From Singulisphaera sp. (GTDB lineage Bacteria; Planctomycetota; Planctomycetia; Isosphaerales; Isosphaeraceae), in contig DAIDJG010000361.1 of NCBI GenBank assembly GCA_027451445.1, forward strand, positions 1 through 64,000: 64,000 nucleotides of DNA, given 5' to 3'. The notes under the pieces are model-generated. The model had not been told where the DNA came from, searched no databases, and saw nothing but the letters and a program-made list of their open reading frames with translations. The stretch's first letter is position 1, and each line of letters opens with the position of its first letter. The translations under genes and the position numbers were made by a program. This document shows, in pieces, positions 1 through 64,000 of the stretch.

Positions 1-245
1 GATGGCCGCGTACTTGCAGGTTACGACGCCGTGGTGGCCATGGGTCGATACTGCCCCCTCTTTTTCCCGGTCGCTCTCGTGGGATCGCTTCCGGGTGTCA
101 CATGGTTAGGCCGGCGAGCCTACAATATCGTGGCGGCCTCGCGACCGCGCGACGTGCCTTGCACGGACGAAGTTTGCGGGATCCATCCCCCTGTAAGCTC
201 CGTCGGGGTCAAATCTCATACAGCGGATTCCGAAAGAGCGCGCCC

Positions 246-575
246 ATGACCGACACCGGCTCTGAATCGAGTGTTCCGGCAAGAGGCCAGCGTCTTTACC
301 TGCACGAGCCGGGGTGGCAGATCGCGCAGAAGCACGGCAGCGTGCGCGAGTTCTGCTACATGATGGCCCCAGGCCAGGATTACTATCACCGACTGCTGGA
401 TGGCGAGATCTACCTCTTCAGTAACGAAGAGCGCCTCTGCGTTGCCTGCGCCGAGCGCCGAGGACTGATTTCATACGAACCGAAGGGACTGCAAGAGGGG
501 CTCCGCACCGTGGACCGCGCCGCGCCCGAGGGTGCTTCCGAGTTTGAAGTGCGGAGCAATTCCCCAGAGTTCTGA
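246..575 (+). CDS. Hypothetical protein, 109 aa
   Basis: I do not recognise this small soluble-looking protein. The ATG at 246 opens a 109-residue frame with no signal peptide or membrane segment; the same frame is open further upstream but that part is arginine-rich and looks like read-through. The sequence has aromatic and charged residues typical of a folded domain (for example REFCYMMAPGQDYYHRLLDG near the middle) and two cysteines in the pattern CVAC, too few for a clear metal site. The roughly 245 bases before it hold no gene that I can see; a TACAAT hexamer at 121-126 could be a -10 box but no good -35 lies at the right distance. Real gene likely, function unknown. Confidence 0.55.
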   Translation: MTDTGSESSVPARGQRLYLHEPGWQIAQKHGSVREFCYMMAPGQDYYHRLLDGEIYLFSNEERLCVACAERRGLISYEPKGLQEGLRTVDRAAPEGASEFEVRSNSPEF

Positions 576-790
576 TGGTGCCACTTCCGCTCGCGGCTTG
601 GCCGAGAACTCGTGTGTGGGCGACCTCGTCCGCACCGAAATAGGGCCTAGCGCCCACTCAACTCTGACCAGCGCGACAAAAAATGCGCCGCTCCACTTCT
701 ATTCTCTGGAAATCTGAATAGTAGTCGCTTACATTCGACCCGACGTAAGAAATGGCGGGTTCTTGCGACTACATGAAAGGGTCTCGTCCG

Positions 791-1258
791 ATGGGTATGC
801 GTTCTCAGTCAGCAACGGCGATTTTGAGCGGCGCGGTGGTCGTGGTCTTGCTCGGAGCGTTCTCACTGGTGGCGCAGGAGACCACCAAGGCACAGGAAAC
901 ACCCAAGGAAACGAAGGCATCCAAGGGCAAGAAGAAAGCGGAGCCCAAAGGTCAGGTCCCGCCGTACTTCGGGGACGTGGGATTGACGCAGGATCAGAAA
1001 GAGACGATCTACAAAATCCGCGAAAAGCATAAGGTTCATATCAACGACCTGGAGAAACAACTCAAGTCAGCCCGAGCCGATGAGCTCACCGAGTGCGAGT
1101 CCGTACTGACTGAAACGCAAAAGGAACTTCTCGCGCAACGTCGACGTGCCGCGGACGAGGCCAAGGCTGCCGCGAAGAAGAAATCCGCGGAGGAGAAGGC
1201 CGCGAAGAAACTCGAGTCTGCGAAGGCAGAAGCCGCAAAGCCCGACGCTTCCAAGTAA
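791..1258 (+). CDS. Secreted Lys/Ala/Glu-rich hypothetical protein, 155 aa
   Basis: The ATG at 791 is preferred over in-frame ATGs at 752 and 773 because a GAAAGGG ribosome site (776-781) lies nine bases before it. The product begins with a clear Sec signal peptide (hydrophobic core around residues 11-26, likely cut after AQ). The mature part is almost all lysine, alanine and glutamate, with a middle section (about residues 55-100) that looks like an amphipathic helix and a C-terminal tail of KAAK/EEKA repeats predicted to be helical or coiled. This resembles small periplasmic Spy/CpxP-like or pilus-associated helical proteins of planctomycetes, but no diagnostic motif was found. It stands alone and is followed by a strong terminator at 1297-1331. 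Confidence 0.7.
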   Translation: MGMRSQSATAILSGAVVVVLLGAFSLVAQETTKAQETPKETKASKGKKKAEPKGQVPPYFGDVGLTQDQKETIYKIREKHKVHINDLEKQLKSARADELTECESVLTETQKELLAQRRRAADEAKAAAKKKSAEEKAAKKLESAKAEAAKPDASK

Positions 1259-1296
1259 GACCGGCCGGTTCTTCGGAACCCGTTCTTGAGCCGTCT

Positions 1297-1331
1297 CGTG
1301 CCCGCGCCCTGAGGGGCGGGCACGCTCTTTT
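1297..1331 (+). terminator. Rho-independent terminator
   Basis: A nine-base perfect stem (CGTGCCCGC at 1297-1305 with GCGGGCACG at 1316-1324) encloses a loop that can itself pair, and is followed by CTCTTTT. It sits 38 bases after the stop codon of the secreted Lys-rich protein. Confidence 0.75.
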
Positions 1332-1370
1332 GCGCGGGGAGTTCGACCATCGCAGCCCTCGCTCGCTCGC

Positions 1371-2186
1371 TCACGAGCCGGCCGCTTCGCGATCGCGACG
1401 GTACCAACTCCATAGCAGGCGATGGGTCGTGTATTCGAGCAGAGCTTGCGAGCTTTCGAAGAGGATCTCGGCCTCGTTGCTGTGGGCGAGAAGCGCTCGG
1501 GTCGGTGCGGTCAGCGTTGCGTCGTCCGCCCGAGCGCAGAGGTCGGCGAGGAAGAGAGGGAAGTTCTCGGACGCCAGCGCGCTGAGGCGGTCGCCGAGGT
1601 ACGCGTAGTTCATCTGATTCTCAATCACGCGGTAGGCCCGGCGGGGGTCTCGGCGGACAATAATGATCTCGCCCAACGGGTCGTGCGGGATGCGCTGGGC
1701 CTGCGCGCGGCGGTCGAACGGCTCCGGCCGGCGTAACGTCAAGGCGCGCAGGCCGGTCACGATGGTCGAGGGCCAGCTTCGGGAATGGCCACTTCGATAC
1801 TCATCGTCGACCGCGATCCGCCCGGCACTGATCATCTCGATCTTCGGCCAGGGGGCCCAGTGCGTCGGCTCACCGTGCAAGCCCTCGACGCGAAAGCCTT
1901 CGGGCAGACACGCGGCTCTGTGTATCGTGCGCGCGGGGCTTAGCTCCGGGAACTGGTCCGTCCGCCACGCTTCGGCGGGCACACCCAGCTCGTACAGCCC
2001 GTCGAGAAGTGAGCGAGTTTCCTTCTCGGGGAGCGGAAGGTGCCAGACCCCGGGCACCCGCGCGATCCATTGCATGGCATCGGTCGGATGAGCCCCGGTG
2101 ACCTTCACGAACAAGTCGCGCACGGCGGCCGGGTCGTCGATCTCCTCGAACACGACCAGGCGATACGTCGGGGCCTTTGCGGACAT
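1371..2186 (-). CDS. Conserved-looking hypothetical protein, 271 aa
   Basis: This minus-strand frame is long and has good protein-like composition, but I do not recognise a family. The start MSAKAPTYRLVV (2186) is preferred to the ATG at 2210 because the first eight residues of the longer form are arginine-rich. There is no signal peptide or membrane segment. The first 90 residues (VVFEEIDDPAAVRDLFVKV, then HLPLPEKETRSLLDGLYELG) resemble a small alpha/beta domain, possibly ferredoxin-like, of the kind that handles ribosomal L7/L12-like or regulatory interactions; the C-terminal part is helical and ends in WSWYRRDREAAGS. It is divergently arranged with the TPR-peptidase gene at 2271, so the 84 bases between them must hold both promoters. 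Function unknown. Confidence 0.7.
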   Translation of the reverse strand: MSAKAPTYRLVVFEEIDDPAAVRDLFVKVTGAHPTDAMQWIARVPGVWHLPLPEKETRSLLDGLYELGVPAEAWRTDQFPELSPARTIHRAACLPEGFRVEGLHGEPTHWAPWPKIEMISAGRIAVDDEYRSGHSRSWPSTIVTGLRALTLRRPEPFDRRAQAQRIPHDPLGEIIIVRRDPRRAYRVIENQMNYAYLGDRLSALASENFPLFLADLCARADDATLTAPTRALLAHSNEAEILFESSQALLEYTTHRLLWSWYRRDREAAGS

Positions 2187-2270
2187 CGGGCGTCCTCGAA
2201 TGCGTCCCACGCTCAGGGTGTTTCCCTTGTTCTTCCCCCTATGTTACCGTGGGGGAACCAGGAGGTGGGC

Positions 2271-5105
2271 ATGGTACGCGAGATTGTAGCGATCGTGATG
2301 ATGGCCCTGGCGGCGGGCCCGGAATCGAAGGAACTCGACAAAGCGCGTCAGCTCTGGCAGGCCGGCCGCTATGCGGAGTCCCAGGAGATCTACGAACAGT
2401 TCGCCAAACGGGCGAAGGACGACCTCGCGGCGCCCTTGCGCGCGCGACTTGTCCTGGGCCAGTCCGAATGCCTCGCCAGCCAGGGGGAGTATGACAAGGC
2501 GATGGCCTTGTTGAAAGACCTGGCCGAGGCCCAGCCCAAGAATCCCGACCTCTGGGCCCGGCTTGCCGACCTCAAGTTCATGCGAGGCGACTGGGAGGGA
2601 GCCTCAGAGTCGAGCCAGAAGGCGCTCGCAGCGGATCCCGATCACCTCCTTGGCCGCTGGGTCGCCTCGCGACTGCTCGAAGCCCAGGGGAAGCTCGACG
2701 AAGCGGTCACCGCCTGGAAGTGGTTCGTTGATCGCTACAACGATCGCCACGCCGAGTTCTCGCGAAACGCCGACTCGATGCTGATCGTCGGCCAGGCTGC
2801 CGAACGCTACTACCGGGCCGTGGCCCGAGGCGACGAACTGGCCGAACAGCTCAACGACGTGCTGAGTGAGATCTACGAAGGTGCTCTTCGCGCCGATCCG
2901 CGCTGCTGGCAGGCGCCCTGGCTGGAAGGACGGTTGTTCCTTTCCGGTTATAACGAGTCCGCCGCAAAACGGGAACTCGCCCGAGCGCAGCAGCTTAATC
3001 CCGATTCGGCTGAAGTCCTCGTCACACTCGGCCAATCCGATCTGCAATCGTACAAGCTAGCCCCGGGCCGATCGAAAGCGGAACAGGCCCTCGAAATCAA
3101 CCCTCACTACGCCCCCGCCCAGGTCTTGCTTGCCGACCTGAATATCTCGGACGAGCGATTCACCGACGCCAAGACGGCCGCACAGAAGGCCGTTGCGGAG
3201 AACCCACGCGACGAGGAGGCACTTGCCCGGCTGGCCGCCTCGTGCCGGTTGCTTGTCGACCCGATCGGAGCCGCCGCCGCCGAAGCTGCGGCACTGGCCC
3301 GGAACCCGCGCCCCGCGACCTTTTATGCGGCCCTGGGCGAACGGCTCGCCGACCGCCGCAAGTATCAAGGCGCTGAGCGCGCCTTTTTGCTCGCGGCAGC
3401 CGCCGATCCTCATCGCGCGGATGCCCCTATCGGCCTCGGCATGCTCTACATGCAGATCGGACGTGAGAACGAGGCATTCGAGCTGTTCCGCATGAGCTTC
3501 GACGCCGACCCCTTTAACGTCCGCGCCAATAATCAGATGGAAGTGCTCAAGCACATGGCCACCTACGCACCGGTCATGTCCGAGCACTTCAGCGTCATGA
3601 TCGACCCCACCCAGGACAAGCTCCTGGCCAAGTACATGTCGCGGTACCTCGAGTCCGTCTACGGCGAGCTCACTCAGCGCTTCGGCTACACGCCACCCGA
3701 GCGAACGCAGATCGAGATCATGAAGACCCACCGCTGGTTCAGCGCGCGCACGATCGGCCTGCCGTTCATCCCAACCGTCGGCGCCTGCACCGGCAAGGTC
3801 GTGGCGCTGGCCAGCCCCAAGGCGACTCGCAAGCCGTTCAACTGGGCGCGCGTGCTCAAGCACGAGGTCGTTCACGTCATCACGTTGCAGCAGACCGAGT
3901 TCAACATCCCTCACTGGTACACCGAAGCCCTGGCCGTCGAGAGCGAAGGCTACCCGCGCCCGCAGGAGTGGAACAAAATGCTCCTTGAGCGCGTGCCCAA
4001 CCGCAAAGGCGTTCTGAACCTCGACACGATCAATCTGGGCTTCATCCGCCCCAAAGAGCCCGAAGATCGCCAGATGGCCTACTGCCAGGCCCAGCTCTAC
4101 GCCCGCTACATGCTCCAGCGCTTCGGTCCGGACGCCCTTAGCAAGTTGCTGGATGCCTACCGCCGAGGTCTCACGACCGACCGAGCCATCCAGTCGTGCT
4201 TCAACGTCGACAAGGCTGACTTCGAGGCCCAGTTCCTGACCTACCTCGACGAGGTCGTCAAGACGATCCGCACGCGCGTCAGCGAAGAGAAGCCCGTCAA
4301 GTTTTCCCAGCTCGAACGGATGCTCAAGGAAAAGCCCGACGATCCCGACCTGAACGCCCAGATGGCCTATGAGTACTTCGCCAGACGCTCGTTCAAGGAA
4401 GCCCGTCCCTTCGCGCGCAAGGCGCTGAAGCTCAAGCCACATCATCCGCTCGCGAGCTACGTCGAAGCACGCTTGTTGCTTTCGATCGACGACGACGAGG
4501 CCGCACTGTCCGTCTTGGAGCCGGCGCTCGATCCCGACCGCCCGAACGAACGCGTGATCGACCTCCTTGCGGAGTTGCAGATGAAAGCCGGTAAGCTCGA
4601 CGAGGCCGAGAGGCTCTACGAACTGGCGCGCAAGGACGATCCCGTTCACACCAAGTGGATCGCTGGCCTCGCACGTGTTCATCTGAGGCAGAAGAACACC
4701 GAAAGGTTTCTGAACGACCTCGCGATGATCGCCGACAACGACGCCGACGACATCGACGTGCGCAAGGTCCTGGCCGAGCGGCACCTCGAAGCCGGCCACG
4801 GCGAACAGGCTGAAAAGTGGGCCAACGAGTGCCTGTACATCACGGTCGACGACCCAACCTATCACACTGTACTGGCCGACGCCTTGGCCCTTCAGAAGAA
4901 ATTCGCCCCGGCGATCGACGAGTATGAGACCGCGATTGCGCTGAAGCCCAAAAAAGTGAACGACATCAAAGTGAAGTTGGCGCGGGCGCAGTTCGACTCG
5001 GGCAAGCGTGAGGAGGCCAAAGCCACCCTCGATGCCGTTCTGAAGGAAGACCCCGATCATCCTGAGGGGAAAGCGCTCCGCGAAACAATGGGAGAGTCCA
5101 AGTAA
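2271..5105 (+). CDS. TPR protein with embedded gluzincin (HExxH) peptidase domain
   Basis: The start at 2271 has an excellent AGGAGG (2260-2265) five bases upstream. The 944-residue protein has TPR repeats from about residue 20 to 410, a metallopeptidase-like domain in the middle, and more TPR repeats from about 690 to the end. The middle holds HEVVH at 531-535, followed by WYTEALA with Glu552 as the expected third zinc ligand, the layout of the peptidase MA-like families (PF13485-type; known to be zinc proteases). The N-terminus is hydrophobic (about residues 4-16) and could be a short signal or anchor. TPR repeats usually bind protein partners, so a protease that recruits its substrates is a reasonable inference. 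It is monocistronic, starting 84 bases from a divergent unknown gene. Confidence 0.88.
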   Translation: MVREIVAIVMMALAAGPESKELDKARQLWQAGRYAESQEIYEQFAKRAKDDLAAPLRARLVLGQSECLASQGEYDKAMALLKDLAEAQPKNPDLWARLADLKFMRGDWEGASESSQKALAADPDHLLGRWVASRLLEAQGKLDEAVTAWKWFVDRYNDRHAEFSRNADSMLIVGQAAERYYRAVARGDELAEQLNDVLSEIYEGALRADPRCWQAPWLEGRLFLSGYNESAAKRELARAQQLNPDSAEVLVTLGQSDLQSYKLAPGRSKAEQALEINPHYAPAQVLLADLNISDERFTDAKTAAQKAVAENPRDEEALARLAASCRLLVDPIGAAAAEAAALARNPRPATFYAALGERLADRRKYQGAERAFLLAAAADPHRADAPIGLGMLYMQIGRENEAFELFRMSFDADPFNVRANNQMEVLKHMATYAPVMSEHFSVMIDPTQDKLLAKYMSRYLESVYGELTQRFGYTPPERTQIEIMKTHRWFSARTIGLPFIPTVGACTGKVVALASPKATRKPFNWARVLKHEVVHVITLQQTEFNIPHWYTEALAVESEGYPRPQEWNKMLLERVPNRKGVLNLDTINLGFIRPKEPEDRQMAYCQAQLYARYMLQRFGPDALSKLLDAYRRGLTTDRAIQSCFNVDKADFEAQFLTYLDEVVKTIRTRVSEEKPVKFSQLERMLKEKPDDPDLNAQMAYEYFARRSFKEARPFARKALKLKPHHPLASYVEARLLLSIDDDEAALSVLEPALDPDRPNERVIDLLAELQMKAGKLDEAERLYELARKDDPVHTKWIAGLARVHLRQKNTERFLNDLAMIADNDADDIDVRKVLAERHLEAGHGEQAEKWANECLYITVDDPTYHTVLADALALQKKFAPAIDEYETAIALKPKKVNDIKVKLARAQFDSGKREEAKATLDAVLKEDPDHPEGKALRETMGESK

Positions 5106-5188
5106 ACCGCCGCCCAATCACGTTGGCCAAAACCACCAAACTGGAACGTTTGCTAACTTGCCTGAGAACTTTGTAAGATTTAGGAGCA

Positions 5189-5512
5189 ATGAACGAAATA
5201 CCCGCTGGCGGCTTGACTCTCCGTGCACTTCAGGCGATGATCCGACAAATGTACGGGCAGAAGGACGAGGCTCGCGGAGACGCGGCGACGTTCCTCTGGC
5301 TCACCGAGGAGTTCGGGGAGCTCGCAACCGCTTTGCGCGCGGGGTCCCAGGAAGAACTCGCCCTCGAAATGGCGGACGTGCTCGCCTGGCTCGCGACACT
5401 GGCGAATATTCGGGGCGTTGACCTCGAAGCGGCGGTCTGGAAGAAATACGGCGTCGCCTGTCCGGGTTGTGGAAAAGTGCCTTGTGTCTGTGACCCGGCG
5501 GAGAAGCCGTGA
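5189..5512 (+). CDS. MazG-like nucleotide pyrophosphohydrolase with C-terminal Cys cluster
   Basis: A 107-residue all-alpha NTP pyrophosphohydrolase-like protein. The metal-binding pattern is visible as EExxE (Glu40, Glu41, Glu44) and ExxD (Glu60, Asp63), followed by the helix DVLAWLATLANIRGVDLEAA, as in MazG and related enzymes that hydrolyse nucleoside triphosphates to monophosphates and pyrophosphate. After the fold there is a short tail with Cys91, Cys94, Cys99 and Cys101 (CPGCGKVPCVC), likely a small zinc knuckle. An AGGAG site (5182-5186) precedes the ATG by two bases, which is close. Candidate promoter boxes are TTGCTA and TAAGAT (5174-5179), which would leave almost no leader. House-cleaning of nucleotides is the usual role; substrate unknown. 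Confidence 0.85.
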   Translation: MNEIPAGGLTLRALQAMIRQMYGQKDEARGDAATFLWLTEEFGELATALRAGSQEELALEMADVLAWLATLANIRGVDLEAAVWKKYGVACPGCGKVPCVCDPAEKP

Positions 5513-5590
5513 GACGTGGTCGAACCCGGTTGACGGTGGTTACAGGCTTTGCGTGTTGGCAGTCGCTCTTGAATCCAGGGAAACTGTGTT

Positions 5591-7891
5591 ATGCGACCTC
5601 GTCTCGAACGCGGACTTCTCGCACTGGTCATCGCCTGCTTGGGAACCGCCAACGCCGGCGCCGCGCCGCCTGTGGACGTGCAGACCGTGCGGGTGGGATT
5701 CTCGAACAATGAGAAGACCAACCTGTTCAAGGTGGGCGCGTGGACGCCGGTCTGGGTGCAGCTCGGCGCGGGGGCGAACGGGTTCGAAGGGATCCTGGAA
5801 GTCGTGGCCCCGGACGATGGCGGAACACCCGTTGCGTTCCACGAGCGCGTCCAGATCCTGCCCAAGGAATCGAAACGAATTGTCACCTATGCTCGGCCGG
5901 GCGATCGGAATCCGGAGTTCACCGTTCGCGTGCTCGACAATGGAGGCCGGCGCGCGGCGAACGACTATAACACGAGCTCAACGGGCGCCGTGCTGAACGC
6001 GGTGCAGCCCGACGGCACGATGCTGATCACGCTCGGCAAGACGGCCGGTGTCGAATTGCTCCCCGGTCTTTCGGCCTTCAACGTCGACAAGACGCAAGGC
6101 GCAAGCGAGCTCGTCGTCGCCTCGATCGACTCGATGACCGGTACTCTACCGGGTCGTTGGTATGGTTACGACGCTGCGACGGCGGTCGTCCTGGACACCA
6201 GCGACCGGGATGTGATGTCCGCATTGGGTGCGTTTCGTGGACCCGCGCTCGCGGACTGGGTGCGCCGGGGCGGGCATCTCGTTGTGGCCGTCGGTCGCGA
6301 CTGGCAGGCTGTTCGCGACAGCTTCCTCGGCGCGATGCTCCCCGCCTGGCCGACGGATCAGGTGAAGGTGTCGTCGCTCGAGGCGCTGGACGTCTACGCG
6401 GGCACCGGTGCCAACAAGCAGACCAAACAGATCACACCGCCGGGGTCGCCACCGGTGATGATCACGAAGCTCGAAGACGTCGAGAAGCGCGGAGGCAAAG
6501 TGTTAGCCGCGACGGGTGACCTTCCGCTCGTCGTTCGAGGCTCCTTTGGATTCGGACAGGTCACCATGGTCGGCCTCGACGTCGACCAAAAGCCGTTCGC
6601 CACGTGGGAAGACCGCCCCATGTTCTGGGTGCGTACGATCGACCTGCGTCGACGCTCGGGTGAGAACGCCAACGCGAATATGCCGGGCATGGGTGGCGGC
6701 CGGATGTACCAGGCCAACGAGTCCGACCTTGCAGGCACGCTCCGCAGGGCACTCGAGCAGTTTCCGGGCGTTCAGCTTGTGCCTTTCGGCTGGGTTGCGT
6801 TCTTCATTTTCGTGTACATCCTGTTGATCGGGCCGGGAGACTACCTGTTCCTCAAGAAGGTCGTCAAACGGATGGAGCTCACGTGGATTACGTTTCCCGT
6901 GATCGTCGTAACGGTCAGTTTGCTCGCCTACTACGCCGCCTACGTCGTGAAAGGGAGCGAGCTCCGGGTCAACAAGGTGGACGTCGTGGATGTCGACGAG
7001 GCGGCGGGTATCCTGCGCGGGAGTTCCTGGATCAACATCTTCAGCCCGCAGAACCGCGACTACGACGTGGCGGTGATTCCCAGATCCCTCGATGTCCACG
7101 ACCCCAATGACGACCCGAAGGCAGCCCCGCGGCCGCCGGTCGGGACGGAAGTCGTGGTGAGCTGGTTCAATGCACCGGAGCCCGGGTTCGGCGGTATGGG
7201 TGGACAGAGCCGTTTGAGCTTCTCCAACAACGGGTATTCCTACAGCCCAGTCGGCGCGGCCGAGAGCTTGGAGAGCGTTCGTGTCCCGATCTGGAGCACC
7301 AAGTGCCTCACGGCCCGCTGGTTCGGCCAGACGAACTCGCTCGTCGAGTCAAAGCTCCGACCCGTCGGACTCAATCAGATCGAGGGGACGATCACGAACC
7401 ACACGCCGTTCCCGCTGGACGATGCGGTGCTCGTGTTCGGCCGGCAGATTTACACCCTCAAGTCGATCGCTCCGGGCGCGACGGTCCGGATCAACGCGGG
7501 CGAAACCCGTTTCCTTTCGGGTCGCCTCAAGGAGGATCAGGCGAGCTACTCCACAGGGAATCGCTACGATACGTCCAGCAATGTCAATCGGTCGAATTTG
7601 CTGTTTGCGATGATGTTCCACGATAGTCTGGGTAGCGCAGCTTCGGGCGAGTCGCTTCTGACGAATATGCCCCTGCACTATCTGGACCTGAGCGGTCAGG
7701 TCACGCTCGGGCGCCCGATGCTCGTCGCGAAGATGAAGCGGTCCGGGGCACGGCTGGTGCTGGCCCATGCACCGAGTCCGCCCAAGATCGACGAGACAAC
7801 GCTGCTTCGCGTCATACTTCCATTGGAGGCTGCCGCCGCCCCTCCCGCAAAGCCCGCCAAGGACAAAGCGGACGAGAAGGAAGGACGGTGA
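5591..7891 (+). CDS. Exported membrane-anchored protein, probable partner of ABC ATPase
   Basis: A 766-residue protein with an N-terminal signal peptide (core at about residues 8-20, cut near AGAAP). A large extracytoplasmic region follows, including a section at about residues 200-330 that looks like a glutamine-amidotransferase/flavodoxin-like alpha/beta fold. Two transmembrane helices lie at about 398-415 and 431-450, and another large domain fills the C-terminus, ending in a Lys/Glu-rich tail. No catalytic motif was recognised. An ABC ATPase gene starts 119 bases downstream in the same direction, so it may belong to a transport or gliding-type ABC complex; planctomycetes often carry such exported proteins next to gliding-motility-like ABC genes. 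That link is an inference from order only. Confidence 0.7.
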   Translation: MRPRLERGLLALVIACLGTANAGAAPPVDVQTVRVGFSNNEKTNLFKVGAWTPVWVQLGAGANGFEGILEVVAPDDGGTPVAFHERVQILPKESKRIVTYARPGDRNPEFTVRVLDNGGRRAANDYNTSSTGAVLNAVQPDGTMLITLGKTAGVELLPGLSAFNVDKTQGASELVVASIDSMTGTLPGRWYGYDAATAVVLDTSDRDVMSALGAFRGPALADWVRRGGHLVVAVGRDWQAVRDSFLGAMLPAWPTDQVKVSSLEALDVYAGTGANKQTKQITPPGSPPVMITKLEDVEKRGGKVLAATGDLPLVVRGSFGFGQVTMVGLDVDQKPFATWEDRPMFWVRTIDLRRRSGENANANMPGMGGGRMYQANESDLAGTLRRALEQFPGVQLVPFGWVAFFIFVYILLIGPGDYLFLKKVVKRMELTWITFPVIVVTVSLLAYYAAYVVKGSELRVNKVDVVDVDEAAGILRGSSWINIFSPQNRDYDVAVIPRSLDVHDPNDDPKAAPRPPVGTEVVVSWFNAPEPGFGGMGGQSRLSFSNNGYSYSPVGAAESLESVRVPIWSTKCLTARWFGQTNSLVESKLRPVGLNQIEGTITNHTPFPLDDAVLVFGRQIYTLKSIAPGATVRINAGETRFLSGRLKEDQASYSTGNRYDTSSNVNRSNLLFAMMFHDSLGSAASGESLLTNMPLHYLDLSGQVTLGRPMLVAKMKRSGARLVLAHAPSPPKIDETTLLRVILPLEAAAAPPAKPAKDKADEKEGR

Positions 7892-8010
7892 TCGATGGTT
7901 GCGTTCATCATTCGACGGGTTGACCAGAACACCAAGCAGAAAGACTCCCAAGGCGGGAAACGCGGCCGCTGAGCCGGGCCGTACCCACAACCTCAGAGAA
8001 GGCGCCAGCG

Positions 8011-8937
8011 ATGATCGAGACTTGCGACCTGACCAAGATGTACGGCGATCTCTACGCCCTCAACCGTTTGAACCTGACGTTGCACCAGGGCGACGTCTAC
8101 GGCTTCATCGGCCCAAATGGCGCCGGCAAGACGACCACGATGCGCATCCTGGCCACGCTCCTGAATCCGACCTGGGGCGAGGCCAGCGTCTGCGGCTACT
8201 CGATCTACAACGGCGCCAAGGAAATCCGCCGTGCCATCGGCTACATGCCCGACTTCTTCGGCGTGTACGACGACATGAAGGTCATCGAATATCTCGAATT
8301 CTTCGCCGCCGCCTATCGCATCAAAGGCCCATCGCGTAAGAAGATCTGCGAGGAAGTGCTCGAGCTCGTCGACCTCACCTACAAGCGCGACGCCCTGGTT
8401 ACCAGCCTCTCGCGCGGTATGACCCAGCGCCTCGGCCTGGCCCGCGTGCTCCTTCACGACCCCCAGGTGCTCCTGCTCGACGAACCCGCGTCAGGCCTCG
8501 ACCCTCGCGCCCGCATCGAGATCCGCGCCCTTCTCAAAGAACTGCGCGCGATGGGCAAGACCATCCTCGTGTCGAGCCACATCCTTCCTGAGTTGGCCGA
8601 TATCTGCAACAAAATCGGCATCATCGAACAGGGCGTCCTGCTCGTGAACGGCGCCGTTGTCGACGTCATGAAGCAAGTGCGTAGCGACATCGTTCTGAAC
8701 ATCGCCGTCGCGGAACGTCTGACCGATGCCGCTAATCTTCTTGAGGGCCAGCCCGAGGTCGAGAGCGTTCAGGACAAGAACGGCGTCCTGGTCGTCAAGA
8801 TGAACGAGGGCGTCACACAGTATGGCTACCTGGCCAACCGCCTCATTGAGCAGGGGTACGAGCTGACACTGTTCAAGGAAGACGAAATTAACCTCGAAAC
8901 GGCGTTCATGCACCTGACGAAGGGCATTACGAGCTGA
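8011..8937 (+). CDS. ABC transporter ATP-binding protein
   Basis: A 308-residue ABC ATPase. Walker A is GPNGAGKTT at residues 34-42, the signature is LSRGMTQR at 133-140 (a variant of LSGGQ), Walker B is VLLLDE at 153-158, and the switch histidine is His190 in VSSHILPE. The C-terminal 100 residues resemble the regulatory extension of DrrA/CcmA-type exporters and GldA-like proteins. Such ATPases energise a separate membrane permease, but no permease is encoded beside it; the gene upstream has only two or three membrane segments. The start has AGAAGG about nine bases upstream. A 17-bp hairpin at 8956-8995 separates it from the convergent gene. Confidence 0.93.
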   Translation: MIETCDLTKMYGDLYALNRLNLTLHQGDVYGFIGPNGAGKTTTMRILATLLNPTWGEASVCGYSIYNGAKEIRRAIGYMPDFFGVYDDMKVIEYLEFFAAAYRIKGPSRKKICEEVLELVDLTYKRDALVTSLSRGMTQRLGLARVLLHDPQVLLLDEPASGLDPRARIEIRALLKELRAMGKTILVSSHILPELADICNKIGIIEQGVLLVNGAVVDVMKQVRSDIVLNIAVAERLTDAANLLEGQPEVESVQDKNGVLVVKMNEGVTQYGYLANRLIEQGYELTLFKEDEINLETAFMHLTKGITS

Positions 8938-8955
8938 CGGGACCGACGAATGACC

Positions 8956-8995
8956 GATGGCAGATGACAGATCACCGTATCTGCCATCTGCCATC
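8956..8995. repeat. Hairpin between convergent genes, possible bidirectional terminator
   Basis: Seventeen bases (8956-8972) pair with 8979-8995 with one mismatch around a six-base loop. The arms are built of GATGGCA/TGCCATC steps and one further ATCTGCCATC follows. There is no T-tract, so factor-independent termination is doubtful. Confidence 0.55.
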
Positions 8996-9025
8996 TAGCA
9001 TCTGCCATCGCCCGAGGACGAGCGC

Positions 9026-10195
9026 TCAGGACGTGGTTCCCACGACGACGATGTTCGCGCCGCCGAGTTGGGTGTACGACTTGGAGACGCCGGTTACGTT
9101 GGGAATGCCAAAGTTCGCAGCGCCCGTCAAGTCGCCGCCGATGAATAGCACCGTGTTGGGACCGATCCCATTACCGATCGTAAATGTGCTCGGCGCGACC
9201 ACGGTCATGCTCCCCTGGATATAGGCAGCGACGTTGGGGAACGCGGTGCTCGCTAGCCCTCCACTAAGTAACGACTGATTGAGCGTGAGCACGTTCGAAC
9301 CCGTCCCGGTCCCCTTCGGCGACTGCGGCAGCAGTCCCAGGGTCTCACCGACGTGGATGAACGAACCACCCGAGAGGTCAAGGTTCTGGCCCACGTTGAG
9401 CAAGTTGAGGTTGCCGCCAATGTTGATGTTTGACGAACTGCCCCCGTTGAGGTTGATACCATTGTAAACGTCGAGCGTGTTGATCGTGCCAGGCGTGAAG
9501 ATCGAAGCGCCGGGCAGGATGGAATCGAACGCAATCCGATCGGTCGTACCGGTGCCGTTGATCGTGAGGGGACCGGACAGATCGGCCGTGTGGAAACCCT
9601 CGATCGCGCCGATGTGTCCGCTCACGACGTCGATCGCGCCGATGTTCAAGATGCGCGGACGGGCCGCGTAGGCGTAGGCGAAGCTTTGGTTGTAGCCGAC
9701 TCGCGTGGGGAACCCGACGAGGTTGATCGTCAGGTCACTCAATTCGGTCGTGCCGTTGACGATGATCCCCCACTGGTTGTTGCCGAGGTAGTAAGCGCGG
9801 ACGGTCCCTGGCGCTTGCACGTGTGTTGTCGACGCCTGGGCCGAGGTCGACGCCGCCTGCGAAGCGGTACCGCCTGGTGAAATGGCAGGCACGTAGGGAC
9901 TCAACGTGACGTCCCACACGCCGCCGTTCCAGTAAATACGGACTTTCTGTCCGTTCATGTAGGTCCGCGTCGCCGCGTGCGGCGCCAGCGGGTGGCCCTT
10001 GGGATAGGGAGGAGCCTGACCGGCTTCTCGTGGGGGGTTATTGTTGATGTAGGCGAATTGCAGACTCGGATTCGCCAGATACACCGAACCCGGGATGTGG
10101 GAATGCGAAAGCAAGAGACGCGACTCGAGCCCGCCGCCCAGCGCAGGCTGAAATGCTCGTTGCACCCGGCGGCCCGCCGTGCCCTTGACCGACAT
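9026..10195 (-). CDS. Secreted LEPR-XLL-type beta-repeat protein, 389 aa
   Basis: The N-terminus carries LESRLLL at residues 23-29 after a basic, amphipathic stretch. This matches the planctomycete LEPR-XLL motif, seen at the start of large exported proteins in this phylum and thought to mark them for the envelope. The rest is rich in Gly, Asn, Thr and Ser with many short beta-strand-like repeats (LNIGAIDV, LTINGTG, NINIGGNLNLL, LTLNQSLL) suggestive of a beta-helix or beta-solenoid surface protein. There is no classical hydrophobic signal. A GGGAGGG ribosome site precedes the ATG at 10195. It is convergent with the ABC ATPase gene and divergent from the aminotransferase gene. Function unknown; adhesin or cell-surface role is an inference. 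Confidence 0.75.
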   Translation of the reverse strand: MSVKGTAGRRVQRAFQPALGGGLESRLLLSHSHIPGSVYLANPSLQFAYINNNPPREAGQAPPYPKGHPLAPHAATRTYMNGQKVRIYWNGGVWDVTLSPYVPAISPGGTASQAASTSAQASTTHVQAPGTVRAYYLGNNQWGIIVNGTTELSDLTINLVGFPTRVGYNQSFAYAYAARPRILNIGAIDVVSGHIGAIEGFHTADLSGPLTINGTGTTDRIAFDSILPGASIFTPGTINTLDVYNGINLNGGSSSNINIGGNLNLLNVGQNLDLSGGSFIHVGETLGLLPQSPKGTGTGSNVLTLNQSLLSGGLASTAFPNVAAYIQGSMTVVAPSTFTIGNGIGPNTVLFIGGDLTGAANFGIPNVTGVSKSYTQLGGANIVVVGTTS

Positions 10196-10570
10196 GGGAT
10201 CCCTCCCTCAATCGCGGCATCCCGGCCCCTGGGGAGTTAGGGTCGCATGCCTTTGAATTCCCGTACCGCTGGGGAATGAATCCTTCCCCCACAACGAACG
10301 ATCGCTCTCTCTATCGTCCCCAGGACCGGCGTTTCGTGGACGAATCGCTCGCCGGGTTCTGGCCCCCGGTTCTAACTTGCACGTCGCGACGGTTGGTCGG
10401 GACGAACCAGCCGGACGGATTGGAGCGGTTGTAATAGTCTTCGCCCGGTCCCTGGGTCCCACCTGTACCGTTGCGAATCCAGCGGGTCTTCCACAACAAT
10501 AAGACCGTGTCGTCTCGCTCTACGCTCCCGACCACGGCCCGCCCGCCGCTGCCCTTGAGGCTCCGCCCTG

Positions 10571-11740
10571 ATGCTCCCTCCCCTGCTCTCGCACAAGTCG
10601 TCGCGGTTCACCGAGAGCGTGATCCGCGGCATGTCGGTCGAGGCCCACAAGTACGGCGCAGTGAACCTGGCCCAGGGAATGCCCGACTTCCCCGCACCTG
10701 CCGAATTGAAGGCGGCCGCCTGCCGCGCGATCGAGGCCGACGTCAATCAATATGCCGTGACCTGGGGCGCCCAAAAACTCCGCGAAGCCATCGCCGAACA
10801 CGCTCAGTGGCATCTCGGGCTGAGCGTCGATCCTGACACGGAAATCACTGTGACCTGCGGAAGCACCGAAGCCATGCTCGTCGCACTTCTCGCGACGATC
10901 AACCCGGGCGACGAAGTCATCCTCACGCAGCCTTTCTACGAAAACTACTGGCCCGACTGCGTCCTCGCCGGAGCCACGCCGCGATTCGTCCCCTTGCACC
11001 CGCCAGGCTGGAGCTTCGACCTCGATGAGCTGGCCAAGGTCTTCAACGACCACACCAAGGCGATCATCCTGTGCAACCCGAACAACCCCACCGGGACCGT
11101 GTTTTCACGAACCGAGCTGGAAACGATCGCTGCGCTCTGCCAGAAGTGGGACGCGATCGCCATCACCGACGAGATCTACGAGCACATCGTCTACGACGGG
11201 CGCCCGCACCTGGCTCTGGCGGCCATCGACGGCATGCGCGAACGGTCGGTGACGATCAGCGGGATGTCCAAGACCTACGCCGTGACCGGCTGGCGGATCG
11301 GGACCATGATCGCTCCCAGCCGGTTGACGCACGCGTTCCGCCAGGTTCACGACTACGTATCCATCGGCGCAGCCGCACCGCTGCAAGAGGCTGGGGCGTT
11401 CGCCTACCGCATGCCTCGCGACTACTACACCCAGCTCGCCGCCGACTATCAGGCCCGTCGCGATCGCCTTTGTTCGGCCCTGCTTCAGGTTGGATTCGAC
11501 CTCGAACTGCCGCACGGTGCCTATTACGTGATGGCCAATATCGAAGCGTTCGGCGCCGCCGACGACGTCTCATTTGCGCGCCATCTCGTTCGCGAACTTG
11601 GCGTCGCGACGGTTCCCGGATCGAGCTTCTTCCAGGACAAGGCGCTCGGGCGGCAGTACATTCGCTTCTGCTTCTGCAAGCGGGACGAGACGCTCGACGA
11701 AGCGATTCGCCGCTTGAAGCCGCTTCGGGTCATCGTGTGA
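10571..11740 (+). CDS. Class I/II pyridoxal-phosphate aminotransferase
   Basis: A 389-residue fold-type I aminotransferase of the AspAT/kynurenine-methionine aminotransferase branch, transferring an amino group from an amino acid to a 2-oxoacid in the cytosol. Visible cofactor residues are Asn172 (NPNNPTG), Asp200 and Tyr203 (ITDEIYEH), and the Schiff-base lysine Lys234 in ISGMSKTYAVTGWRIG. The final Arg that binds the substrate carboxylate lies in QYIRFCFCK. Length is normal for the family. Substrate cannot be read from sequence; the FYENYWP motif after the glycine-rich strand is common in methionine/glutamine/kynurenine transaminases. Stands alone, convergent with the metallo-hydrolase gene. 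Confidence 0.93.
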   Translation: MLPPLLSHKSSRFTESVIRGMSVEAHKYGAVNLAQGMPDFPAPAELKAAACRAIEADVNQYAVTWGAQKLREAIAEHAQWHLGLSVDPDTEITVTCGSTEAMLVALLATINPGDEVILTQPFYENYWPDCVLAGATPRFVPLHPPGWSFDLDELAKVFNDHTKAIILCNPNNPTGTVFSRTELETIAALCQKWDAIAITDEIYEHIVYDGRPHLALAAIDGMRERSVTISGMSKTYAVTGWRIGTMIAPSRLTHAFRQVHDYVSIGAAAPLQEAGAFAYRMPRDYYTQLAADYQARRDRLCSALLQVGFDLELPHGAYYVMANIEAFGAADDVSFARHLVRELGVATVPGSSFFQDKALGRQYIRFCFCKRDETLDEAIRRLKPLRVIV

Positions 11741-11771
11741 GCGCGTGCCGTGAGCGAGCGCAACGAGAACG

Positions 11772-13157
11772 TCAGACCTCGTACGTCGCGAGCCGATCCG
11801 GGATCTGAATGGGGTTCACGACCTGCTTCTGAAGGACGGGCGCGAGCGCCTCCAGTCCTTCCGGTTCGCCGTGGACGAGGAACCCGTACTCGATTCCGCC
11901 GCCGGTCTGCTCGTACCACCACGCGAGATCGTTGCGGTCGCCGTGGCCCGAGAAACCGTCGAGCACGTAGACGGCAGCGTTCAGGTCGTGCCACTGGTCG
12001 AGGATCTGCACGCGCTCGACCCCTTCGGCGATCTTGCGCCCAAGCGTTCCCTCCGCCTGATAGCTGACGATGACAATCGCGTTGTCGGGATCCTCCACGA
12101 CATGCCGCAAGTGATGCCGGATGCGTCCGGCTTCGCACATGCCCGACGAGGCAATGATCACCATCGGCCCAGGGAGGAAGTTGAGCCGCCGCGAGTCGTC
12201 CCACGTCGCGCAAAACTCGACGTATTTCGAACCGAAATACATCGGGTCCTGGTCCATCAGGCGCTGGGCCGTCTCGGTGTACGCTTCGGGATAGTCGCGA
12301 TGGATATCCGTCAGTCGCGACGCTAGCGGACTGTCGACGAAAACCGGGATCGGCCGCACCTTGTGCAGAGTGAACAACTCCTGAAGACAGTACACCATCC
12401 GCTGGGTTCGGCCGAGGCTGAACGCGGGGATCACGACCTTACTCTGAAGCCGCGTGGCCCTGGCGACGATTGCGTGCAACTGCTTGATCAGTTTGTCGTA
12501 AGGGTCGAGCTCGCGATTGCCGTAGGTGCTCTCACTAACCAGGATATCAATGTCTTTCACCACCGTCGGGTCGGGCAATAGGCCCATATTTCGCCGGCCG
12601 AGATCGCCGGTGAACACAAACCTGCGCCGGCGCCCATTTTCTTCAAAATCGATCTGTATGAGCGCGGACCCAAGAATATGGCCAGCATCATGCAATGTTA
12701 GGAAGACGCCGGGCAGGATCTCATGCGTCTCTGAGTAGCGGAACCGCACGAGCTTCTCGACCACCCACTCCACATCGCCGAGGTCGAAAAGCGGCTCGAT
12801 CGGCTCGACGCCGGGTGTGCGCAGGTGCGCGTTGCGCACGTCTTCGCGCTGGATCCGCGCGCTGTCGCGCAGCATTACGCTGGTGATGTCCGCCGTGGCT
12901 CGCGTGGTGTACATCGGCCCGTCATAACCCGCGCGGATCAGGCAAGGCAGGCGCCCGATGTGGTCGTTGTGCGCGTGCGAGACGATGACCGCGTCCAGGT
13001 GTCGCGGATCGAACGAGAACTGGCGGTTCGGGCTCTCCGGATCAAGTCGATCGGAATCAAAGAGCCCACAGTCGAGCAGTATTCGGTAGCGGCCAATTTC
13101 GAGCAGGTGAGCACTGCCGGTCACCTGCTTCGCCGCGCCGTGAAACGTGATGCGCAA
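11772..13157 (-). CDS. MBL-fold beta-CASP metallo-hydrolase (RNase-like)
   Basis: A 461-residue metallo-beta-lactamase-fold protein of the beta-CASP branch (CPSF/Ysh1 and RNase J relatives). The zinc motif HAHNDH covers residues 61-66, followed by the later ligands in LHDAGHILGSA and FTGDLGR, and the C-terminal GFSGHGDRND motif. The beta-CASP insert lies between. Bacterial members commonly act on RNA, though only homology supports this here. The gene starts at 13157, and the 326-base gap to the divergent neighbour at 13484 holds a clear promoter for that neighbour. Confidence 0.92.
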   Translation of the reverse strand: MRITFHGAAKQVTGSAHLLEIGRYRILLDCGLFDSDRLDPESPNRQFSFDPRHLDAVIVSHAHNDHIGRLPCLIRAGYDGPMYTTRATADITSVMLRDSARIQREDVRNAHLRTPGVEPIEPLFDLGDVEWVVEKLVRFRYSETHEILPGVFLTLHDAGHILGSALIQIDFEENGRRRRFVFTGDLGRRNMGLLPDPTVVKDIDILVSESTYGNRELDPYDKLIKQLHAIVARATRLQSKVVIPAFSLGRTQRMVYCLQELFTLHKVRPIPVFVDSPLASRLTDIHRDYPEAYTETAQRLMDQDPMYFGSKYVEFCATWDDSRRLNFLPGPMVIIASSGMCEAGRIRHHLRHVVEDPDNAIVIVSYQAEGTLGRKIAEGVERVQILDQWHDLNAAVYVLDGFSGHGDRNDLAWWYEQTGGGIEYGFLVHGEPEGLEALAPVLQKQVVNPIQIPDRLATYEV

Positions 13158-13483
13158 ACGACCATCCTCCCGACATTACCGTGGATCGCGACAACCCCTT
13201 CGCGTCTGCTACCGGTGGATGGCGAACGAGAACGATTGACGGCCCCAATGCACACAACGTTCCGAACGCTGTGATTCAGAGCAAACGAGAACTCCTACGG
13301 ATCCTTGTTTTATGATGCCGTGTTCCATCGTACAGCACAAGGCCAGCCGCGTTCAGATTCTCAAGCTCGCTTGAAGAGATTCGAAAGGCGGCGTAGAATT
13401 TGCTTACACCAAAGAAGGTCTACCTAATCGGTGGTTCTTTCCCATTTTCATTCCGTGTCCTACTGGGTGAGGAGCGCCCTGTT
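13158..13483. other. Intergenic region with promoter for the 13484 gene
   Basis: No gene is evident. The stretch lies between divergent genes. A candidate promoter (TTGAAG, 17-base spacer, TAGAAT) is at 13371-13399 and a ribosome site at 13468-13474. The rest shows no obvious repeat or RNA structure. Confidence 0.6.
13371..13399 (+). promoter_or_regulatory. Candidate sigma-70 promoter
   Basis: TTGAAG at 13371-13376 and TAGAAT at 13394-13399 are separated by 17 bases. The expected start of transcription is near 13406, about 78 bases before the ATG at 13484. Confidence 0.55.
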
Positions 13484-14023
13484 ATGACGCGCGCGTTTTC
13501 GGAATCGCACCCCCTCCAGCGCCTCTTCCGAGGCCTGACCGAATCAACGTTCATGACCGAACTGGGGATCGGCGACCCACGACTCGTGGGTTACGTGGCC
13601 AATTTACTAGCCAACTTCGTCCCCACCCAGGCCATCTGGAGTATCCGCAATCAGGACGGCCAGCGGCTCACTGAGGTCACGGCGATGGTCGCCGAGGCGG
13701 AGTCGGCGCCCGATTCGGAACGTCGCCGTGAATGCCACCGGCACGTCGGTGATTTCACCCTGTTCTGGACCGGCGTCTATCCCGAGGCGCTCACGCGTCT
13801 CCGATCGACCGAGTCGGCCGACCACCTGATCGACTTTCAACAGCAAGGGAAGCGATCGTATTACCTCGCCAGCACGCTGGAAGGCGACGAGGCCCCCATC
13901 CTCCGCCGTTTGAGCTGTGAGTTCGAGTTGTGCGCGTTCGGGCTCTCTTGCGTTCGACGCGAGTGGGAGCGCCTGGAAACCGAGCCGCCGCCGGGGCCGT
14001 TGCGGCCATTACTGGGCGCTTGA
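13484..14023 (+). CDS. Hypothetical protein, 179 aa
   Basis: I do not recognise this protein. The ATG at 13484 is preceded by TGAGGAG (13468-13474) at good spacing; an earlier TTG at 13400 would add 28 residues but falls on the likely transcription start. The sequence is soluble and mostly helical, with motifs such as LVGYVANLLANFVP and HVGDFTLFWTGVYPEAL, and ends in a Pro-rich tail. Two cysteines close to the C-terminus (CEFELCAF) are isolated. It has its own promoter and is convergent with the kinase gene, ten bases apart. Planctomycete-specific conserved protein is the best description. Confidence 0.75.
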   Translation: MTRAFSESHPLQRLFRGLTESTFMTELGIGDPRLVGYVANLLANFVPTQAIWSIRNQDGQRLTEVTAMVAEAESAPDSERRRECHRHVGDFTLFWTGVYPEALTRLRSTESADHLIDFQQQGKRSYYLASTLEGDEAPILRRLSCEFELCAFGLSCVRREWERLETEPPPGPLRPLLGA

Positions 14024-14032
14024 AAACGCGGT

Positions 14033-15760
14033 TCAGGACTTGTCGCTCTCTTGATTCGGCGTGCTCGCAGCCGGAGTTTTGTCGTCCTTCGCCTCCGCTG
14101 TCGCCTTCCCCTCGGTTTTGGGGCTCGGCGACTTGAGTTCCGGGCCGAGAACGCCGGCCAGGCTGGTGTAGGGGCCGTATTCGTCGCGAAGATGAGCCTT
14201 GATCGTGGCATCGTCCTCGAAGAAGCCGGCATTGAACTTTGCCTTCGCGCGCACGAGTTCTGATTGAACGAACGCGATACGGTTTTGAATCGCCTCCCGA
14301 ACTTTCTGCGCACGTTCCTCGGCGAGCAGGTACCATCCGCGCTCGTCTTTATCTTCGGGATGGAGCTGGTGCGCGAGTTCGTCCCACACCCTGAGCTCAC
14401 CGAGATCGTCGCGTTTCTCCGCTCGCTTACTCGCCTGGCGAGAGTACGCCAGGACAGTGAGCTCGAGCTTCGTCGCGCTGCTGTTCCCGAGCGCTGCTCC
14501 GATCCTGCTGTCGAGAAGTCCGAGTCGATTGTCGGCTTCCTCGAGCAAGATCGAGTCGAGCCACTGTTTGGTTTCTGAGCGATAGGGATGCCCGGGAAAG
14601 CGTCGATCGAGCGGCTCGATGTACTCGTCTCGAGCGGTGACCCGGTCACTTCGGCTCTTGGAAGCCATCAGCGCCTTCGCATGCTGGTAGAGGTATTCCT
14701 GGCCCGGCGGCCAGAGAACGTAGGCGATTCCGGCGGCAACGAGCAGGAGAGCGAGCACGAGCGCCCCGGTCTCCAGTATCTTTCGATACTTACGGGTTTC
14801 ATCCAGCTCGGAGTGGCCGTGCGTCCGCGAGGCCTTGCGCGTTCGTTTGCCCGACTCCGTCGCCTGTCGCCCCGCCGCAGCGCCCGGCGCGGGACTCTCG
14901 GTCGTTGGCCAGGCCATCTTGATGGGTTTCGACTGAAGCACCTTATCGCGCAACTTCGTCAGCTCATGGCCCACCGCCTGCGCGTCCCAGGGACGGTCCG
15001 CCGGCTGTTTGGCCATCAGCTTCACCACCAGATCGTCGAGTGCCTTCGGAATCTCGGGCACTCGTTCGCGAGGCCGAGGCACCTCCTGATTCAAGTGGTT
15101 GTGCATCAGAATCACGGCCGTCGCACCTTCGAAGGGAGGACGGCCGGTGAGCATCTGGTAGAGCACGGTTCCGAGCGCATAGAGGTCCGTCTTGTGGCTG
15201 ACCGGTGGATTGCCGCGAATCTGCTCGGGCGCCATGTACGCCGCCGTGCCCAGCGTCCGCCCCGTCCCGGTCAACTGCTCGGTCGCATCGAGGTCCTTGG
15301 CGATCCCGAAGTCGGCAAGCTTTACCTGACCCTTCTCGTTGATCATCAGGTTCGACGGTTTCAGGTCGCGATGCACCACCCCTCGCTGATGGGCATAGTG
15401 CAGCGACTCGCTGATTTGGATCCCGAGATCGACGACCTCCTGCCAGGGCAAGGCCCCTCGCGTCGCGAGCATTTGCTCCAAGGTTGAGCCCTTGATGTAC
15501 TCCATCGCGAAGTACGAAGTGCCCTGGAAACGGCCTACTCCTAACCAGCGCACGATATTGGGATGATTGAACTGCTTGAGAATCTCCGCCTCGCGCTCGA
15601 ACCGCTTGTCCGTGTTGTTCCGCTGCGCAACGTCGTTACTGATGATCTTCAACGCGGCCAGTTTGCCCGTCGGCTCATGCTCGGCCAGATAAACCGATCC
15701 CATGGCGCCGGTGCCGAGGATCTCCTTGATCCGGAACGAGCCCAGTTTCTCGCCGATCAT
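14033..15760 (-). CDS. Membrane-anchored Ser/Thr protein kinase (Hanks type)
   Basis: A 575-residue eukaryotic-like kinase. The glycine loop GTGAMGSV is at residues 16-23, the ATP-anchoring lysine at Lys38, the catalytic HRD at 130-132 with Lys134, DFG at 150-152 and the APE motif at about 177-179. A basic, Ser/Thr-rich linker (about 285-325) leads to one transmembrane helix at 331-350 and an extracytoplasmic helical domain of about 220 residues that ends in a charged tail. Layout fits a transmembrane receptor kinase that phosphorylates Ser/Thr on cytosolic proteins; the ligand of the outer domain is unknown. The gene is monocistronic and convergent with the 13484 gene. Confidence 0.95.
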   Translation of the reverse strand: MIGEKLGSFRIKEILGTGAMGSVYLAEHEPTGKLAALKIISNDVAQRNNTDKRFEREAEILKQFNHPNIVRWLGVGRFQGTSYFAMEYIKGSTLEQMLATRGALPWQEVVDLGIQISESLHYAHQRGVVHRDLKPSNLMINEKGQVKLADFGIAKDLDATEQLTGTGRTLGTAAYMAPEQIRGNPPVSHKTDLYALGTVLYQMLTGRPPFEGATAVILMHNHLNQEVPRPRERVPEIPKALDDLVVKLMAKQPADRPWDAQAVGHELTKLRDKVLQSKPIKMAWPTTESPAPGAAAGRQATESGKRTRKASRTHGHSELDETRKYRKILETGALVLALLLVAAGIAYVLWPPGQEYLYQHAKALMASKSRSDRVTARDEYIEPLDRRFPGHPYRSETKQWLDSILLEEADNRLGLLDSRIGAALGNSSATKLELTVLAYSRQASKRAEKRDDLGELRVWDELAHQLHPEDKDERGWYLLAEERAQKVREAIQNRIAFVQSELVRAKAKFNAGFFEDDATIKAHLRDEYGPYTSLAGVLGPELKSPSPKTEGKATAEAKDDKTPAASTPNQESDKS

Positions 15761-15950
15761 GGAAACACCGTGGATGTGGGGGAAGGACGTGCGAATGCCG
15801 CGATGCGTTAGCCTAACAGATCGTAGACGCCGGTCTCAATGGCAAGCAAGGGGAATCGCAGCCACAAGCCTGCAATTGATGATGCAGACGCGAGCGTCGG
15901 GATGGCAGGTTCTCCTGCTTCGAAGCGATGATGCCTCGAAGCTCGAGCGG

Positions 15951-15962
15951 TTATGCTACAAT
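15951..15962 (+). promoter_or_regulatory. Candidate extended -10 promoter element
   Basis: TATGCTACAAT holds a TG one base before the -10 hexamer TACAAT (15957-15962), the extended -10 layout. No good -35 lies upstream. It is 53 bases before the start codon of the Uma2 gene. Confidence 0.4.
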
Positions 15963-16014
15963 CCAACCGGCAAGCAGGATTGGCTCCATTCCCTGGACCG
16001 AGGAAGATCGTTCC

Positions 16015-16566
16015 ATGTCGACCACCGCCAAAACACCCGCCTCGCCGTTGGCGGACGACGTTCTTTACGAAGTAATCGATGGCGAGATCCGGGAGAAGTC
16101 TCCGATGGGTGCGTTCGAGGGTGTGATCGCGAATGTCCTCGGGCAAATCCTCGGCCCCTTTTGTCGTAGCCACCGGCTCGGGAAGGTCGTGGTCGAGGTG
16201 TTGTTCCGCATCGACACCGCCCGTAATCTTCAACGGCGTCCGGATGTTGCATTCGTCTCCTACCAGCGTTGGCCACGAGGTCAACGCATCCCGCGGGGAG
16301 ACTTCTGGGACGTCGTCCCCGAACTGGCCGTTGAGATCGTCAGTCCATCGAACGCGGCTGCCGAAGTGAACGATAAGGTTCACGAATACTTTGAGGCGGG
16401 CGTGCAGCGCGTTTGGGTTGTGTTTCCGGGCAAGCGCGAGGTGTACGACTACGGGTCGCCAAAATCCGTTCACATTCTCCAAGCTAGCGATGAGCTCGAT
16501 GGCGGTCTCCTCTTCCCCGGCTTCCGTACGACGGTCAGCGCCTTATTCGACGAAGAGACGGATTGA
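16015..16566 (+). CDS. Uma2-family (DUF820) protein
   Basis: A 183-residue PD-(D/E)XK-like protein. The acidic and lysine residues typical of the fold are in [10 protein letters not shown] (Asp of the core), [10 protein letters not shown] (the E-x-V-S strand) and the later [19 protein letters not shown] helix-strand. Uma2 proteins are very abundant in planctomycetes and cyanobacteria, often as many dispersed copies; they are presumed nucleases but their job is unclear. The frame is also open upstream; the ATG at 16015 is the first sensible start. It lies 122 bases before trpB in the same direction and is probably not functionally linked. Confidence 0.88.
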
Positions 16567-16688
16567 ACTTCGAGATTACCTCGATCTCTTCCCCCCTTGA
16601 CCTCGTGACTCATCGACCGGAAGAATGGGATTCTTCGCCTGCCTATGCCTCGTCATTCCGGCCTTCACTCTTTGAGGATCGCCCGCCG

Positions 16689-17912
16689 ATGTCCGCCCCG
16701 ACTCTCTCGGAACCGTCCCGTCAGCAGTTTCCCGATGCCCTCGGCCGCTACGGGGCGTTCGGCGGCCGCTTCGTGCCCGAAACGTTGATGGACGCCTTGA
16801 ACCGGCTCACCCAGGAATACGCCCAGGTCAAGGACGATCCGGAATTCCAGGCTCGGCTGAACTACTACCTCACGCAATACGTCGGCCGGCCCTCGCCGCT
16901 CTATCATGCCGAGCGGCTCAGCCAGCACGCCGGGGGCGCGAAGATTTACCTGAAGCGCGAAGATCTGAACCACACCGGTGCGCACAAGATCAACAACGCC
17001 ATCGGCCAGGTGATGCTCGCCCAACGGATGGGCAAGACACGCGTCATCGCCGAAACCGGCGCCGGTCAGCACGGAGTCGCCACGGCCACCGCCTGCGCCC
17101 TTTTCGGCCTGGAATGCACGGTTTACATGGGCGAGGAAGACATCCGCCGCCAGAAGCTCAATGTCTTCAATATGCGCACTCTCGGCGCAATCGTGGTCCC
17201 AGTCACCACCGGCTCGCGCACCTTGCGCGACGCCACCAATGAGGCGATGCGCGACTGGATGGGCTCGTCAAACCAAACGCATTACACCATCGGCAGCGTC
17301 GTCGGACCGCATCCATTCCCCATGATGGTGCGCGACTTCCAGTCGGTCATTGGCCGTGAGGCGAAAGAGCAGAGCCTGGCTCAGTACGGACGTTTGCCCG
17401 ACGCGGTTGTGGCATGCGTCGGCGGCGGATCGAACGCGGCCGGAATCTTCTTTCCGTTTATCGACGATAGCGAAGTCGAGCTCATCGGTGCCGAGGCCGG
17501 CGGGCGTGGTCCAAGCACCGGGGAGCACGCATCGAGTCTCTCCCAGGGCCGGCCTGGCGTCCTGCACGGCAGTTTCAGCTATGTCCTCCAGGACGATGAC
17601 GGCCAGACCCAAGACGTCCACTCGATCTCCGCAGGCCTCGACTATCCCGGCGTCGGTCCCGAGCACAGCTTCTGGAAAGAGTGTGGCCGTGTACGCTACG
17701 AAAGCATCACCGACGCGGAGGCTCTGGAAGCCTATGGCATCCTCGCCCGTAAAGAAGGGATCCTCCCCGCCCTGGAATCAAGCCACGCCGTCGCTCAAGC
17801 GATCAAGGAAGCGCCTCGGCTGGGGCGCGATAGGGTCCTGGTCATCTGCCTCTCCGGACGAGGCGACAAGGACGCCTTCGAAGTCGCCCGGCTCCGCGGC
17901 GAACCGATGTGA
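16689..17912 (+). CDS. trpB: Tryptophan synthase beta chain
   Basis: A 407-residue TrpB, which joins indole and L-serine to make L-tryptophan with pyridoxal phosphate. The cofactor lysine is Lys100 in [10 protein letters not shown], preceded by the NH2-terminal PLP loop, and followed by the AETGAGQHG motif and the phosphate-binding GGGSNAAG loop. The start at 16689 (MSAPTLSEP) is preferred over an upstream in-frame ATG because the family begins near here. trpA starts 124 bases downstream. Other trp genes are not in the window, so the pathway is scattered. Confidence 0.97.
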
Positions 17913-18035
17913 GGGTTCCTCCAACCTGTGCGTCTGCACCCGTTGCCTCGCGAGAAACCCGCAGGCGCGACCGTCCTCGCCGCCTAAGTGGTCACTCACT
18001 CGCGAATCTCTCCATTACCAATCTTTTGTGATCCC

Positions 18036-18872
18036 ATGAATCGAATCGACGCGCTGTTTTCCCGACTCAAGAGCGAAGGCCGGCGGGCCCTGATGCCGTT
18101 CATCACGGCCGGAGACCCCAACCTACCGACCACCGCCGCCCTGATCACCGAGTTGGTCAGGCGGGGCGCACACATGATCGAGATCGGAATCCCATACTCC
18201 GACCCAATCGCGGACGGTCCTGTCATCGCCGCAAGCTATCACAGGGCGCTGGAGCGTGGGGTCAAGCTCGCCCACATTTTCCAGACGATTCGGACGCTGC
18301 GCGCCGAGACCGCCACGGAACCGCTGTCGGTCGTTCCCCTGGTCGCCATGGTTTCCTACGCAATCATCCATCGCCAAGAGGCCGACCGGTTCCTGCGCGA
18401 AGCCGTCACGGCGGGGTTTGACGGTCTCATTGTCCCCGACTTGCCGGTTGAGGAGGCCGAATCCTTGATGCGCAAGGCGACCGCCCTTGACCTCCGCTTG
18501 ATCCAGCTCATCACACCGACCACGCCGCCTGATCGGGCCCTGCGAATCGCGCGTTCGACCACAGGGTTCCTGTACTATGTCTCCGTAGCGGGAATCACCG
18601 GCGAGCGCCAGTCGCTCCCGGCCGAGCTGGCCCAGAATGTCGCCTGGCTCCGAACCCAAACCGACCTACCGATTTGCATCGGATTCGGCATCAGCCGTCC
18701 CGAGCACGTCCGCCAGCTTGCGCCAGTCGCCGATGGGTTGATTGTGGGAAGTGCCCTCGTGCGCCGGCTTTCGAACGGTGACAAGGTATCTCGAAACGAG
18801 ATGATTCAGGACATTGGCCAGTTCATCGCCGAATTGGCCTCCAGTCTCGATCCGATTAACACGCATGGATGA
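18036..18872 (+). CDS. trpA: Tryptophan synthase alpha chain
   Basis: A 278-residue TIM-barrel TrpA that cleaves indole-3-glycerol phosphate to indole and glyceraldehyde 3-phosphate and channels indole to TrpB. The catalytic pair is intact: Glu49 in MIEIGIP and Asp60 in DPIADGP, the same numbers as in the E. coli enzyme. The phosphate-binding GFGIS and GSALV motifs are present near the C-terminus. The start at 18036 fits the family; the 16 residues of the longer frame do not. Co-directional with trpB at a 123-base gap, so possibly co-transcribed. Confidence 0.97.
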   Translation: MNRIDALFSRLKSEGRRALMPFITAGDPNLPTTAALITELVRRGAHMIEIGIPYSDPIADGPVIAASYHRALERGVKLAHIFQTIRTLRAETATEPLSVVPLVAMVSYAIIHRQEADRFLREAVTAGFDGLIVPDLPVEEAESLMRKATALDLRLIQLITPTTPPDRALRIARSTTGFLYYVSVAGITGERQSLPAELAQNVAWLRTQTDLPICIGFGISRPEHVRQLAPVADGLIVGSALVRRLSNGDKVSRNEMIQDIGQFIAELASSLDPINTHG

Positions 18873-19101
18873 GCGATGGGATTGGGGACGGCAACAGGGT
18901 GTGACGGACTGAACTGACACGCTGGCAAGAATTCGCGTTGTGGTGTCAACTGCCGGCTATCGCAGCGCACGACCGAGCCTGCATCCGGCGTTCGGGTTTG
19001 CAGCAAAGCGCGTCACGCTATAAAGTTAAGAACGTCCGTGGGGAGCCAGGAACCGATCGGTTCCAAGCCCTTCTTGCGCGCGGATGTTTCGAGGGCAGCG
19101 T

Positions 19102-19974
19102 ATGACGGCCTCCCGATACCGGCTGGACGATCTGCGGCACTTCGCGGTGACCCTGCTCAGCGCCACTGGCCTCGCTCCGGCGCGTGCCTCGGGCCTGGCC
19201 ACACATTTGCTGTGGCACGACGCGGCGGGACTGGAACCGTTCGGCTTCGCGACGTTGCCGCGTTGGCTCGAATGGATCGAGGGTCAGGTTGTGGACCGAT
19301 CGGCAGAAGGGACCGTGACGAGGGAGCTGACGGGGACGGCGGTCTTCGATGGGCAGAATGGCGTCGGACCGTTGCTGCTCGCTCGAGCCGGCGAGGTCGC
19401 GGTCGCCAAGGCGCGTGACGCTGGCGTTGGGTTTGTGCGCGTGCTCAATCTCGAGACAGCCGGGCCCGCGGGTGCCATTGCGGCCGAGTTGGCGATCGGA
19501 CCGTTTGTCGGCATCATCCTGGCCCATGACTCTTCATGGTCGGTCGCCTTACCCGCACAGAACGGGCTACCAATCGTGTTCGACTCCACCTTCAAGACCG
19601 CGTTGGCGTCGGACGCGAAGGCACCGGATAGCGTCGCTCCGCTCGAGCGAGTCTTCCCCTGGGCGTCGGTTCTTGCGCCAGCACAGGGCTGGCTCGTCTG
19701 CGCGATCGCGGTGGGAGCCCTCGAACCTCTCGGGACCTTCCACGAACGTGTCGCGGATGCGTTTGGGCATCACGACGGGTTCAGGAGCGAGCTTTCGCCC
19801 GTCGCATGGGAGAGGCGTCGCCATGAGGCGCGCGAACACGGCGTCGCCATCCGATCGGCTACCTGGGAGGCGCTTCGGCCCTGGGTGGAGCGTTTTGGGA
19901 AGACCGCCCCCGAACCTGCCTCACGCGCTGAGGATTCGAAGGGACCGATGGCCGTCGCCGAGGATGCCCGGTAG
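19102..19974 (+). CDS. Degenerate Ldh2/malate-type oxidoreductase family protein
   Basis: A 290-residue protein that resembles Ldh2-family NAD(P)-dependent dehydrogenases: N-terminal helical part, the WHDAAGLEPFGFATLPRWLEWI segment that normally reads as (D)SHG-x-RLP, and a glycine-rich central domain. In active members a histidine sits in the SHG motif; here that position is Phe. The usual Asn-His pair before the cofactor loop is also missing, and the protein is about 40-60 residues shorter than the family norm, lacking the C-terminal glycine-rich segment. Start chosen as the second ATG. Likely a non-catalytic or diverged paralogue. Confidence 0.7.
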   Translation: MTASRYRLDDLRHFAVTLLSATGLAPARASGLATHLLWHDAAGLEPFGFATLPRWLEWIEGQVVDRSAEGTVTRELTGTAVFDGQNGVGPLLLARAGEVAVAKARDAGVGFVRVLNLETAGPAGAIAAELAIGPFVGIILAHDSSWSVALPAQNGLPIVFDSTFKTALASDAKAPDSVAPLERVFPWASVLAPAQGWLVCAIAVGALEPLGTFHERVADAFGHHDGFRSELSPVAWERRRHEAREHGVAIRSATWEALRPWVERFGKTAPEPASRAEDSKGPMAVAEDAR

Positions 19975-20024
19975 GACGGTCGACGCCGATTCGCCGTGTT
20001 CTCACCCTCGAAAGGGTTTGGGCC

Positions 20025-20798
20025 ATGGTTCTCCCCCTTGGCGACCTGGAAAAGACGACGATCGTTCCGATCGCCACCTACGCGCTGATCGCGCTGAATG
20101 TGGTGATGTTCCTGGTCCAGTCAGAGCGGGGCAGCGACTTCACGGCGGCCTATGCCACAACTCCTTACGAAATTACGCACAACGAGGACATCCCGGAACC
20201 GGTCGAGGTCATTTTCACCAACGAGACGGGACACCCGCGTGCGCGCATGTTCGAACAAGGGCCGGTGCCCTTCCCGGTCTGGGTCACCATGTTCACGTCG
20301 ATGTTCATGCACGGAAGTGTGATGCATTTGGCAGGTAATATGCTTTACCTCTGGATCTTCGGCGATAACGTCGAGGAAGTGTTGGGAACGGTCCGATACC
20401 TGATTGTTTACCTCTCTTGCGGGCTCATCGGAACGTTAGCGCAAATCATCGCCAATCCGGAGTCCTTCGTGCCGATTCTCGGGGCATCGGGAGCGATCGC
20501 GGGCGTCATGGGAGCCTATGTGGTGTGGTTTCCGCACAACCGCGTGCGCGTTCTGGTTTTCCGATTTATCTTCCTGGTCCCCGCCATCGTCGCCATCGGC
20601 GGCTGGATCGTGTTGCAGGTCGGCGAGGGCTTTTACTCCTATCGCCACCGCGGTCAGGGTGGCGGTGTCGCCTATCTGGCCCACGTGGGAGGGGCAGCGA
20701 CAGGACTGCTGGTCGCGTGGCTGTTCTGGGACCGCGCTCACTATCTGCGCACCCGCAAAGAGGCCCTCGAGGGCTGGTACGAAGTACGCTCGGAATGA
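20025..20798 (+). CDS. Rhomboid-family intramembrane serine protease
   Basis: A 257-residue membrane protein with about six transmembrane helices. The catalytic serine is Ser155 in GASGAIAG and the catalytic histidine His220 in AYLAHVGG, and the conserved H-x4-H-x3-N array is at His96, His101 and Asn105. Residues 35-88 form an unusually long loop between the first helix and the HxxxxH region, common in the large rhomboids of environmental bacteria. It cleaves membrane proteins inside the bilayer; substrate unknown. AAAGGG precedes the ATG. A hairpin at 20805-20848 follows the stop codon. Confidence 0.95.
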   Translation: MVLPLGDLEKTTIVPIATYALIALNVVMFLVQSERGSDFTAAYATTPYEITHNEDIPEPVEVIFTNETGHPRARMFEQGPVPFPVWVTMFTSMFMHGSVMHLAGNMLYLWIFGDNVEEVLGTVRYLIVYLSCGLIGTLAQIIANPESFVPILGASGAIAGVMGAYVVWFPHNRVRVLVFRFIFLVPAIVAIGGWIVLQVGEGFYSYRHRGQGGGVAYLAHVGGAATGLLVAWLFWDRAHYLRTRKEALEGWYEVRSE

Positions 20799-20804
20799 TC
20801 GTTC

Positions 20805-20848
20805 CCGTGGTTCGAGCGAGCGACCGCAGGTCGCTGGCTTTCCCACGG
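20805..20848. terminator. Nested hairpin after the rhomboid gene
   Basis: An inner stem AGCGACC (20819-20825) with GGTCGCT (20829-20835) sits within an outer stem CCGTGG/CCACGG (20805-20810 with 20843-20848). No long T-tract follows, so it is a tentative terminator. Confidence 0.5.
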
Positions 20849-21057
20849 TAAACGCGAAGATGAATTCGCGTCTCGGCGAGCCGGTTCCGACCTGGCGTGC
20901 ATTCCTTCAGCGAATCTTCATGGCCTCCGTTCGGAGTACGCGAGGTTATTCGTCGCAAGCGCGTCGAATCGGCGGTATCGCTCGGCGCGATTTGCGAAGA
21001 CATGACAAAGATTCAAGGAAAAATCAAAAGTTCGAGGTCTTTAGGGCATACGCGTGG

Positions 21058-21086
21058 TTGACGAAACGTTGAACGCCGGTTAATCT
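21058..21086 (+). promoter_or_regulatory. Candidate sigma-70 promoter
   Basis: TTGACG (21058-21063), a 17-base spacer, and TAATCT (21081-21086). It lies about 90 bases before the ATG at 21177. Confidence 0.6.
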
Positions 21087-21176
21087 AGGACTTACCTATC
21101 AAAGCGAGGGCGGTACGTGTCTCACCGCCTGAGAATCCCCTAAGAGTTTTTGGCCGAGCTGGCCCCGAGGATGGAG

Positions 21177-21470
21177 ATGCCTCAGTCCCGCGTCCGTTTT
21201 ATTGGTAGCCGAGAGCTTCACCGCGACCTTCCTAAAGTCTTGGATTCGCTGGAAGACCCCAACGCCAGGTTCGTTTTGACGATTCACAGCAAACCCAAGG
21301 CAGTGCTCATCGGAGCCGAAGCGTTCCTCGCCCTGCTCCGTGGTCACAGCACGGACGATCGTTTGCTTGCTCTTCAGCTTGGTGCCTTGGTCCGCGGTCT
21401 TGAAGCCGCGAATCCCACCGAGGACCTTGTCGAAATCGAAGAGCCCCAGGAAGAGCTCGTCGGCGTCTGA
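21177..21470 (+). CDS. Orphan Phd/YefM-like antitoxin
   Basis: A 97-residue protein. The first half (VRFIGSRELHRDLPKVLDSLED, then RFVLTIHSKPKAVLIGAEAFLALL) matches the DNA-binding fold of Phd/YefM antitoxins, which repress their own operon and neutralise a toxin. The tail is acidic (VEIEEPQEELVGV) as expected for a toxin-binding or flexible region. The start is chosen at 21177 because CGAGG (21166-21170) lies six bases before it. No toxin gene (RelE/Doc/PIN type) follows; the next gene is dnaE on the same strand with a terminator between. It may act as a stand-alone repressor. Confidence 0.72.
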   Translation: MPQSRVRFIGSRELHRDLPKVLDSLEDPNARFVLTIHSKPKAVLIGAEAFLALLRGHSTDDRLLALQLGALVRGLEAANPTEDLVEIEEPQEELVGV

Positions 21471-21956
21471 TTGTTCCTGTCTTCGTGCGGATGGGATTTT
21501 CCCCTCACGTCCCAACGTGATCCCGTCTTTTGCCGGCTCAACCGTGGTCGCAATCGCGACGTTGAGTCCCCCCGAAGAGGTCAATCGAGGTCGTTGTGCG
21601 CCCCCGATCGTCGTCAATGGATGTCGACCGCGCCGGGTTCCCCCCCCAGGCGCACACGGAACCGATTGCACTTTTAGCCGCGTCATGGAGTCGATGCGCA
21701 GGGAGTTCACTTACCGGAAGGATCAGTGGTTGAGGCCGGGGCGGATCGGCGCACCGGCCGACTTTTGATCGCTCGACACCACGGGCCGGCCGCCGAGATC
21801 GTTCCACGAAGCGATTCCCGGACGACGAGCGCACCTCGTGTGCGCGCTTCGTTTTTGCTAGACTGTCGCCTGGTCTGAGATTCCACGGAATTGGCCCGGA
21901 GGCGAGGTCCGGGAGAGCCGCGGAATCGTCCGGGTTGAGTCGAGGCGAAGCGCTCC
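21471..21956. other. Intergenic region ahead of dnaE
   Basis: No gene recognised. A good terminator hairpin lies at 21825-21856, 101 bases before dnaE. The 350 bases before it show GC-rich, protein-unlike sequence on both strands; a small RNA or decayed gene is possible. Confidence 0.5.
21825..21856 (+). terminator. Terminator hairpin upstream of dnaE
   Basis: GCGCAC (21829-21834) pairs with GTGCGC (21840-21845), flanked by ACGA and TTCGT, then a run of five T. It ends a plus-strand transcript before dnaE, or works as an attenuator in a dnaE leader. Confidence 0.6.
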
Positions 21957-24900
21957 ATGTCGAACCTGCCGTTCGTGCATCTCCACTGCCACAGCCACTA
22001 CAGCTTGCTCGACGGGGCGAGCAAAATCCCGGCCCTGATCCAGCGCACCAAGGCGCTCGGAATGCCGGCGCTGGCGATCACCGATCACGGCAACCTCTAC
22101 GGTGCGGTCGAGTTCCTGCGCGAGGCGAAAGCCGGCGGCATCAAACCGATCGTGGGCCTCGAAGCATACGTCGCGCCCGGTCGCCGGAACGATAAGACAA
22201 CCGGCGGTGGCTCCGGGAAAGAACACTCGTTCCACCTCACGCTGCTCGCTCGTAATGCGGCGGGGTTCCGCAACCTCCTGCGGCTCTCCTCGCTCTCGTT
22301 CCTCGAGGGTTTCTACTACAAGCCGCGCATCGATAAGGAGATCCTCGAGCGGCACTCGGAGGGCCTTATCTGCCTCTCCGGCTGCGCATCCGCGGAGTTC
22401 TCCGACCACATCCTGCACCACAAAACGGCCGAGGCCGAGCGTCTCTGCGCGTGGTACCAGAAGGTCTTCGGCGAAGAGAACTTCTACGTCGAGATCCAGG
22501 ACAACGGCGTCGGCATCCAAAAAGACTGCGCCGTGGGGGCCCTCGATATCGCCCGGCGCATGGGACTCCCCGTCGTCGCCACAAGCGACGCTCACTACCT
22601 GACTCGCGAAGACGCTGAAGCCCACGACGTCCTGCTCTGTATCAACACCGGCATGACGCTCGACGACCCGTCGCGGATGAAATTCGAAACCCAGGAGTTT
22701 TACCTGCGAAGTCCCGACGAGATGTACGCGGCCATGCCCGGGCAGGACGAGGCTCTCGCGACTTCACTGAGAATCGCCGAGCTTGTCGAGGATGATTACA
22801 AGAGCCTGAACCTGGGCAAACGTCAGTTTCCCTCCTTCCAGCCCCCAGGTCAGAAGACGCCCGAAAATTACCTGAGCGAACTCTGCGAAGCAGGGCTTCG
22901 AAAGCGCTACGGCACCAACCCGCCGCCCGCCGTCATCGATCGCCTCGCGCACGAGCTCGGCATCATTTGCCGGATGGGGTTCGCCTCGTATTTCCTGATC
23001 GTCTGGGACTTCGTACGCTTCGCCCGGGAACGCGGGATCCCGAACTCAGCCCGCGGCTCGGCCTGCGGTGCGCTCGTCAGCTATCTCCTGGAATTGAGCC
23101 ACGTCGACCCAATCAAATACGACCTCCTGTTCGAGCGCTTTCTCGATCCCAATCGCTCGGAAGCGCCCGATATCGACATCGACCTCTGTAAAGAGCGGCG
23201 CTACGAGGTCATCGAGTATGTGCGAGACAAATACGGCGCCGACAACGTCGCCCAGATTGGCACGTTTGGCACCATGGCCGCAAAGGCCGCGCTCAAGGAC
23301 GTAGGCCGTGCCTTGAACATCCCGCTCGCGCGGGTCGATCAGGTCACCAAGCTCATCCCCACCAAGCTCAACATCACGCTCGAAGAGGCCAAGAAAGAAG
23401 AGCCGGGGCTTCAGCGCTTGATCGACGAAGACCCTGAAATCGCCCGCATGTATGACTACGCGATGCGGCTTGAAGGGACCGTCCGCAACGTCGGTACCCA
23501 CGCCGCAGGTGTCGTCATCGCCGACCAGCCCCTCCGCGACCTCGTCCCTCTCCAGCGCATCCCCAACAAGGACAAGGAGAAGGAGGTCGTCAGCACTCAG
23601 TGGGAAATGGGCGACGTCGAGAAGGCCGGCCTGCTCAAGATGGACTTCCTCGGGCTGCGCAACCTTACAAGTCTTGCCGCCGCCGTTAAGCTCGTCGAAC
23701 AGCGCACCCAGAAGCCGCTCGACCTTTTTGCGCTCCCGCTCGACGATCCGGACACGTACAAGCTCCTCCAGCGCGGTGATGCCAAGGGCGTTTTCCAGCT
23801 CGACGGTGCGGGGATCCGCGACCTCCTCGTGAAGATGAAGCCCGACCGCTTCGCCGACCTCATCGCCATCCTCGCCCTCTATCGCCCAGGTCCCCTCAAC
23901 GGCGGCATGGTCGACGCCTACGTGAATCGCAAGCACGGCCGCGAGGAAGCGCGTTATGAGCATCCCGTGATGAAGGAAGTCCTGGAAGAGACCTACGGCG
24001 TCATGGTCTACCAGGAACAGGTGATGCGGATTCTGAACCGGCTTGGCGGCATCGAGCTCTCCCAAGCCTATGCGTGCATCAAGGCGATTTCGAAAAAGAA
24101 GACTGAGGTTATCGCACAAGGACGGAAACAGTTCGTCGATGGAGCCGTCGAGCGTGGTCTGGAGAAAGAAGTCGCCAGCAAGATCTTCGAGTTGATCGAA
24201 TACTTCGGCGGCTACGGATTCAACAAGTCGCACACCACGGCCTACGCCCTGGTTGCCTTCCAGACGGCCTATCTGAAGGCCCACTACCCGACCGAGTTCA
24301 TGGCCGCCCTGCTCTCTTCTGAGATGGACGGCGCTGAGCGCGAGAAGTACTTTGTTGAACACATCGAAGATTGCCGCCGGATGGGCCTCGAAGTCTATCC
24401 GCCCAACGTCAACGAGGGAGAAGCCAGCTTTCGCGTCGCCGCCGAGGGCAAGATCCACTTCGGGCTCGGGGCGATCAAAGGGGCTGGGCTCAAGGCGATC
24501 GATGCGTTTGTCGAGGCGCGAAAGCAGGGAGGTCCGTTCCAGAGTCTCGACGACTTTTTCGAGCGGGTCCCACAGGGGCTCGTCAACCAGGCGTGCGTCG
24601 AGGCTCTGATCAAGGCGGGCGGATTCGACGCAATGGGGACGCGGAAGCAACTGCTATCCATTCTGCCCCGCGCCGCCCAGGCGGGCCAGGCCGTCCAGGA
24701 AGATCGCCGGCGTGGCCAGCGCAACCTCTTCGATATGTTCGCGGAACCCGTCAAGGCCAACGGCAATGGCCACAGCAAAGCTGGGGCGAACCCGAACGCG
24801 GGACTCCCGGAAGTCGGAGAGTTTCCGGACGCGGAGCGCCTTGCACAAGAGAAAAAAGTGCTCGGCTTTTATATGTCGAGCCACCCCTTGGCGCGGTTCG

Positions 24901-25577
24901 AGAAAGAATTGCTCGAGCTCTCCACGCATCGTGTGGCCGATTTGGCGACGGTGCCGGATAAGGCGGAAGTGATTCTCGGTGGCATGATCATCAATATTCA
25001 GGTGAAGAACGTCCAGAAGAGCCGGTCGGGGCTCACGCGCATGGCCAAGCTGACGTTCGAGGACCTCACGGGGTCGGTCCCCGCGATGCTCTGGCCCGAG
25101 GATTTTGCCAAGCATGAGTCACTTCTCAAGAATGACCAGATCGGCTATGTGAAGGGCACCCTCGACCGCCGTCGCGACCCGGCAGAGTTGATCGTGAGCC
25201 GATTCATCCCCTTCGAACGCGGACCGGCCGAGCTGACACGCGGGGTGGTCGTCACCATGCGTAAAGGCATTACGCAAACCGAGCAGATGGAACGTCTGCT
25301 GCGCCTGATCCGAGTGCGGCCGGGGAATCTCGATCTCTACTTCGAGGTGTTCGGGCTCAAGAACGTGCGCAGAGCGGTCTATCGAGTCGGCGCCTCGCTC
25401 AAGATTCGGCACGACGACCGGCTCGTCCCAGAACTGGAGGGCGCCGTCGGCGAAGGCAACGTTCGACTTCTGGGGCAACGAGGGACCAGCGCGCGAGTCG
25501 CAACCCCTTCCCCCCCCCCCACCCCCTCAGAGCCGGAGTTCATCGAACCCCCGTCGGATGATGCGGACGATCTATAA
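21957..25577 (+). CDS. dnaE: DNA polymerase III alpha subunit
   Basis: A 1206-residue DnaE, the replicative polymerase catalytic subunit. Residues 1-280 form the PHP domain with HLHCHSHYSLLDGASKI at its start. The catalytic aspartates are Asp405 and Asp407 in EAPDIDIDL. The helix-hairpin-helix and OB-fold (about 1000-1090, EVILGGMIINIQVKN) follow, and the protein ends in a Pro/Glu-rich tail. Near the end a run of eleven C (25510-25520) encodes part of this tail and is a slippage site; a frameshift there would alter only the last 20 or so residues. Length and motifs fit dnaE1-type enzymes. The GAGG upstream is weakly spaced. Confidence 0.98.
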   Translation: MSNLPFVHLHCHSHYSLLDGASKIPALIQRTKALGMPALAITDHGNLYGAVEFLREAKAGGIKPIVGLEAYVAPGRRNDKTTGGGSGKEHSFHLTLLARNAAGFRNLLRLSSLSFLEGFYYKPRIDKEILERHSEGLICLSGCASAEFSDHILHHKTAEAERLCAWYQKVFGEENFYVEIQDNGVGIQKDCAVGALDIARRMGLPVVATSDAHYLTREDAEAHDVLLCINTGMTLDDPSRMKFETQEFYLRSPDEMYAAMPGQDEALATSLRIAELVEDDYKSLNLGKRQFPSFQPPGQKTPENYLSELCEAGLRKRYGTNPPPAVIDRLAHELGIICRMGFASYFLIVWDFVRFARERGIPNSARGSACGALVSYLLELSHVDPIKYDLLFERFLDPNRSEAPDIDIDLCKERRYEVIEYVRDKYGADNVAQIGTFGTMAAKAALKDVGRALNIPLARVDQVTKLIPTKLNITLEEAKKEEPGLQRLIDEDPEIARMYDYAMRLEGTVRNVGTHAAGVVIADQPLRDLVPLQRIPNKDKEKEVVSTQWEMGDVEKAGLLKMDFLGLRNLTSLAAAVKLVEQRTQKPLDLFALPLDDPDTYKLLQRGDAKGVFQLDGAGIRDLLVKMKPDRFADLIAILALYRPGPLNGGMVDAYVNRKHGREEARYEHPVMKEVLEETYGVMVYQEQVMRILNRLGGIELSQAYACIKAISKKKTEVIAQGRKQFVDGAVERGLEKEVASKIFELIEYFGGYGFNKSHTTAYALVAFQTAYLKAHYPTEFMAALLSSEMDGAEREKYFVEHIEDCRRMGLEVYPPNVNEGEASFRVAAEGKIHFGLGAIKGAGLKAIDAFVEARKQGGPFQSLDDFFERVPQGLVNQACVEALIKAGGFDAMGTRKQLLSILPRAAQAGQAVQEDRRRGQRNLFDMFAEPVKANGNGHSKAGANPNAGLPEVGEFPDAERLAQEKKVLGFYMSSHPLARFEKELLELSTHRVADLATVPDKAEVILGGMIINIQVKNVQKSRSGLTRMAKLTFEDLTGSVPAMLWPEDFAKHESLLKNDQIGYVKGTLDRRRDPAELIVSRFIPFERGPAELTRGVVVTMRKGITQTEQMERLLRLIRVRPGNLDLYFEVFGLKNVRRAVYRVGASLKIRHDDRLVPELEGAVGEGNVRLLGQRGTSARVATPSPPPTPSEPEFIEPPSDDADDL
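25510..25520 (+). repeat. Homopolymer run of 11 C in dnaE
   Basis: Eleven consecutive cytosines, followed by A and five more C, at codon about 1185 of dnaE. Confidence 0.85.
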
Positions 25578-26090
25578 ATCGCGCATCAGCACCACGATCG
25601 GTAGATCGCCAAAGTCAGGTCCGAGAGAGAATGCGATCTCGAAGTCGTCTTTTCATCGAATCTTCACCGAGGTTTCGAAAACATTTCACTTTCAGCAGGG
25701 TCCATCTCGTTATAGTTCTATCGATCGTGCATGGACGGGTGCGGCGGTCGGTTCGACTTCTCAACCCTTCCTCCCACCTGAGTTAGCAGCGCCTTGGGGA
25801 CCTTTACGGCCGTCCGGGCGCTGTGTACGCAGATTCCCTCCTACAAACCAAGCAATCGAATGAGAACGTCCCCCGGATTCGCGAGCCGAAAGGGCAGAAC
25901 TCATTCACGATTGTGAAATCAAATATTCATCGTTATTTCATTAGGCGATAGGATTACGGGCCGGTAGATTGGCACCCGCGCCGCGAGACCCCACCCTTCG
26001 GGACGGGGGTGCAGGGTCCGATCTTCGCCTGGGCTGTGCACCCGACCGAAGCTGGATTAGCTCCGTCTGATCTGAGGAACTGAGCAACCG
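25578..26090. other. Intergenic region of 513 bases
   Basis: No gene is convincing. An AT-rich patch at 25905-25955 stands out and could hold promoter boxes (TTGTGA at 25911, TAGGAT at 25949) but spacing is not ideal. A GC-rich hairpin lies at 25987-26018. GAGGAA at 26074-26079 is the ribosome site of the lipoprotein gene. Confidence 0.5.
25987..26018. promoter_or_regulatory. GC-rich hairpin in lipoprotein gene leader
   Basis: GACCCCACCC (25987-25996) pairs with GGGTG at 26007-26011 and GGGTC at 26014-26018 around a ten-base loop, with a two-base bulge in the right arm. Position in the leader suggests a regulatory or terminator role; no T-tract follows. Confidence 0.35.
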
Positions 26091-26597
26091 ATGGACATTT
26101 TGAAGAGTTTTGTGGTTTCCCGATTTCCGTTCACGAGGGGCCTCGGCCTGTTGATCGCTTGCCTCGCACTCGCGGCGACGGGTTGTGGCGAGACGGCCAA
26201 GCAGTACTCGGGCCCTGTATCCCAGGTCACGGGCAAAGTGTTGCTAGCCAGCGGCAAGCCGCTCACGAGCGGGAGGATCATCTTTCTTCCGCAGGAGTCC
26301 GGCGGAATGCCAGCGACTGGCGACATCGGGTCGGACGGGGGATTCACCCTGAAATCCCCCGATGGACGTGACGGCGCAGGTCCCGGTACGTATAAAGTGA
26401 GGATCGAGCCGGCCGCGGAGCTTCGCGCCAAGAAGGGGAAGACCGCCCCACCGCTGCCATTTCCCGCCATCTACACCGACGAAGATGGTGACACGGGCCT
26501 CACCGCCACGGTCAAAGGCGAACCCACCCAAGTTGAATTCAAGCTCACGCCGCCCGCCAAAGGCGCGAGTAAACGGTCGCGCTTAAATGACGACTGA
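26091..26597 (+). CDS. Small lipoprotein with carboxypeptidase-regulatory-like fold
   Basis: A 168-residue lipoprotein. The N-terminus is a type II signal with Cys32 in LAATGCG. The mature domain (GPVSQVTGKVLLASGKPLTSGRI, then GDIGSDGGFTLKSPDG, then GPGTYKVRIEP) is a beta-sandwich of the carboxypeptidase regulatory-like type, a widespread planctomycete family. It precedes a DUF1559 gene by 181 bases, an arrangement repeated many times in planctomycete genomes. GAGGAA lies 11 bases before the ATG. Function unknown; it likely sits in the envelope beside the DUF1559 protein. Confidence 0.85.
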   Translation: MDILKSFVVSRFPFTRGLGLLIACLALAATGCGETAKQYSGPVSQVTGKVLLASGKPLTSGRIIFLPQESGGMPATGDIGSDGGFTLKSPDGRDGAGPGTYKVRIEPAAELRAKKGKTAPPLPFPAIYTDEDGDTGLTATVKGEPTQVEFKLTPPAKGASKRSRLNDD

Positions 26598-26778
26598 ATC
26601 GGAGGGTACCCGAGGCGGCATCCAACCGCCACTTGGTTTTGCACTGCCCTGACGTCTACTTGCCGCGCTTCTCTCGGTCGGAGCACCTTGGGTGCATCGA
26701 CACCGCGTCAACCCATGTTCATAGTTCAACGAACAGAGAAAAGTTCACCCCCTTTCCCCCGACAGAGGTATCGCTTCA

Positions 26779-27846
26779 ATGTCCATCGGTTCTCGTCGCT
26801 CCGGCTTTACGCTGATCGAGCTCCTGGTCGTGATCGCCATCATCGCGGTCTTGATCGCCCTGCTGTTACCTGCTGTGCAGGCGGCTCGTGAGGCTGCCCG
26901 CCGTGCTCAGTGCGTCAACAATCTCAAGCAGATCGGCCTGGCGATCCACAACTACGAGAGCTCCAACAACTGCTTCCCCCCCGGCGCTGAGTCCACCAAC
27001 TTCGGCGTGGCTCCGGCTATCACCCAGTTTGTCGACGGCAACTGGAGCTGTGCGTCCCGGCTGATCTCCTACATGGAAGGAATGGGGACGTACAATGCGG
27101 CCAACTTCAGCTACGGCTACAACGATGCCGGCGGCGGCAACTTCACCGCGGCGTCGACGGTGTTCCGGTTCTTCATCTGCCCATCTTCGTCGCGTCTCAA
27201 CGTTGATCGTGACGGGATCGACCCGAACGACCCGGCTTCTCAAGCGGCGGGGCGTGGTTACGGCTACACGGACTACGGTCCGACGGTCTACGTCGACATT
27301 AGCCCAACCCTTACTCCCGGCTCCGGAGCCGGACCCGACACCCCGTACCGCGACAAGACAACCCGTGCCAATGGCCTGTTCAAGGCGTACATGACCAGGA
27401 TCAGCGAGGTCACCGACGGCCTCAGCAACACCATCGCGTTCGGTGAGGACGCGGGACGCGACGAGCGTTACCTCAGCCCCTACACCGAGAGCGTCCTACT
27501 CTGGAGCGGTGGCAGCGGTCCGGCGGGTGGCGGCGGCATCGCCATGCGCTACTGGCGCTGGGCGGCTCCGGATAGCGGTTGGGGCGTCTCCGGCCAGCCG
27601 AACAACAAAGGCCAAAGCCCCCCGCCTCACGAAGTCGGCGCGTACGGCCCCACCCCGGGCCCCCTCAACACTCAGGGAGACAACGCTGGTGCCAATGACG
27701 AGTTGTTCTCGTTCCACTCCGGCGGCGTGAACTGCCTCTTCGGCGACGGTAGCGTCAAGTTCATCAAGGACAGCATCAACCTCGTTACCCTCCGCGGCAT
27801 CGTCACCGCATCGGGCGGCGAAGTGGTCTCGGCCGATCAGTATTGA
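26779..27846 (+). CDS. DUF1559 prepilin-like protein
   Basis: A 355-residue protein with a type IV prepilin N-terminus: basic leader, then GFTLIELL at residues 9-16 as the peptidase cleavage/methylation site and a long hydrophobic helix. The C-terminal domain ends in the DUF1559 (SBP_bac_10) signature with the [16 protein letters not shown] motif (often called H-X9-DG). Planctomycetes have tens to hundreds of these proteins; they are thought to form pseudopilus-like surface structures, without proven function. The preceding lipoprotein and the following terminator (27875-27906) frame this gene. Confidence 0.96.
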
Positions 27847-27874
27847 GCCGAGAGCAACACGGTCGGAAACCGCG

Positions 27875-27906
27875 AAGCCCGGAGGACGCAAGTCCCCCGG
27901 GTTTTT
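27875..27906 (+). terminator. Rho-independent terminator of DUF1559 gene
   Basis: Arms CCCGG...GGAC and GTCC...CCGGG enclose a GCAA loop, then a T5 run at 27902-27906. Confidence 0.75.
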
Positions 27907-27967
27907 CTCATATCAGGCATCGGCAGAGACACCAAGAGACTCATTGGCACGAGCGCCAAAAGCGCTT

Positions 27968-28303
27968 TCAATCAAGCTCGCGATTCCGAATCTGCCTGAC
28001 GAACCCGTCAACCACTTCCTTGATCAGCCCGGAAACGACTGCCTGCTCGAGCGCGACCCGCTCGCTCTCCAGATCCCACTCTCTCGCCGGGTCAACATCG
28101 GTCACAGCTTCGAGTTGCCGAGCTCGTTGACCTCGCCAAAGTGCCAGTTGTTCTAACTGGCTCCGCGCGGCTTCATTCCAGAGCGGACGGTCAAGCTGAT
28201 CCGTCAGCCATTTCTCCGCCTCGCGCTGGCACTCGATGAGTTGCTCTCGATCGTCCACGAAACACTCCGCACGATCAATCCGCCAATGGATCCGGATCCC
28301 CAC
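27968..28303 (-). CDS. Possible hypothetical protein, 111 aa (GTG start)
   Basis: The minus-strand frame has protein-like amphipathic helices (LIECQREAEKWLTDQL, LEQLALWRGQRARQLEAV) and reads better than any overlapping frame, although the region is short. Start is GTG at 28303. No domain recognised. It may be an unannotated or decayed gene. Confidence 0.4.
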   Translation of the reverse strand: MGIRIHWRIDRAECFVDDREQLIECQREAEKWLTDQLDRPLWNEAARSQLEQLALWRGQRARQLEAVTDVDPAREWDLESERVALEQAVVSGLIKEVVDGFVRQIRNRELD

Positions 28304-28422
28304 AACGATTCTGGTTCCCCACCGACCGCTTCACAACCGGGTAGCGTCGAGACACACGGTGATTTACACTCCCAACCGCGACGACTCCTGAACAGATACG
28401 CGAGTTCCACGAGGTCCTGCCA

Positions 28423-29337
28423 ATGCGTCAGCGCCTATTGGTTGCAACCCTCATTGTTACGGCTCCCGCGTTGGGTGCCGACCTGCCGCCGGCCGCCGCG
28501 ATCAAGCCGGTCGAGATCGTGCGTACGGGCGACTACAGCGAGGGGGTCGTCGTTGATCACGCGGGCAACCTCTACTTCTCGCACGAGAAGATCATCACGA
28601 AGGTAACCCCCGAAGGCAAAGCTTCAACGTGGGCCGACACCGGCGCACCGAACGGCCACAAGGTACTTGCCGACGGCACACATCTCGTCTGCGACGCAAG
28701 CCGGCACGCCGTCCTCCACCTCGCCGCCGATGGCAAGATGCTCGAGCCGGCTTCCAAGGAGTCGGAAGGGAAACCCTTGCGAGGGCCGAACGACCTCACG
28801 CTCGACCCCGCCGGAGGGTTCTATTTCACCGATCCCGGCGGCTCCGACGAACGGCAACGAATCGGCACAGTCCACTATGTCGATCCGAAGGGAGTCACCC
28901 ACACGGTGGCCGATGGGCTCGCCTTCCCGAACGGCATCGTCCTACGGCCCGATGGCAAAACGCTGCTGGTCGGCGAGAGCAAGGAGAACCACATCCTTGA
29001 ATACCCCATCCAGGCACCCGGCAAGCTCGGCCCGAAGCGCGTCTTCGTGAAGCTGCCCGAGAAGGGCGAGGGGCAAATCGACAACCAGCCGGACGGGATC
29101 GCCCTCGATGCGGACGGGAACCTTTACGTCGCACACTACGGGATGCGCCAGGTGCAGGTGATCAGTCCCAAGGGCGAGATGATTCGCCGCTACCCCGGCG
29201 GAAACTTGACGACTTCAAACGTCGCTTTCGCAGGCCCCAAGATGGACCAACTCTACGTCACAGGCGGAGACCCCGGTGCGCTCTTCCGGCTCGACCTAGG
29301 CGTCCCCGGCCTGAAGATTCTGCCCCCGCGTCAATGA
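28423..29337 (+). CDS. SMP-30/gluconolactonase-like secreted beta-propeller
   Basis: A 304-residue protein with a signal peptide (about residues 1-19). Repeated strands VVDHAGNLYFS, LDPAGGFYFTDPGG, ALDADGNLYVAHYG form a six-bladed propeller of the SMP-30/LRE type. Conserved asparagine and aspartate residues (RGPNDLTLDPAGG, NQPDGIALD) match the metal site of gluconolactonases. Planctomycete paralogues are mostly of unknown function; lactone hydrolysis is possible. It overlaps the 3' end of the convergent kinase gene by 7 bases. ATG at 28423. Confidence 0.9.
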   Translation: MRQRLLVATLIVTAPALGADLPPAAAIKPVEIVRTGDYSEGVVVDHAGNLYFSHEKIITKVTPEGKASTWADTGAPNGHKVLADGTHLVCDASRHAVLHLAADGKMLEPASKESEGKPLRGPNDLTLDPAGGFYFTDPGGSDERQRIGTVHYVDPKGVTHTVADGLAFPNGIVLRPDGKTLLVGESKENHILEYPIQAPGKLGPKRVFVKLPEKGEGQIDNQPDGIALDADGNLYVAHYGMRQVQVISPKGEMIRRYPGGNLTTSNVAFAGPKMDQLYVTGGDPGALFRLDLGVPGLKILPPRQ

Positions 29338-30638
29338 TGGGAGCCCAACTTCCGCGCCAGGCGTTGGAGACAGCCGGTCCATCCCTCCTGATGACCGTCG
29401 CGACGGCCCTGGTCGCGGAAACGCTCGTGAACGAACACAACGTTTGTCGTGCCCCCTCGGGGCTGAAACTCGATCGTGATCTGGGTCTCTTGTGTCTCGT
29501 AGTGGGGCGATGACCAGGCCCAGGTGAAGCTCAAGCACCGGGGTGGTTCCACGCGGCAGTAGTGGCCCGACACGATGTACGGCTCGTCTTTACCCGGCGG
29601 GTACATTTGCACGCGATAAGCGCCTCCGACCTGCACGTCAATCGTGGCGTCCGTCGGCCCGAAATCGTCCCGAGGCGCAAGCCACTCAGACATCCCGCGA
29701 GCGTCCGTCCACGCGTCGAATACGGCCTCGACTGGCGCTGAGATGTGTTGTTCAAGCCGGATAGTGGACTCCGGCGTGCGGGAGACGCTCGTGACTTCGT
29801 CGTGCAAGTGGCGGGCTTGCTGGTAGCGCCGATCTCTTTCGTGTTCAATGGCGCGCATCACGATCGGATCCAGCCGGGGGTCGCACATCGTCTGTTTCGA
29901 TGGCGGCACATGGTCAGCTTTCGGCAGACACCCCGCCAGCATTTCGTAAAACACGACTCCCGTCGAATAGATGTCGGCGCGGTGATCGACGGTCTCCGGC
30001 GTCGTGAACTGTTCCGGGGCCATGTAACTCGGTGTGCCCGCCACACGATTGTCGTCCGGGTCGCGCACGGCTTTCGCACCGAAAAGAGTGGCCAGGCCGA
30101 AATCGACAAGCCGTACGCGACCGCGCGCGTCGATCAGCACGTTCTCAGGCTTGACGTCACGGTGGACGATCCCCGACTCATGTGCATGTTGGAGGGCCTC
30201 GGCGATCTGGGGAACGAAATCGAGCGTGTCACGCGCCGAGATCGACCGTTCGGCAAGCTTCTGCCGCAAGCTGGAGCCTTCGACATACTCCATCACGAGA
30301 TAGTAAAGATCGCCCAGTTTACCCAAATCGTAGACCGTGACGATGTAGGGATGACGCAGTTTCGCAAGCGTGCGGGCCTCGCGCAGAAACCGCGACTGAA
30401 ACTCCAAATCAGCGCTGATATCCGGACGTACGACCTTGATGGCGACGGGGCGATCGAGGAGCGGATGGTGGCCTCGGTAGACCAACCCCATGCCGCCATG
30501 TCCAAGGATTCCGGTTACATCGAGGTTGGGAATGCGCGCGTTGAGCGCTTCGGCCGTGGGCAGAGGGAACCCTGGCCGGTGAGTCGGTGATGTGAGATCA
30601 CTGTAGTCGGTTGTCGGATTCAGGTCGGCTTTAGTCAT
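29331..30638 (-). CDS. Ser/Thr kinase fused to AHSA1 (SRPBCC) domain
   Basis: A 435-residue two-domain protein. Residues 41-285 are a Hanks-type kinase: glycine loop GHGGMG at 46-51, ATP lysine Lys68, catalytic HRDVKPEN at 159-166 and DFG at 179-181, with SYMAPEQ as the activation-segment APE motif. Residues 292-433 form a START/SRPBCC domain of the AHSA1 (activator of Hsp90 ATPase 1-like) type: ISAPVEAVFDAWTDARGMSEWLAP, GGAYRVQM, GHYCRVEPPRCLSFTW, VVFVHERF and the C-terminal helix GWTGCLQRLARKL. There is no transmembrane segment. AHSA1 domains bind hydrophobic ligands or Hsp90-type clients; a ligand-sensing kinase is an inference. Start chosen at 30638 (MTKADLN), GGGAG upstream; a longer form from 30758 is possible. 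Confidence 0.9.
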   Translation of the reverse strand: MTKADLNPTTDYSDLTSPTHRPGFPLPTAEALNARIPNLDVTGILGHGGMGLVYRGHHPLLDRPVAIKVVRPDISADLEFQSRFLREARTLAKLRHPYIVTVYDLGKLGDLYYLVMEYVEGSSLRQKLAERSISARDTLDFVPQIAEALQHAHESGIVHRDVKPENVLIDARGRVRLVDFGLATLFGAKAVRDPDDNRVAGTPSYMAPEQFTTPETVDHRADIYSTGVVFYEMLAGCLPKADHVPPSKQTMCDPRLDPIVMRAIEHERDRRYQQARHLHDEVTSVSRTPESTIRLEQHISAPVEAVFDAWTDARGMSEWLAPRDDFGPTDATIDVQVGGAYRVQMYPPGKDEPYIVSGHYCRVEPPRCLSFTWAWSSPHYETQETQITIEFQPRGGTTNVVFVHERFRDQGRRDGHQEGWTGCLQRLARKLGSHH

Positions 30639-30821
30639 GTTCGTCAGACTCCCACGTTTGTTAAGCGCCTGGTGACGGGTTGTCGGGAACGAAGGTTTCT
30701 CGCGCGCCGCGCCCGCGAGATCCCCCTTTTCGATCCGAGGTGGATCGGCTAAACTCATTCCCTTCTCTCCGGCGCGGAGTCGAACCGGAGTGCGCTCCTA
30801 ATTCAAAGCATGAGGTGACCC

Positions 30822-30941
30822 GTGCCGTTCCGTCCGCGGAAGAAGAAGTTTCGAAAGGACAAGCATCACCGTTGCAAGCGCTGCGGCGGGCAGGTTCGCC
30901 GCCACATGGCACGCTGCAAGAAGTGCTCCGAGGCCCAGTAA
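30822..30941 (+). CDS. 39-residue basic zinc-ribbon protein
   Basis: A tiny gene starting with GTG at 30822 and ending at 30941. The product is very basic at its N-terminus (PRKKKFRKDK) and contains four cysteines in C-x2-C-x10-C-x2-C at 18, 21, 32 and 35 (HRCKRCGG and RCKKCSEA). This is a treble-clef/zinc-ribbon layout that recalls small ribosomal proteins such as L40e, but identity cannot be settled by eye. A GAGGTG site (30812-30817) precedes the start and a strong terminator (30978-31007) follows within 40 bases, which supports an independent expressed gene. It lies between a kinase gene and a ferredoxin gene on the opposite strand. Confidence 0.8.
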   Translation: MPFRPRKKKFRKDKHHRCKRCGGQVRRHMARCKKCSEAQ

Positions 30942-30977
30942 GCACGGTCCTAGACCTGAGCTTGGAATACCAAGGGG

Positions 30978-31007
30978 GGGTGGCCCGATTCCGCGGCCAC
31001 CCTTCTT
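30978..31007 (+). terminator. Terminator of zinc-ribbon gene
   Basis: GGGTGGCC (30978-30985) pairs exactly with GGCCACCC (30995-31002) around a nine-base loop and TTCTT follows. Confidence 0.78.
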
Positions 31008-31029
31008 CGTTTATCCGAACCCGGTCCTC

Positions 31030-31353
31030 TCAATCCAGGGGTCGCGGTCCGGCTGGAATACCGGTCGTTGACTCCCTGCGCAAAACGCGCACAGTGAGGT
31101 CGGACTGGACGTGAATTTGGCAGGAGAGACGAGTGTTGGGGGCCAGTTCCCCCTCGCGGGCCAGCCGCTCCCGTTCGAGTTCCTCCATCGGCCCGGGGTC
31201 CCCTTCCAAAACCTCGACGCGGCAGGTCGTACAGCGGGCGTTGCCTCCGCAACGGTGCAGAATGTCGATCCCGGCATCCTCGATCACCAGCACGAGCTTT
31301 TTGCCCGGCTCGGATTGCGTTGAACTCTCCCCTTCAATCGTCACGGTCGGCAT
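31030..31353 (-). CDS. 2Fe-2S ferredoxin
   Basis: A 107-residue plant-type 2Fe-2S ferredoxin. Cysteines 35, 41, 44 and 78 in C-x5-C-x2-C-x33-C (RCGGNARCTTCRVEV and LSCQIHV) would hold the cluster. It carries electrons between a reductase and an oxidase or oxygenase; no partner is beside it. Start at 31353 (MPTVTIEG) fits the family; an upstream ATG at 31428 in the same frame adds a hydrophobic leader that does not look like a ferredoxin start. Minus strand, tail to tail with the zinc-ribbon gene. Confidence 0.93.
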   Translation of the reverse strand: MPTVTIEGESSTQSEPGKKLVLVIEDAGIDILHRCGGNARCTTCRVEVLEGDPGPMEELERERLAREGELAPNTRLSCQIHVQSDLTVRVLRRESTTGIPAGPRPLD

Positions 31354-31631
31354 GCGTTTTTCGCTCCTGGGACGCATTCTCGTGGTCGCAATGATCACTA
31401 GCGTAATGGTCCCGCTCGCCCTCGGCAAGCGAGCCTAACCACCGCCTGGTTCGTAAAGGATCGTCGCGGGAGGCACGAGGGTCTTGCAATGGCGCGGAGG
31501 CTGTGACATATTTCACCCTCTCCCCAAGCGACCCGGCCCCTGCGCGGGCTCGGCCGGCTCAGCCGGTCGCGCCGAGGGTGCCGACCTAGACGAACCCAGG
31601 CCAAAGCACACGATCTGATTGAGGGGACGCG

Positions 31632-33995
31632 ATGAGCTGGCAGGTTTGGCTCTATGTGGCGGCGGTCTTTATCCCGCTGATCGCATTCACGATTCAATTG
31701 CTTTTCGTTCGCTTGCTGGGCCGGCTCAACGCCTACCTCGCCACCGGCGCGATCGCGACCGCATTCGTCTTCAGCCTCATCGGGTTCGTGTCGTATTTCT
31801 CACAGACCGAGGGCCTGTTCAAAGGTCACGCCGTCCATCAGGAAGGGCCTGCGTCCGCTGGGAACGAACACGCCGAACACGCGGAAAAGCCCCACGAAAT
31901 CCTCGTGTGGAAGGGCAGCTTCGACTGGATCACGCTCGGCAACGACACAATGGCGAGCGCGGAGCAACCGTCGCCGAGCCGTCTCTCGATCCCGCTGGGC
32001 GTGCACATCGATAACCTGACCGTGATCATGTTCTTGATGGTCACGTTCATTGCGACGCTCATCCATATTTATTCGATGGGCTATATGCACGACGACCCGC
32101 GCTACCCGCGGTTCTTCACCTACCTATCGCTGTTCTGCTTCTCGATGCTCGGCCTCGTCGCTTCGGCCAACGTCTTCATGGTTTTTGTCTTCTGGGAGCT
32201 GGTCGGCGTCTGCTCGTACCTGCTGATCGGATTCTGGTACGAGGAAAAGAAGAACTGCGACGCCGCGAACAAGGCGTTCGTCGTGAACCGAGTCGGCGAT
32301 GTGGGCATGCTAATCGGGCTCGGCATTCTCTGGACGACGTTCGGCACGTTCAATATCAGCGACCTCAACCATAGCTTGTCCGACAGCCGTCTTCGTCACG
32401 AAAAGAACTATCGAATCGTCCGCGATTCTGCAGGTGATGAGGTGCCGGTCCAGCTCATTGAGACGAACGCGAAAGGCGAGACGGTTAAAACGACCTACAC
32501 GATTCCCTACTTCATGCTCGCCGTGGCGGGCCTTGGCGTCTTCGCAGGCTGCGTGGGTAAGAGTGCACAGTTCCCGCTTCACGTGTGGCTCCCGGATGCC
32601 ATGGCGGGGCCAACACCCGTCTCGGCGTTGATTCACGCGGCGACGATGGTCGCTGCGGGCGTTTATCTCGTCGGACGCTTCTACCCGTTATTTACAGAGG
32701 AAGTGCTGCTCTACATTGCCTATACCGGAGGCATTACCCTGTTCATCGCAGCCTCCATCGCGATGGTCCAAACCGACTACAAGAAAGTGCTCGCTTATTC
32801 CACGGTGAGCCAGCTTGGCTTCATGATGCTGGCCTTGGGCGTTGGCGGATGGGCGGCGGGATTATTCCACTTGATCACGCATGCCTTCTTCAAAGCCCTT
32901 TTGTTCCTCGGTGCCGGCAGCGTTTACCACAGCGTGCACACGTATGAGATGCCGGTGCTCGGCGGCCTGCGCAAGAAGATGCGGATCACGGCGTACACGA
33001 TGCTGGTCGGCACGCTGGCGATCTCGGGCGTTCCGTTCTTCAGCGGGTTCTACTCCAAGGACGCGATTCTGGCGGCCGCCTATTACCGCGTTATCGTCGA
33101 GCCCGGACAGCTAAAACATATTATGCTGTTTATCCTTCCGGCGGTCGGGGCCGTGATGACGGCGTTCTACATGTTCCGCATGTGGCTCCTGACGTTTGCT
33201 GGCGAACCACGCGGCTATCCGGCGTTGGCTCAGGATAACCACGGCCACGGGCACTCCGCCCACGGGCACGACGACCATCACGCGGGCAACCCGTATGATC
33301 ACGCTCACGAGAGCGAACCGATCATGACCGTGCCGCTGCTTGTGCTTGCATTCTTCTCCGTCTTCGTGGGATGGACCGCGTGGTTTGGCTTGCCTGTCGA
33401 TGAGGCGGTGCTCGAGTACATGTTGAGCTATGGAGCCCCCGTCCGGTCGACTGATGCGTGGTCCGTCCACTGGATCGCATTCGCATCGTCCATCGTGATC
33501 GCCACTGCGGGCATTGGCGCTGGTCTCGCCTACTACGCTCCTCCCTGGGCTGCAATCGTTCCGTTCTGGGCTCCTCAGCGCCGATACAACGTTCCGGTGG
33601 CGTTTCGGCGCCGATTCGACCCGCAAAAGGCGGCCCACCGATTTAGCGGTCTGTACAACTTCCTTGCCCACAAGTGGTACTTCGACGAGATCTACAACGC
33701 TGTCCTCGTCCAGCCTACGCTCGCGCTCGGGCGTCTCTGCACCGAGTTCGACAAGCGCGTGATCGACGGGGTGGTCAACGGGTCGGCCCACCTCACCGCG
33801 CTCCTGAGCCGGATGGAAGGGATCTTCGACAAGATCGCGGTCGATGGACTGGTGAATCTGGTCGCGAAGGTCGTTTACGTGACGGGCGACTGGGGACGGA
33901 CGATTCAAACGGGCCGCCTCCGGAATTACCTGATGTTCCTGGCCGTTGCCCTGGTCGGCCTGTTTGTTGGAGTCTTCGCCTGGATCAGGGGTTGA
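31632..33995 (+). CDS. nuoL: NADH-quinone oxidoreductase subunit L
   Basis: A 787-residue NuoL, a proton-pumping antiporter-like subunit of complex I in the cytoplasmic membrane. The conserved glutamate is in VFWELVGVCSYLLIGFW, and the lysine in the SAQFPLHVWLPDAMAGPTPVSALIHAATMV motif; the long C-terminal amphipathic helix is present. It is more than 100 residues longer than the usual NuoL. Extra material includes a His/Glu-rich loop near residues 65-90 (EHAEHAEKPHE) and a His/Gly-rich loop near 536-566 (HGHGHSAHGHDDHH). GAGGGGA lies before the ATG. nuoM follows 105 bases later. Confidence 0.97.
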   Translation: MSWQVWLYVAAVFIPLIAFTIQLLFVRLLGRLNAYLATGAIATAFVFSLIGFVSYFSQTEGLFKGHAVHQEGPASAGNEHAEHAEKPHEILVWKGSFDWITLGNDTMASAEQPSPSRLSIPLGVHIDNLTVIMFLMVTFIATLIHIYSMGYMHDDPRYPRFFTYLSLFCFSMLGLVASANVFMVFVFWELVGVCSYLLIGFWYEEKKNCDAANKAFVVNRVGDVGMLIGLGILWTTFGTFNISDLNHSLSDSRLRHEKNYRIVRDSAGDEVPVQLIETNAKGETVKTTYTIPYFMLAVAGLGVFAGCVGKSAQFPLHVWLPDAMAGPTPVSALIHAATMVAAGVYLVGRFYPLFTEEVLLYIAYTGGITLFIAASIAMVQTDYKKVLAYSTVSQLGFMMLALGVGGWAAGLFHLITHAFFKALLFLGAGSVYHSVHTYEMPVLGGLRKKMRITAYTMLVGTLAISGVPFFSGFYSKDAILAAAYYRVIVEPGQLKHIMLFILPAVGAVMTAFYMFRMWLLTFAGEPRGYPALAQDNHGHGHSAHGHDDHHAGNPYDHAHESEPIMTVPLLVLAFFSVFVGWTAWFGLPVDEAVLEYMLSYGAPVRSTDAWSVHWIAFASSIVIATAGIGAGLAYYAPPWAAIVPFWAPQRRYNVPVAFRRRFDPQKAAHRFSGLYNFLAHKWYFDEIYNAVLVQPTLALGRLCTEFDKRVIDGVVNGSAHLTALLSRMEGIFDKIAVDGLVNLVAKVVYVTGDWGRTIQTGRLRNYLMFLAVALVGLFVGVFAWIRG

Positions 33996-34100
33996 GCGAG
34001 TTCCAAACCATTGACGTGACGTGAGGGGCCATCCCCTCGTATTCTCCAAGAATGAACGACCGGTGGGTGTGGCCCACCATTATCCTGAGACACCCGAGTC

Positions 34101-35783
<1,683 letters not shown>

Positions 35784-35828
35784 GCCGCTATTGGGAGCGG
35801 ACCGACCGAGCCCGTACTCGAAAACGAC

Positions 35829-35855
35829 ACCGGGTGGGCGATGCTCACCCGGTTT
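35829..35855 (+). terminator. Terminator of nuoLM
   Basis: ACCGGGTGGGC (35829-35839) pairs with GCTCACCCGGT (35843-35853) with one G:U, followed by a short T-rich stretch (TTTCT). Confidence 0.68.
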
Positions 35856-35863
35856 CTCCATTA

Positions 35864-35932
35864 GAGCCTATCCCAGTAGGCCCCCCGGACCCTGATTTTT
35901 CCGGCCTATGACGTGCCTACTGAGATAGGCTC
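35864..35932. mobile_element. 69-bp MITE-like element with TTA target duplication
   Basis: The ends GAGCCTATCCCAGTAGGC (35864-35881) and GCCTACTGAGATAGGCTC (35915-35932) are inverted copies with one mismatch. TTA precedes (35861-35863) and follows (35933-35935), a three-base target duplication. No open frame lies inside. This is the layout of a non-autonomous element mobilised by an IS5-family (IS1031/IS427-type) transposase. Confidence 0.72.
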
Positions 35933-35993
35933 TTAGTCGAGCGGGCGCATTCGAATCGCGTCGTTGCCGGATTGCATAGCGAGGTTCTTGGCC

Positions 35994-36731
35994 ATGAGCA
36001 CTGAACGAGTAGCCCTGGTGACCGGCTCGGCCACGGGAATCGGGCGTGCGGTCGCGTGGCGGCTTGCCGAGCGGGGATTCGCCATCACGGTGAATTACTC
36101 AAAATCGAAGAAAGATGCTGAAGACACGGTTGCCGGTATCCGGGAGCGCGGGGCGAGGGCCCTTCTCTTCCCCGCCAATGTGGCGGATGATACCGCCGTC
36201 CGTGCGATGATCGAACGTACGGTCGAGGAATTCGGCGGCCTCGACATTCTGGTCAATAACGCAGCGACCACTTATTTCATCCCGCACGTTGATCTCGATG
36301 GACTGACGGACAACGTCTGGGATGAGATCTTGAATGTGAACTTGAAGGGTACTTTCTATTGTTGCCGTGCCGCGATGCCTCACCTGAAGGCGCGTCGCGG
36401 GAACATCGTTAACATTGCCTCGGTGGCTGGAGTGGCCGGATCGGGCAGTTCGATCGCCTACGCCGCGAGCAAGGGTGCGGTGAACACGCTGACGAAGAGT
36501 CTGGCCAAAGCGTTCGCACCGGAGGTTCGCGTCAATGCCGTCGCCCCCGGACCGGTGCAGACGCGCTGGTTGGCTGATCATCAGGATATGGTCGACCAGG
36601 CGATGGCCTCCACCCCGCTGAAGCGTCCGGCAACCCCTGACGACATCGCGGACGTCGCCGTCTTCCTCGCTGATGGGACGACCCTGATGACCGGCCAGGT
36701 CGTGGTTGTCGATGGCGGTCGCACCATCTGA
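35994..36731 (+). CDS. SDR-family oxidoreductase
   Basis: A 245-residue short-chain dehydrogenase/reductase. The cofactor motif TGSATGIG is at residues 10-17, NNA at 88-90, and the catalytic residues are Ser143, Tyr156 and Lys160 (IASVAGVAG and AYAASKGAV). These enzymes oxidise or reduce a substrate with NAD(P)H in the cytosol; the fold most resembles 3-oxoacyl-ACP reductase/glucose-1-dehydrogenase. Substrate unknown. Start at 35994 (MSTERVALV) is preferred to an upstream ATG. It lies just after the MITE. Confidence 0.95.
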   Translation: MSTERVALVTGSATGIGRAVAWRLAERGFAITVNYSKSKKDAEDTVAGIRERGARALLFPANVADDTAVRAMIERTVEEFGGLDILVNNAATTYFIPHVDLDGLTDNVWDEILNVNLKGTFYCCRAAMPHLKARRGNIVNIASVAGVAGSGSSIAYAASKGAVNTLTKSLAKAFAPEVRVNAVAPGPVQTRWLADHQDMVDQAMASTPLKRPATPDDIADVAVFLADGTTLMTGQVVVVDGGRTI

Positions 36732-36869
36732 CCTTGCGTCGTTTTCGAAGGCGGGGTAACTTGCCGCTCGCCCCGAAAACGAGCGCCGGCGGCGGATCGC
36801 CGTCCGCCGACGTCCCCATCTTCTCCGGCGCCAAGGAGTTCGGGGCATCACACAAAGGAGTGGAGCCGC

Positions 36870-37316
36870 ATGCAAGGCAGGTCAAGGATGGCCGCTTTGG
36901 CAGGAATCGCGGGCGCGGTCCTCTGGTTGGGGTTCGTCGTCGTGACCCACGCCGACGACAAAATGGTCGTTAGCCTGGTGAACCTGGACCTCTCCGTCGC
37001 CGGCCTCGGCACCAAAGGCTGCGACATCGAGGTTAAACCCGGAAACCCGGGGTGCCGCTTCGAGAAAGTGACGAAACACATCGAATCCGGCGGGCGCAGC
37101 GTGCTCACGATCAAGGACGTCGAGTGCCGCAACGCCGATCGCGAATGTTCCTTCGCGATCACTGTCAAGGAGCCTGGCCATCCCGACAGCACCGTGCGCC
37201 GAGGCTTCCGCCTTCCTCCCGTCGATCCGGAAAGACCGGCGTCGCCGACATTCGCATGCTTCCTGAACGCCCCCTCGAAGATCGCCAGGGCGGAAGCCGA
37301 ACGCACGAGGCGCTGA
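36870..37316 (+). CDS. Secreted Cys-containing hypothetical protein, 148 aa
   Basis: The product starts with a signal peptide (residues 1-29, core ALAGIAGAVLWLGFVVV, cut near THA). The mature part holds five cysteines, four of them in GCDIEV, GCRF, ECRN and ECSF, which likely form two disulfides in a small beta-sandwich. AAAGGAG lies about nine bases before the ATG. No family was recognised. It follows an SDR gene and may be monocistronic. Confidence 0.75.
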   Translation: MQGRSRMAALAGIAGAVLWLGFVVVTHADDKMVVSLVNLDLSVAGLGTKGCDIEVKPGNPGCRFEKVTKHIESGGRSVLTIKDVECRNADRECSFAITVKEPGHPDSTVRRGFRLPPVDPERPASPTFACFLNAPSKIARAEAERTRR

Positions 37317-38035
37317 CCGTCACATCGGAACCGCCGAGTCGCTCCTCATCGGGGGCGAAGGCTGTTCGCAGCCAGCCGAATATCCCGTCAGAGAAGACGC
37401 ACACACTTCGATCGGTCCTCGTGCGCCTCGGCGACATCCTGACATGCCTATTGCCGTGCGCTTGACCGGCGGCCGGATCGCCGTCCGGCCAGTCACATTC
37501 GCGCGAACGGCCGTGAATCGTCGGCCCGCCAGAATTCCGTCGAAAACGGGCGATTGCACCAGAATACTCACGCTCGCCCGTGTCTCATCCCCCGCCTCCC
37601 AACAACCCGCAACGCCCGCGCGCTCGGCTTGAACCTGCCTACTGGGCGCTAAGCCCGGGATCATTGCCGCCCCGAAACCTTTGTCTCTGAACCTCTTGCG
37701 AGCCAAACTTTCGGCCTTGATTCTCGCTCTCCTCCCCTAAAGATTACGCCGCCATAGCGGTTGACAGGGAGCTGGACTATTCTGGCCAGCCAAGTTTGGA
37801 ACGGCGTTTGCCCTTATAAGAAAACCAAGAACTTTCGATCTTCGCGGCATGGCGGACGTAGAAAGCTCAACGAGGGCAAGTTCACGACCCGAGAGCCTCG
37901 CACGACCGTCGTGAGAGGGGTACACTTGAGCTTGCAGGCGAGGCGACGATCTGCAACTAGGCCACTGGTTTCCCCCGGGACCTTCAAGACCCGAAGCAGT
38001 TCCACCTCGAAAACACACCACAATGAGGTGCGATC
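37317..38035. other. Intergenic region of about 720 bases
   Basis: No gene is convincing on either strand. A perfect TTGACA occurs at 37761-37766 but no good -10 lies 16-18 bases after it; a TATAAG occurs at 37815-37820. The stretch ends in a GAGGTG ribosome site for the 38036 gene. It may hold the promoter and leader of the low-complexity protein. Confidence 0.5.
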
Positions 38036-40039
38036 ATGAATACGCGACTTAGGGTCGTAGCGCTCACGCTGACAGCCGTACTGACGCTCCCTGTTGCTGT
38101 CTCCGCGCACGGCGGTGGTCACGGCGGCGGTGGTCATGGCGGCGGTGGGTTCCACGGCGGCGGTGGGTTCCACGGCGGCGGTGGGTTCCACGGCGGTGGG
38201 TTCCACGGCGGTGGGTTCCACGGCGCTCCGCATATGGCGATGCCCCACATGGCGGCTCCCCATATGGCCGCGCCCCATATGGGCGCACCCAGAATGGCGG
38301 CTCCCCATATGGGCGCACCCAGAATGGCAGCTCCCCACATGGGCTCCCCCGCGATGCGTGGTGGGATGCCGGGAGGCGCTCGAGGCTTCTCGGGTGCTGG
38401 CAGCCCAATGGTGCATCGTGGAGGATCCAACTTCGGGTACTCACGAGGCTTTTCTGGCGTGAACGCCGGCGCCCGAGGCCCTGTCGGCGGGATGCATAAT
38501 AACTTCGGCTTCGCGCGCCAAGGGGCGATGGGCAGCCATATCAACGGCGTCGGAGGTACGCGTAACCTCGGCCTCGCCCGCCAGGGCGTGATGAGCAACA
38601 ACTTCAACCGAGTCGGCGGCAATCGAACTTTCGTCAATAACAACAACTTCAACAACGTCAACAATAACCTTGGCAACTGGCACCACGGCTACTGGGGCGG
38701 GCATGGCCGAGGCTACGGCGGATATGGCCGAGGCTACGGCGGCTACGGTGGGTATGCCGGAGGCTACGGCGGCTATGGTGGTTACGGCGGATATGGCGGG
38801 TACGGCCTCGGCGGCTATGGCGGATACGGCCTCGGCTACGGCGGCTTCGGCAACGGACTGCTGTTCGGCCTCGGCTCTGGGCTCGGCTTTGGGTTGGGCT
38901 ATGGGCTCCTCGGAGGCTACGGCGGCTACGGTTACGGCGGATATGGCGGGTACGGCGGCTATGGATACGGCGGCTATGGGCTCGGGAGTTACGGCCTCGG
39001 CTACGGCGGCTACGGATATGGCAGCGGGCTTCTCGGATATGGGATGCCGTCCTGGGGTTTGGGAACCTGGCCCTACACGTACGGTTACTCTTCGTACATG
39101 AACCCTTACTACACCACCACGGCGGCGGTCTCGACCCTCGACTACGGCCAGCCGATCGCGGTCGGGTCGCAGACGCCGAATCAATCGACGGTCGACACGG
39201 CGACGTCCAAGTTCACCGCAGCGCGTGATGCCTTCAAAGCGGGCGACTACCCAACAGCACAGCGACTGACTGACGAAGCCCTTCAGGCCCTCCCTAACGA
39301 CGTCGACCTCCATGAGTTCCGTGCGTTGACCCTGTTTGCACAAGGCCGTTACTCCGAGTCCGCCGCAGCGCTCTACGCGGTCTTGACGGCCGGGCCCGGC
39401 TGGAACTGGGCCACGTTGGTCGGGTTCTACCCCAATGTCGACACATTCACGACTCAACTCCGGGCCCTCGAGCAGTACAGCTCCCTGAACCCCAACGCCG
39501 CGTCGGCGCGGTTCGTTGCCGCGTACCTGTACGTCACCATGGGCTCGACAGACGCCGCGATCAACCAGCTCCGCCAGGTCGTGCGGCTCCAACCGGACGA
39601 TCAGGTGTCGCTCCAACTGCTCGCGCAGCTTACACCGCCGTCGACCTCAGCAAGTGCCGCTCCGGCAGCGGGTTCGGCCGGCTTGCCCGCGGTGACTCCG
39701 CCAGTCTCAGCTCCAGGAGCGGCCGCCCCCGCAGCCGCGGCGCAACCCGCGACGCCCCCGCCATCGGACCTGACGGGTCATTGGAACGCAAAGGGCAGCG
39801 GTGGCACATCCATCGACCTGAACCTCCAGCCAGACGGCCATTTCAACTGGGCCACCACCGGCCAAGGTGCTCCAAAGTCGTTCTCGGGCACATACACGAC
39901 CGGCTCGGGACTTCTGACAATGGTGAGCAGCGATGGCCTGGCGATTGTGGGCCGTGTGTCCGGCGCCGGCGACAGTGGTTTCCAGTTCAAACTGATCGGC
40001 GGCGGGCCGAATGATCAGGGGTTGACTTTCACCCGCTGA
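38036..40039 (+). CDS. Secreted Gly/His/Met/Tyr low-complexity TPR protein
   Basis: A 667-residue protein with a signal peptide (residues 1-24). Residues 25-63 are HGGG/FHGGG repeats; about 64-110 hold nine five-residue units of the form APHMA/APRMA; about 110-215 are Asn/Gly-rich; about 216-345 are long GYGGY repeats. A folded TPR domain follows (about 390-540), then a Pro/Ala linker and a C-terminal lipocalin-like beta domain beginning DLTGHWNAKGSGG. Its repeats are encoded by 18- and 30-base DNA tandem repeats at 38110-38340. His and Met are candidate metal ligands. It is likely exported and surface-associated; comparable architecture occurs in other planctomycetes, but function is unknown. 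Confidence 0.85.
   Translation: MNTRLRVVALTLTAVLTLPVAVSAHGGGHGGGGHGGGGFHGGGGFHGGGGFHGGGFHGGGFHGAPHMAMPHMAAPHMAAPHMGAPRMAAPHMGAPRMAAPHMGSPAMRGGMPGGARGFSGAGSPMVHRGGSNFGYSRGFSGVNAGARGPVGGMHNNFGFARQGAMGSHINGVGGTRNLGLARQGVMSNNFNRVGGNRTFVNNNNFNNVNNNLGNWHHGYWGGHGRGYGGYGRGYGGYGGYAGGYGGYGGYGGYGGYGLGGYGGYGLGYGGFGNGLLFGLGSGLGFGLGYGLLGGYGGYGYGGYGGYGGYGYGGYGLGSYGLGYGGYGYGSGLLGYGMPSWGLGTWPYTYGYSSYMNPYYTTTAAVSTLDYGQPIAVGSQTPNQSTVDTATSKFTAARDAFKAGDYPTAQRLTDEALQALPNDVDLHEFRALTLFAQGRYSESAAALYAVLTAGPGWNWATLVGFYPNVDTFTTQLRALEQYSSLNPNAASARFVAAYLYVTMGSTDAAINQLRQVVRLQPDDQVSLQLLAQLTPPSTSASAAPAAGSAGLPAVTPPVSAPGAAAPAAAAQPATPPPSDLTGHWNAKGSGGTSIDLNLQPDGHFNWATTGQGAPKSFSGTYTTGSGLLTMVSSDGLAIVGRVSGAGDSGFQFKLIGGGPNDQGLTFTR
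38110..38340 (+). repeat. Tandem coding repeats (18-bp and 30-bp units)
   Basis: From 38150 to about 38225 an 18-base unit (and a shortened 15-base form) encodes FHGGG/FHGGGG; from about 38250 to 38340 a 30-base unit (CATATGGGCGCACCCAGAAT inside) encodes APHMGAPRMA. Copy number variation by slippage is likely. Confidence 0.8.
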
Positions 40040-40066
40040 ACGCCGCGCAAGGGAACCCCAAAATTC

Positions 40067-40124
40067 GGCCCCTCGGCTTCACGATTGCTCCGCATTTCCG
40101 GAGGGAGCGTGAGGTCGAGGGGCC
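40067..40124. promoter_or_regulatory. Long nested hairpin after low-complexity gene
   Basis: GGCCCCTCG (40067-40075) pairs with CGAGGGGCC (40116-40124), with further pairing of TCACG/CGTGA and an inner CTCCG/CGGAG stem. It lies just after the stop codon; no T-run, so termination is uncertain. Confidence 0.5.
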
Positions 40125-40314
40125 CGACCGTTTGTTGCAAGGAGGTTCCGGTCCAAGCGTGTACGCCGCCAGTTCAACGCGGCACTCAGCTTATCGTGAA
40201 TGCGCCTCGATCTTTTCCTTGCCCGGACCACCTCTCCCCAATGACAACCGGCGCAGAGTATCATGCTTCGGATACAGGAACTTCCGGCGGTTCCCCTTTC
40301 GAGGAGAGGCGTCT

Positions 40315-40728
40315 ATGTTGCAACTGAAGCCGTATGTGTCATTCAACGGTCAGTGCGAGGAGGCCTTTACGTTCTACACCGAGTGCCTCGGAGGCAAGTT
40401 TGTGATGCTGATGCGATTCAGCGAATCCCCCATGGCCGAACGGATGCCTCCCGATTGGCAGTCGAAGGTGATCCATGCCACGATCGCAGTCGGCGACGAT
40501 GTGCTCTCGGGCGCCGATGCACCCCCGGGCTACTACGAGAAGCCTCAGGGCTTCTCCGTAACGCTCAACACCAACGACCCTGCCGAGGCCGAGCGCATGT
40601 TCAATGCGCTCGTGGAAGGCGGGACCGTGCGGATGCCGCTCCAGGAAACCTTCTGGGCCCAGCGCTTTGGCATGCTCGTCGACCGATTCGGAACACCCTG
40701 GATGATCAACTGCGGAAATCCCGCATAA
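40315..40728 (+). CDS. VOC-family (PhnB/glyoxalase-like) protein
   Basis: A 137-residue protein of the vicinal-oxygen-chelate superfamily, PhnB-like branch. The start LKPYVSFNGQCEEAFTFYTE, the SKVIHATIAVGDDVLSGAD strand and the end QRFGMLVDRFGTPWMIN are typical. Such proteins bind metal and small ligands and can be lyases, dioxygenases or binding proteins; no function is assigned. A GAGGAGAGG site lies just before the ATG at 40315; the longer upstream frame is not protein-like. Confidence 0.9.
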   Translation: MLQLKPYVSFNGQCEEAFTFYTECLGGKFVMLMRFSESPMAERMPPDWQSKVIHATIAVGDDVLSGADAPPGYYEKPQGFSVTLNTNDPAEAERMFNALVEGGTVRMPLQETFWAQRFGMLVDRFGTPWMINCGNPA

Positions 40729-40809
40729 CTTAATGGATTTCTTCAGAGCCTGAAGAGGCCGTGTCGCTCGCAAGAACACGGCTACGCCCCGGCTTTTTGC
40801 AGCGGATCG

Positions 40810-42237
40810 TTACGCCAGCAACTCCTTGACCACCCTGCCCCCATTCACTGTCAACCGTTCATCGCGCCCATCATGTAGGAACGTCAGCCGCTTGTGGTCC
40901 AGGCCCATCAGGTGGAGCATCGTCGCATGCAAATCATGCACATGAATTCGGTTTTCGACGGCTCGCAGGCCAAACTCATCCGTGGCCCCCACCGTGATCC
41001 CCGGCTTGATGCCGCCACCGGCGAGGAACATGCTGAACCCGTAAGGATTGTGGTCGCGGCCGTCGGACTTCTCGCTCATGGGCGTACGGCCGAACTCGCC
41101 GCCCCAGACGACGAGGGTGTCGTCGAGCAGCCCCCGGCGCTTCAAGTCGATGATCAGCGCCGCGACGGGCTGGTCGCTCCGGGGACAGAGCTTGCCGTGG
41201 TTGCCTTCGATGTCGCGGTGGGCATCCCACTGGCTGCCTGACCCGCAGTAGAGCTGCACGAACCGCACGCCCCGTTCGATGAGCCGGCGGGCACGCAGGC
41301 ACATCGCGCCAAAGTCCTTGCAGCGCGGGTCGTCGAGCCCGTACAGCCGTTTCGTCTCGGCCGTCTCCTGGGACAGGTCGACCGCCTCGGGGGCTCGGGC
41401 CTGCATGCGGTAGGCGAGCTCGTAGGCAGAGATCCGTGCGGCCAGTCGCGAGTCGTCGGCACGTGACTCGGCGTGATGACGATCCAGATCGGCGATCAAG
41501 CTAAGCTTGGAACGCTGCTGAGCGTCGGTGACCGAGCCCGGCGGTGCAAGGTGCAGGATCGGCGGGCCGTCCTTGCGGAACGGGGTCCCCTGGAACGTGG
41601 CCGGGAGCCACGCGTTGCCCCAGTTCCTCGGGCCACCGACGGGCTCCGCCGCGTCGGCCATGACCACAAACGCCGGCAAATCCTGGTTCACCGTGCCCAG
41701 GCCGTAGGTAACCCACGCCCCCAAACTCGGGCGGCCGGCCAGAATACTGCCGGTGTTCATCTGGCAGACGCTGCCGACATGGTTCACGCCGTCGGCCCAC
41801 ATCGAGCGCACCAGTGCGATATCGTCGACGACCTTGGCGACATTTGGATACCAGTCCGAGACCCACATCCCGCTCTCGCCGTGCTGAGCGAATTTCCGCT
41901 TGCTCGCCAGGAGCGCATTGCCGCCGACCCCCATCGGCGTGAACACCTTGCCAAAGCTCGGCGGCAAGGGCTCGCCGTGATGCTTCGACAACTCCGGCTT
42001 GGGGTCGAACAAATCAATATGGCTCGGACCGCCTTCCATGAACAGGAACACACACCGCTTCGCCTTCGGGGCAAAATGCGGCGGCCGGCCGGCCAGGGGT
42101 TGGAGTGGGTCGACCTCAACCGTGTCGGCCCGCGACTCCTCCGCCAAGAGCGCCGACAGCGCCAGGCCGCCGAAACCAAGGCCGGCCTTTGTCAGGAAGT
42201 CGCGACGAGTGTAAACCCACTGCGTATGCGGGATCAT
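40810..42237 (-). CDS. DUF1501 secreted protein
   Basis: A 475-residue protein with a twin-arginine-type signal (YTRRDFLTKAGLGFGGLALSALLAEESRA). The body is DUF1501, an alkaline-phosphatase-like fold: the CVFLFMEGGPSHIDLFDPKPEL motif, WGGEFGRTPMSEKSDGRDHNPYGF and the C-terminal DLHATMLHLMGL motif are all visible. Planctomycetes carry many copies, each with a DUF1549/DUF1553 partner, as here; the upstream gene ends 31 bases before this one starts. Their role is unproven. Start taken at 42237 because the RR signal begins there; an earlier GTG/ATG frame at 42285 overlaps the neighbour. Confidence 0.95.
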   Translation of the reverse strand: MIPHTQWVYTRRDFLTKAGLGFGGLALSALLAEESRADTVEVDPLQPLAGRPPHFAPKAKRCVFLFMEGGPSHIDLFDPKPELSKHHGEPLPPSFGKVFTPMGVGGNALLASKRKFAQHGESGMWVSDWYPNVAKVVDDIALVRSMWADGVNHVGSVCQMNTGSILAGRPSLGAWVTYGLGTVNQDLPAFVVMADAAEPVGGPRNWGNAWLPATFQGTPFRKDGPPILHLAPPGSVTDAQQRSKLSLIADLDRHHAESRADDSRLAARISAYELAYRMQARAPEAVDLSQETAETKRLYGLDDPRCKDFGAMCLRARRLIERGVRFVQLYCGSGSQWDAHRDIEGNHGKLCPRSDQPVAALIIDLKRRGLLDDTLVVWGGEFGRTPMSEKSDGRDHNPYGFSMFLAGGGIKPGITVGATDEFGLRAVENRIHVHDLHATMLHLMGLDHKRLTFLHDGRDERLTVNGGRVVKELLA

Positions 42238-42268
42238 GGGAAAAGGACTCCGTGCGCGTCCTGGGCCG

Positions 42269-44539
42269 TCAGTCGACGAATACAAACTCGTTGAGGTTCA
42301 GCAGTGCGTGACAGAAATCGACGAGCGCCGAACCCTGGGCCCGGTCGTAGCCCTCGGGGAGGGGATGGGGCAGTTCGACACCTTGCGAACCACTCGCACG
42401 TTCGCTGATCAAGCCGGGCTGCTCCTCCAGAAACGTGACACCCCGCTGTCGTTCCTGAGCATCGGGGCTGCGGCCCAGCGCGAGCCGATAAGTCCGTGTC
42501 ACGAGCTGCGCGGGATCCTGCCGATCGGCGGCGGTCGCGAGCACGCGGCCAGCCAGGTGGCAAGCTTGCTCGACGATCAACGACGAGTTCAGCAGCATCA
42601 GGGCCTGCGGTGCGTTCACGCTCACGTTGCGCTCGGGGCAGGTGACGTTCGTGTCGGGGGCGTCGAACGCATCAAAGAGCGGATACTTCAGGTTGCGCCT
42701 CACGAACACATAAACGCTCCGACGATTGCGATCCTCGGCCGAGGCCGACCGCGCCCACCCGCCTCGGGTCTCAACGCCCGGCGGGAGGTCCGGGAAAACG
42801 CTGGGCCCACGCCTGCGATGGTCGAGCTGACCCGAGACCGCGAGCAACGCGTCGCGAACCGCCTCCCCCTCGAGACGGCGGCGGAACATGCGGGTGAAGA
42901 GCGTGTTGTCGGGATCCACTCCGAGCGACTTCGCAGGCGCGACGCTCGACTGGCGATACGTCGCGCTCGTCACCAACAGCCGGTGCATCGCCTTGAGGCT
43001 CCAACCTCGCGCACGGAACTCGGTGGCGAGCCAGTCGAGCAGCTCAGGGTGCGACGGCTCCGTCCCCTGCGCACCGAAGTCGCTGGGCGTGGCGACGATC
43101 CCGCGGCCGAAGTGGTTCTGCCAGAGCCGGTTGACCATCACGCGTGCCGTCAGCGGGTTATCAGCGCTCGTGATCCACTCGGCCAGTGCCTTGCGACGGC
43201 CCGACGTCCCCGACGGCGGCTCGGGAAACGCCTTCGCGTCCGACCGATCCGACAGCACCGACAGGAACCCCGGCCCTACTTCCTCACCCGGATTGGCGAA
43301 GTTCCCCTTGTGGAACATCCGGACCACGGGCGCCTCGTGCCCCGTGTCGGTCATGCCGCTCGCGGTCTGAGCGTTGGCGGGCACGACTTTAAGGAGATCC
43401 TTCATCTCCGCGCCCAGCACGTTCCATTGCTTGCGGTCGGAATCCCCCATGGCCGCCTCGATCTTGGCCGGCGGCACCGTCATCTGCGGCGCGTACTGCA
43501 TCACGAGGTCTTCCTGCACCGCCGTCCGTTCCTCCGGAGCGGTCTCGAACGCCTTGCGCACTTCAGGCGGGAGCTGCGCCAGCTTCTCCTTGATCAAGGG
43601 CGCGATGTAAGGACGCTCGATCACTTCGATCGCGTGTTTGACGTGCCGGATCCGCGCCTTCTGCTCCGCCTCCACGGCCGCTCGCATCGCCTGCTCAAAC
43701 GGCGACGCCACCGCGAAATCATCTTTCGGAGTGCTCGCCGCAAAGAGCGCCTGAATGCGGTAGTAGTCCTTCTGGCTGATCGGATCATACTTGTGGTCGT
43801 GGCAGCGGGCACAGCCGATCGTCAGGCCGAGGAACACCGCGCCCGTCGTGTCCGTCATATCGTCGAGCATCAACTGACGCGACAGCCCCGGCACCTTGTT
43901 GTTGTCCTCGAACGGCCAGTTCCGGTTGAAGCCCGTGGCGACAAACGCGCTCGCGTCATAGGGCGCCACCTCGTCGCCCGCAAGCTGGAGCTGGACGAAC
44001 CGGTCGTAAGGCATGTCGTTGTTGAGCGCATCGATGACCCAATCGCGGTACCGCCAGGCCGTCGGCCGGGTCTTGTCGCTCTTGAACCCGTCGCTCTCCG
44101 CAAACCGGGCAAGGTCGAGCCAGAAACGTCCCCAGCGCTCACCGTACTCGGGACTCTTGAGCAGGCTGTCAACCAGCCGCTCGTACGCATCCGCACGAGG
44201 GTCATTCACAAACGCCTCGACCTCCTCGAACGTCGGCGGCAAGCCTGTGAGGTCAAATCGCAGGCGCCGGATGAGCGTCGCCCGATCGGCCTCGGGGGCG
44301 GGAGCCAGCCCCATGGCTTCCACCTGGCTCAAGATGAACGCGTCGATCGGGTTGCGGACCCATGCCCTGCCCTGCACCTTCGGCACCTCAGGCCGCTTCG
44401 GGGGCACGAACGCCCAGTACGTGCGCTGAGCGTCGGTCCATGTCGGCTCCGACGCACGCTGCGGCGGGGCACTGAGCGCGGGGCACGTTTCGCATACAAT
44501 CACGAGGAGGACAGCGCAGGCAAGGCGGGCCACCTTCAT
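42269..44539 (-). CDS. DUF1549/DUF1553 (PSCyt2/PSD1) protein
   Basis: A 756-residue secreted protein. The signal peptide MKVARLACAVLLVIV starts at 44539; the frame stays open upstream but that part is encoded by the duplicated terminator and is not protein-like. DUF1549 spans about residues 45-260, including the CxxCH-like CARCHDHKYDPISQKDYY motif that could bind haem or metal; a linker follows, then DUF1553 (DNPLTARVMVNRLWQNHFGRGIV, GTEPSHPELLDWLA, TRTYRLALGRSPDAQE). It forms a cassette with the DUF1501 gene downstream, 31 bases apart. Confidence 0.95.
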   Translation of the reverse strand: MKVARLACAVLLVIVCETCPALSAPPQRASEPTWTDAQRTYWAFVPPKRPEVPKVQGRAWVRNPIDAFILSQVEAMGLAPAPEADRATLIRRLRFDLTGLPPTFEEVEAFVNDPRADAYERLVDSLLKSPEYGERWGRFWLDLARFAESDGFKSDKTRPTAWRYRDWVIDALNNDMPYDRFVQLQLAGDEVAPYDASAFVATGFNRNWPFEDNNKVPGLSRQLMLDDMTDTTGAVFLGLTIGCARCHDHKYDPISQKDYYRIQALFAASTPKDDFAVASPFEQAMRAAVEAEQKARIRHVKHAIEVIERPYIAPLIKEKLAQLPPEVRKAFETAPEERTAVQEDLVMQYAPQMTVPPAKIEAAMGDSDRKQWNVLGAEMKDLLKVVPANAQTASGMTDTGHEAPVVRMFHKGNFANPGEEVGPGFLSVLSDRSDAKAFPEPPSGTSGRRKALAEWITSADNPLTARVMVNRLWQNHFGRGIVATPSDFGAQGTEPSHPELLDWLATEFRARGWSLKAMHRLLVTSATYRQSSVAPAKSLGVDPDNTLFTRMFRRRLEGEAVRDALLAVSGQLDHRRRGPSVFPDLPPGVETRGGWARSASAEDRNRRSVYVFVRRNLKYPLFDAFDAPDTNVTCPERNVSVNAPQALMLLNSSLIVEQACHLAGRVLATAADRQDPAQLVTRTYRLALGRSPDAQERQRGVTFLEEQPGLISERASGSQGVELPHPLPEGYDRAQGSALVDFCHALLNLNEFVFVD

Positions 44540-44734
44540 GAGTTCGAGCTCCCGATCGAGCGGCAGGAAAATCCGTACGGACTCAATCAATGCGGAGGCG
44601 CAGGGAGGGACCGCGGGGCGCAATACGCCATGGTTTCCTATTGTAGCTTCTTCTCCCCAGGTTTCCCGCAATTTTTGAACCTTTTTTCCCATCGGCAGCT
44701 CCGGCGGACCCGCTACCCTAAAATCCAATGAGAC

Positions 44735-44770
44735 GGGGACAGAACAGAAAAAGGGGACAGAACAGAAAAA
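44735..44770. repeat. 18-bp direct repeat, two perfect copies
   Basis: GGGGACAGAACAGAAAAA occurs at 44735-44752 and again at 44753-44770, directly before the hairpin of the first 107-base copy. Confidence 0.85.
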
Positions 44771-44771
44771 G

Positions 44772-44818
44772 GGGTCAGGAGCCGTTGTCCAAATCAACGG
44801 CTCCTGACCCTTTTTTTT
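44772..44818. terminator. Duplicate bidirectional terminator hairpin (copy one)
   Basis: A perfect 16-bp stem (44772-44787 with 44795-44810) around a seven-base loop, T8 on one side and A5 on the other. Confidence 0.78.
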
Positions 44819-44872
44819 GTCAAGTAAAACGCTCCGTGGAAGCTGCAACTGCCTGCATGGAGAACAGAACAG

Positions 44873-44924
44873 AAAAAGGGGTCAGGAGCCGTTGTCCAAA
44901 TCAACGGCTCCTGACCCTTTTTTT
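44873..44924. terminator. Bidirectional terminator of kinase operon (copy two)
   Basis: The same 16-bp stem at 44879-44894 and 44902-44917, T7 (44918-44924) on the plus strand and A5 (44873-44877), which is T5 for the minus-strand transcript, two bases after the kinase stop codon. It fits a terminator of the efflux operon. Confidence 0.85.
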
Positions 44925-44925
44925 G

Positions 44926-46341
44926 TCAAGTAAAACGCTCCGCGGAAGCTGCAACGGCCTGCATGTGCGTCGGTAGCGTCAGCGTGACCCGGGTTCCCCG
45001 CCCCGGATCGCTTTCGAGGCGCAAATCCCCATGATGGGCTTCCGCGATCGAGCGGCAAATGGCGAGCCCGAGTCCCGTTCCGTCCGTCTCGCCTGCGCGT
45101 GCCGGGTCAACGCGATAGAAGCGGTCAAAAATGCGGGGGACATGCTCGGGAGGAATTCCCGTGCCAGTGTCAGCCACCACGATGATTGCGCGTCCGTTCG
45201 GGGTGTCGCACCCGATGGTCACCGTTCCTCCTGGGGGCGTAAACTTGATGGCGTTGTCCAGCAGGTTGAAGAGAAGCTGACGTAGCCGGTCGGCGCTCCC
45301 CTGAACCCAGCACGGTGTGGGGTCGACCACCTCCAAACGCAGGCCCTTATCCCTGGCTGCGACCTGCATATGGTCGGCGGCATCCCTGATGATTCCATCG
45401 AGGCGGACAGCCTGTACAGCTCCCGTGCCGAGGCCGGCGTCTTCCCGGCAGAGAAAGAGCAGTTGCGTGACGAGCCTTGTGAGACGCTCGATCTCCTCCA
45501 GTAGGCTCTCGAGGACTCTCCCATCGTTCACCGGTTCGCGTGGGGAGCGCAGTGCAACCTCGGCCTCGGTGCGCATCATGGCCAGCGGCGTTCTGAGCTC
45601 GTGGGCAGCATCCGCGGTAAACTGCCGGACTTGCTCGAAGGACCGTTGCAACCGCGCGATCATATCGTTGAACGTATGGGCCAGGCGCCCCAGTTCATCG
45701 CCGTCGTTGGCGGCATCCACCCGTCGGTCGAGGCGCGCGGCGGTGATTTCGGCGGCCGTTGCCGCCATCCGGTCGACGGGAGCCAGCGCCTGGCGCGCGA
45801 GGACGTAACCGCCGCCAAGCGTGCCCGCCAATGCCAAGGGTCCGACGGACAGAAGAACCGCCAGCAGTTCCCGAAGGGCGTGGTCGGTCGGCGCGAGCGA
45901 GACCGCCGCTTGAACCACGACCGGGCCGGTCGGCCCGGGGACGATGCGGACTGTGGTCCGCATGCGGCCCAGGTGAGCGAGCGCTGCGTTCGCGAACGAC
46001 GCCTGATCGTGCCACCCGATCCGTTCCGGCACCGGCAACTCGGTAGGACTGAGCCGGTCGCTCCGAAAGATTGGTTGACCGGACAGTGCAGTCACCTGGA
46101 ACTCATAGCCCTCGTGGCTGCTGTAACGCAACGCCAGTTCTTCCGGAGCCTCCTCTGGGCTCCGGCACCGCCCGACGTCGCCGCTGAAATCGGCCAGCTC
46201 CTCAGCCAGCGCAGCATCCGTTAGCGAGAGAAGGTCATGGCGCATCATGAGGTAAACGGCCGTGCTAAACGCAATCAAGATCAGGGACAGAACGGCGCCG
46301 TACCAAAGCGTCAGCCGCCAGCGAATGCTGACCTGCCTCAT
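44926..46341 (-). CDS. Sensor histidine kinase
   Basis: A 471-residue membrane sensor kinase of the OmpR-type pair. Two transmembrane helices (about 12-32 and 160-180) flank a small periplasmic domain; HAMP follows (about 180-235). The phosphorylated histidine is His247 in FTADAAHELRTPLAMM; ATP-binding N, G1 and G2 boxes are FNLLDNAIKF, VVADTGTGIPPEH and GTGLGLAICR. It detects an envelope signal and phosphorylates the response regulator whose gene it overlaps by 4 bases. The last 13 codons are duplicated downstream (see 44757-44965). Confidence 0.96.
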   Translation of the reverse strand: MRQVSIRWRLTLWYGAVLSLILIAFSTAVYLMMRHDLLSLTDAALAEELADFSGDVGRCRSPEEAPEELALRYSSHEGYEFQVTALSGQPIFRSDRLSPTELPVPERIGWHDQASFANAALAHLGRMRTTVRIVPGPTGPVVVQAAVSLAPTDHALRELLAVLLSVGPLALAGTLGGGYVLARQALAPVDRMAATAAEITAARLDRRVDAANDGDELGRLAHTFNDMIARLQRSFEQVRQFTADAAHELRTPLAMMRTEAEVALRSPREPVNDGRVLESLLEEIERLTRLVTQLLFLCREDAGLGTGAVQAVRLDGIIRDAADHMQVAARDKGLRLEVVDPTPCWVQGSADRLRQLLFNLLDNAIKFTPPGGTVTIGCDTPNGRAIIVVADTGTGIPPEHVPRIFDRFYRVDPARAGETDGTGLGLAICRSIAEAHHGDLRLESDPGRGTRVTLTLPTHMQAVAASAERFT

Positions 46342-47015
46342 GGGTTTTCCCTCAAGGCGTAGCCAACGCCGCGCACGGTATGGATGAGCGCCGGTTGATC
46401 AGGGCGCTCGATCTTTTTGCGCAAAGCATTAATGTACACGTCGATAATCCGGGTCAGTGCGCCCGTGGACTCGTTCCAGACGTCCCGGGCGATCATGTCG
46501 CGGGTCACTCCCTCTTCCTTGTGGCGCAGAAGGTACTCTAGCAGCTCGAACTCGCGGCCGGTCAGGTCGAGGCGGACCCCACCGCGCCAAACGCGCCGTG
46601 CCAGCACGTCCATCTCCAGGTCGCCGGCACGCAAGTAGAGCGATCGCTCGCCCGGCTCACGGCGGAGAAGCACGCGGAGCCTTGCGAGCAGCTCGGCGAA
46701 TGCGAATGGCTTGATCAGGTAGTCGTTGGCCCCGCTGTCCAGTCCTTGAACTCGCTCTTCGACCGAATCCAATGCCGTCAGGATCAAAACCGGCTTCGCG
46801 AATCCGCCGGCGCGTAGGTCGCGCAGGACGTCGAGGCCGTGTCTCTCGGGTAACATGAGATCAAGCACGACAGCGTCAACCGCCTTCGTCCGCGCCGCCT
46901 CGTAACCCTCTTGCCCCGTCACCGCAGTGAGGACCTCATAACCCTCCGCTTCCAACCCGCGCTGAAGAGACTCGAGGTGCTTCCTCTGATCCTCAACGAC
47001 AAGGACTCGTGCCAT
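46338..47015 (-). CDS. OmpR-family response regulator
   Basis: A 225-residue two-domain regulator. The receiver domain holds Asp52 (VVLDLMLPE) as the phosphoacceptor, the acidic pocket VVEDQ near the start and the lysine in YLIKPF. The C-terminal winged helix (GGVRLDLTGREFELLEYLLRH, DVWNESTGALTRIIDVYINALRKKIE) binds DNA. The stop overlaps the kinase start by 4 bases (ATGA), so the two are translated together, and it starts 33 bases after the RND gene, which supports one operon. It probably controls the efflux genes. Confidence 0.97.
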   Translation of the reverse strand: MARVLVVEDQRKHLESLQRGLEAEGYEVLTAVTGQEGYEAARTKAVDAVVLDLMLPERHGLDVLRDLRAGGFAKPVLILTALDSVEERVQGLDSGANDYLIKPFAFAELLARLRVLLRREPGERSLYLRAGDLEMDVLARRVWRGGVRLDLTGREFELLEYLLRHKEEGVTRDMIARDVWNESTGALTRIIDVYINALRKKIERPDQPALIHTVRGVGYALRENP

Positions 47016-47048
47016 GACCGCCTCCGCAACGTCGCAATCGCCTGCCCC

Positions 47049-50000
47049 TTACGCGGACGTCGCACCCCGGCGCCCGGCGAGCACCAGGTATCCGACCGGG
47101 ATGAGCAGCCGGGTCAGGAGCATGTTGGTGATCAGGCCGCCGATGACCGCGATCGCCAACGGCTGTTGCATCTGCGCGCCCGGCCCCATGCCCAGGGCCA
47201 ACGGGACAAGCCCCAGAATCGTGCAGAGGCTGGTCATGAGGATCGGACGGAACCGGGTACGCCCGGCCTTGATCAGGGCCTCATGGAGCGGCATCCCCTC
47301 CTCGCGGAGCTGGCCGATGTACTCGATTAGGATGATTTCATTCTTTACGTCCAGACCGATCAGCAGGATTGCCCCCATGAACGACGAGACGTTGAGCGGC
47401 GTGCCGGTGATCCAGAGCGCGAACAGGGCGCTGACCAGGGAAATGGGCTGCACGAGGAAGAGCCGGATCGGCAGGATCACGCTCCGGAATTGAAACCCCA
47501 TCAAGAGGAACACGAGCGCGGCCGCCACGATCAGGACCGTCAGAAGGCTGGCGAACGACTCTTGTTGCGCCCGGTAGCTCCCCGCCAGTTCCCAGCGGTA
47601 TCCGGGCGGGAACTTCACATCGGCAAGCCTCGCGCGCAGCTCACGGTTGACCGAGCCGAGGTCGCGGCCTTCCAACTCGGCGGACACGGTGATGACGGGC
47701 TGCTGATTTTCACGCCACAGCTCGTTGGGACTCCGGAGGGTGCGGATCGTCGCCAGTTGACTGAGCGGGACGAAGCCGACCCCGGGAGCTGTCGAGGCGC
47801 TCGTGCCCCCGGCGGCGATGGTCGCCGTCGCCAGGCTGATCGGCAAGAGAGCCAGGCGCTCGCGGTCGTACCGGACCCGATCGGGGTAGCGGACGCGAAT
47901 CTTCGTCATGCGGTCCTGCTCCGGAACGGTGCTCGCCACCTGCCCGTAGAGCGCCGCGTTGAGCTGAGACTCGACATCCATCTCGGTCAGGCCAACGCGG
48001 GCGGTCTGGACGCTGTCGGGCCGGACGATGATATCGGGGTTGCCGAGATAGACGTGCGGGTTGACGTCGGCCGCGCCCGGGACCTCCTCCACAACCTTGC
48101 CGACCTGCTCGGCCAGCGTGCGGAGGGTTGCGAAATCGGGGCCGAAAACCTTGACCTCGATGGGACTGTCAACGCCTGCCAGATCGTTGATCTGGTCCTG
48201 GATCAGCGGCACGAATTCGGTCTCCAGCTCTGGAACTTCGTCCTTGAGCTCCTCGCGCAGGGCGTCGAAGAGCTCGCTGGCCGGGCGGCGTAGGCCGGGC
48301 GGCTTCAGGCTAACCAGGATATCGCCGGTGTAAGACTCCGTGGCGAAGAACCCCAACTCGGCGCCTGTCCGGCGGATATAGCCGGAGATGTCGGGCGTGC
48401 GCAGAAGCACGTCCTCAACCCGGCGCAGCACTTTGTCAGTTTGGGCCAGCGAGGTGCCAACCGGCATGTTGTAGTCGAGCACAAACGCACCCTCATCCAT
48501 ATCGGGCATAAAACCGGTCTCGATCGCGTGGATCTCAATGGAATGCGTTCCAAGCGGGATTGTCAGTCCGCGAAAGAGGACCCAGCCCGGCACCACCGCC
48601 AGGAGCGCCAGCAGCATGATCGTCTTGGGGAAGCGGAGGCCGAACTTCAACGCATGCTCGTAGACGTCCGCCAGCCGGTTGTAGACAGGGCCCGTCGTCG
48701 GCATCGGCCGACGGCCCAGGAAACGGGCGGCCAGGACCGGTATGATCGTAAGGCTGACGATCATCGAGACCACCAGCGCGACGGTCAGAGAGATGCTCAG
48801 CGATTGGAAGAACTGGCCGACGACCCCGCGGACGAATGCCAGGGGGACGAAGACGAGGATCGTCGTCAGGGTCGAGCCGATCACCGCGCCGCTGATCTCG
48901 CGACTGGCCCGGTCCACGGCAAGGTCGCCGGTCTGCCCCTCGGCCAGGTGCCGCGCGATGTTCTCGATCACGACCACGGTGTCATCGATGATCAGGCCGA
49001 TGGCCACGGCGAGGCCGCCCAGCGACATCAAGTTGAGCGTGTCTCCGGTCAGGTGCAGGAAGACAAAGCTGATGATGAGGCTGAGCGGAATCGAGAGTGC
49101 GGCGATCAGGGTCGCGCGAAAACTCTTGAGGAACAGCACCAGGACGGCCACGCTCATCAGCCCGCCGATGATGATGGCGTCGCGGACATTGGCGATGGCC
49201 GTGCGAACCAGCAGCCCCTGATCATAGATGGGATGGATCGCCACGCCGGGCGGGGCGCTCTTCGCAGCGTCCGCCAGCACCTCCTTCAGAGCGCGCGACA
49301 CGGCCAGGGCGTTGCCGCCGAGGCGGCGGAAGACGGTCAGGGCGACCGCGTCCTTGCCGTTGGACCGGATCGCCATTGTCCGGTCCTCGTGTCCGATCGT
49401 CACGCGCCCGAGGTCGCGGAGGCGGATCGACTGGCCGTTCCGCTCGGCGATGACCCGATCCTCCAGGTCGAGCGGGTCGGTCGCCAGGGTGTCGGCCAGC
49501 ACCTGATACTGAAGCGCTCCGCGATCGAGGCGGCCCACGGCCTTGAGTCGATGCTCCTTGTTCAGCCGGTCGGCCACGTCGGCGATCGAGAGGTTGGCCG
49601 AGGCGAGAGGCTGCGGATCAACCTCGACGATGATCTCGCGGACGTCGCCCCCCTGAACCGTCACGTAGGAAACGTCGGGGATGCGGCTGATTCGAGGCCG
49701 CAGGTCGTAATAGGCATAATCATGAAGTGCCGAAGGGTCGCGGCCGCCGGTGACGACGAAGGAGATGATCGGGAAGACCGAAGGAGTCTGCCGCTCGGTA
49801 ATCGTCGTCGTACCTGGCGGGAGCTGTGCGCCGACTTCGGCCATGCGGGCGCGAACATCATTGAGCGCCTGAATCATATTCGTGTCGGGGGCGAAGTCGA
49901 TCGAGAGCTCGGCTGCGCCTCGGACTGATTTCGAACGCACGCGCACCACGCCCAGGACGATGCCAACGACCTCCTCGATGGGCCGGGTCACCGCCACCTC

Positions 50001-50231
50001 GACATCCTTGACCGCGAGGCCCGGTGTCTGGGCAATCACGACGACCCGGGGAAACGCGACCTCGGGATAAATGCCGCTGGGCATGCGCAGCATTGCAACA
50101 ACCCCGAACGCAGTCAGCAGGGTCGTGGTGAGCGCAATTAGCCCAAAGAACGGCCTGGCCCGGGCGACGAGATTGATACCGCCAAACTCGTGGGGAGGAC
50201 CTTCGGTTTTCGGATCGCCGGCGAGGCTCAT
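47049..50231 (-). CDS. RND efflux transporter permease
   Basis: A 1060-residue RND pump with 12 transmembrane helices and two large periplasmic loops. The proton-relay pair is in IGLIIDDTVVVIEN (two Asp) and its partner lysine in GLDVKNEIILIEY. The start MLRMPSGIYPEVAFPRVVV places it in the AcrB/HAE-1-like branch rather than the metal-specific CusA type, but substrate cannot be told. It overlaps the adaptor gene by 4 bases (ATGA). With the adaptor and an outer-membrane channel it would drive proton-coupled export; no channel gene is nearby. Confidence 0.96.
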   Translation of the reverse strand: MSLAGDPKTEGPPHEFGGINLVARARPFFGLIALTTTLLTAFGVVAMLRMPSGIYPEVAFPRVVVIAQTPGLAVKDVEVAVTRPIEEVVGIVLGVVRVRSKSVRGAAELSIDFAPDTNMIQALNDVRARMAEVGAQLPPGTTTITERQTPSVFPIISFVVTGGRDPSALHDYAYYDLRPRISRIPDVSYVTVQGGDVREIIVEVDPQPLASANLSIADVADRLNKEHRLKAVGRLDRGALQYQVLADTLATDPLDLEDRVIAERNGQSIRLRDLGRVTIGHEDRTMAIRSNGKDAVALTVFRRLGGNALAVSRALKEVLADAAKSAPPGVAIHPIYDQGLLVRTAIANVRDAIIIGGLMSVAVLVLFLKSFRATLIAALSIPLSLIISFVFLHLTGDTLNLMSLGGLAVAIGLIIDDTVVVIENIARHLAEGQTGDLAVDRASREISGAVIGSTLTTILVFVPLAFVRGVVGQFFQSLSISLTVALVVSMIVSLTIIPVLAARFLGRRPMPTTGPVYNRLADVYEHALKFGLRFPKTIMLLALLAVVPGWVLFRGLTIPLGTHSIEIHAIETGFMPDMDEGAFVLDYNMPVGTSLAQTDKVLRRVEDVLLRTPDISGYIRRTGAELGFFATESYTGDILVSLKPPGLRRPASELFDALREELKDEVPELETEFVPLIQDQINDLAGVDSPIEVKVFGPDFATLRTLAEQVGKVVEEVPGAADVNPHVYLGNPDIIVRPDSVQTARVGLTEMDVESQLNAALYGQVASTVPEQDRMTKIRVRYPDRVRYDRERLALLPISLATATIAAGGTSASTAPGVGFVPLSQLATIRTLRSPNELWRENQQPVITVSAELEGRDLGSVNRELRARLADVKFPPGYRWELAGSYRAQQESFASLLTVLIVAAALVFLLMGFQFRSVILPIRLFLVQPISLVSALFALWITGTPLNVSSFMGAILLIGLDVKNEIILIEYIGQLREEGMPLHEALIKAGRTRFRPILMTSLCTILGLVPLALGMGPGAQMQQPLAIAVIGGLITNMLLTRLLIPVGYLVLAGRRGATSA

Positions 50232-51577
50232 TCGCGAGTCTCCGCCTGGGTCACGGACTTCGCTTCGACGAGCTTCACGGGCGTCCCCTCGGGCAGGTTA
50301 TATCCACCCTCGACGATCACTGGCTCGCCCTCCTTCAGGTCGGTGCCCGAGACGGCCACCCATCCGTCTTGCGACGTCCCGACCTCGGGATGGAGCACGA
50401 CCGACTTGCCTTCTCGGACAATGTTGAGCACGGGCCCCTCGCCGAGGTCCAGGAGTGCGGTCGCCGGGACCTGGAGGACATCCTTCCGTTCACCCACGAT
50501 GATCGACACTCGGACCGACTCCCCGAGCGTGAACCGGCCCGTCCGATTATCCACGAAAATGCGCACCGGCAGGTTTCCCGTCTGCGGGTCCGCCACTCGC
50601 CCCACGAAAGTGACCTTGCCCTCGATCGCCTCTCCCTCCTCGGCCGAAGTGTCCGCCATGTCGTCTCGGGCAACGTCAGCCCGCACGCGCGCGGACTGCC
50701 CGATGTGCACCATGGACGCGGACGAGGTCGGGAGCCAGACCGCGGCGAACACCTGCCGCGTGTCGACGACGTCGCCGATCGGGCTGCCAGCGGCGATCGT
50801 TTGACCCGGGTGGCATGTCAGACTGTCCAGCACTCCATCAATCGGCGCCCGGATCGTGTGATAGTTCAAGTTCGTCCGGGAGAGGTCGACCAGCGCGTCC
50901 GCGGTCTTGATCTTTCCCTCGGCTTCGGTCACGGCCTCCGGCCTTGGGCCAATCATCATCGCCTTCAGCGTCGCCTCGGCGGACCGCTGCTGGAGCTCCG
51001 CGCCTTCGAGCGCCTTCTGGGCGTCGTAGAGCTGCACCTTGGACGCGAGGTTGCCGTCCCGCCGGAGCGATTCCAAACTGTCGACCAGGGCCCGGGCGCG
51101 CTCGACGGCCACCCTGGCCTGGTCGACGGCCAGCTCGTTGGCCCGGCGCTCGTCGGGGCGTGGGAGCGATTTGAGCAGGGCGAGCGAGGCCGTCAATCCG
51201 TCGCGGCTCGCCGTCTTCTCCGCGAGGTCCGCCTGCGCGACCGACTTATCGAGCTCGACGATCGGTTCGCCCTTCGTCACGACTTCGCCCTGGCTGACGA
51301 GCAACTCGTGCACGTGCCCCTGGATCGCGGGGGTGAGCGTCGCGATGTGATCCGGGAGCGCCTCGCAACGCCCCAGTCCCGCGATGGTCTTCGTCAACGT
51401 CCCCTGCTTGGCCGCTTCGGCGCGAACCGTGACGTGCGCCTCATCCCCGACTGCATGCTCCTCACCCGGCGGTGCCACGTTCCCAGGAGCGCCGCAGCCC
51501 GCGCACGCCATCAGGAGAAGGGTTGCCGTCTGGCTCCACAACCGTCTCACGATCAGGCCCCTCACGCTCTTTTCCAC
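50228..51577 (-). CDS. RND efflux periplasmic adaptor (membrane fusion protein)
   Basis: A 449-residue lipoprotein adaptor. The N-terminus (LLLMACAGCGAP) is a type II signal with a Cys near residue 27-28. The barrel-sandwich/lipoyl half-motifs GHVHELLVSQGEVVTKGEPIVELD and YHTIRAPIDGVLDSLTCHPGQTIAAGSPIG flank a long helical hairpin rich in Glu/Ala/Arg, then a beta-barrel with VKVTFVGRVADPQTGNLPV. It bridges the pump and outer-membrane channel. Start is GTG at 51577. First gene of the operon adaptor, pump, regulator, kinase; a dyad at 51643-51658 lies about 66-80 bases upstream. Confidence 0.95.
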   Translation of the reverse strand: MEKSVRGLIVRRLWSQTATLLLMACAGCGAPGNVAPPGEEHAVGDEAHVTVRAEAAKQGTLTKTIAGLGRCEALPDHIATLTPAIQGHVHELLVSQGEVVTKGEPIVELDKSVAQADLAEKTASRDGLTASLALLKSLPRPDERRANELAVDQARVAVERARALVDSLESLRRDGNLASKVQLYDAQKALEGAELQQRSAEATLKAMMIGPRPEAVTEAEGKIKTADALVDLSRTNLNYHTIRAPIDGVLDSLTCHPGQTIAAGSPIGDVVDTRQVFAAVWLPTSSASMVHIGQSARVRADVARDDMADTSAEEGEAIEGKVTFVGRVADPQTGNLPVRIFVDNRTGRFTLGESVRVSIIVGERKDVLQVPATALLDLGEGPVLNIVREGKSVVLHPEVGTSQDGWVAVSGTDLKEGEPVIVEGGYNLPEGTPVKLVEAKSVTQAETRE

Positions 51578-52000
51578 GAGGTACCACGCTCACACTATGC
51601 CCTAGCGTACCTGGCGCCGGTCTGGGAAGCATGAGCGCTTCCGTTAATTCTCATTAACAGACGCGCTTGCTGTTTGTCTTTCCGTAGTGAAGTGCGTCCT
51701 GGAATTCAGATACATCGGAAGATTCAAGGACATGCACTGCGGTCTTGACATTCTCTCCCGGATCACGAAAAAACGGTGCCGAACAAATCAATTCGAAGCC
51801 AAATAGCCTCTCTGGCTCGCGCTTGCGAACCACCTGTCGTCTAGTTATAAGAAAATCAGGTCGCAATGCGATCGTGCTTCGCGGCGCTCCGGCGCGTCCG
51901 CGCGCCCAGGATCGAAGCCCGCGCCTTGTCGTCAAGGGCGCCGTGCTCGGCCGGCCCGCCAGTCACGGTTGTCCCCAGATCACACATGAGGTCTCGAGAG
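51578..52000. other. Intergenic region between efflux operon and large surface protein gene
   Basis: No gene seen. It contains the divergent promoters of the adaptor (minus) and the large protein (plus). A dyad GTTAAT-TCTC-ATTAAC at 51643-51658 is a candidate operator. Confidence 0.5.
51643..51658. promoter_or_regulatory. Candidate operator dyad
   Basis: GTTAAT (51643-51648), four bases, then ATTAAC (51653-51658), a perfect inverted repeat about 66-80 bases ahead of the GTG of the adaptor gene. OmpR-family regulators often bind repeated TTAAT-like sites; no consensus for this regulator is known. Confidence 0.45.
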
Positions 52001-55000
52001 ATGCCCGACACAACGCTCCCCCGGGACGCCTCCCCGTGGAACCTCAGCAAGTGGGCGACCGCCCGGCGCCGGCGAATGCGCGTGCCTGGCGTCGAGGCCC
52101 TGGAGGACCGGACGCTGCTCGCGGTGACGATGCTCGGCGACCTCAACCAGGCGGACGTGACGCCGATCGACCTGACCCCGAGCGGTGCAAAGCTGTACTT
52201 CCTTGTACCGGACTCGGCGGGCCAGGAGCTCTGGGTGTCCGATGGGACCCCGCAGAACACGACGGAAGTCACTCACGTCAACGCCTCGTCGTACGGCTTC
52301 AGCTCGGACCCCCTCGTGCCCGGCACGGGCGGGCGCGTCTTCTTCGCCAGTACCAGCGCGGCCGGTGATACGGAGCTCTGGGTCAGCGACGGAACGCTCG
52401 ACGGCACCGTCGCCATCACCAACCTGAACGCCGGACACGGCGGCATGCAGATCGGCGAGATCGTCCAGTCAACCTCGACGTTCTTTTCGTCCACGCCGGT
52501 TTACTTCACGGCCAACGACGGGACGCACGGCTGGCAGCTCTGGACGACGGACGGGACGACCGCCGGGACGAAAAGCCTGACGACGATCACCGCGCCACAA
52601 TTCAACTATTCGCCGACCGTGCTCGACCTGACCCCGGCGGCCGACTCGAGCGGTACGGTGTACTTCGTCGCCGACGACGCGACCACTGGCGAACAGATCT
52701 GGGACGTCTCTGCCGCGTTCGGCGGCCCGCCTACGGTCGTGCAGTTGACGTCGGGTGCGGGGATCACCGGCTCGGTCTCGGACCTGACTTACGTTAACGG
52801 GACGGTCTTTTTCCTCGTCACAAACTACATGTACTCGGCAACCGGACCGGGCACCGAGCAGAGCGTCGTCGAGCGGGTTGACAGCACCACGCCAGGCGGC
52901 GTGACCACGCTCACGCCTACCCTGGCCACCGGCCAGAACATCGAGGGTGGCTTCACGGCACTCGGGAACAAATTGGTCTTCGTCGCGTCGATCACGAGTG
53001 CCACGACCGGCCGGAAGTCGTACACCTTCGGCACGAGCGACGGGACCGTGGCAGGCACGTTCACCTCGTCGTTCCAGTCGTTCAGCAATGCCCCGGCGAA
53101 CCTGACGGCGCTCGGCAACACGTTGCTCTTCAGCGTCAACGACGGGACGACCGGGACCGAGCTCTGGGCGACGTCAGAAAGCGGGTTTGCGCAGGAGGTC
53201 GATGACCTCTGGCCGGGACCGGGTAGCTCCATTCAGGGACCGGCCCCCGGTACCCCGTACTATCCCGCTCCCAGCGCCTTCGTGAATGTCAATGGCACGG
53301 TCTACTTCGCGGCCGCCACGAGCGCGCTGGGGCTCGAGCTCTGGAAGACCGACGGCACGACGGTCTCGCTGGCGGCCGACGTCAACCCGGGCGCGGGGAG
53401 CTCGATCCCGGAGGACCTGGTCAATTTCAACGGGGTCGTGGCGTTCGTCGCCCACGACGGGACTGGCGGCAACCAGGTCTGGACCACCGACGGACTGCCG
53501 ACCGGTACCGCCGCAATCGCCACGTTCAACCCGGCCCAGACACAGGGTTCCGATCCAACTCCGCTCGGCGTGGTCAACGGCGTGCTTTATTTCCAGGCCG
53601 ACGATGGCGTGCATGGTCCCGAACTGTGGTCGACGGACGGAACCGCCGCGCACACCGCGCTGTTCAAGGATCTTACGCCCGGCGTCGATGGTTCGAACCC
53701 GAACGTCGTGCTGCCCTACGGCACGGGGTTCCTCGTTCTGGCCGGCGGCCGGGTCTGGGCCAGCGACGGCACCCCCGCCGGGACCACGCCCATCAGCCCG
53801 GCGAGCGTCACGGCCAACCCGTCCGTGCTCGTCAAGTCGGGCAATCTCTACTACTTCACCGCTCCCGGGTACAATTCGGCGGGGCAGTACGCGACGGTCG
53901 ACCTCTGGTCGACGAACGGGACTGCCGCGAGCACCCACGAGGTCGCCGTCATCGATTCCGGATCGGCGAACACCGACATCGGTGATCCGACCGATGTCAA
54001 CGGCACCCTCTACTTCACCGTCAACGCAACCGTATCGACCGGGACGCCGCCGTCCTTCCCGGGACCGACTTACGAGCTCTGGAAGTCGGACGGCACGCAG
54101 GCCGGTACCGTCCTGGTCCAGACCGGAGCGGTTTTCGATGCGGTGACCGGCATGACGTCGTTCCGGAACGAATTGTTCTTTCTGACCCAGACCGCGCTCG
54201 AAGCGAGCGACCCGGCGACTGGCTCGACGGCGACCGTTCGGCCGTCCCTCGGCTTGACGGCCGGGTTCTATGGTATGGTCACTCTCGGCGGCCGGCTGGC
54301 GTTCGTGGCGGGCAACGAGGTGTGGGTGACGGACGGATCGCCGGCCGGGACAACGATGGTCACCAACACGGCGCTGGTGAGCAGCACGTCCTCCCCCGAG
54401 TCACTCACGAGCGTCAACGGCCAGTTCGAGTTCGCCGCCGTGGACGCCACCACCGGGCTGATGGCCCTCTTCCGATCCGATGGCACGACTGCCGGCACGG
54501 CCGTCGTGCACGACTTCACGCCAGCGGCTGGATCCACCATTCAGATTTCCCAAATCACCCCGGTCGGGGCCGGGGCGTACTTCCTCGTCGATCAGTCAAA
54601 CACGACCACGTCCCAATCGTCGACGGCCCTGTGGTGGACCGACGGCACGTCCGCGCTGCCGGTGCCCGGTGCCGACTTCACGGGCGCTCCCGGGGTCGGC
54701 CTCCAGGGTATCCTCGCCGGGGGGTCGTATGTCGCCCTGGTCGGTCAGACACTCGTCTTTACAGCGGACGACGGCGTTCACGGCGCCGAGTTGTGGGCCC
54801 TGACGAACGCACCACCGGTCGTCGGCGCTATCACGGACCGGACGACCGTGACAGGTCAGACCGTGAGCTTCAGCGTCAACGCAACCGACCCTGACCCGGG
54901 CCAGACGGTGAAATACTCACTCGGGCCCGGCGCTCCCGCCGGGGCCTCCATCAACGCAACCACCGGAGCGTTCTCGTGGACGCCGACCGCCGCACAGGCG

Positions 55001-57148
55001 TCGGCCACCCCGTACACCATCACGGTCGACGCGACCGACAACGGCCTCCCCACTCCGCAAAGCACCGCGGTGCCATTCCACGTGACGGTGAACGCTCCGA
55101 ACACCAAGCCAACGCTCAGCCCGATCGCTAACATGACTGTGATCGCCGGGACGGCGCTCAGTTTCACGGCCAGCGCGACCGACCCGGACGCAGGCCAAAC
55201 GATCACGTATTCACTGGGCGCCGGCGCGCCGGCAGGTGCGTCGATCGACTCATCCACCGGTGCGTTCACCTGGACGCCGACCGCCGCCCAGGTGGCCGGG
55301 AGTCCGTACACTGTCACGGTACGGGCGACGGATGACGGCACTCCCCCGCTGAGCGATCAGCAGAGCTTCACGGTCGTCGTGTTCGGCCCACCCGGCGCGC
55401 CTCGGCTCAGCGCCGGTAGCGACACCGGGACGGTCGGCGATGGGCTGACCCGCGACAATGGGTCGGCCGGGGCGCCACTGACCTTCATCGTTTCGGGCGT
55501 CTCGCCCGCCAACGGCTTCGTCCGCCTCTACGACGCCGACACGCTCGCCTTGTTGACCCCCCTCCCCGTCCAGGCGACCGGCGGTTCCGCCACGATCACC
55601 CTCGCAGGGGGGGCCGCGCTGCCCTTCAGCGATGGCGCCCACCACGTCGAGGCGACCGACGCCGCCACCGCGAGCGGCGTCGAGACGGCGCCCTCCGCGA
55701 CGTCCGCATTCATAGTGCAGTCGAGTTTGTTGATCGTCTCCACCACGCCCAGCGATAAGTCATTCCAGACCGCGCTGCCGGGAGGACAGGTGGTCGTGGT
55801 TTTCAACCACACCCTCGCCGGCCTGACCGACGGCCAGTCGCCCATTTCCTCCTCGGCCCCGTTTAACCCGTACGATGTTTTTCTCCTGGCCCGTGGGCCT
55901 GACGCCGTCTTCAGCGCGCCCGACCCCAACGTGCCCAACACGGGCGACCTGCCCCTGCACGCCGACGTCGTTTACCACACCCTGCCCGGCGGCGAGTCCG
56001 AGTTTGTCATCACCCCCACCGAGCCGATGTCGACCGACGTTTATCTCATCAGCGTCGGCCTCAACACCTTCACCGACCTCGCCGGCAACCCCCTCACGGA
56101 TTCCGCCGGTGGATACCGCACGTTCCTCCTCCAGCCGCCGCCGAGCAGCACCGCGGCGCTTCAGGTAACGGGCGTCACCGCCGAGAACGGCGCCGTGACG
56201 GTCAACGGCAACACGATCGTCCAGCCCGACGCCCTGACGATCCACTTCAATCGGCCGCTGTACCCCGGGGCGGCGACCGGCGGCAATGTCGAGCTCATCG
56301 CGCAGCTTGGGCCGGCCAGCTACTTGCAGGTCGCTGCGACCGCGGCCTACAGCCCCACGGCCGACGCCATCGTGCTCGTGCCGAACGCCCCACTCAATCC
56401 GGGCACGAACTACATCGTCGCGGTCGGCTCGGCGGTCTCGGCCGACCAGAACTTTGGCAGGCCGGGCCAAGCGCTGGGTGCGCCGTATTACAACTCATTC
56501 CACGTGAGCAACGCGCCCCTCGGGCCTGGCAGCGGCCCGTTCGAGGTCGCGACGGACGGCACGGGGAACCCCGTCCTGTTGCCGCAGGCGAACAACGACG
56601 ACATCTGGACGGCGCCGATCGCCTATGCTGCCGCCACGTTCACCAAGCAACTTGACCCAACGAGCCTGGAGCGCTACTCGTTCATGTTCCTGCCCCAGCG
56701 CGGGGGGCTTATCGACACGGCGTTCGACCCGGGAGACCTCCCCTTGAACGGGGTAGAGTCGTACAACCCGAACACGCGACAATTGATTTTCGTGCCGAGT
56801 CAGCCGGTCGGCAACGACATCTACGAGTACGCGCTGGGAAACTTGCGCTCGACGGCGGGCGACGCGCTGCTGAACAACGCTGGCCAGCCGGCGGCGGCCG
56901 GCGGCAACCCGCCCTACTATGAGACGTTCCTGGAACAGAAATCGCTCAGTGCGACGGCCGCGAGCCGGAGCGCTGCGCTGCTGACGACCGGGACCGTGGC
57001 GACCCCCACGCCCGCACCGCCAACGACCGCGTTTGCAACAGTGCCGGCACGCCCTCTGAGGCCGCAAATCGCGCCCACGGCGGGCCGGGCGGGCCTCGTG
57101 CGCGTGGCGCAGCGTCAAGACGAGCGCCACGCGAGCCATCCCAGATGA
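52001..57148 (+). CDS. 1715-aa LEPR-XLL secreted protein with ELWxxDGT propeller repeats
   Basis: The start at 52001 (MPDTTLPRDASPW) is preferred; LEDRTLL at residues 34-40 is the LEPR-XLL motif of large planctomycete exported proteins. From about residue 40 to 930 there are about 14 repeats carrying ELWxSDGTxxGT (for example ELWVSDGTPQNT, QLWTTDGTTAGT, ELWKSDGTQAGT), a likely beta-propeller. Two cadherin-like/He_PIG Ig domains follow (about 935-1128; GASINATTGAFSWTPTAAQA and its near-copy GASIDSSTGAFTWTPTAAQV), and then Big_5/SbsA-type Ig domains to the end. It should sit on the cell surface; ligand unknown. Monocistronic. Confidence 0.9.
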   Translation: MPDTTLPRDASPWNLSKWATARRRRMRVPGVEALEDRTLLAVTMLGDLNQADVTPIDLTPSGAKLYFLVPDSAGQELWVSDGTPQNTTEVTHVNASSYGFSSDPLVPGTGGRVFFASTSAAGDTELWVSDGTLDGTVAITNLNAGHGGMQIGEIVQSTSTFFSSTPVYFTANDGTHGWQLWTTDGTTAGTKSLTTITAPQFNYSPTVLDLTPAADSSGTVYFVADDATTGEQIWDVSAAFGGPPTVVQLTSGAGITGSVSDLTYVNGTVFFLVTNYMYSATGPGTEQSVVERVDSTTPGGVTTLTPTLATGQNIEGGFTALGNKLVFVASITSATTGRKSYTFGTSDGTVAGTFTSSFQSFSNAPANLTALGNTLLFSVNDGTTGTELWATSESGFAQEVDDLWPGPGSSIQGPAPGTPYYPAPSAFVNVNGTVYFAAATSALGLELWKTDGTTVSLAADVNPGAGSSIPEDLVNFNGVVAFVAHDGTGGNQVWTTDGLPTGTAAIATFNPAQTQGSDPTPLGVVNGVLYFQADDGVHGPELWSTDGTAAHTALFKDLTPGVDGSNPNVVLPYGTGFLVLAGGRVWASDGTPAGTTPISPASVTANPSVLVKSGNLYYFTAPGYNSAGQYATVDLWSTNGTAASTHEVAVIDSGSANTDIGDPTDVNGTLYFTVNATVSTGTPPSFPGPTYELWKSDGTQAGTVLVQTGAVFDAVTGMTSFRNELFFLTQTALEASDPATGSTATVRPSLGLTAGFYGMVTLGGRLAFVAGNEVWVTDGSPAGTTMVTNTALVSSTSSPESLTSVNGQFEFAAVDATTGLMALFRSDGTTAGTAVVHDFTPAAGSTIQISQITPVGAGAYFLVDQSNTTTSQSSTALWWTDGTSALPVPGADFTGAPGVGLQGILAGGSYVALVGQTLVFTADDGVHGAELWALTNAPPVVGAITDRTTVTGQTVSFSVNATDPDPGQTVKYSLGPGAPAGASINATTGAFSWTPTAAQASATPYTITVDATDNGLPTPQSTAVPFHVTVNAPNTKPTLSPIANMTVIAGTALSFTASATDPDAGQTITYSLGAGAPAGASIDSSTGAFTWTPTAAQVAGSPYTVTVRATDDGTPPLSDQQSFTVVVFGPPGAPRLSAGSDTGTVGDGLTRDNGSAGAPLTFIVSGVSPANGFVRLYDADTLALLTPLPVQATGGSATITLAGGAALPFSDGAHHVEATDAATASGVETAPSATSAFIVQSSLLIVSTTPSDKSFQTALPGGQVVVVFNHTLAGLTDGQSPISSSAPFNPYDVFLLARGPDAVFSAPDPNVPNTGDLPLHADVVYHTLPGGESEFVITPTEPMSTDVYLISVGLNTFTDLAGNPLTDSAGGYRTFLLQPPPSSTAALQVTGVTAENGAVTVNGNTIVQPDALTIHFNRPLYPGAATGGNVELIAQLGPASYLQVAATAAYSPTADAIVLVPNAPLNPGTNYIVAVGSAVSADQNFGRPGQALGAPYYNSFHVSNAPLGPGSGPFEVATDGTGNPVLLPQANNDDIWTAPIAYAAATFTKQLDPTSLERYSFMFLPQRGGLIDTAFDPGDLPLNGVESYNPNTRQLIFVPSQPVGNDIYEYALGNLRSTAGDALLNNAGQPAAAGGNPPYYETFLEQKSLSATAASRSAALLTTGTVATPTPAPPTTAFATVPARPLRPQIAPTAGRAGLVRVAQRQDERHASHPR

Positions 57149-57533
57149 CCCGGTCCCTACGGGAACGTTACCGAGTGGGCCCAGCCCCGTGGGGGTGCGC
57201 CCCTGACCGCCCCAGGCGCCGCTGAGCGCAATCGCGTTCGAGTGCGGTCTGCCGCGTCACGACCGTGTGCCCTGCTGCGTACCTTCGCTGTGAAAGTTCA
57301 CCGGACGACGCCTTGGTCCGTACATTTGAGTTGGTGGATGAGATCGTGCCACTCCTCAGCCAGGGCCATGCCGCCTTTGCCGGGCCACCAGCGAAATCGC
57401 GGAATTTGAATTCTCACGTTTAGATTCCGCTGATCCATTGACTGGCCAGATTTCCCTGGATAACCTCACCCGATCGACACGCGCCTGACGTCCTCTCACT
57501 TCAACCCACCCCTTTCGAAGGAGCACGCGAACA
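57149..57533. other. Intergenic region of 385 bases
   Basis: No gene or clear terminator recognised. A GAAGGAG-like ribosome site precedes 57534. Confidence 0.45.
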
Positions 57534-58343
57534 ATGCCGGTACTCGAGAGCAAATGGGACACTCTCTGGAAGGACTTCGAGAACGTCCGCAAGAGCGAGT
57601 GGCTGAAGGCCACGGAAGCCGGCGAATACAACGCGATGGTCAAGGAAGCGAAGGCCGCCAAGACCATCCTGAAGGCGCTGGATTCGGGCGAGACCGATCT
57701 CCTGAACGCCTGTGGGAACACACAGGGCAAGACGTATGATGAGGTGCCGTTCTTTCTGAAGGCCTGGGTCACCAAGATGAAGGTCCTGAATAAGGGCGAC
57801 CTCAAGAACAAGGCCGCAGCCTTGCTCAACAACATGGACAAGGCCACCAAGCCCAAGACCTACCGCGCGCTGAAGGTCTTGATCACAGGGATCGACGGCA
57901 TCACGGCGCACGCCGAATACGTTGAAAAGACGCTCAAGGACGCGGCGGCCAAAGCGGGCAAGGAAGTGAGCAGCCAGGAACGGATCGCGGCGGTTCAGTC
58001 CATGGCGCTCGCCCAGGTGAAGAAGGGGGCAACCAAGGCACTGGCAGAGGCCCAGAAGGTCAAAGCCAATCCGACGCCCGAGACCTGGACTGCGATGATC
58101 AACAACGGAGGAACGCGCGACCTGATCATGGGGCTCGTGTCGCTGGCGTCGGCGCAAAACAAAGGGGATTTCGGGAACGTTCCCGCGGCTTTGGCCCACA
58201 AGAACGCGTGTCAGCCGTTCAACACCGGCCAGGCGATGGCCGTCCTTGGCGACAATGACGGCCCGCCCGTCGTGACCCAGCGACTGAAGGCCTGGACCCA
58301 GCTCGTCAAGGCCGTCGTCAACGACTACCAGGCACACTGGTAA
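57534..58343 (+). CDS. Helical hypothetical protein, 269 aa
   Basis: An unrecognised, Lys/Ala-rich cytoplasmic protein, without signal peptide or membrane segment. Starts with MPVLESKWDTLWKDFENV after a good AAGGAG site. Helices alternate with short turns; a mixed segment (about 60-110) holds KAWVTKMKVLNKGDLKNKAAALL. The low charge asymmetry and repeat-like helices could be a DNA- or protein-binding bundle, but no motif supports it. A hairpin at 58356-58390 may end its transcript. Confidence 0.75.
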   Translation: MPVLESKWDTLWKDFENVRKSEWLKATEAGEYNAMVKEAKAAKTILKALDSGETDLLNACGNTQGKTYDEVPFFLKAWVTKMKVLNKGDLKNKAAALLNNMDKATKPKTYRALKVLITGIDGITAHAEYVEKTLKDAAAKAGKEVSSQERIAAVQSMALAQVKKGATKALAEAQKVKANPTPETWTAMINNGGTRDLIMGLVSLASAQNKGDFGNVPAALAHKNACQPFNTGQAMAVLGDNDGPPVVTQRLKAWTQLVKAVVNDYQAHW

Positions 58344-58355
58344 GCGATCCTGCGC

Positions 58356-58390
58356 GCACAGGGTCCAGGCTCCGCCCACAGACCCTGTGC
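58356..58390. terminator. Hairpin after the helical protein gene
   Basis: GCACAGGGTC (58356-58365) pairs exactly with GACCCTGTGC (58381-58390). No T-tract follows. Confidence 0.5.
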
Positions 58391-58537
58391 CCACTCGCCT
58401 CGAGCGCAAAGCGCGGAGCAAATCGAGGGAACATCGCTCATATCCCTCGCTACGAGCTATACCCATTTTTCTTCGTCGATGGGGCACGCACGCGGTGCCG
58501 GGTAGCAGGAAGGTATTGCAACCTCCCCGCCCCCTCG

Positions 58538-58571
58538 GCACCGGACGTGAGAGTTGTCCCTCATCCAACTC
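58538..58571 (-). ncRNA. Group II intron domain V relic
   Basis: On the minus strand the 34 bases read like domain V of bacterial group II introns (class C style), with the conserved ATGAGG...CTCTCACGTCCGG core, but the closing base pairs and the catalytic AGC triad carry changes (GAGTTGG opposite CCGGTGC), so it is likely inactive. A possible domain VI hairpin (GGAGGTTGCAATACCTTCC) follows towards 58505. No reverse-transcriptase gene remains upstream, so the intron is 5'-truncated. Confidence 0.6.
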
Positions 58572-58681
58572 AAGCCTTCACTAGAGCGCTTAACGGTTGA
58601 GTTGCACACGATCAGCCACCGACGGTCCCGGCTCACCATCATCCCAAACTTCTGGACGCGCCTTAACGTTACGGGCATGGG

Positions 58682-58883
58682 TAAAGCATCCTTCCTCCCC
58701 CCACCGCTCACTGAAGGAGGTTTTTCGGGATTGGTCGTCGCTAGAACATGACAGGCAAGAGGTTAAGCCACGAAACGCGATCGCGATCCATCTTGACACA
58801 ACTTCTTTGTCCATAACGACTAACAGGCGATTGCTCCGGAAAACCTCCATCAGTGAGAAGGGGGGAGGAAGTTCTGATGCTTT
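58682..58883. repeat. Imperfect inverted-repeat element, about 200 bp
   Basis: The left arm (58682-58727; AAAGCATC, CTTCCTCCCCCC, CTCACTGAAGGAGG, TTTTTCGG) reappears inverted in 58835-58883 (CCGGAAAACCTCC, CAGTGAG, GGGGGGAGGAAG, GATGCTTTT). The centre contains CGCGATCGCG. No transposase frame. Possible non-autonomous transposon or decayed IS. Confidence 0.6.
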
Positions 58884-58961
58884 TGTGTTTTGATTGGTTG
58901 TCGCCGTGCGCAATCCAACCGTTCGGCGCTCTAGCCACCGCTGTCCCCATTTCTGCGCCGC

Positions 58962-60017
58962 TCAAGCGATCCATCCGTGTGCGTCGCGAACGGCCAGCAT
59001 CTTGGCGAGGATTTGATTCCAGGTCGTCGGCGTCATCAAGACGGCGTTCGGGAACATACAGCCATCCCAGCAGATGTGCCGGAACGCCTTGGTGAGCTGA
59101 CCGTCCGCGTCGCGGAGCCAGAACCCTGCATGGCGGGGAATGTCGAGCTTCCCGTTCGGATCGTTGGGCAAGCAGTGCCGGCCGGTGTGGTCATGGGAGC
59201 CCGACCCGAACACCGTGGCGTCGTTCTGGGCGACATGGAAATCCATGGTCCAGGGCCGGAGGGCCGCCGTTAAGGTGCGCAAGCCCTTGTCGAGCGCCGC
59301 GCTGTCCGACCATTGGAAAGTCGGTGGCAAGATGCGGTCCTCGGGAGCGTTCTCACCGAGTGCGAAGAGCAGTGTGTGCGCCATATCGGCCTGAAAGCCG
59401 ACCGTTTCGGGTTCGCCGACGCGTTCGAGCAAGTCGACCACTTTGCGCCAGGAGTGCATACCTCCCCAACAGATCTCACCCTCGGCGGCGAGCCGTTCAC
59501 CGTGATCTCTGGCGATCCTGGCAGCCTCCCGGAACGTCGCGGCAATCTTCGCCTGGTTGCCGACGGGATCACGCGCCCATTCCACGGGACTGCACGCCGA
59601 GTCGATCCGCACGACGCCATGCGGTCGGACGCCTAGCTCACGTAGCCGCTGGCCAATGCGACACGCCTTGCGGACCTGTTGCAGGAACCGCGTTCGTCCT
59701 TCACCTTCATCGAGCGCAGGTCCGCCCCCCATGGGCGTCCAAACCGGGGCACCGAGAGAGCCGATCTCCAGCCCGCGCGAAGCAACCTTATCGACGAGTC
59801 GCTTCAGATCATCTTCGGTCGCGTCGATCGCGACGTGAGGCTCGTGTAACGCAAGGTCCACGCCGTCAAATCGGACACCGTCGACTTCAGCTTGGGCGGT
59901 GAAGTCGAGCATCGTGTCGAGGTCGATCGGAGGCTCGGAACCCTCTCCCTTGCCGACGACACCCGGCCAGGCGGAGTTGTGAATCTTGGGAAAGGTGTTG
60001 GGATGGAGCGCGTTCAT
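58962..60017 (-). CDS. Sugar phosphate isomerase/epimerase-like protein
   Basis: A 351-residue TIM-barrel protein of the xylose isomerase-like superfamily. Metal-binding acidic residues are expected in VDGVRFDGVDLALHEPHVAI, EGEICWGGMHS, GFQADMAHTLLF and DFHVAQND, which match the Glu/Asp/His pattern of this family. Substrate unknown; such proteins isomerise sugars or inositols. Start is set at 60017 (MNALHPNTFPKI); an extended N-terminus from 60116 is possible. The gene points away from the TPR gene at 60411 and may have its own promoter in between. Confidence 0.88.
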   Translation of the reverse strand: MNALHPNTFPKIHNSAWPGVVGKGEGSEPPIDLDTMLDFTAQAEVDGVRFDGVDLALHEPHVAIDATEDDLKRLVDKVASRGLEIGSLGAPVWTPMGGGPALDEGEGRTRFLQQVRKACRIGQRLRELGVRPHGVVRIDSACSPVEWARDPVGNQAKIAATFREAARIARDHGERLAAEGEICWGGMHSWRKVVDLLERVGEPETVGFQADMAHTLLFALGENAPEDRILPPTFQWSDSAALDKGLRTLTAALRPWTMDFHVAQNDATVFGSGSHDHTGRHCLPNDPNGKLDIPRHAGFWLRDADGQLTKAFRHICWDGCMFPNAVLMTPTTWNQILAKMLAVRDAHGWIA

Positions 60018-60410
60018 GCCGAGGTCCGGTGCAGGCTGGACGGAAGGAAAGACTCGATTTCCCGGATTGTACCGGGGGGGATCCGCCGGAAGTAGCAGGT
60101 CCCGGCCGTTCAACATCGGGTCAAAGGGACTATCACGAGTGCCGTCCGTGAAAGTGCGCGGGGTTCGCGTCGATGATCGTGCACAGGACGAATAGCCGGG
60201 CTCGAGGGCTCGTGACGTGGCCCTCGTAGCAAGGAGTTGAGTCGACCACGATCGACTGAACGTGTCCTCGCTACTCCCGGCGAACGTTTGAGCCGCATGC
60301 TTCCTGGCGAACTTCGTCTGCCCAGAAATCCTATCTTGTGGTTTGATAGGCGCGGGCGATCAGGGAGATCGTGCGCACTTTGCGCGACCGGATCCAAGGA
60401 GGGTGCAACC
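60018..60410. other. Divergent intergenic region
   Basis: No gene recognised. A small hairpin (CCTATC/GATAGG, 60330-60350) and an AAGGAGGGTG ribosome site near 60397 are present. Confidence 0.45.
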
Positions 60411-61694
60411 ATGACGCGTGAGGAGATGCTGGAGCGGGTTCACTTGCTCGAGAAGGAACTCGAGTTGCTGCGCGAGCGAGTTGAACCCGAGACATCGATG
60501 AACCGTTACGTGGTCAGGCTGAAACGCGCTTACCGCTTCGTTGTGTCGAACTGGACCGCGTTCTCCGTCCTCGGAGCGATTCTCGTCGGTTTTTACGTGT
60601 GGGACATGTTCGGAATCGACTACTATTTCGATTCATACCGCAACACCGCCAACAGCCGCCGGCTTGCGGAGTTCTACTGCTGCCTCGGCGACCGGTTCAT
60701 GACACTCTCCGAGTGGGATGCCGCCGAAGACGCTTACCGCAAGGCACTGGAGATCAACCGGAATAACCTTGATGCCACGTACGGCATTGTGAAGGCCGAG
60801 GTCTTCCAGCCGGTGGGGAAAGAGCACGAGCCTGCACCCGCCGTGATCAGCACCAAGCTGAAGTACCTCGCCGCACGCTTCCCCGACGACCACCAGGTCG
60901 ACTATCTCAAGGGCCTCTTCGCGTGGAAAAACGGCGACTCCGTCCAGGCGAAACAGCTTTGGGAGAGCTCCGCAAAAAAATACGAGCGGGTGCGCAAACG
61001 GCTGGGCCGAGACGATATGGAGGAAGGTTTCGTCGGCGCGTATGTGATGCTCGGAAACCTCAGCTTGGTCGACAACGACTTGCCGAACGCCATCAAGCAC
61101 ACCGAGCTGGCCGTCCGGATTGCGCCCGATCACCCGACGGCCGTGAACAATCTCGGCTACTGTTACTTGCTCAGCGGGCGGGACGCTGACGCTGTGAAGT
61201 TTCTGTCGCAAGCCTTCAACGCGTCCTCTGCTGTGCTTACTGCGTTGAACCTCGGCGATGCTTATCTGAACGCGGGCGATCTGGACCAAGCTCTTTACTA
61301 CCATCAGTACGCGCTTAAGACCCTCAACGACCCGAAAAACGAGAACGAGCGTCTGGTCGGGTACACCTGGACCTATCACGTCCCCCAAGCCGCCGGCCAG
61401 CCGTTGACGCAGCCCACGGTCTTCGTCGGCACGGTCGAGCGAAAGAAGGCGTTCGTGTGCTACGAGCTCAGTCTCGACTACGCCGCCCTGGGTGATTTCG
61501 CCGACGCTGAGAAAATGCTCACACAAGCCCTGCTCCGCGACACCGACAAGGAATACCTCGTCTATTTCATCGCCAGGGCGCACCAGGTCACCGAGCGATC
61601 GAAGCTCGAACCCGGACGGAAGGAATGGTTCGTCAACATTCGTAAGACGATGAACGCGCTCGCATCAGCCCCTTCGAGTGCGCTGAAGCGCTGA
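60411..61694 (+). CDS. TPR membrane protein, 427 aa
   Basis: A 427-residue protein. Residues 2-26 form a short coiled coil (REEMLERVHLLEKELELLRER). One transmembrane helix lies at about 48-66. The rest is TPR repeats: SEWDAAEDAYRKALEINRNN, DLPNAIKHTELAVRIAPDHPTAVNNLGYCYL, GDLDQALYYHQYALK and GDFADAEKMLTQALL. The N-in orientation would place the TPR domain outside the cytoplasm. The start at 60411 has a strong AAGGAGG site before it. No catalytic motif seen; a scaffold role is likely. Confidence 0.92.
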   Translation: MTREEMLERVHLLEKELELLRERVEPETSMNRYVVRLKRAYRFVVSNWTAFSVLGAILVGFYVWDMFGIDYYFDSYRNTANSRRLAEFYCCLGDRFMTLSEWDAAEDAYRKALEINRNNLDATYGIVKAEVFQPVGKEHEPAPAVISTKLKYLAARFPDDHQVDYLKGLFAWKNGDSVQAKQLWESSAKKYERVRKRLGRDDMEEGFVGAYVMLGNLSLVDNDLPNAIKHTELAVRIAPDHPTAVNNLGYCYLLSGRDADAVKFLSQAFNASSAVLTALNLGDAYLNAGDLDQALYYHQYALKTLNDPKNENERLVGYTWTYHVPQAAGQPLTQPTVFVGTVERKKAFVCYELSLDYAALGDFADAEKMLTQALLRDTDKEYLVYFIARAHQVTERSKLEPGRKEWFVNIRKTMNALASAPSSALKR

Positions 61695-61720
61695 ACTCGC
61701 AGTGCGATGCGAATCGATCT

Positions 61721-63049
61721 TTACGACATGGTTTCAAGGCCCGTGAGCGTCCCTGTACTCGAACCAAACCGCCGTGCCTCGATACCCATCCGCTCGAGCA
61801 TCGACAGATACAGATTGCACAACGGCGGTGGACTCTTGGCGTCGAACGCCAGGTGTTCCCCGTGCTTGAATCCACCGCCGGCCAGGAGCACGGGTAGGTT
61901 CTTGCTCGAGTGATTACTGGCGTTGCCGAGGTTGCTGCTGAAGAAGACCATTGTGCGGTCGAGCAGGCTTTCGCCTTGCTCCTCGGTCTTCTTGAGCTTC
62001 TCCAGCAACTCGTGCACCGTCTTCATCTTCTCCAGTTCGATCGCCTTGAGTTGTTCGATCTTCTTGGGATCCTGACCGTGGTGTGACAGGTCGTGGTGTC
62101 CGAGCGAAACGCCAGGGATTGGCGGCACGAGGCTGGTGCCGAGCAACAGCAAGGTGATGAGCCGGGTGGAGTCGGTCTGAATCGCAAGGTGGATCAGGTC
62201 GAACATGAGCCGGTTCTTGCCGATGAGGTCGGCCGGGTTCATGTTGTTCTGGGGTGGCTTGGCGTCGACCTTGGGCTTGGGTTTCTTCGACCATTGTTCG
62301 GCAACGACCATGCGTTGTTCGAGCTCGCGGACGCTGGTGAAGTATTCGTCGACCTTCTCACGGTCGCGGGATCCAAGGGCGGGCTGGATCCGTTTGGCCT
62401 GGTCCCGGACCATGTCGAGGATGCTCTGGCCGTCGCGCAGACGGCGGGCCTGGGCCTGCACTTCGTCAGGGCGGCCGTCGAGGAAGAGGCGGGCGAAAAT
62501 GGCGGCGGGGTAGATGTCGGACGGGACGAGTGCGCCGCTGCGGGTCCACGACAGGCCGAAACCTTCATGCGAGAGCGACAGACTCGGGAAACGGGTCTGA
62601 CCGCCGATGTGCTCCGCCGCGAACTGGTCGAGCGAAATGCTGTTGCAGAACCCGCCCCGAATCTCCGGGTGCGGGGCGGCGGTGAGGAAGCTGTAGAGCG
62701 AGTCGTGCGTCGAGCCCACATCAGGATGCGACAACCCGGAGATAACGGTGAAATCGTTCCGCAGGTCCTTGATGATGTCGAGGTAGGGCGTGAGCGCGTA
62801 ATCCTTGCCGGCTTCCACCGGAAAAAAGTGCGCGGGGTGCAGACCGAGCGGCGTGCAGATGCAGACCATCCGCCGGATTGGACCCGCATCCGCCGCGGCC
62901 AATCCGCGCGGCTGAAACGCGTCGAGCAACGGCAAGGCCAGAGCGACCCCCGAGGCCCGCAGCATCTGCCGGCGCGTCACCCTCGGCACAACGGGTGTCG
63001 GGGCGGGGGCGTCCAGTTCCGGTACGCCGGAGTGGGTAGTCGGTGTCAT
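61721..63049 (-). CDS. DUF1552 secreted protein
   Basis: A 442-residue protein with a twin-arginine-type signal (VTRRQMLRASGVALALPLLDAF). The body is DUF1552: MVCICTPLGLHPAHFFP, ISGLSHPDVGSTHDSLYSFLT, FGLSWTRSGALVPSDIYPAAIFARLF, and the end LPVLLAGGGFKHGEHLAFD. It is one half of a planctomycete pair; the other, a DUF1592-type protein, lies 29 bases further on in the same direction (upstream on the minus strand). Role unknown. Confidence 0.96.
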   Translation of the reverse strand: MTPTTHSGVPELDAPAPTPVVPRVTRRQMLRASGVALALPLLDAFQPRGLAAADAGPIRRMVCICTPLGLHPAHFFPVEAGKDYALTPYLDIIKDLRNDFTVISGLSHPDVGSTHDSLYSFLTAAPHPEIRGGFCNSISLDQFAAEHIGGQTRFPSLSLSHEGFGLSWTRSGALVPSDIYPAAIFARLFLDGRPDEVQAQARRLRDGQSILDMVRDQAKRIQPALGSRDREKVDEYFTSVRELEQRMVVAEQWSKKPKPKVDAKPPQNNMNPADLIGKNRLMFDLIHLAIQTDSTRLITLLLLGTSLVPPIPGVSLGHHDLSHHGQDPKKIEQLKAIELEKMKTVHELLEKLKKTEEQGESLLDRTMVFFSSNLGNASNHSSKNLPVLLAGGGFKHGEHLAFDAKSPPPLCNLYLSMLERMGIEARRFGSSTGTLTGLETMS

Positions 63050-63078
63050 GCGACGATCCAGTATGGGGATGAATCCCG

Positions 63079-64000
63079 CTATTTCGTGCGGAACAACTCA
63101 CTCGCAACGACTTCGTGAATCAGGGAGCGAAACCCATAATGCTTGGCGCGAATCCTGTCGACGATCGCGTCGATCTCGGGCTGATCGGCCGAATTCGCTG
63201 CGCCGCCGGTCGCGTAGGTTAGCAGCTTCGCGGTCAACGCACGCGCCACCTGGTCTTTATCGGCCAGGAGAAGCTGCTTGAACTCGTCGATGTCGCGGAA
63301 GGAGCGGCCATCCGGCAACACGTCGGCGGGGTCGATCTTTTGCCCTTGCAGGTAGGGCATCCGGCGCCCATCGACCTTCACTTCCTTGCCGTTCCCCGTC
63401 GATCGGTAGTAGTCGCGCCAGCCTCCGATCACATCGAAGCTCTCCAGCGCAAACCCCGGCGGGTCGATCAGGGCGTGGCAGCTTGAACACGAAGCGATCT
63501 GCCGGTGCTTCGCAAGCTGGGAACGGATCGTCGTCGCACCTCGGGTGTCAGGCTCCAGCGCCGCGATGTTTTCGGGCGGCCGCGGCGGGGGCGTGCCGAG
63601 CAGGCGATCCAGGATCCAGGACCCTCGGGTGACCGGAGAGGTCGTTGTGCCGTTCGCCGTTACCTTCAAGACGCTCGCCATCGTCAGCACACCGCCACGG
63701 TGACTGTCGGGCGGCAGGGGCACTTTGCGAAACTCCCAGCCGTACACATCCGGGATACCGTAATGTTTCGCCAACCGGCCGTTGAGCATCGAGAAGTCGG
63801 ACGCGATGACGTTCGTGAGGCTGAGGTCGTTCTTGAGCACCTCCGTGAAGAACAACTCCGTTTCACGCACCATCGAGGCGCGGAGCATGTCATCATATTC
63901 GGGATAGAGTTGGTGACTGGGATCCGTGAAATCGATGTCGCGGAGTCCGAGCCATTGGCCAACGAAGTTCTCGGTGAACGCCTTCGCTTTGGGGCTTTTC
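63079..64000 (-). CDS. DUF1592/DUF1588/DUF1585-type protein, partial
   Basis: The frame reads from the right window edge without a stop, so this is the C-terminal part (about 307 residues) of a longer gene. DUF1592 is recognisable at the start (FVGQWLGLRDIDFTDPS and YPEYDDMLRASMVRETELFF), then DUF1588 with a CSSCH (CxxCH-like) motif at LAKHRQIASCSSCHALIDPPGFALE, then DUF1585. It is the partner of the DUF1552 gene and would be transcribed before it. Planctomycetes carry many such pairs; they are thought to be secreted cytochrome-type proteins. Confidence 0.93.
   Translation of the reverse strand, partial: KSPKAKAFTENFVGQWLGLRDIDFTDPSHQLYPEYDDMLRASMVRETELFFTEVLKNDLSLTNVIASDFSMLNGRLAKHYGIPDVYGWEFRKVPLPPDSHRGGVLTMASVLKVTANGTTTSPVTRGSWILDRLLGTPPPRPPENIAALEPDTRGATTIRSQLAKHRQIASCSSCHALIDPPGFALESFDVIGGWRDYYRSTGNGKEVKVDGRRMPYLQGQKIDPADVLPDGRSFRDIDEFKQLLLADKDQVARALTAKLLTYATGGAANSADQPEIDAIVDRIRAKHYGFRSLIHEVVASELFRTK

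Follow-up and report, generated by a model that had tools for sequence, protein, structure and literature searches.

Ser/Thr kinases of Planctomycetota have been surveyed with Verrucomicrobiota and Chlamydiota as outgroups, and that survey counts 105 accessory-domain groups and 307 architectures, places membrane regions in 70-80% of the kinases and found half of the 105 accessory domains just once, each in one protein from one species (PMC11032199). With so many accessory domains seen only once, a soluble kinase that carries an unusual tail and occurs just once is to be expected in the phylum. The AHSA1 family is described as having a Bet v 1-type scaffold that accommodates large hydrophobic ligands; in prokaryotes its members occur in many kinds of protein, among them ArsR-type regulators (PMC2577659). 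A limited literature search returned no paper treating AHSA1, protein kinases and Planctomycetes together, and no report of a kinase-AHSA1 pairing (the supplementary tables of PMC11032199 might list AHSA1).

Here we describe such a pairing. Both of its parts are common, their combination is rare, and the gene is apparently the product of a domain swap that happened once, in a phylum rich in kinase fusions.

A kinase and an AHSA1 domain in one reading frame

Within the 64,000-nucleotide stretch of DNA that we analysed (the window), one gene encodes a kinase joined to an AHSA1 domain. Its features are the following:

29331..30758, minus strand: whole gene, Hanks-type Ser/Thr kinase plus AHSA1 (open reading frame list, translation, Pfam)
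30639..30758, minus strand: possible 40-residue N-terminal extension (sequence inspected directly)
29778..30518, minus strand: kinase domain, residues 41-287 of the 435-aa form (PF00069, motif positions, model helix 275-287)
29763..29777, minus strand: linker of about five residues, 288-292 (secondary structure, full-length model)
29334..29768, minus strand: AHSA1 domain (SRPBCC / Bet v 1 fold), residues 291-435 (PF08327, model, Z scores)

The longest translation starts at the ATG at 30758 and gives 475 aa, while the next ATG, at 30638, gives 435 aa. GGAG lies 8 nt before the former and GGGAG about 10 nt before the latter, and with a purine-rich stretch upstream of both, either start is possible. 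An earlier note on this DNA had placed the gene at 29331-30638; its frame holds and its start is the second ATG, but it left the strand, which is minus, unstated. A scan of the locus for promoters and terminators found none. The frame is open from end to end, with no stop and no frame break, and third-position G+C shows no break at the junction, with values of 0.71 for the kinase and 0.74 for the AHSA1 part (0.78-0.79 in the adjoining genes).

The kinase domain matches the Pkinase profile PF00069 well above its cut-off (E 4.9e-50, 170.8 bits vs 31.7). In the numbering of the 435-aa form, it carries GHGGMG at 46-51, VAIK with Lys68, the alpha-C Glu87, HRD at 159-161, DFG at 179-181 and GTPSYMAPE at 201-209, a complete set of catalytic motifs. 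With the profile match and its Lys, Glu, HRD and DFG, the protein is a Hanks-type Ser/Thr kinase with predicted phosphotransfer activity, which bears out the earlier description of an intact kinase with Lys68, HRD and DFG. Its C-lobe is short and of a 'PPSK' type common to many planctomycetal and verrucomicrobial kinases, which is why the profile is matched only to position 210. The best PDB matches of the full-length model are PknB-type kinases (Foldseek). Assignment to the PknB/Stk1 PASTA kinases was rejected, as NF033483 scored 272.9 bits vs 450, a membrane segment is missing and Pfam gave no PASTA match. No transmembrane stretch was detected anywhere in the fusion protein (highest 19-residue hydropathy mean 0.94 vs a threshold of 1.6), in agreement with the earlier note, which had seen no membrane segment between the domains.

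The second domain is likewise well defined. PF08327 is matched over positions 2-122 of 125 (E 5.4e-25, 88.5 bits vs a cut-off of 22.1), and this match, together with a helix-grip fold, places the domain in AHSA1 / SRPBCC. Modelled alone, it reached a pLDDT of 92.7 and resembled solved AHSA1 proteins most closely, with Z scores of 21.3 over 142 residues for 1z94, 19.1 for 2lcg and 19.0 for 3eli. Scores were 16.2 for the human Aha1 C-terminal domain (1x53), 14.9 for an Aha1-Hsp90 structure (6xle) and about 15 for abscisic acid receptors of the PYL family, which are a ligand-gated use of a Bet v 1-type fold. The family-conserved residues W36, G56, G75, H133, G136 and W137 are kept. The structure prediction that the earlier note had proposed thus returned both folds. 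In the full-length AlphaFold2 model (mean pLDDT 82.7), the last kinase helix spans 275-287 and the first AHSA1 strand begins at 293; the pTM of 0.65 leaves the relative placement of the two domains uncertain. The kinase does run directly into an AHSA1-type domain, as had been noticed from the letters. Both domains are intact, in the same frame and free of a membrane segment, and both are predicted to fold.

Rarity of the pairing

In the host genome, 123 matches to Pkinase and six to AHSA1 were counted, and both occur together only in the fusion gene. To survey other genomes, long open frames with AHSA1 were taken from the sampled genomes and then checked for a kinase, which none had. About 1,500 sampled genomes, examined through their best AHSA1 matches, contained no second kinase-AHSA1 frame: none in the family (45 genomes), none in the phylum (392), none in the genomes of kinase relatives (13), and none in samples of the phyla of G446 (289), G454 (195), G455 (297) and G456 (296). 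As the survey covers sampled groups and best-scoring AHSA1 matches, weaker or unsampled fusions may be missed. Of the plasmid records, 1002 had a match, none of which reached a query coverage of 80%; viral contigs gave no match. The pairing is therefore very rare, and a claim of uniqueness would go beyond the sampled search. A search for the architecture in Planctomycetota, called for earlier, has thus revealed no widespread family among the sampled genomes.

Several candidates for a second fusion were discarded. The long AHSA1 frames of relatives either repeat AHSA1 in tandem or show no kinase match, and L050, matched up to query residue 391, has a membrane tail after its kinase rather than an AHSA1 domain. 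Proteins with two or three AHSA1 domains in tandem are frequent both in Planctomycetota and in other sampled phyla (e.g., L032, L038, L131, L133, L187, L206 and L215). In L145 (439-1959, minus strand), AHSA1 opens a 507-residue frame that continues into apparent metallo-beta-lactamase-type sequence (THGHFDH), either a fusion or two overlapping genes.

Origin of the fusion

The closest kinases, about 50% identical across the kinase domain, come from Planctomycetota and Verrucomicrobiota. Of the dozen nearest, almost all continue past the kinase into predicted membrane segments, and a Pfam scan of ten of the tails found no domain. Within the host genome, the best other kinase matches reach only about 42% identity. 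For the AHSA1 domain, identity to its best relatives is 33-43%, and at these distances the fusion gene is no fresh copy of anything sampled. In an AHSA1 tree built by a quick method, its sister group has a support of 80 on long branches, for which reason we leave the donor unclaimed.

The locus itself offers a further comparison. In the family member G005, an SMP-30 gene and a zinc-ribbon/ferredoxin pair keep their order around the position of the kinase, and the place of the kinase gene is taken by a 170-aa hydrophobic ORF without a Pfam match (L236:1755-2267, plus strand); the part of the G005 interval alignment that spans the kinase region carries no meaning. G001 belongs to the host's genus; a search there found no comparable gene, and SMP-30 is followed by a different gene. 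Membrane tails in the closest kinases, and the lack of a kinase between the same flanks in G005, together point to a tail swap specific to one lineage, in which AHSA1 probably took the place of a membrane tail. The simplest reading of these related sequences is that the gene arrived late, in the host lineage, with loss in the other lineages as the alternative.

Two other genes of the window deserve mention. Next to the kinase gene and divergently transcribed lies a gene with a GTG start for a basic protein of 39 residues that has two CxxC pairs (window 30822-30941, plus strand), well conserved in G005 (L236); its match to the zinc-ribbon profile PF18073 is below threshold (18.8 bits vs 25.7). 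The window also holds a second Hanks-type kinase of 575 aa (14033-15760, minus strand), whose kinase domain is followed by a hydrophobic segment and which is the best Pkinase match of the host genome.

Possible functions of the fusion

The Bet v 1 fold is a scaffold for large hydrophobic ligands, and this favours tuning by a small molecule. We therefore propose a soluble Hanks-type kinase with complete catalytic motifs in which, in one lineage, AHSA1 would replace the usual membrane tail and its pocket would, going by the fold alone, most likely hold a hydrophobic small molecule. Since AHSA1 begins about five residues past the last kinase helix, occupancy of the pocket would alter kinase activity, dimerisation or placement, and the outcome would be a cytosolic sensor kinase in one protein. 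Judged from fold and layout, we regard a cytosolic kinase tuned in this way as a plausible proposal whose chances fall slightly short of even. The stricter version, in which a small hydrophobic molecule in the fused pocket switches the soluble kinase directly and so makes it a cytosolic receptor kinase in one protein, in a layout without description in the literature searched, is more doubtful. The absence of a second case in the sampled genomes means that conservation cannot show that the fusion was kept for a purpose, and the neighbouring genes gave no clue to a ligand, substrate or partner.

The main rival to a ligand sensor is substrate docking, in which AHSA1 would recruit a substrate protein or a partner for the kinase and no ligand in the pocket would be required. 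The fold does make protein contact in the Aha1-Hsp90 structure, and a splice form of the wheat kinase WKS1 that lacks its START domain can neither bind nor phosphorylate the substrate (PMC9266299). Yet the nearest structures are stand-alone bacterial AHSA1 proteins rather than Aha1, the conserved residues are kept as an ordinary fold predicts, and no partner gene lies nearby. We consider docking rather unlikely.

A serious third option, though again an unlikely one, is a chance fusion of two working domains that are functionally uncoupled in one lineage. Its occurrence in a single genome among those sampled would suit such an event, as would the one-off character of half of the accessory domains in the kinase survey (PMC11032199) and the fact that G005 has the flanking genes without the fusion gene. 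Against this, both domains have kept their defining residues and have a normal codon composition, and both are distant from their sampled relatives.

It is highly improbable that AHSA1 serves as an Aha1-like Hsp90 (HtpG) co-chaperone that couples the kinase to the chaperone. The Pfam family name and the fold match to the human Aha1 C-terminal domain speak for it, but many stand-alone bacterial AHSA1 structures score above Aha1, and the Pfam scan gave no match to the Aha1 N-terminal domain up to E 1, the kinase standing in its place, which makes this reading weak. The earlier suggestion of a ligand sensor or a docking module is thereby narrowed: a ligand sensor is the best-supported guess from the fold, and docking to Hsp90 is unlikely.

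Finally, the joining of two neighbouring genes by an assembly error or by a sequencing error, the latter named in the earlier note as a possible refutation, deserves almost no weight even in a draft genome of 622 contigs with 4.77% estimated contamination, because the five-residue gap in a continuous frame with continuous third-position G+C is too short for an out-of-frame intergenic piece, and because the gene order to either side is the same in the family member, so that the assembly looks sound here.

If the two domains are coupled, the protein would connect, in compact and soluble form, a Bet v 1-type ligand pocket to a bacterial Hanks kinase, in a phylum where most such kinases have membrane regions. 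If they are uncoupled, it would illustrate once more the ease with which kinases of the phylum exchange their tails. In either case, the picture of the field is unchanged.

Comparison with known systems

Eukaryotic Aha1 shares the fold of its C-terminal domain with the AHSA1 part of the fusion but has the Aha1 N-terminal domain where the fusion has a kinase, and we set aside an identity as an Aha1 co-chaperone on this ground. Wheat WKS1 (Yr36) has the same order of parts: after its kinase comes a C-terminal domain that belongs to the same broad superfamily of folds (PMC9266299). Its domain is a plant START domain (PF01852), whereas that of the fusion is a bacterial AHSA1 domain, with no match to PF01852 up to E 1 anywhere in the protein; we rejected a WKS1-like kinase-START identity, and the two are likely independent parallels. 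Stand-alone bacterial AHSA1/SRPBCC proteins (1z94, 3eli, 2lcg, 3q63) agree with the fusion's domain in fold, length and conserved residues, but they are single-domain proteins, while here AHSA1 comes after a kinase. On the kinase side, the PPSK-type kinases of Planctomycetota and Verrucomicrobiota (e.g., L010 and L047-L054) are like the fusion over the whole kinase domain, at about 50% identity, and share its short C-lobe, its PPS(K/R) segment and the way the last helix ends. Their tails are mostly predicted membrane segments without a Pfam domain, whereas the tail of the fusion is AHSA1.
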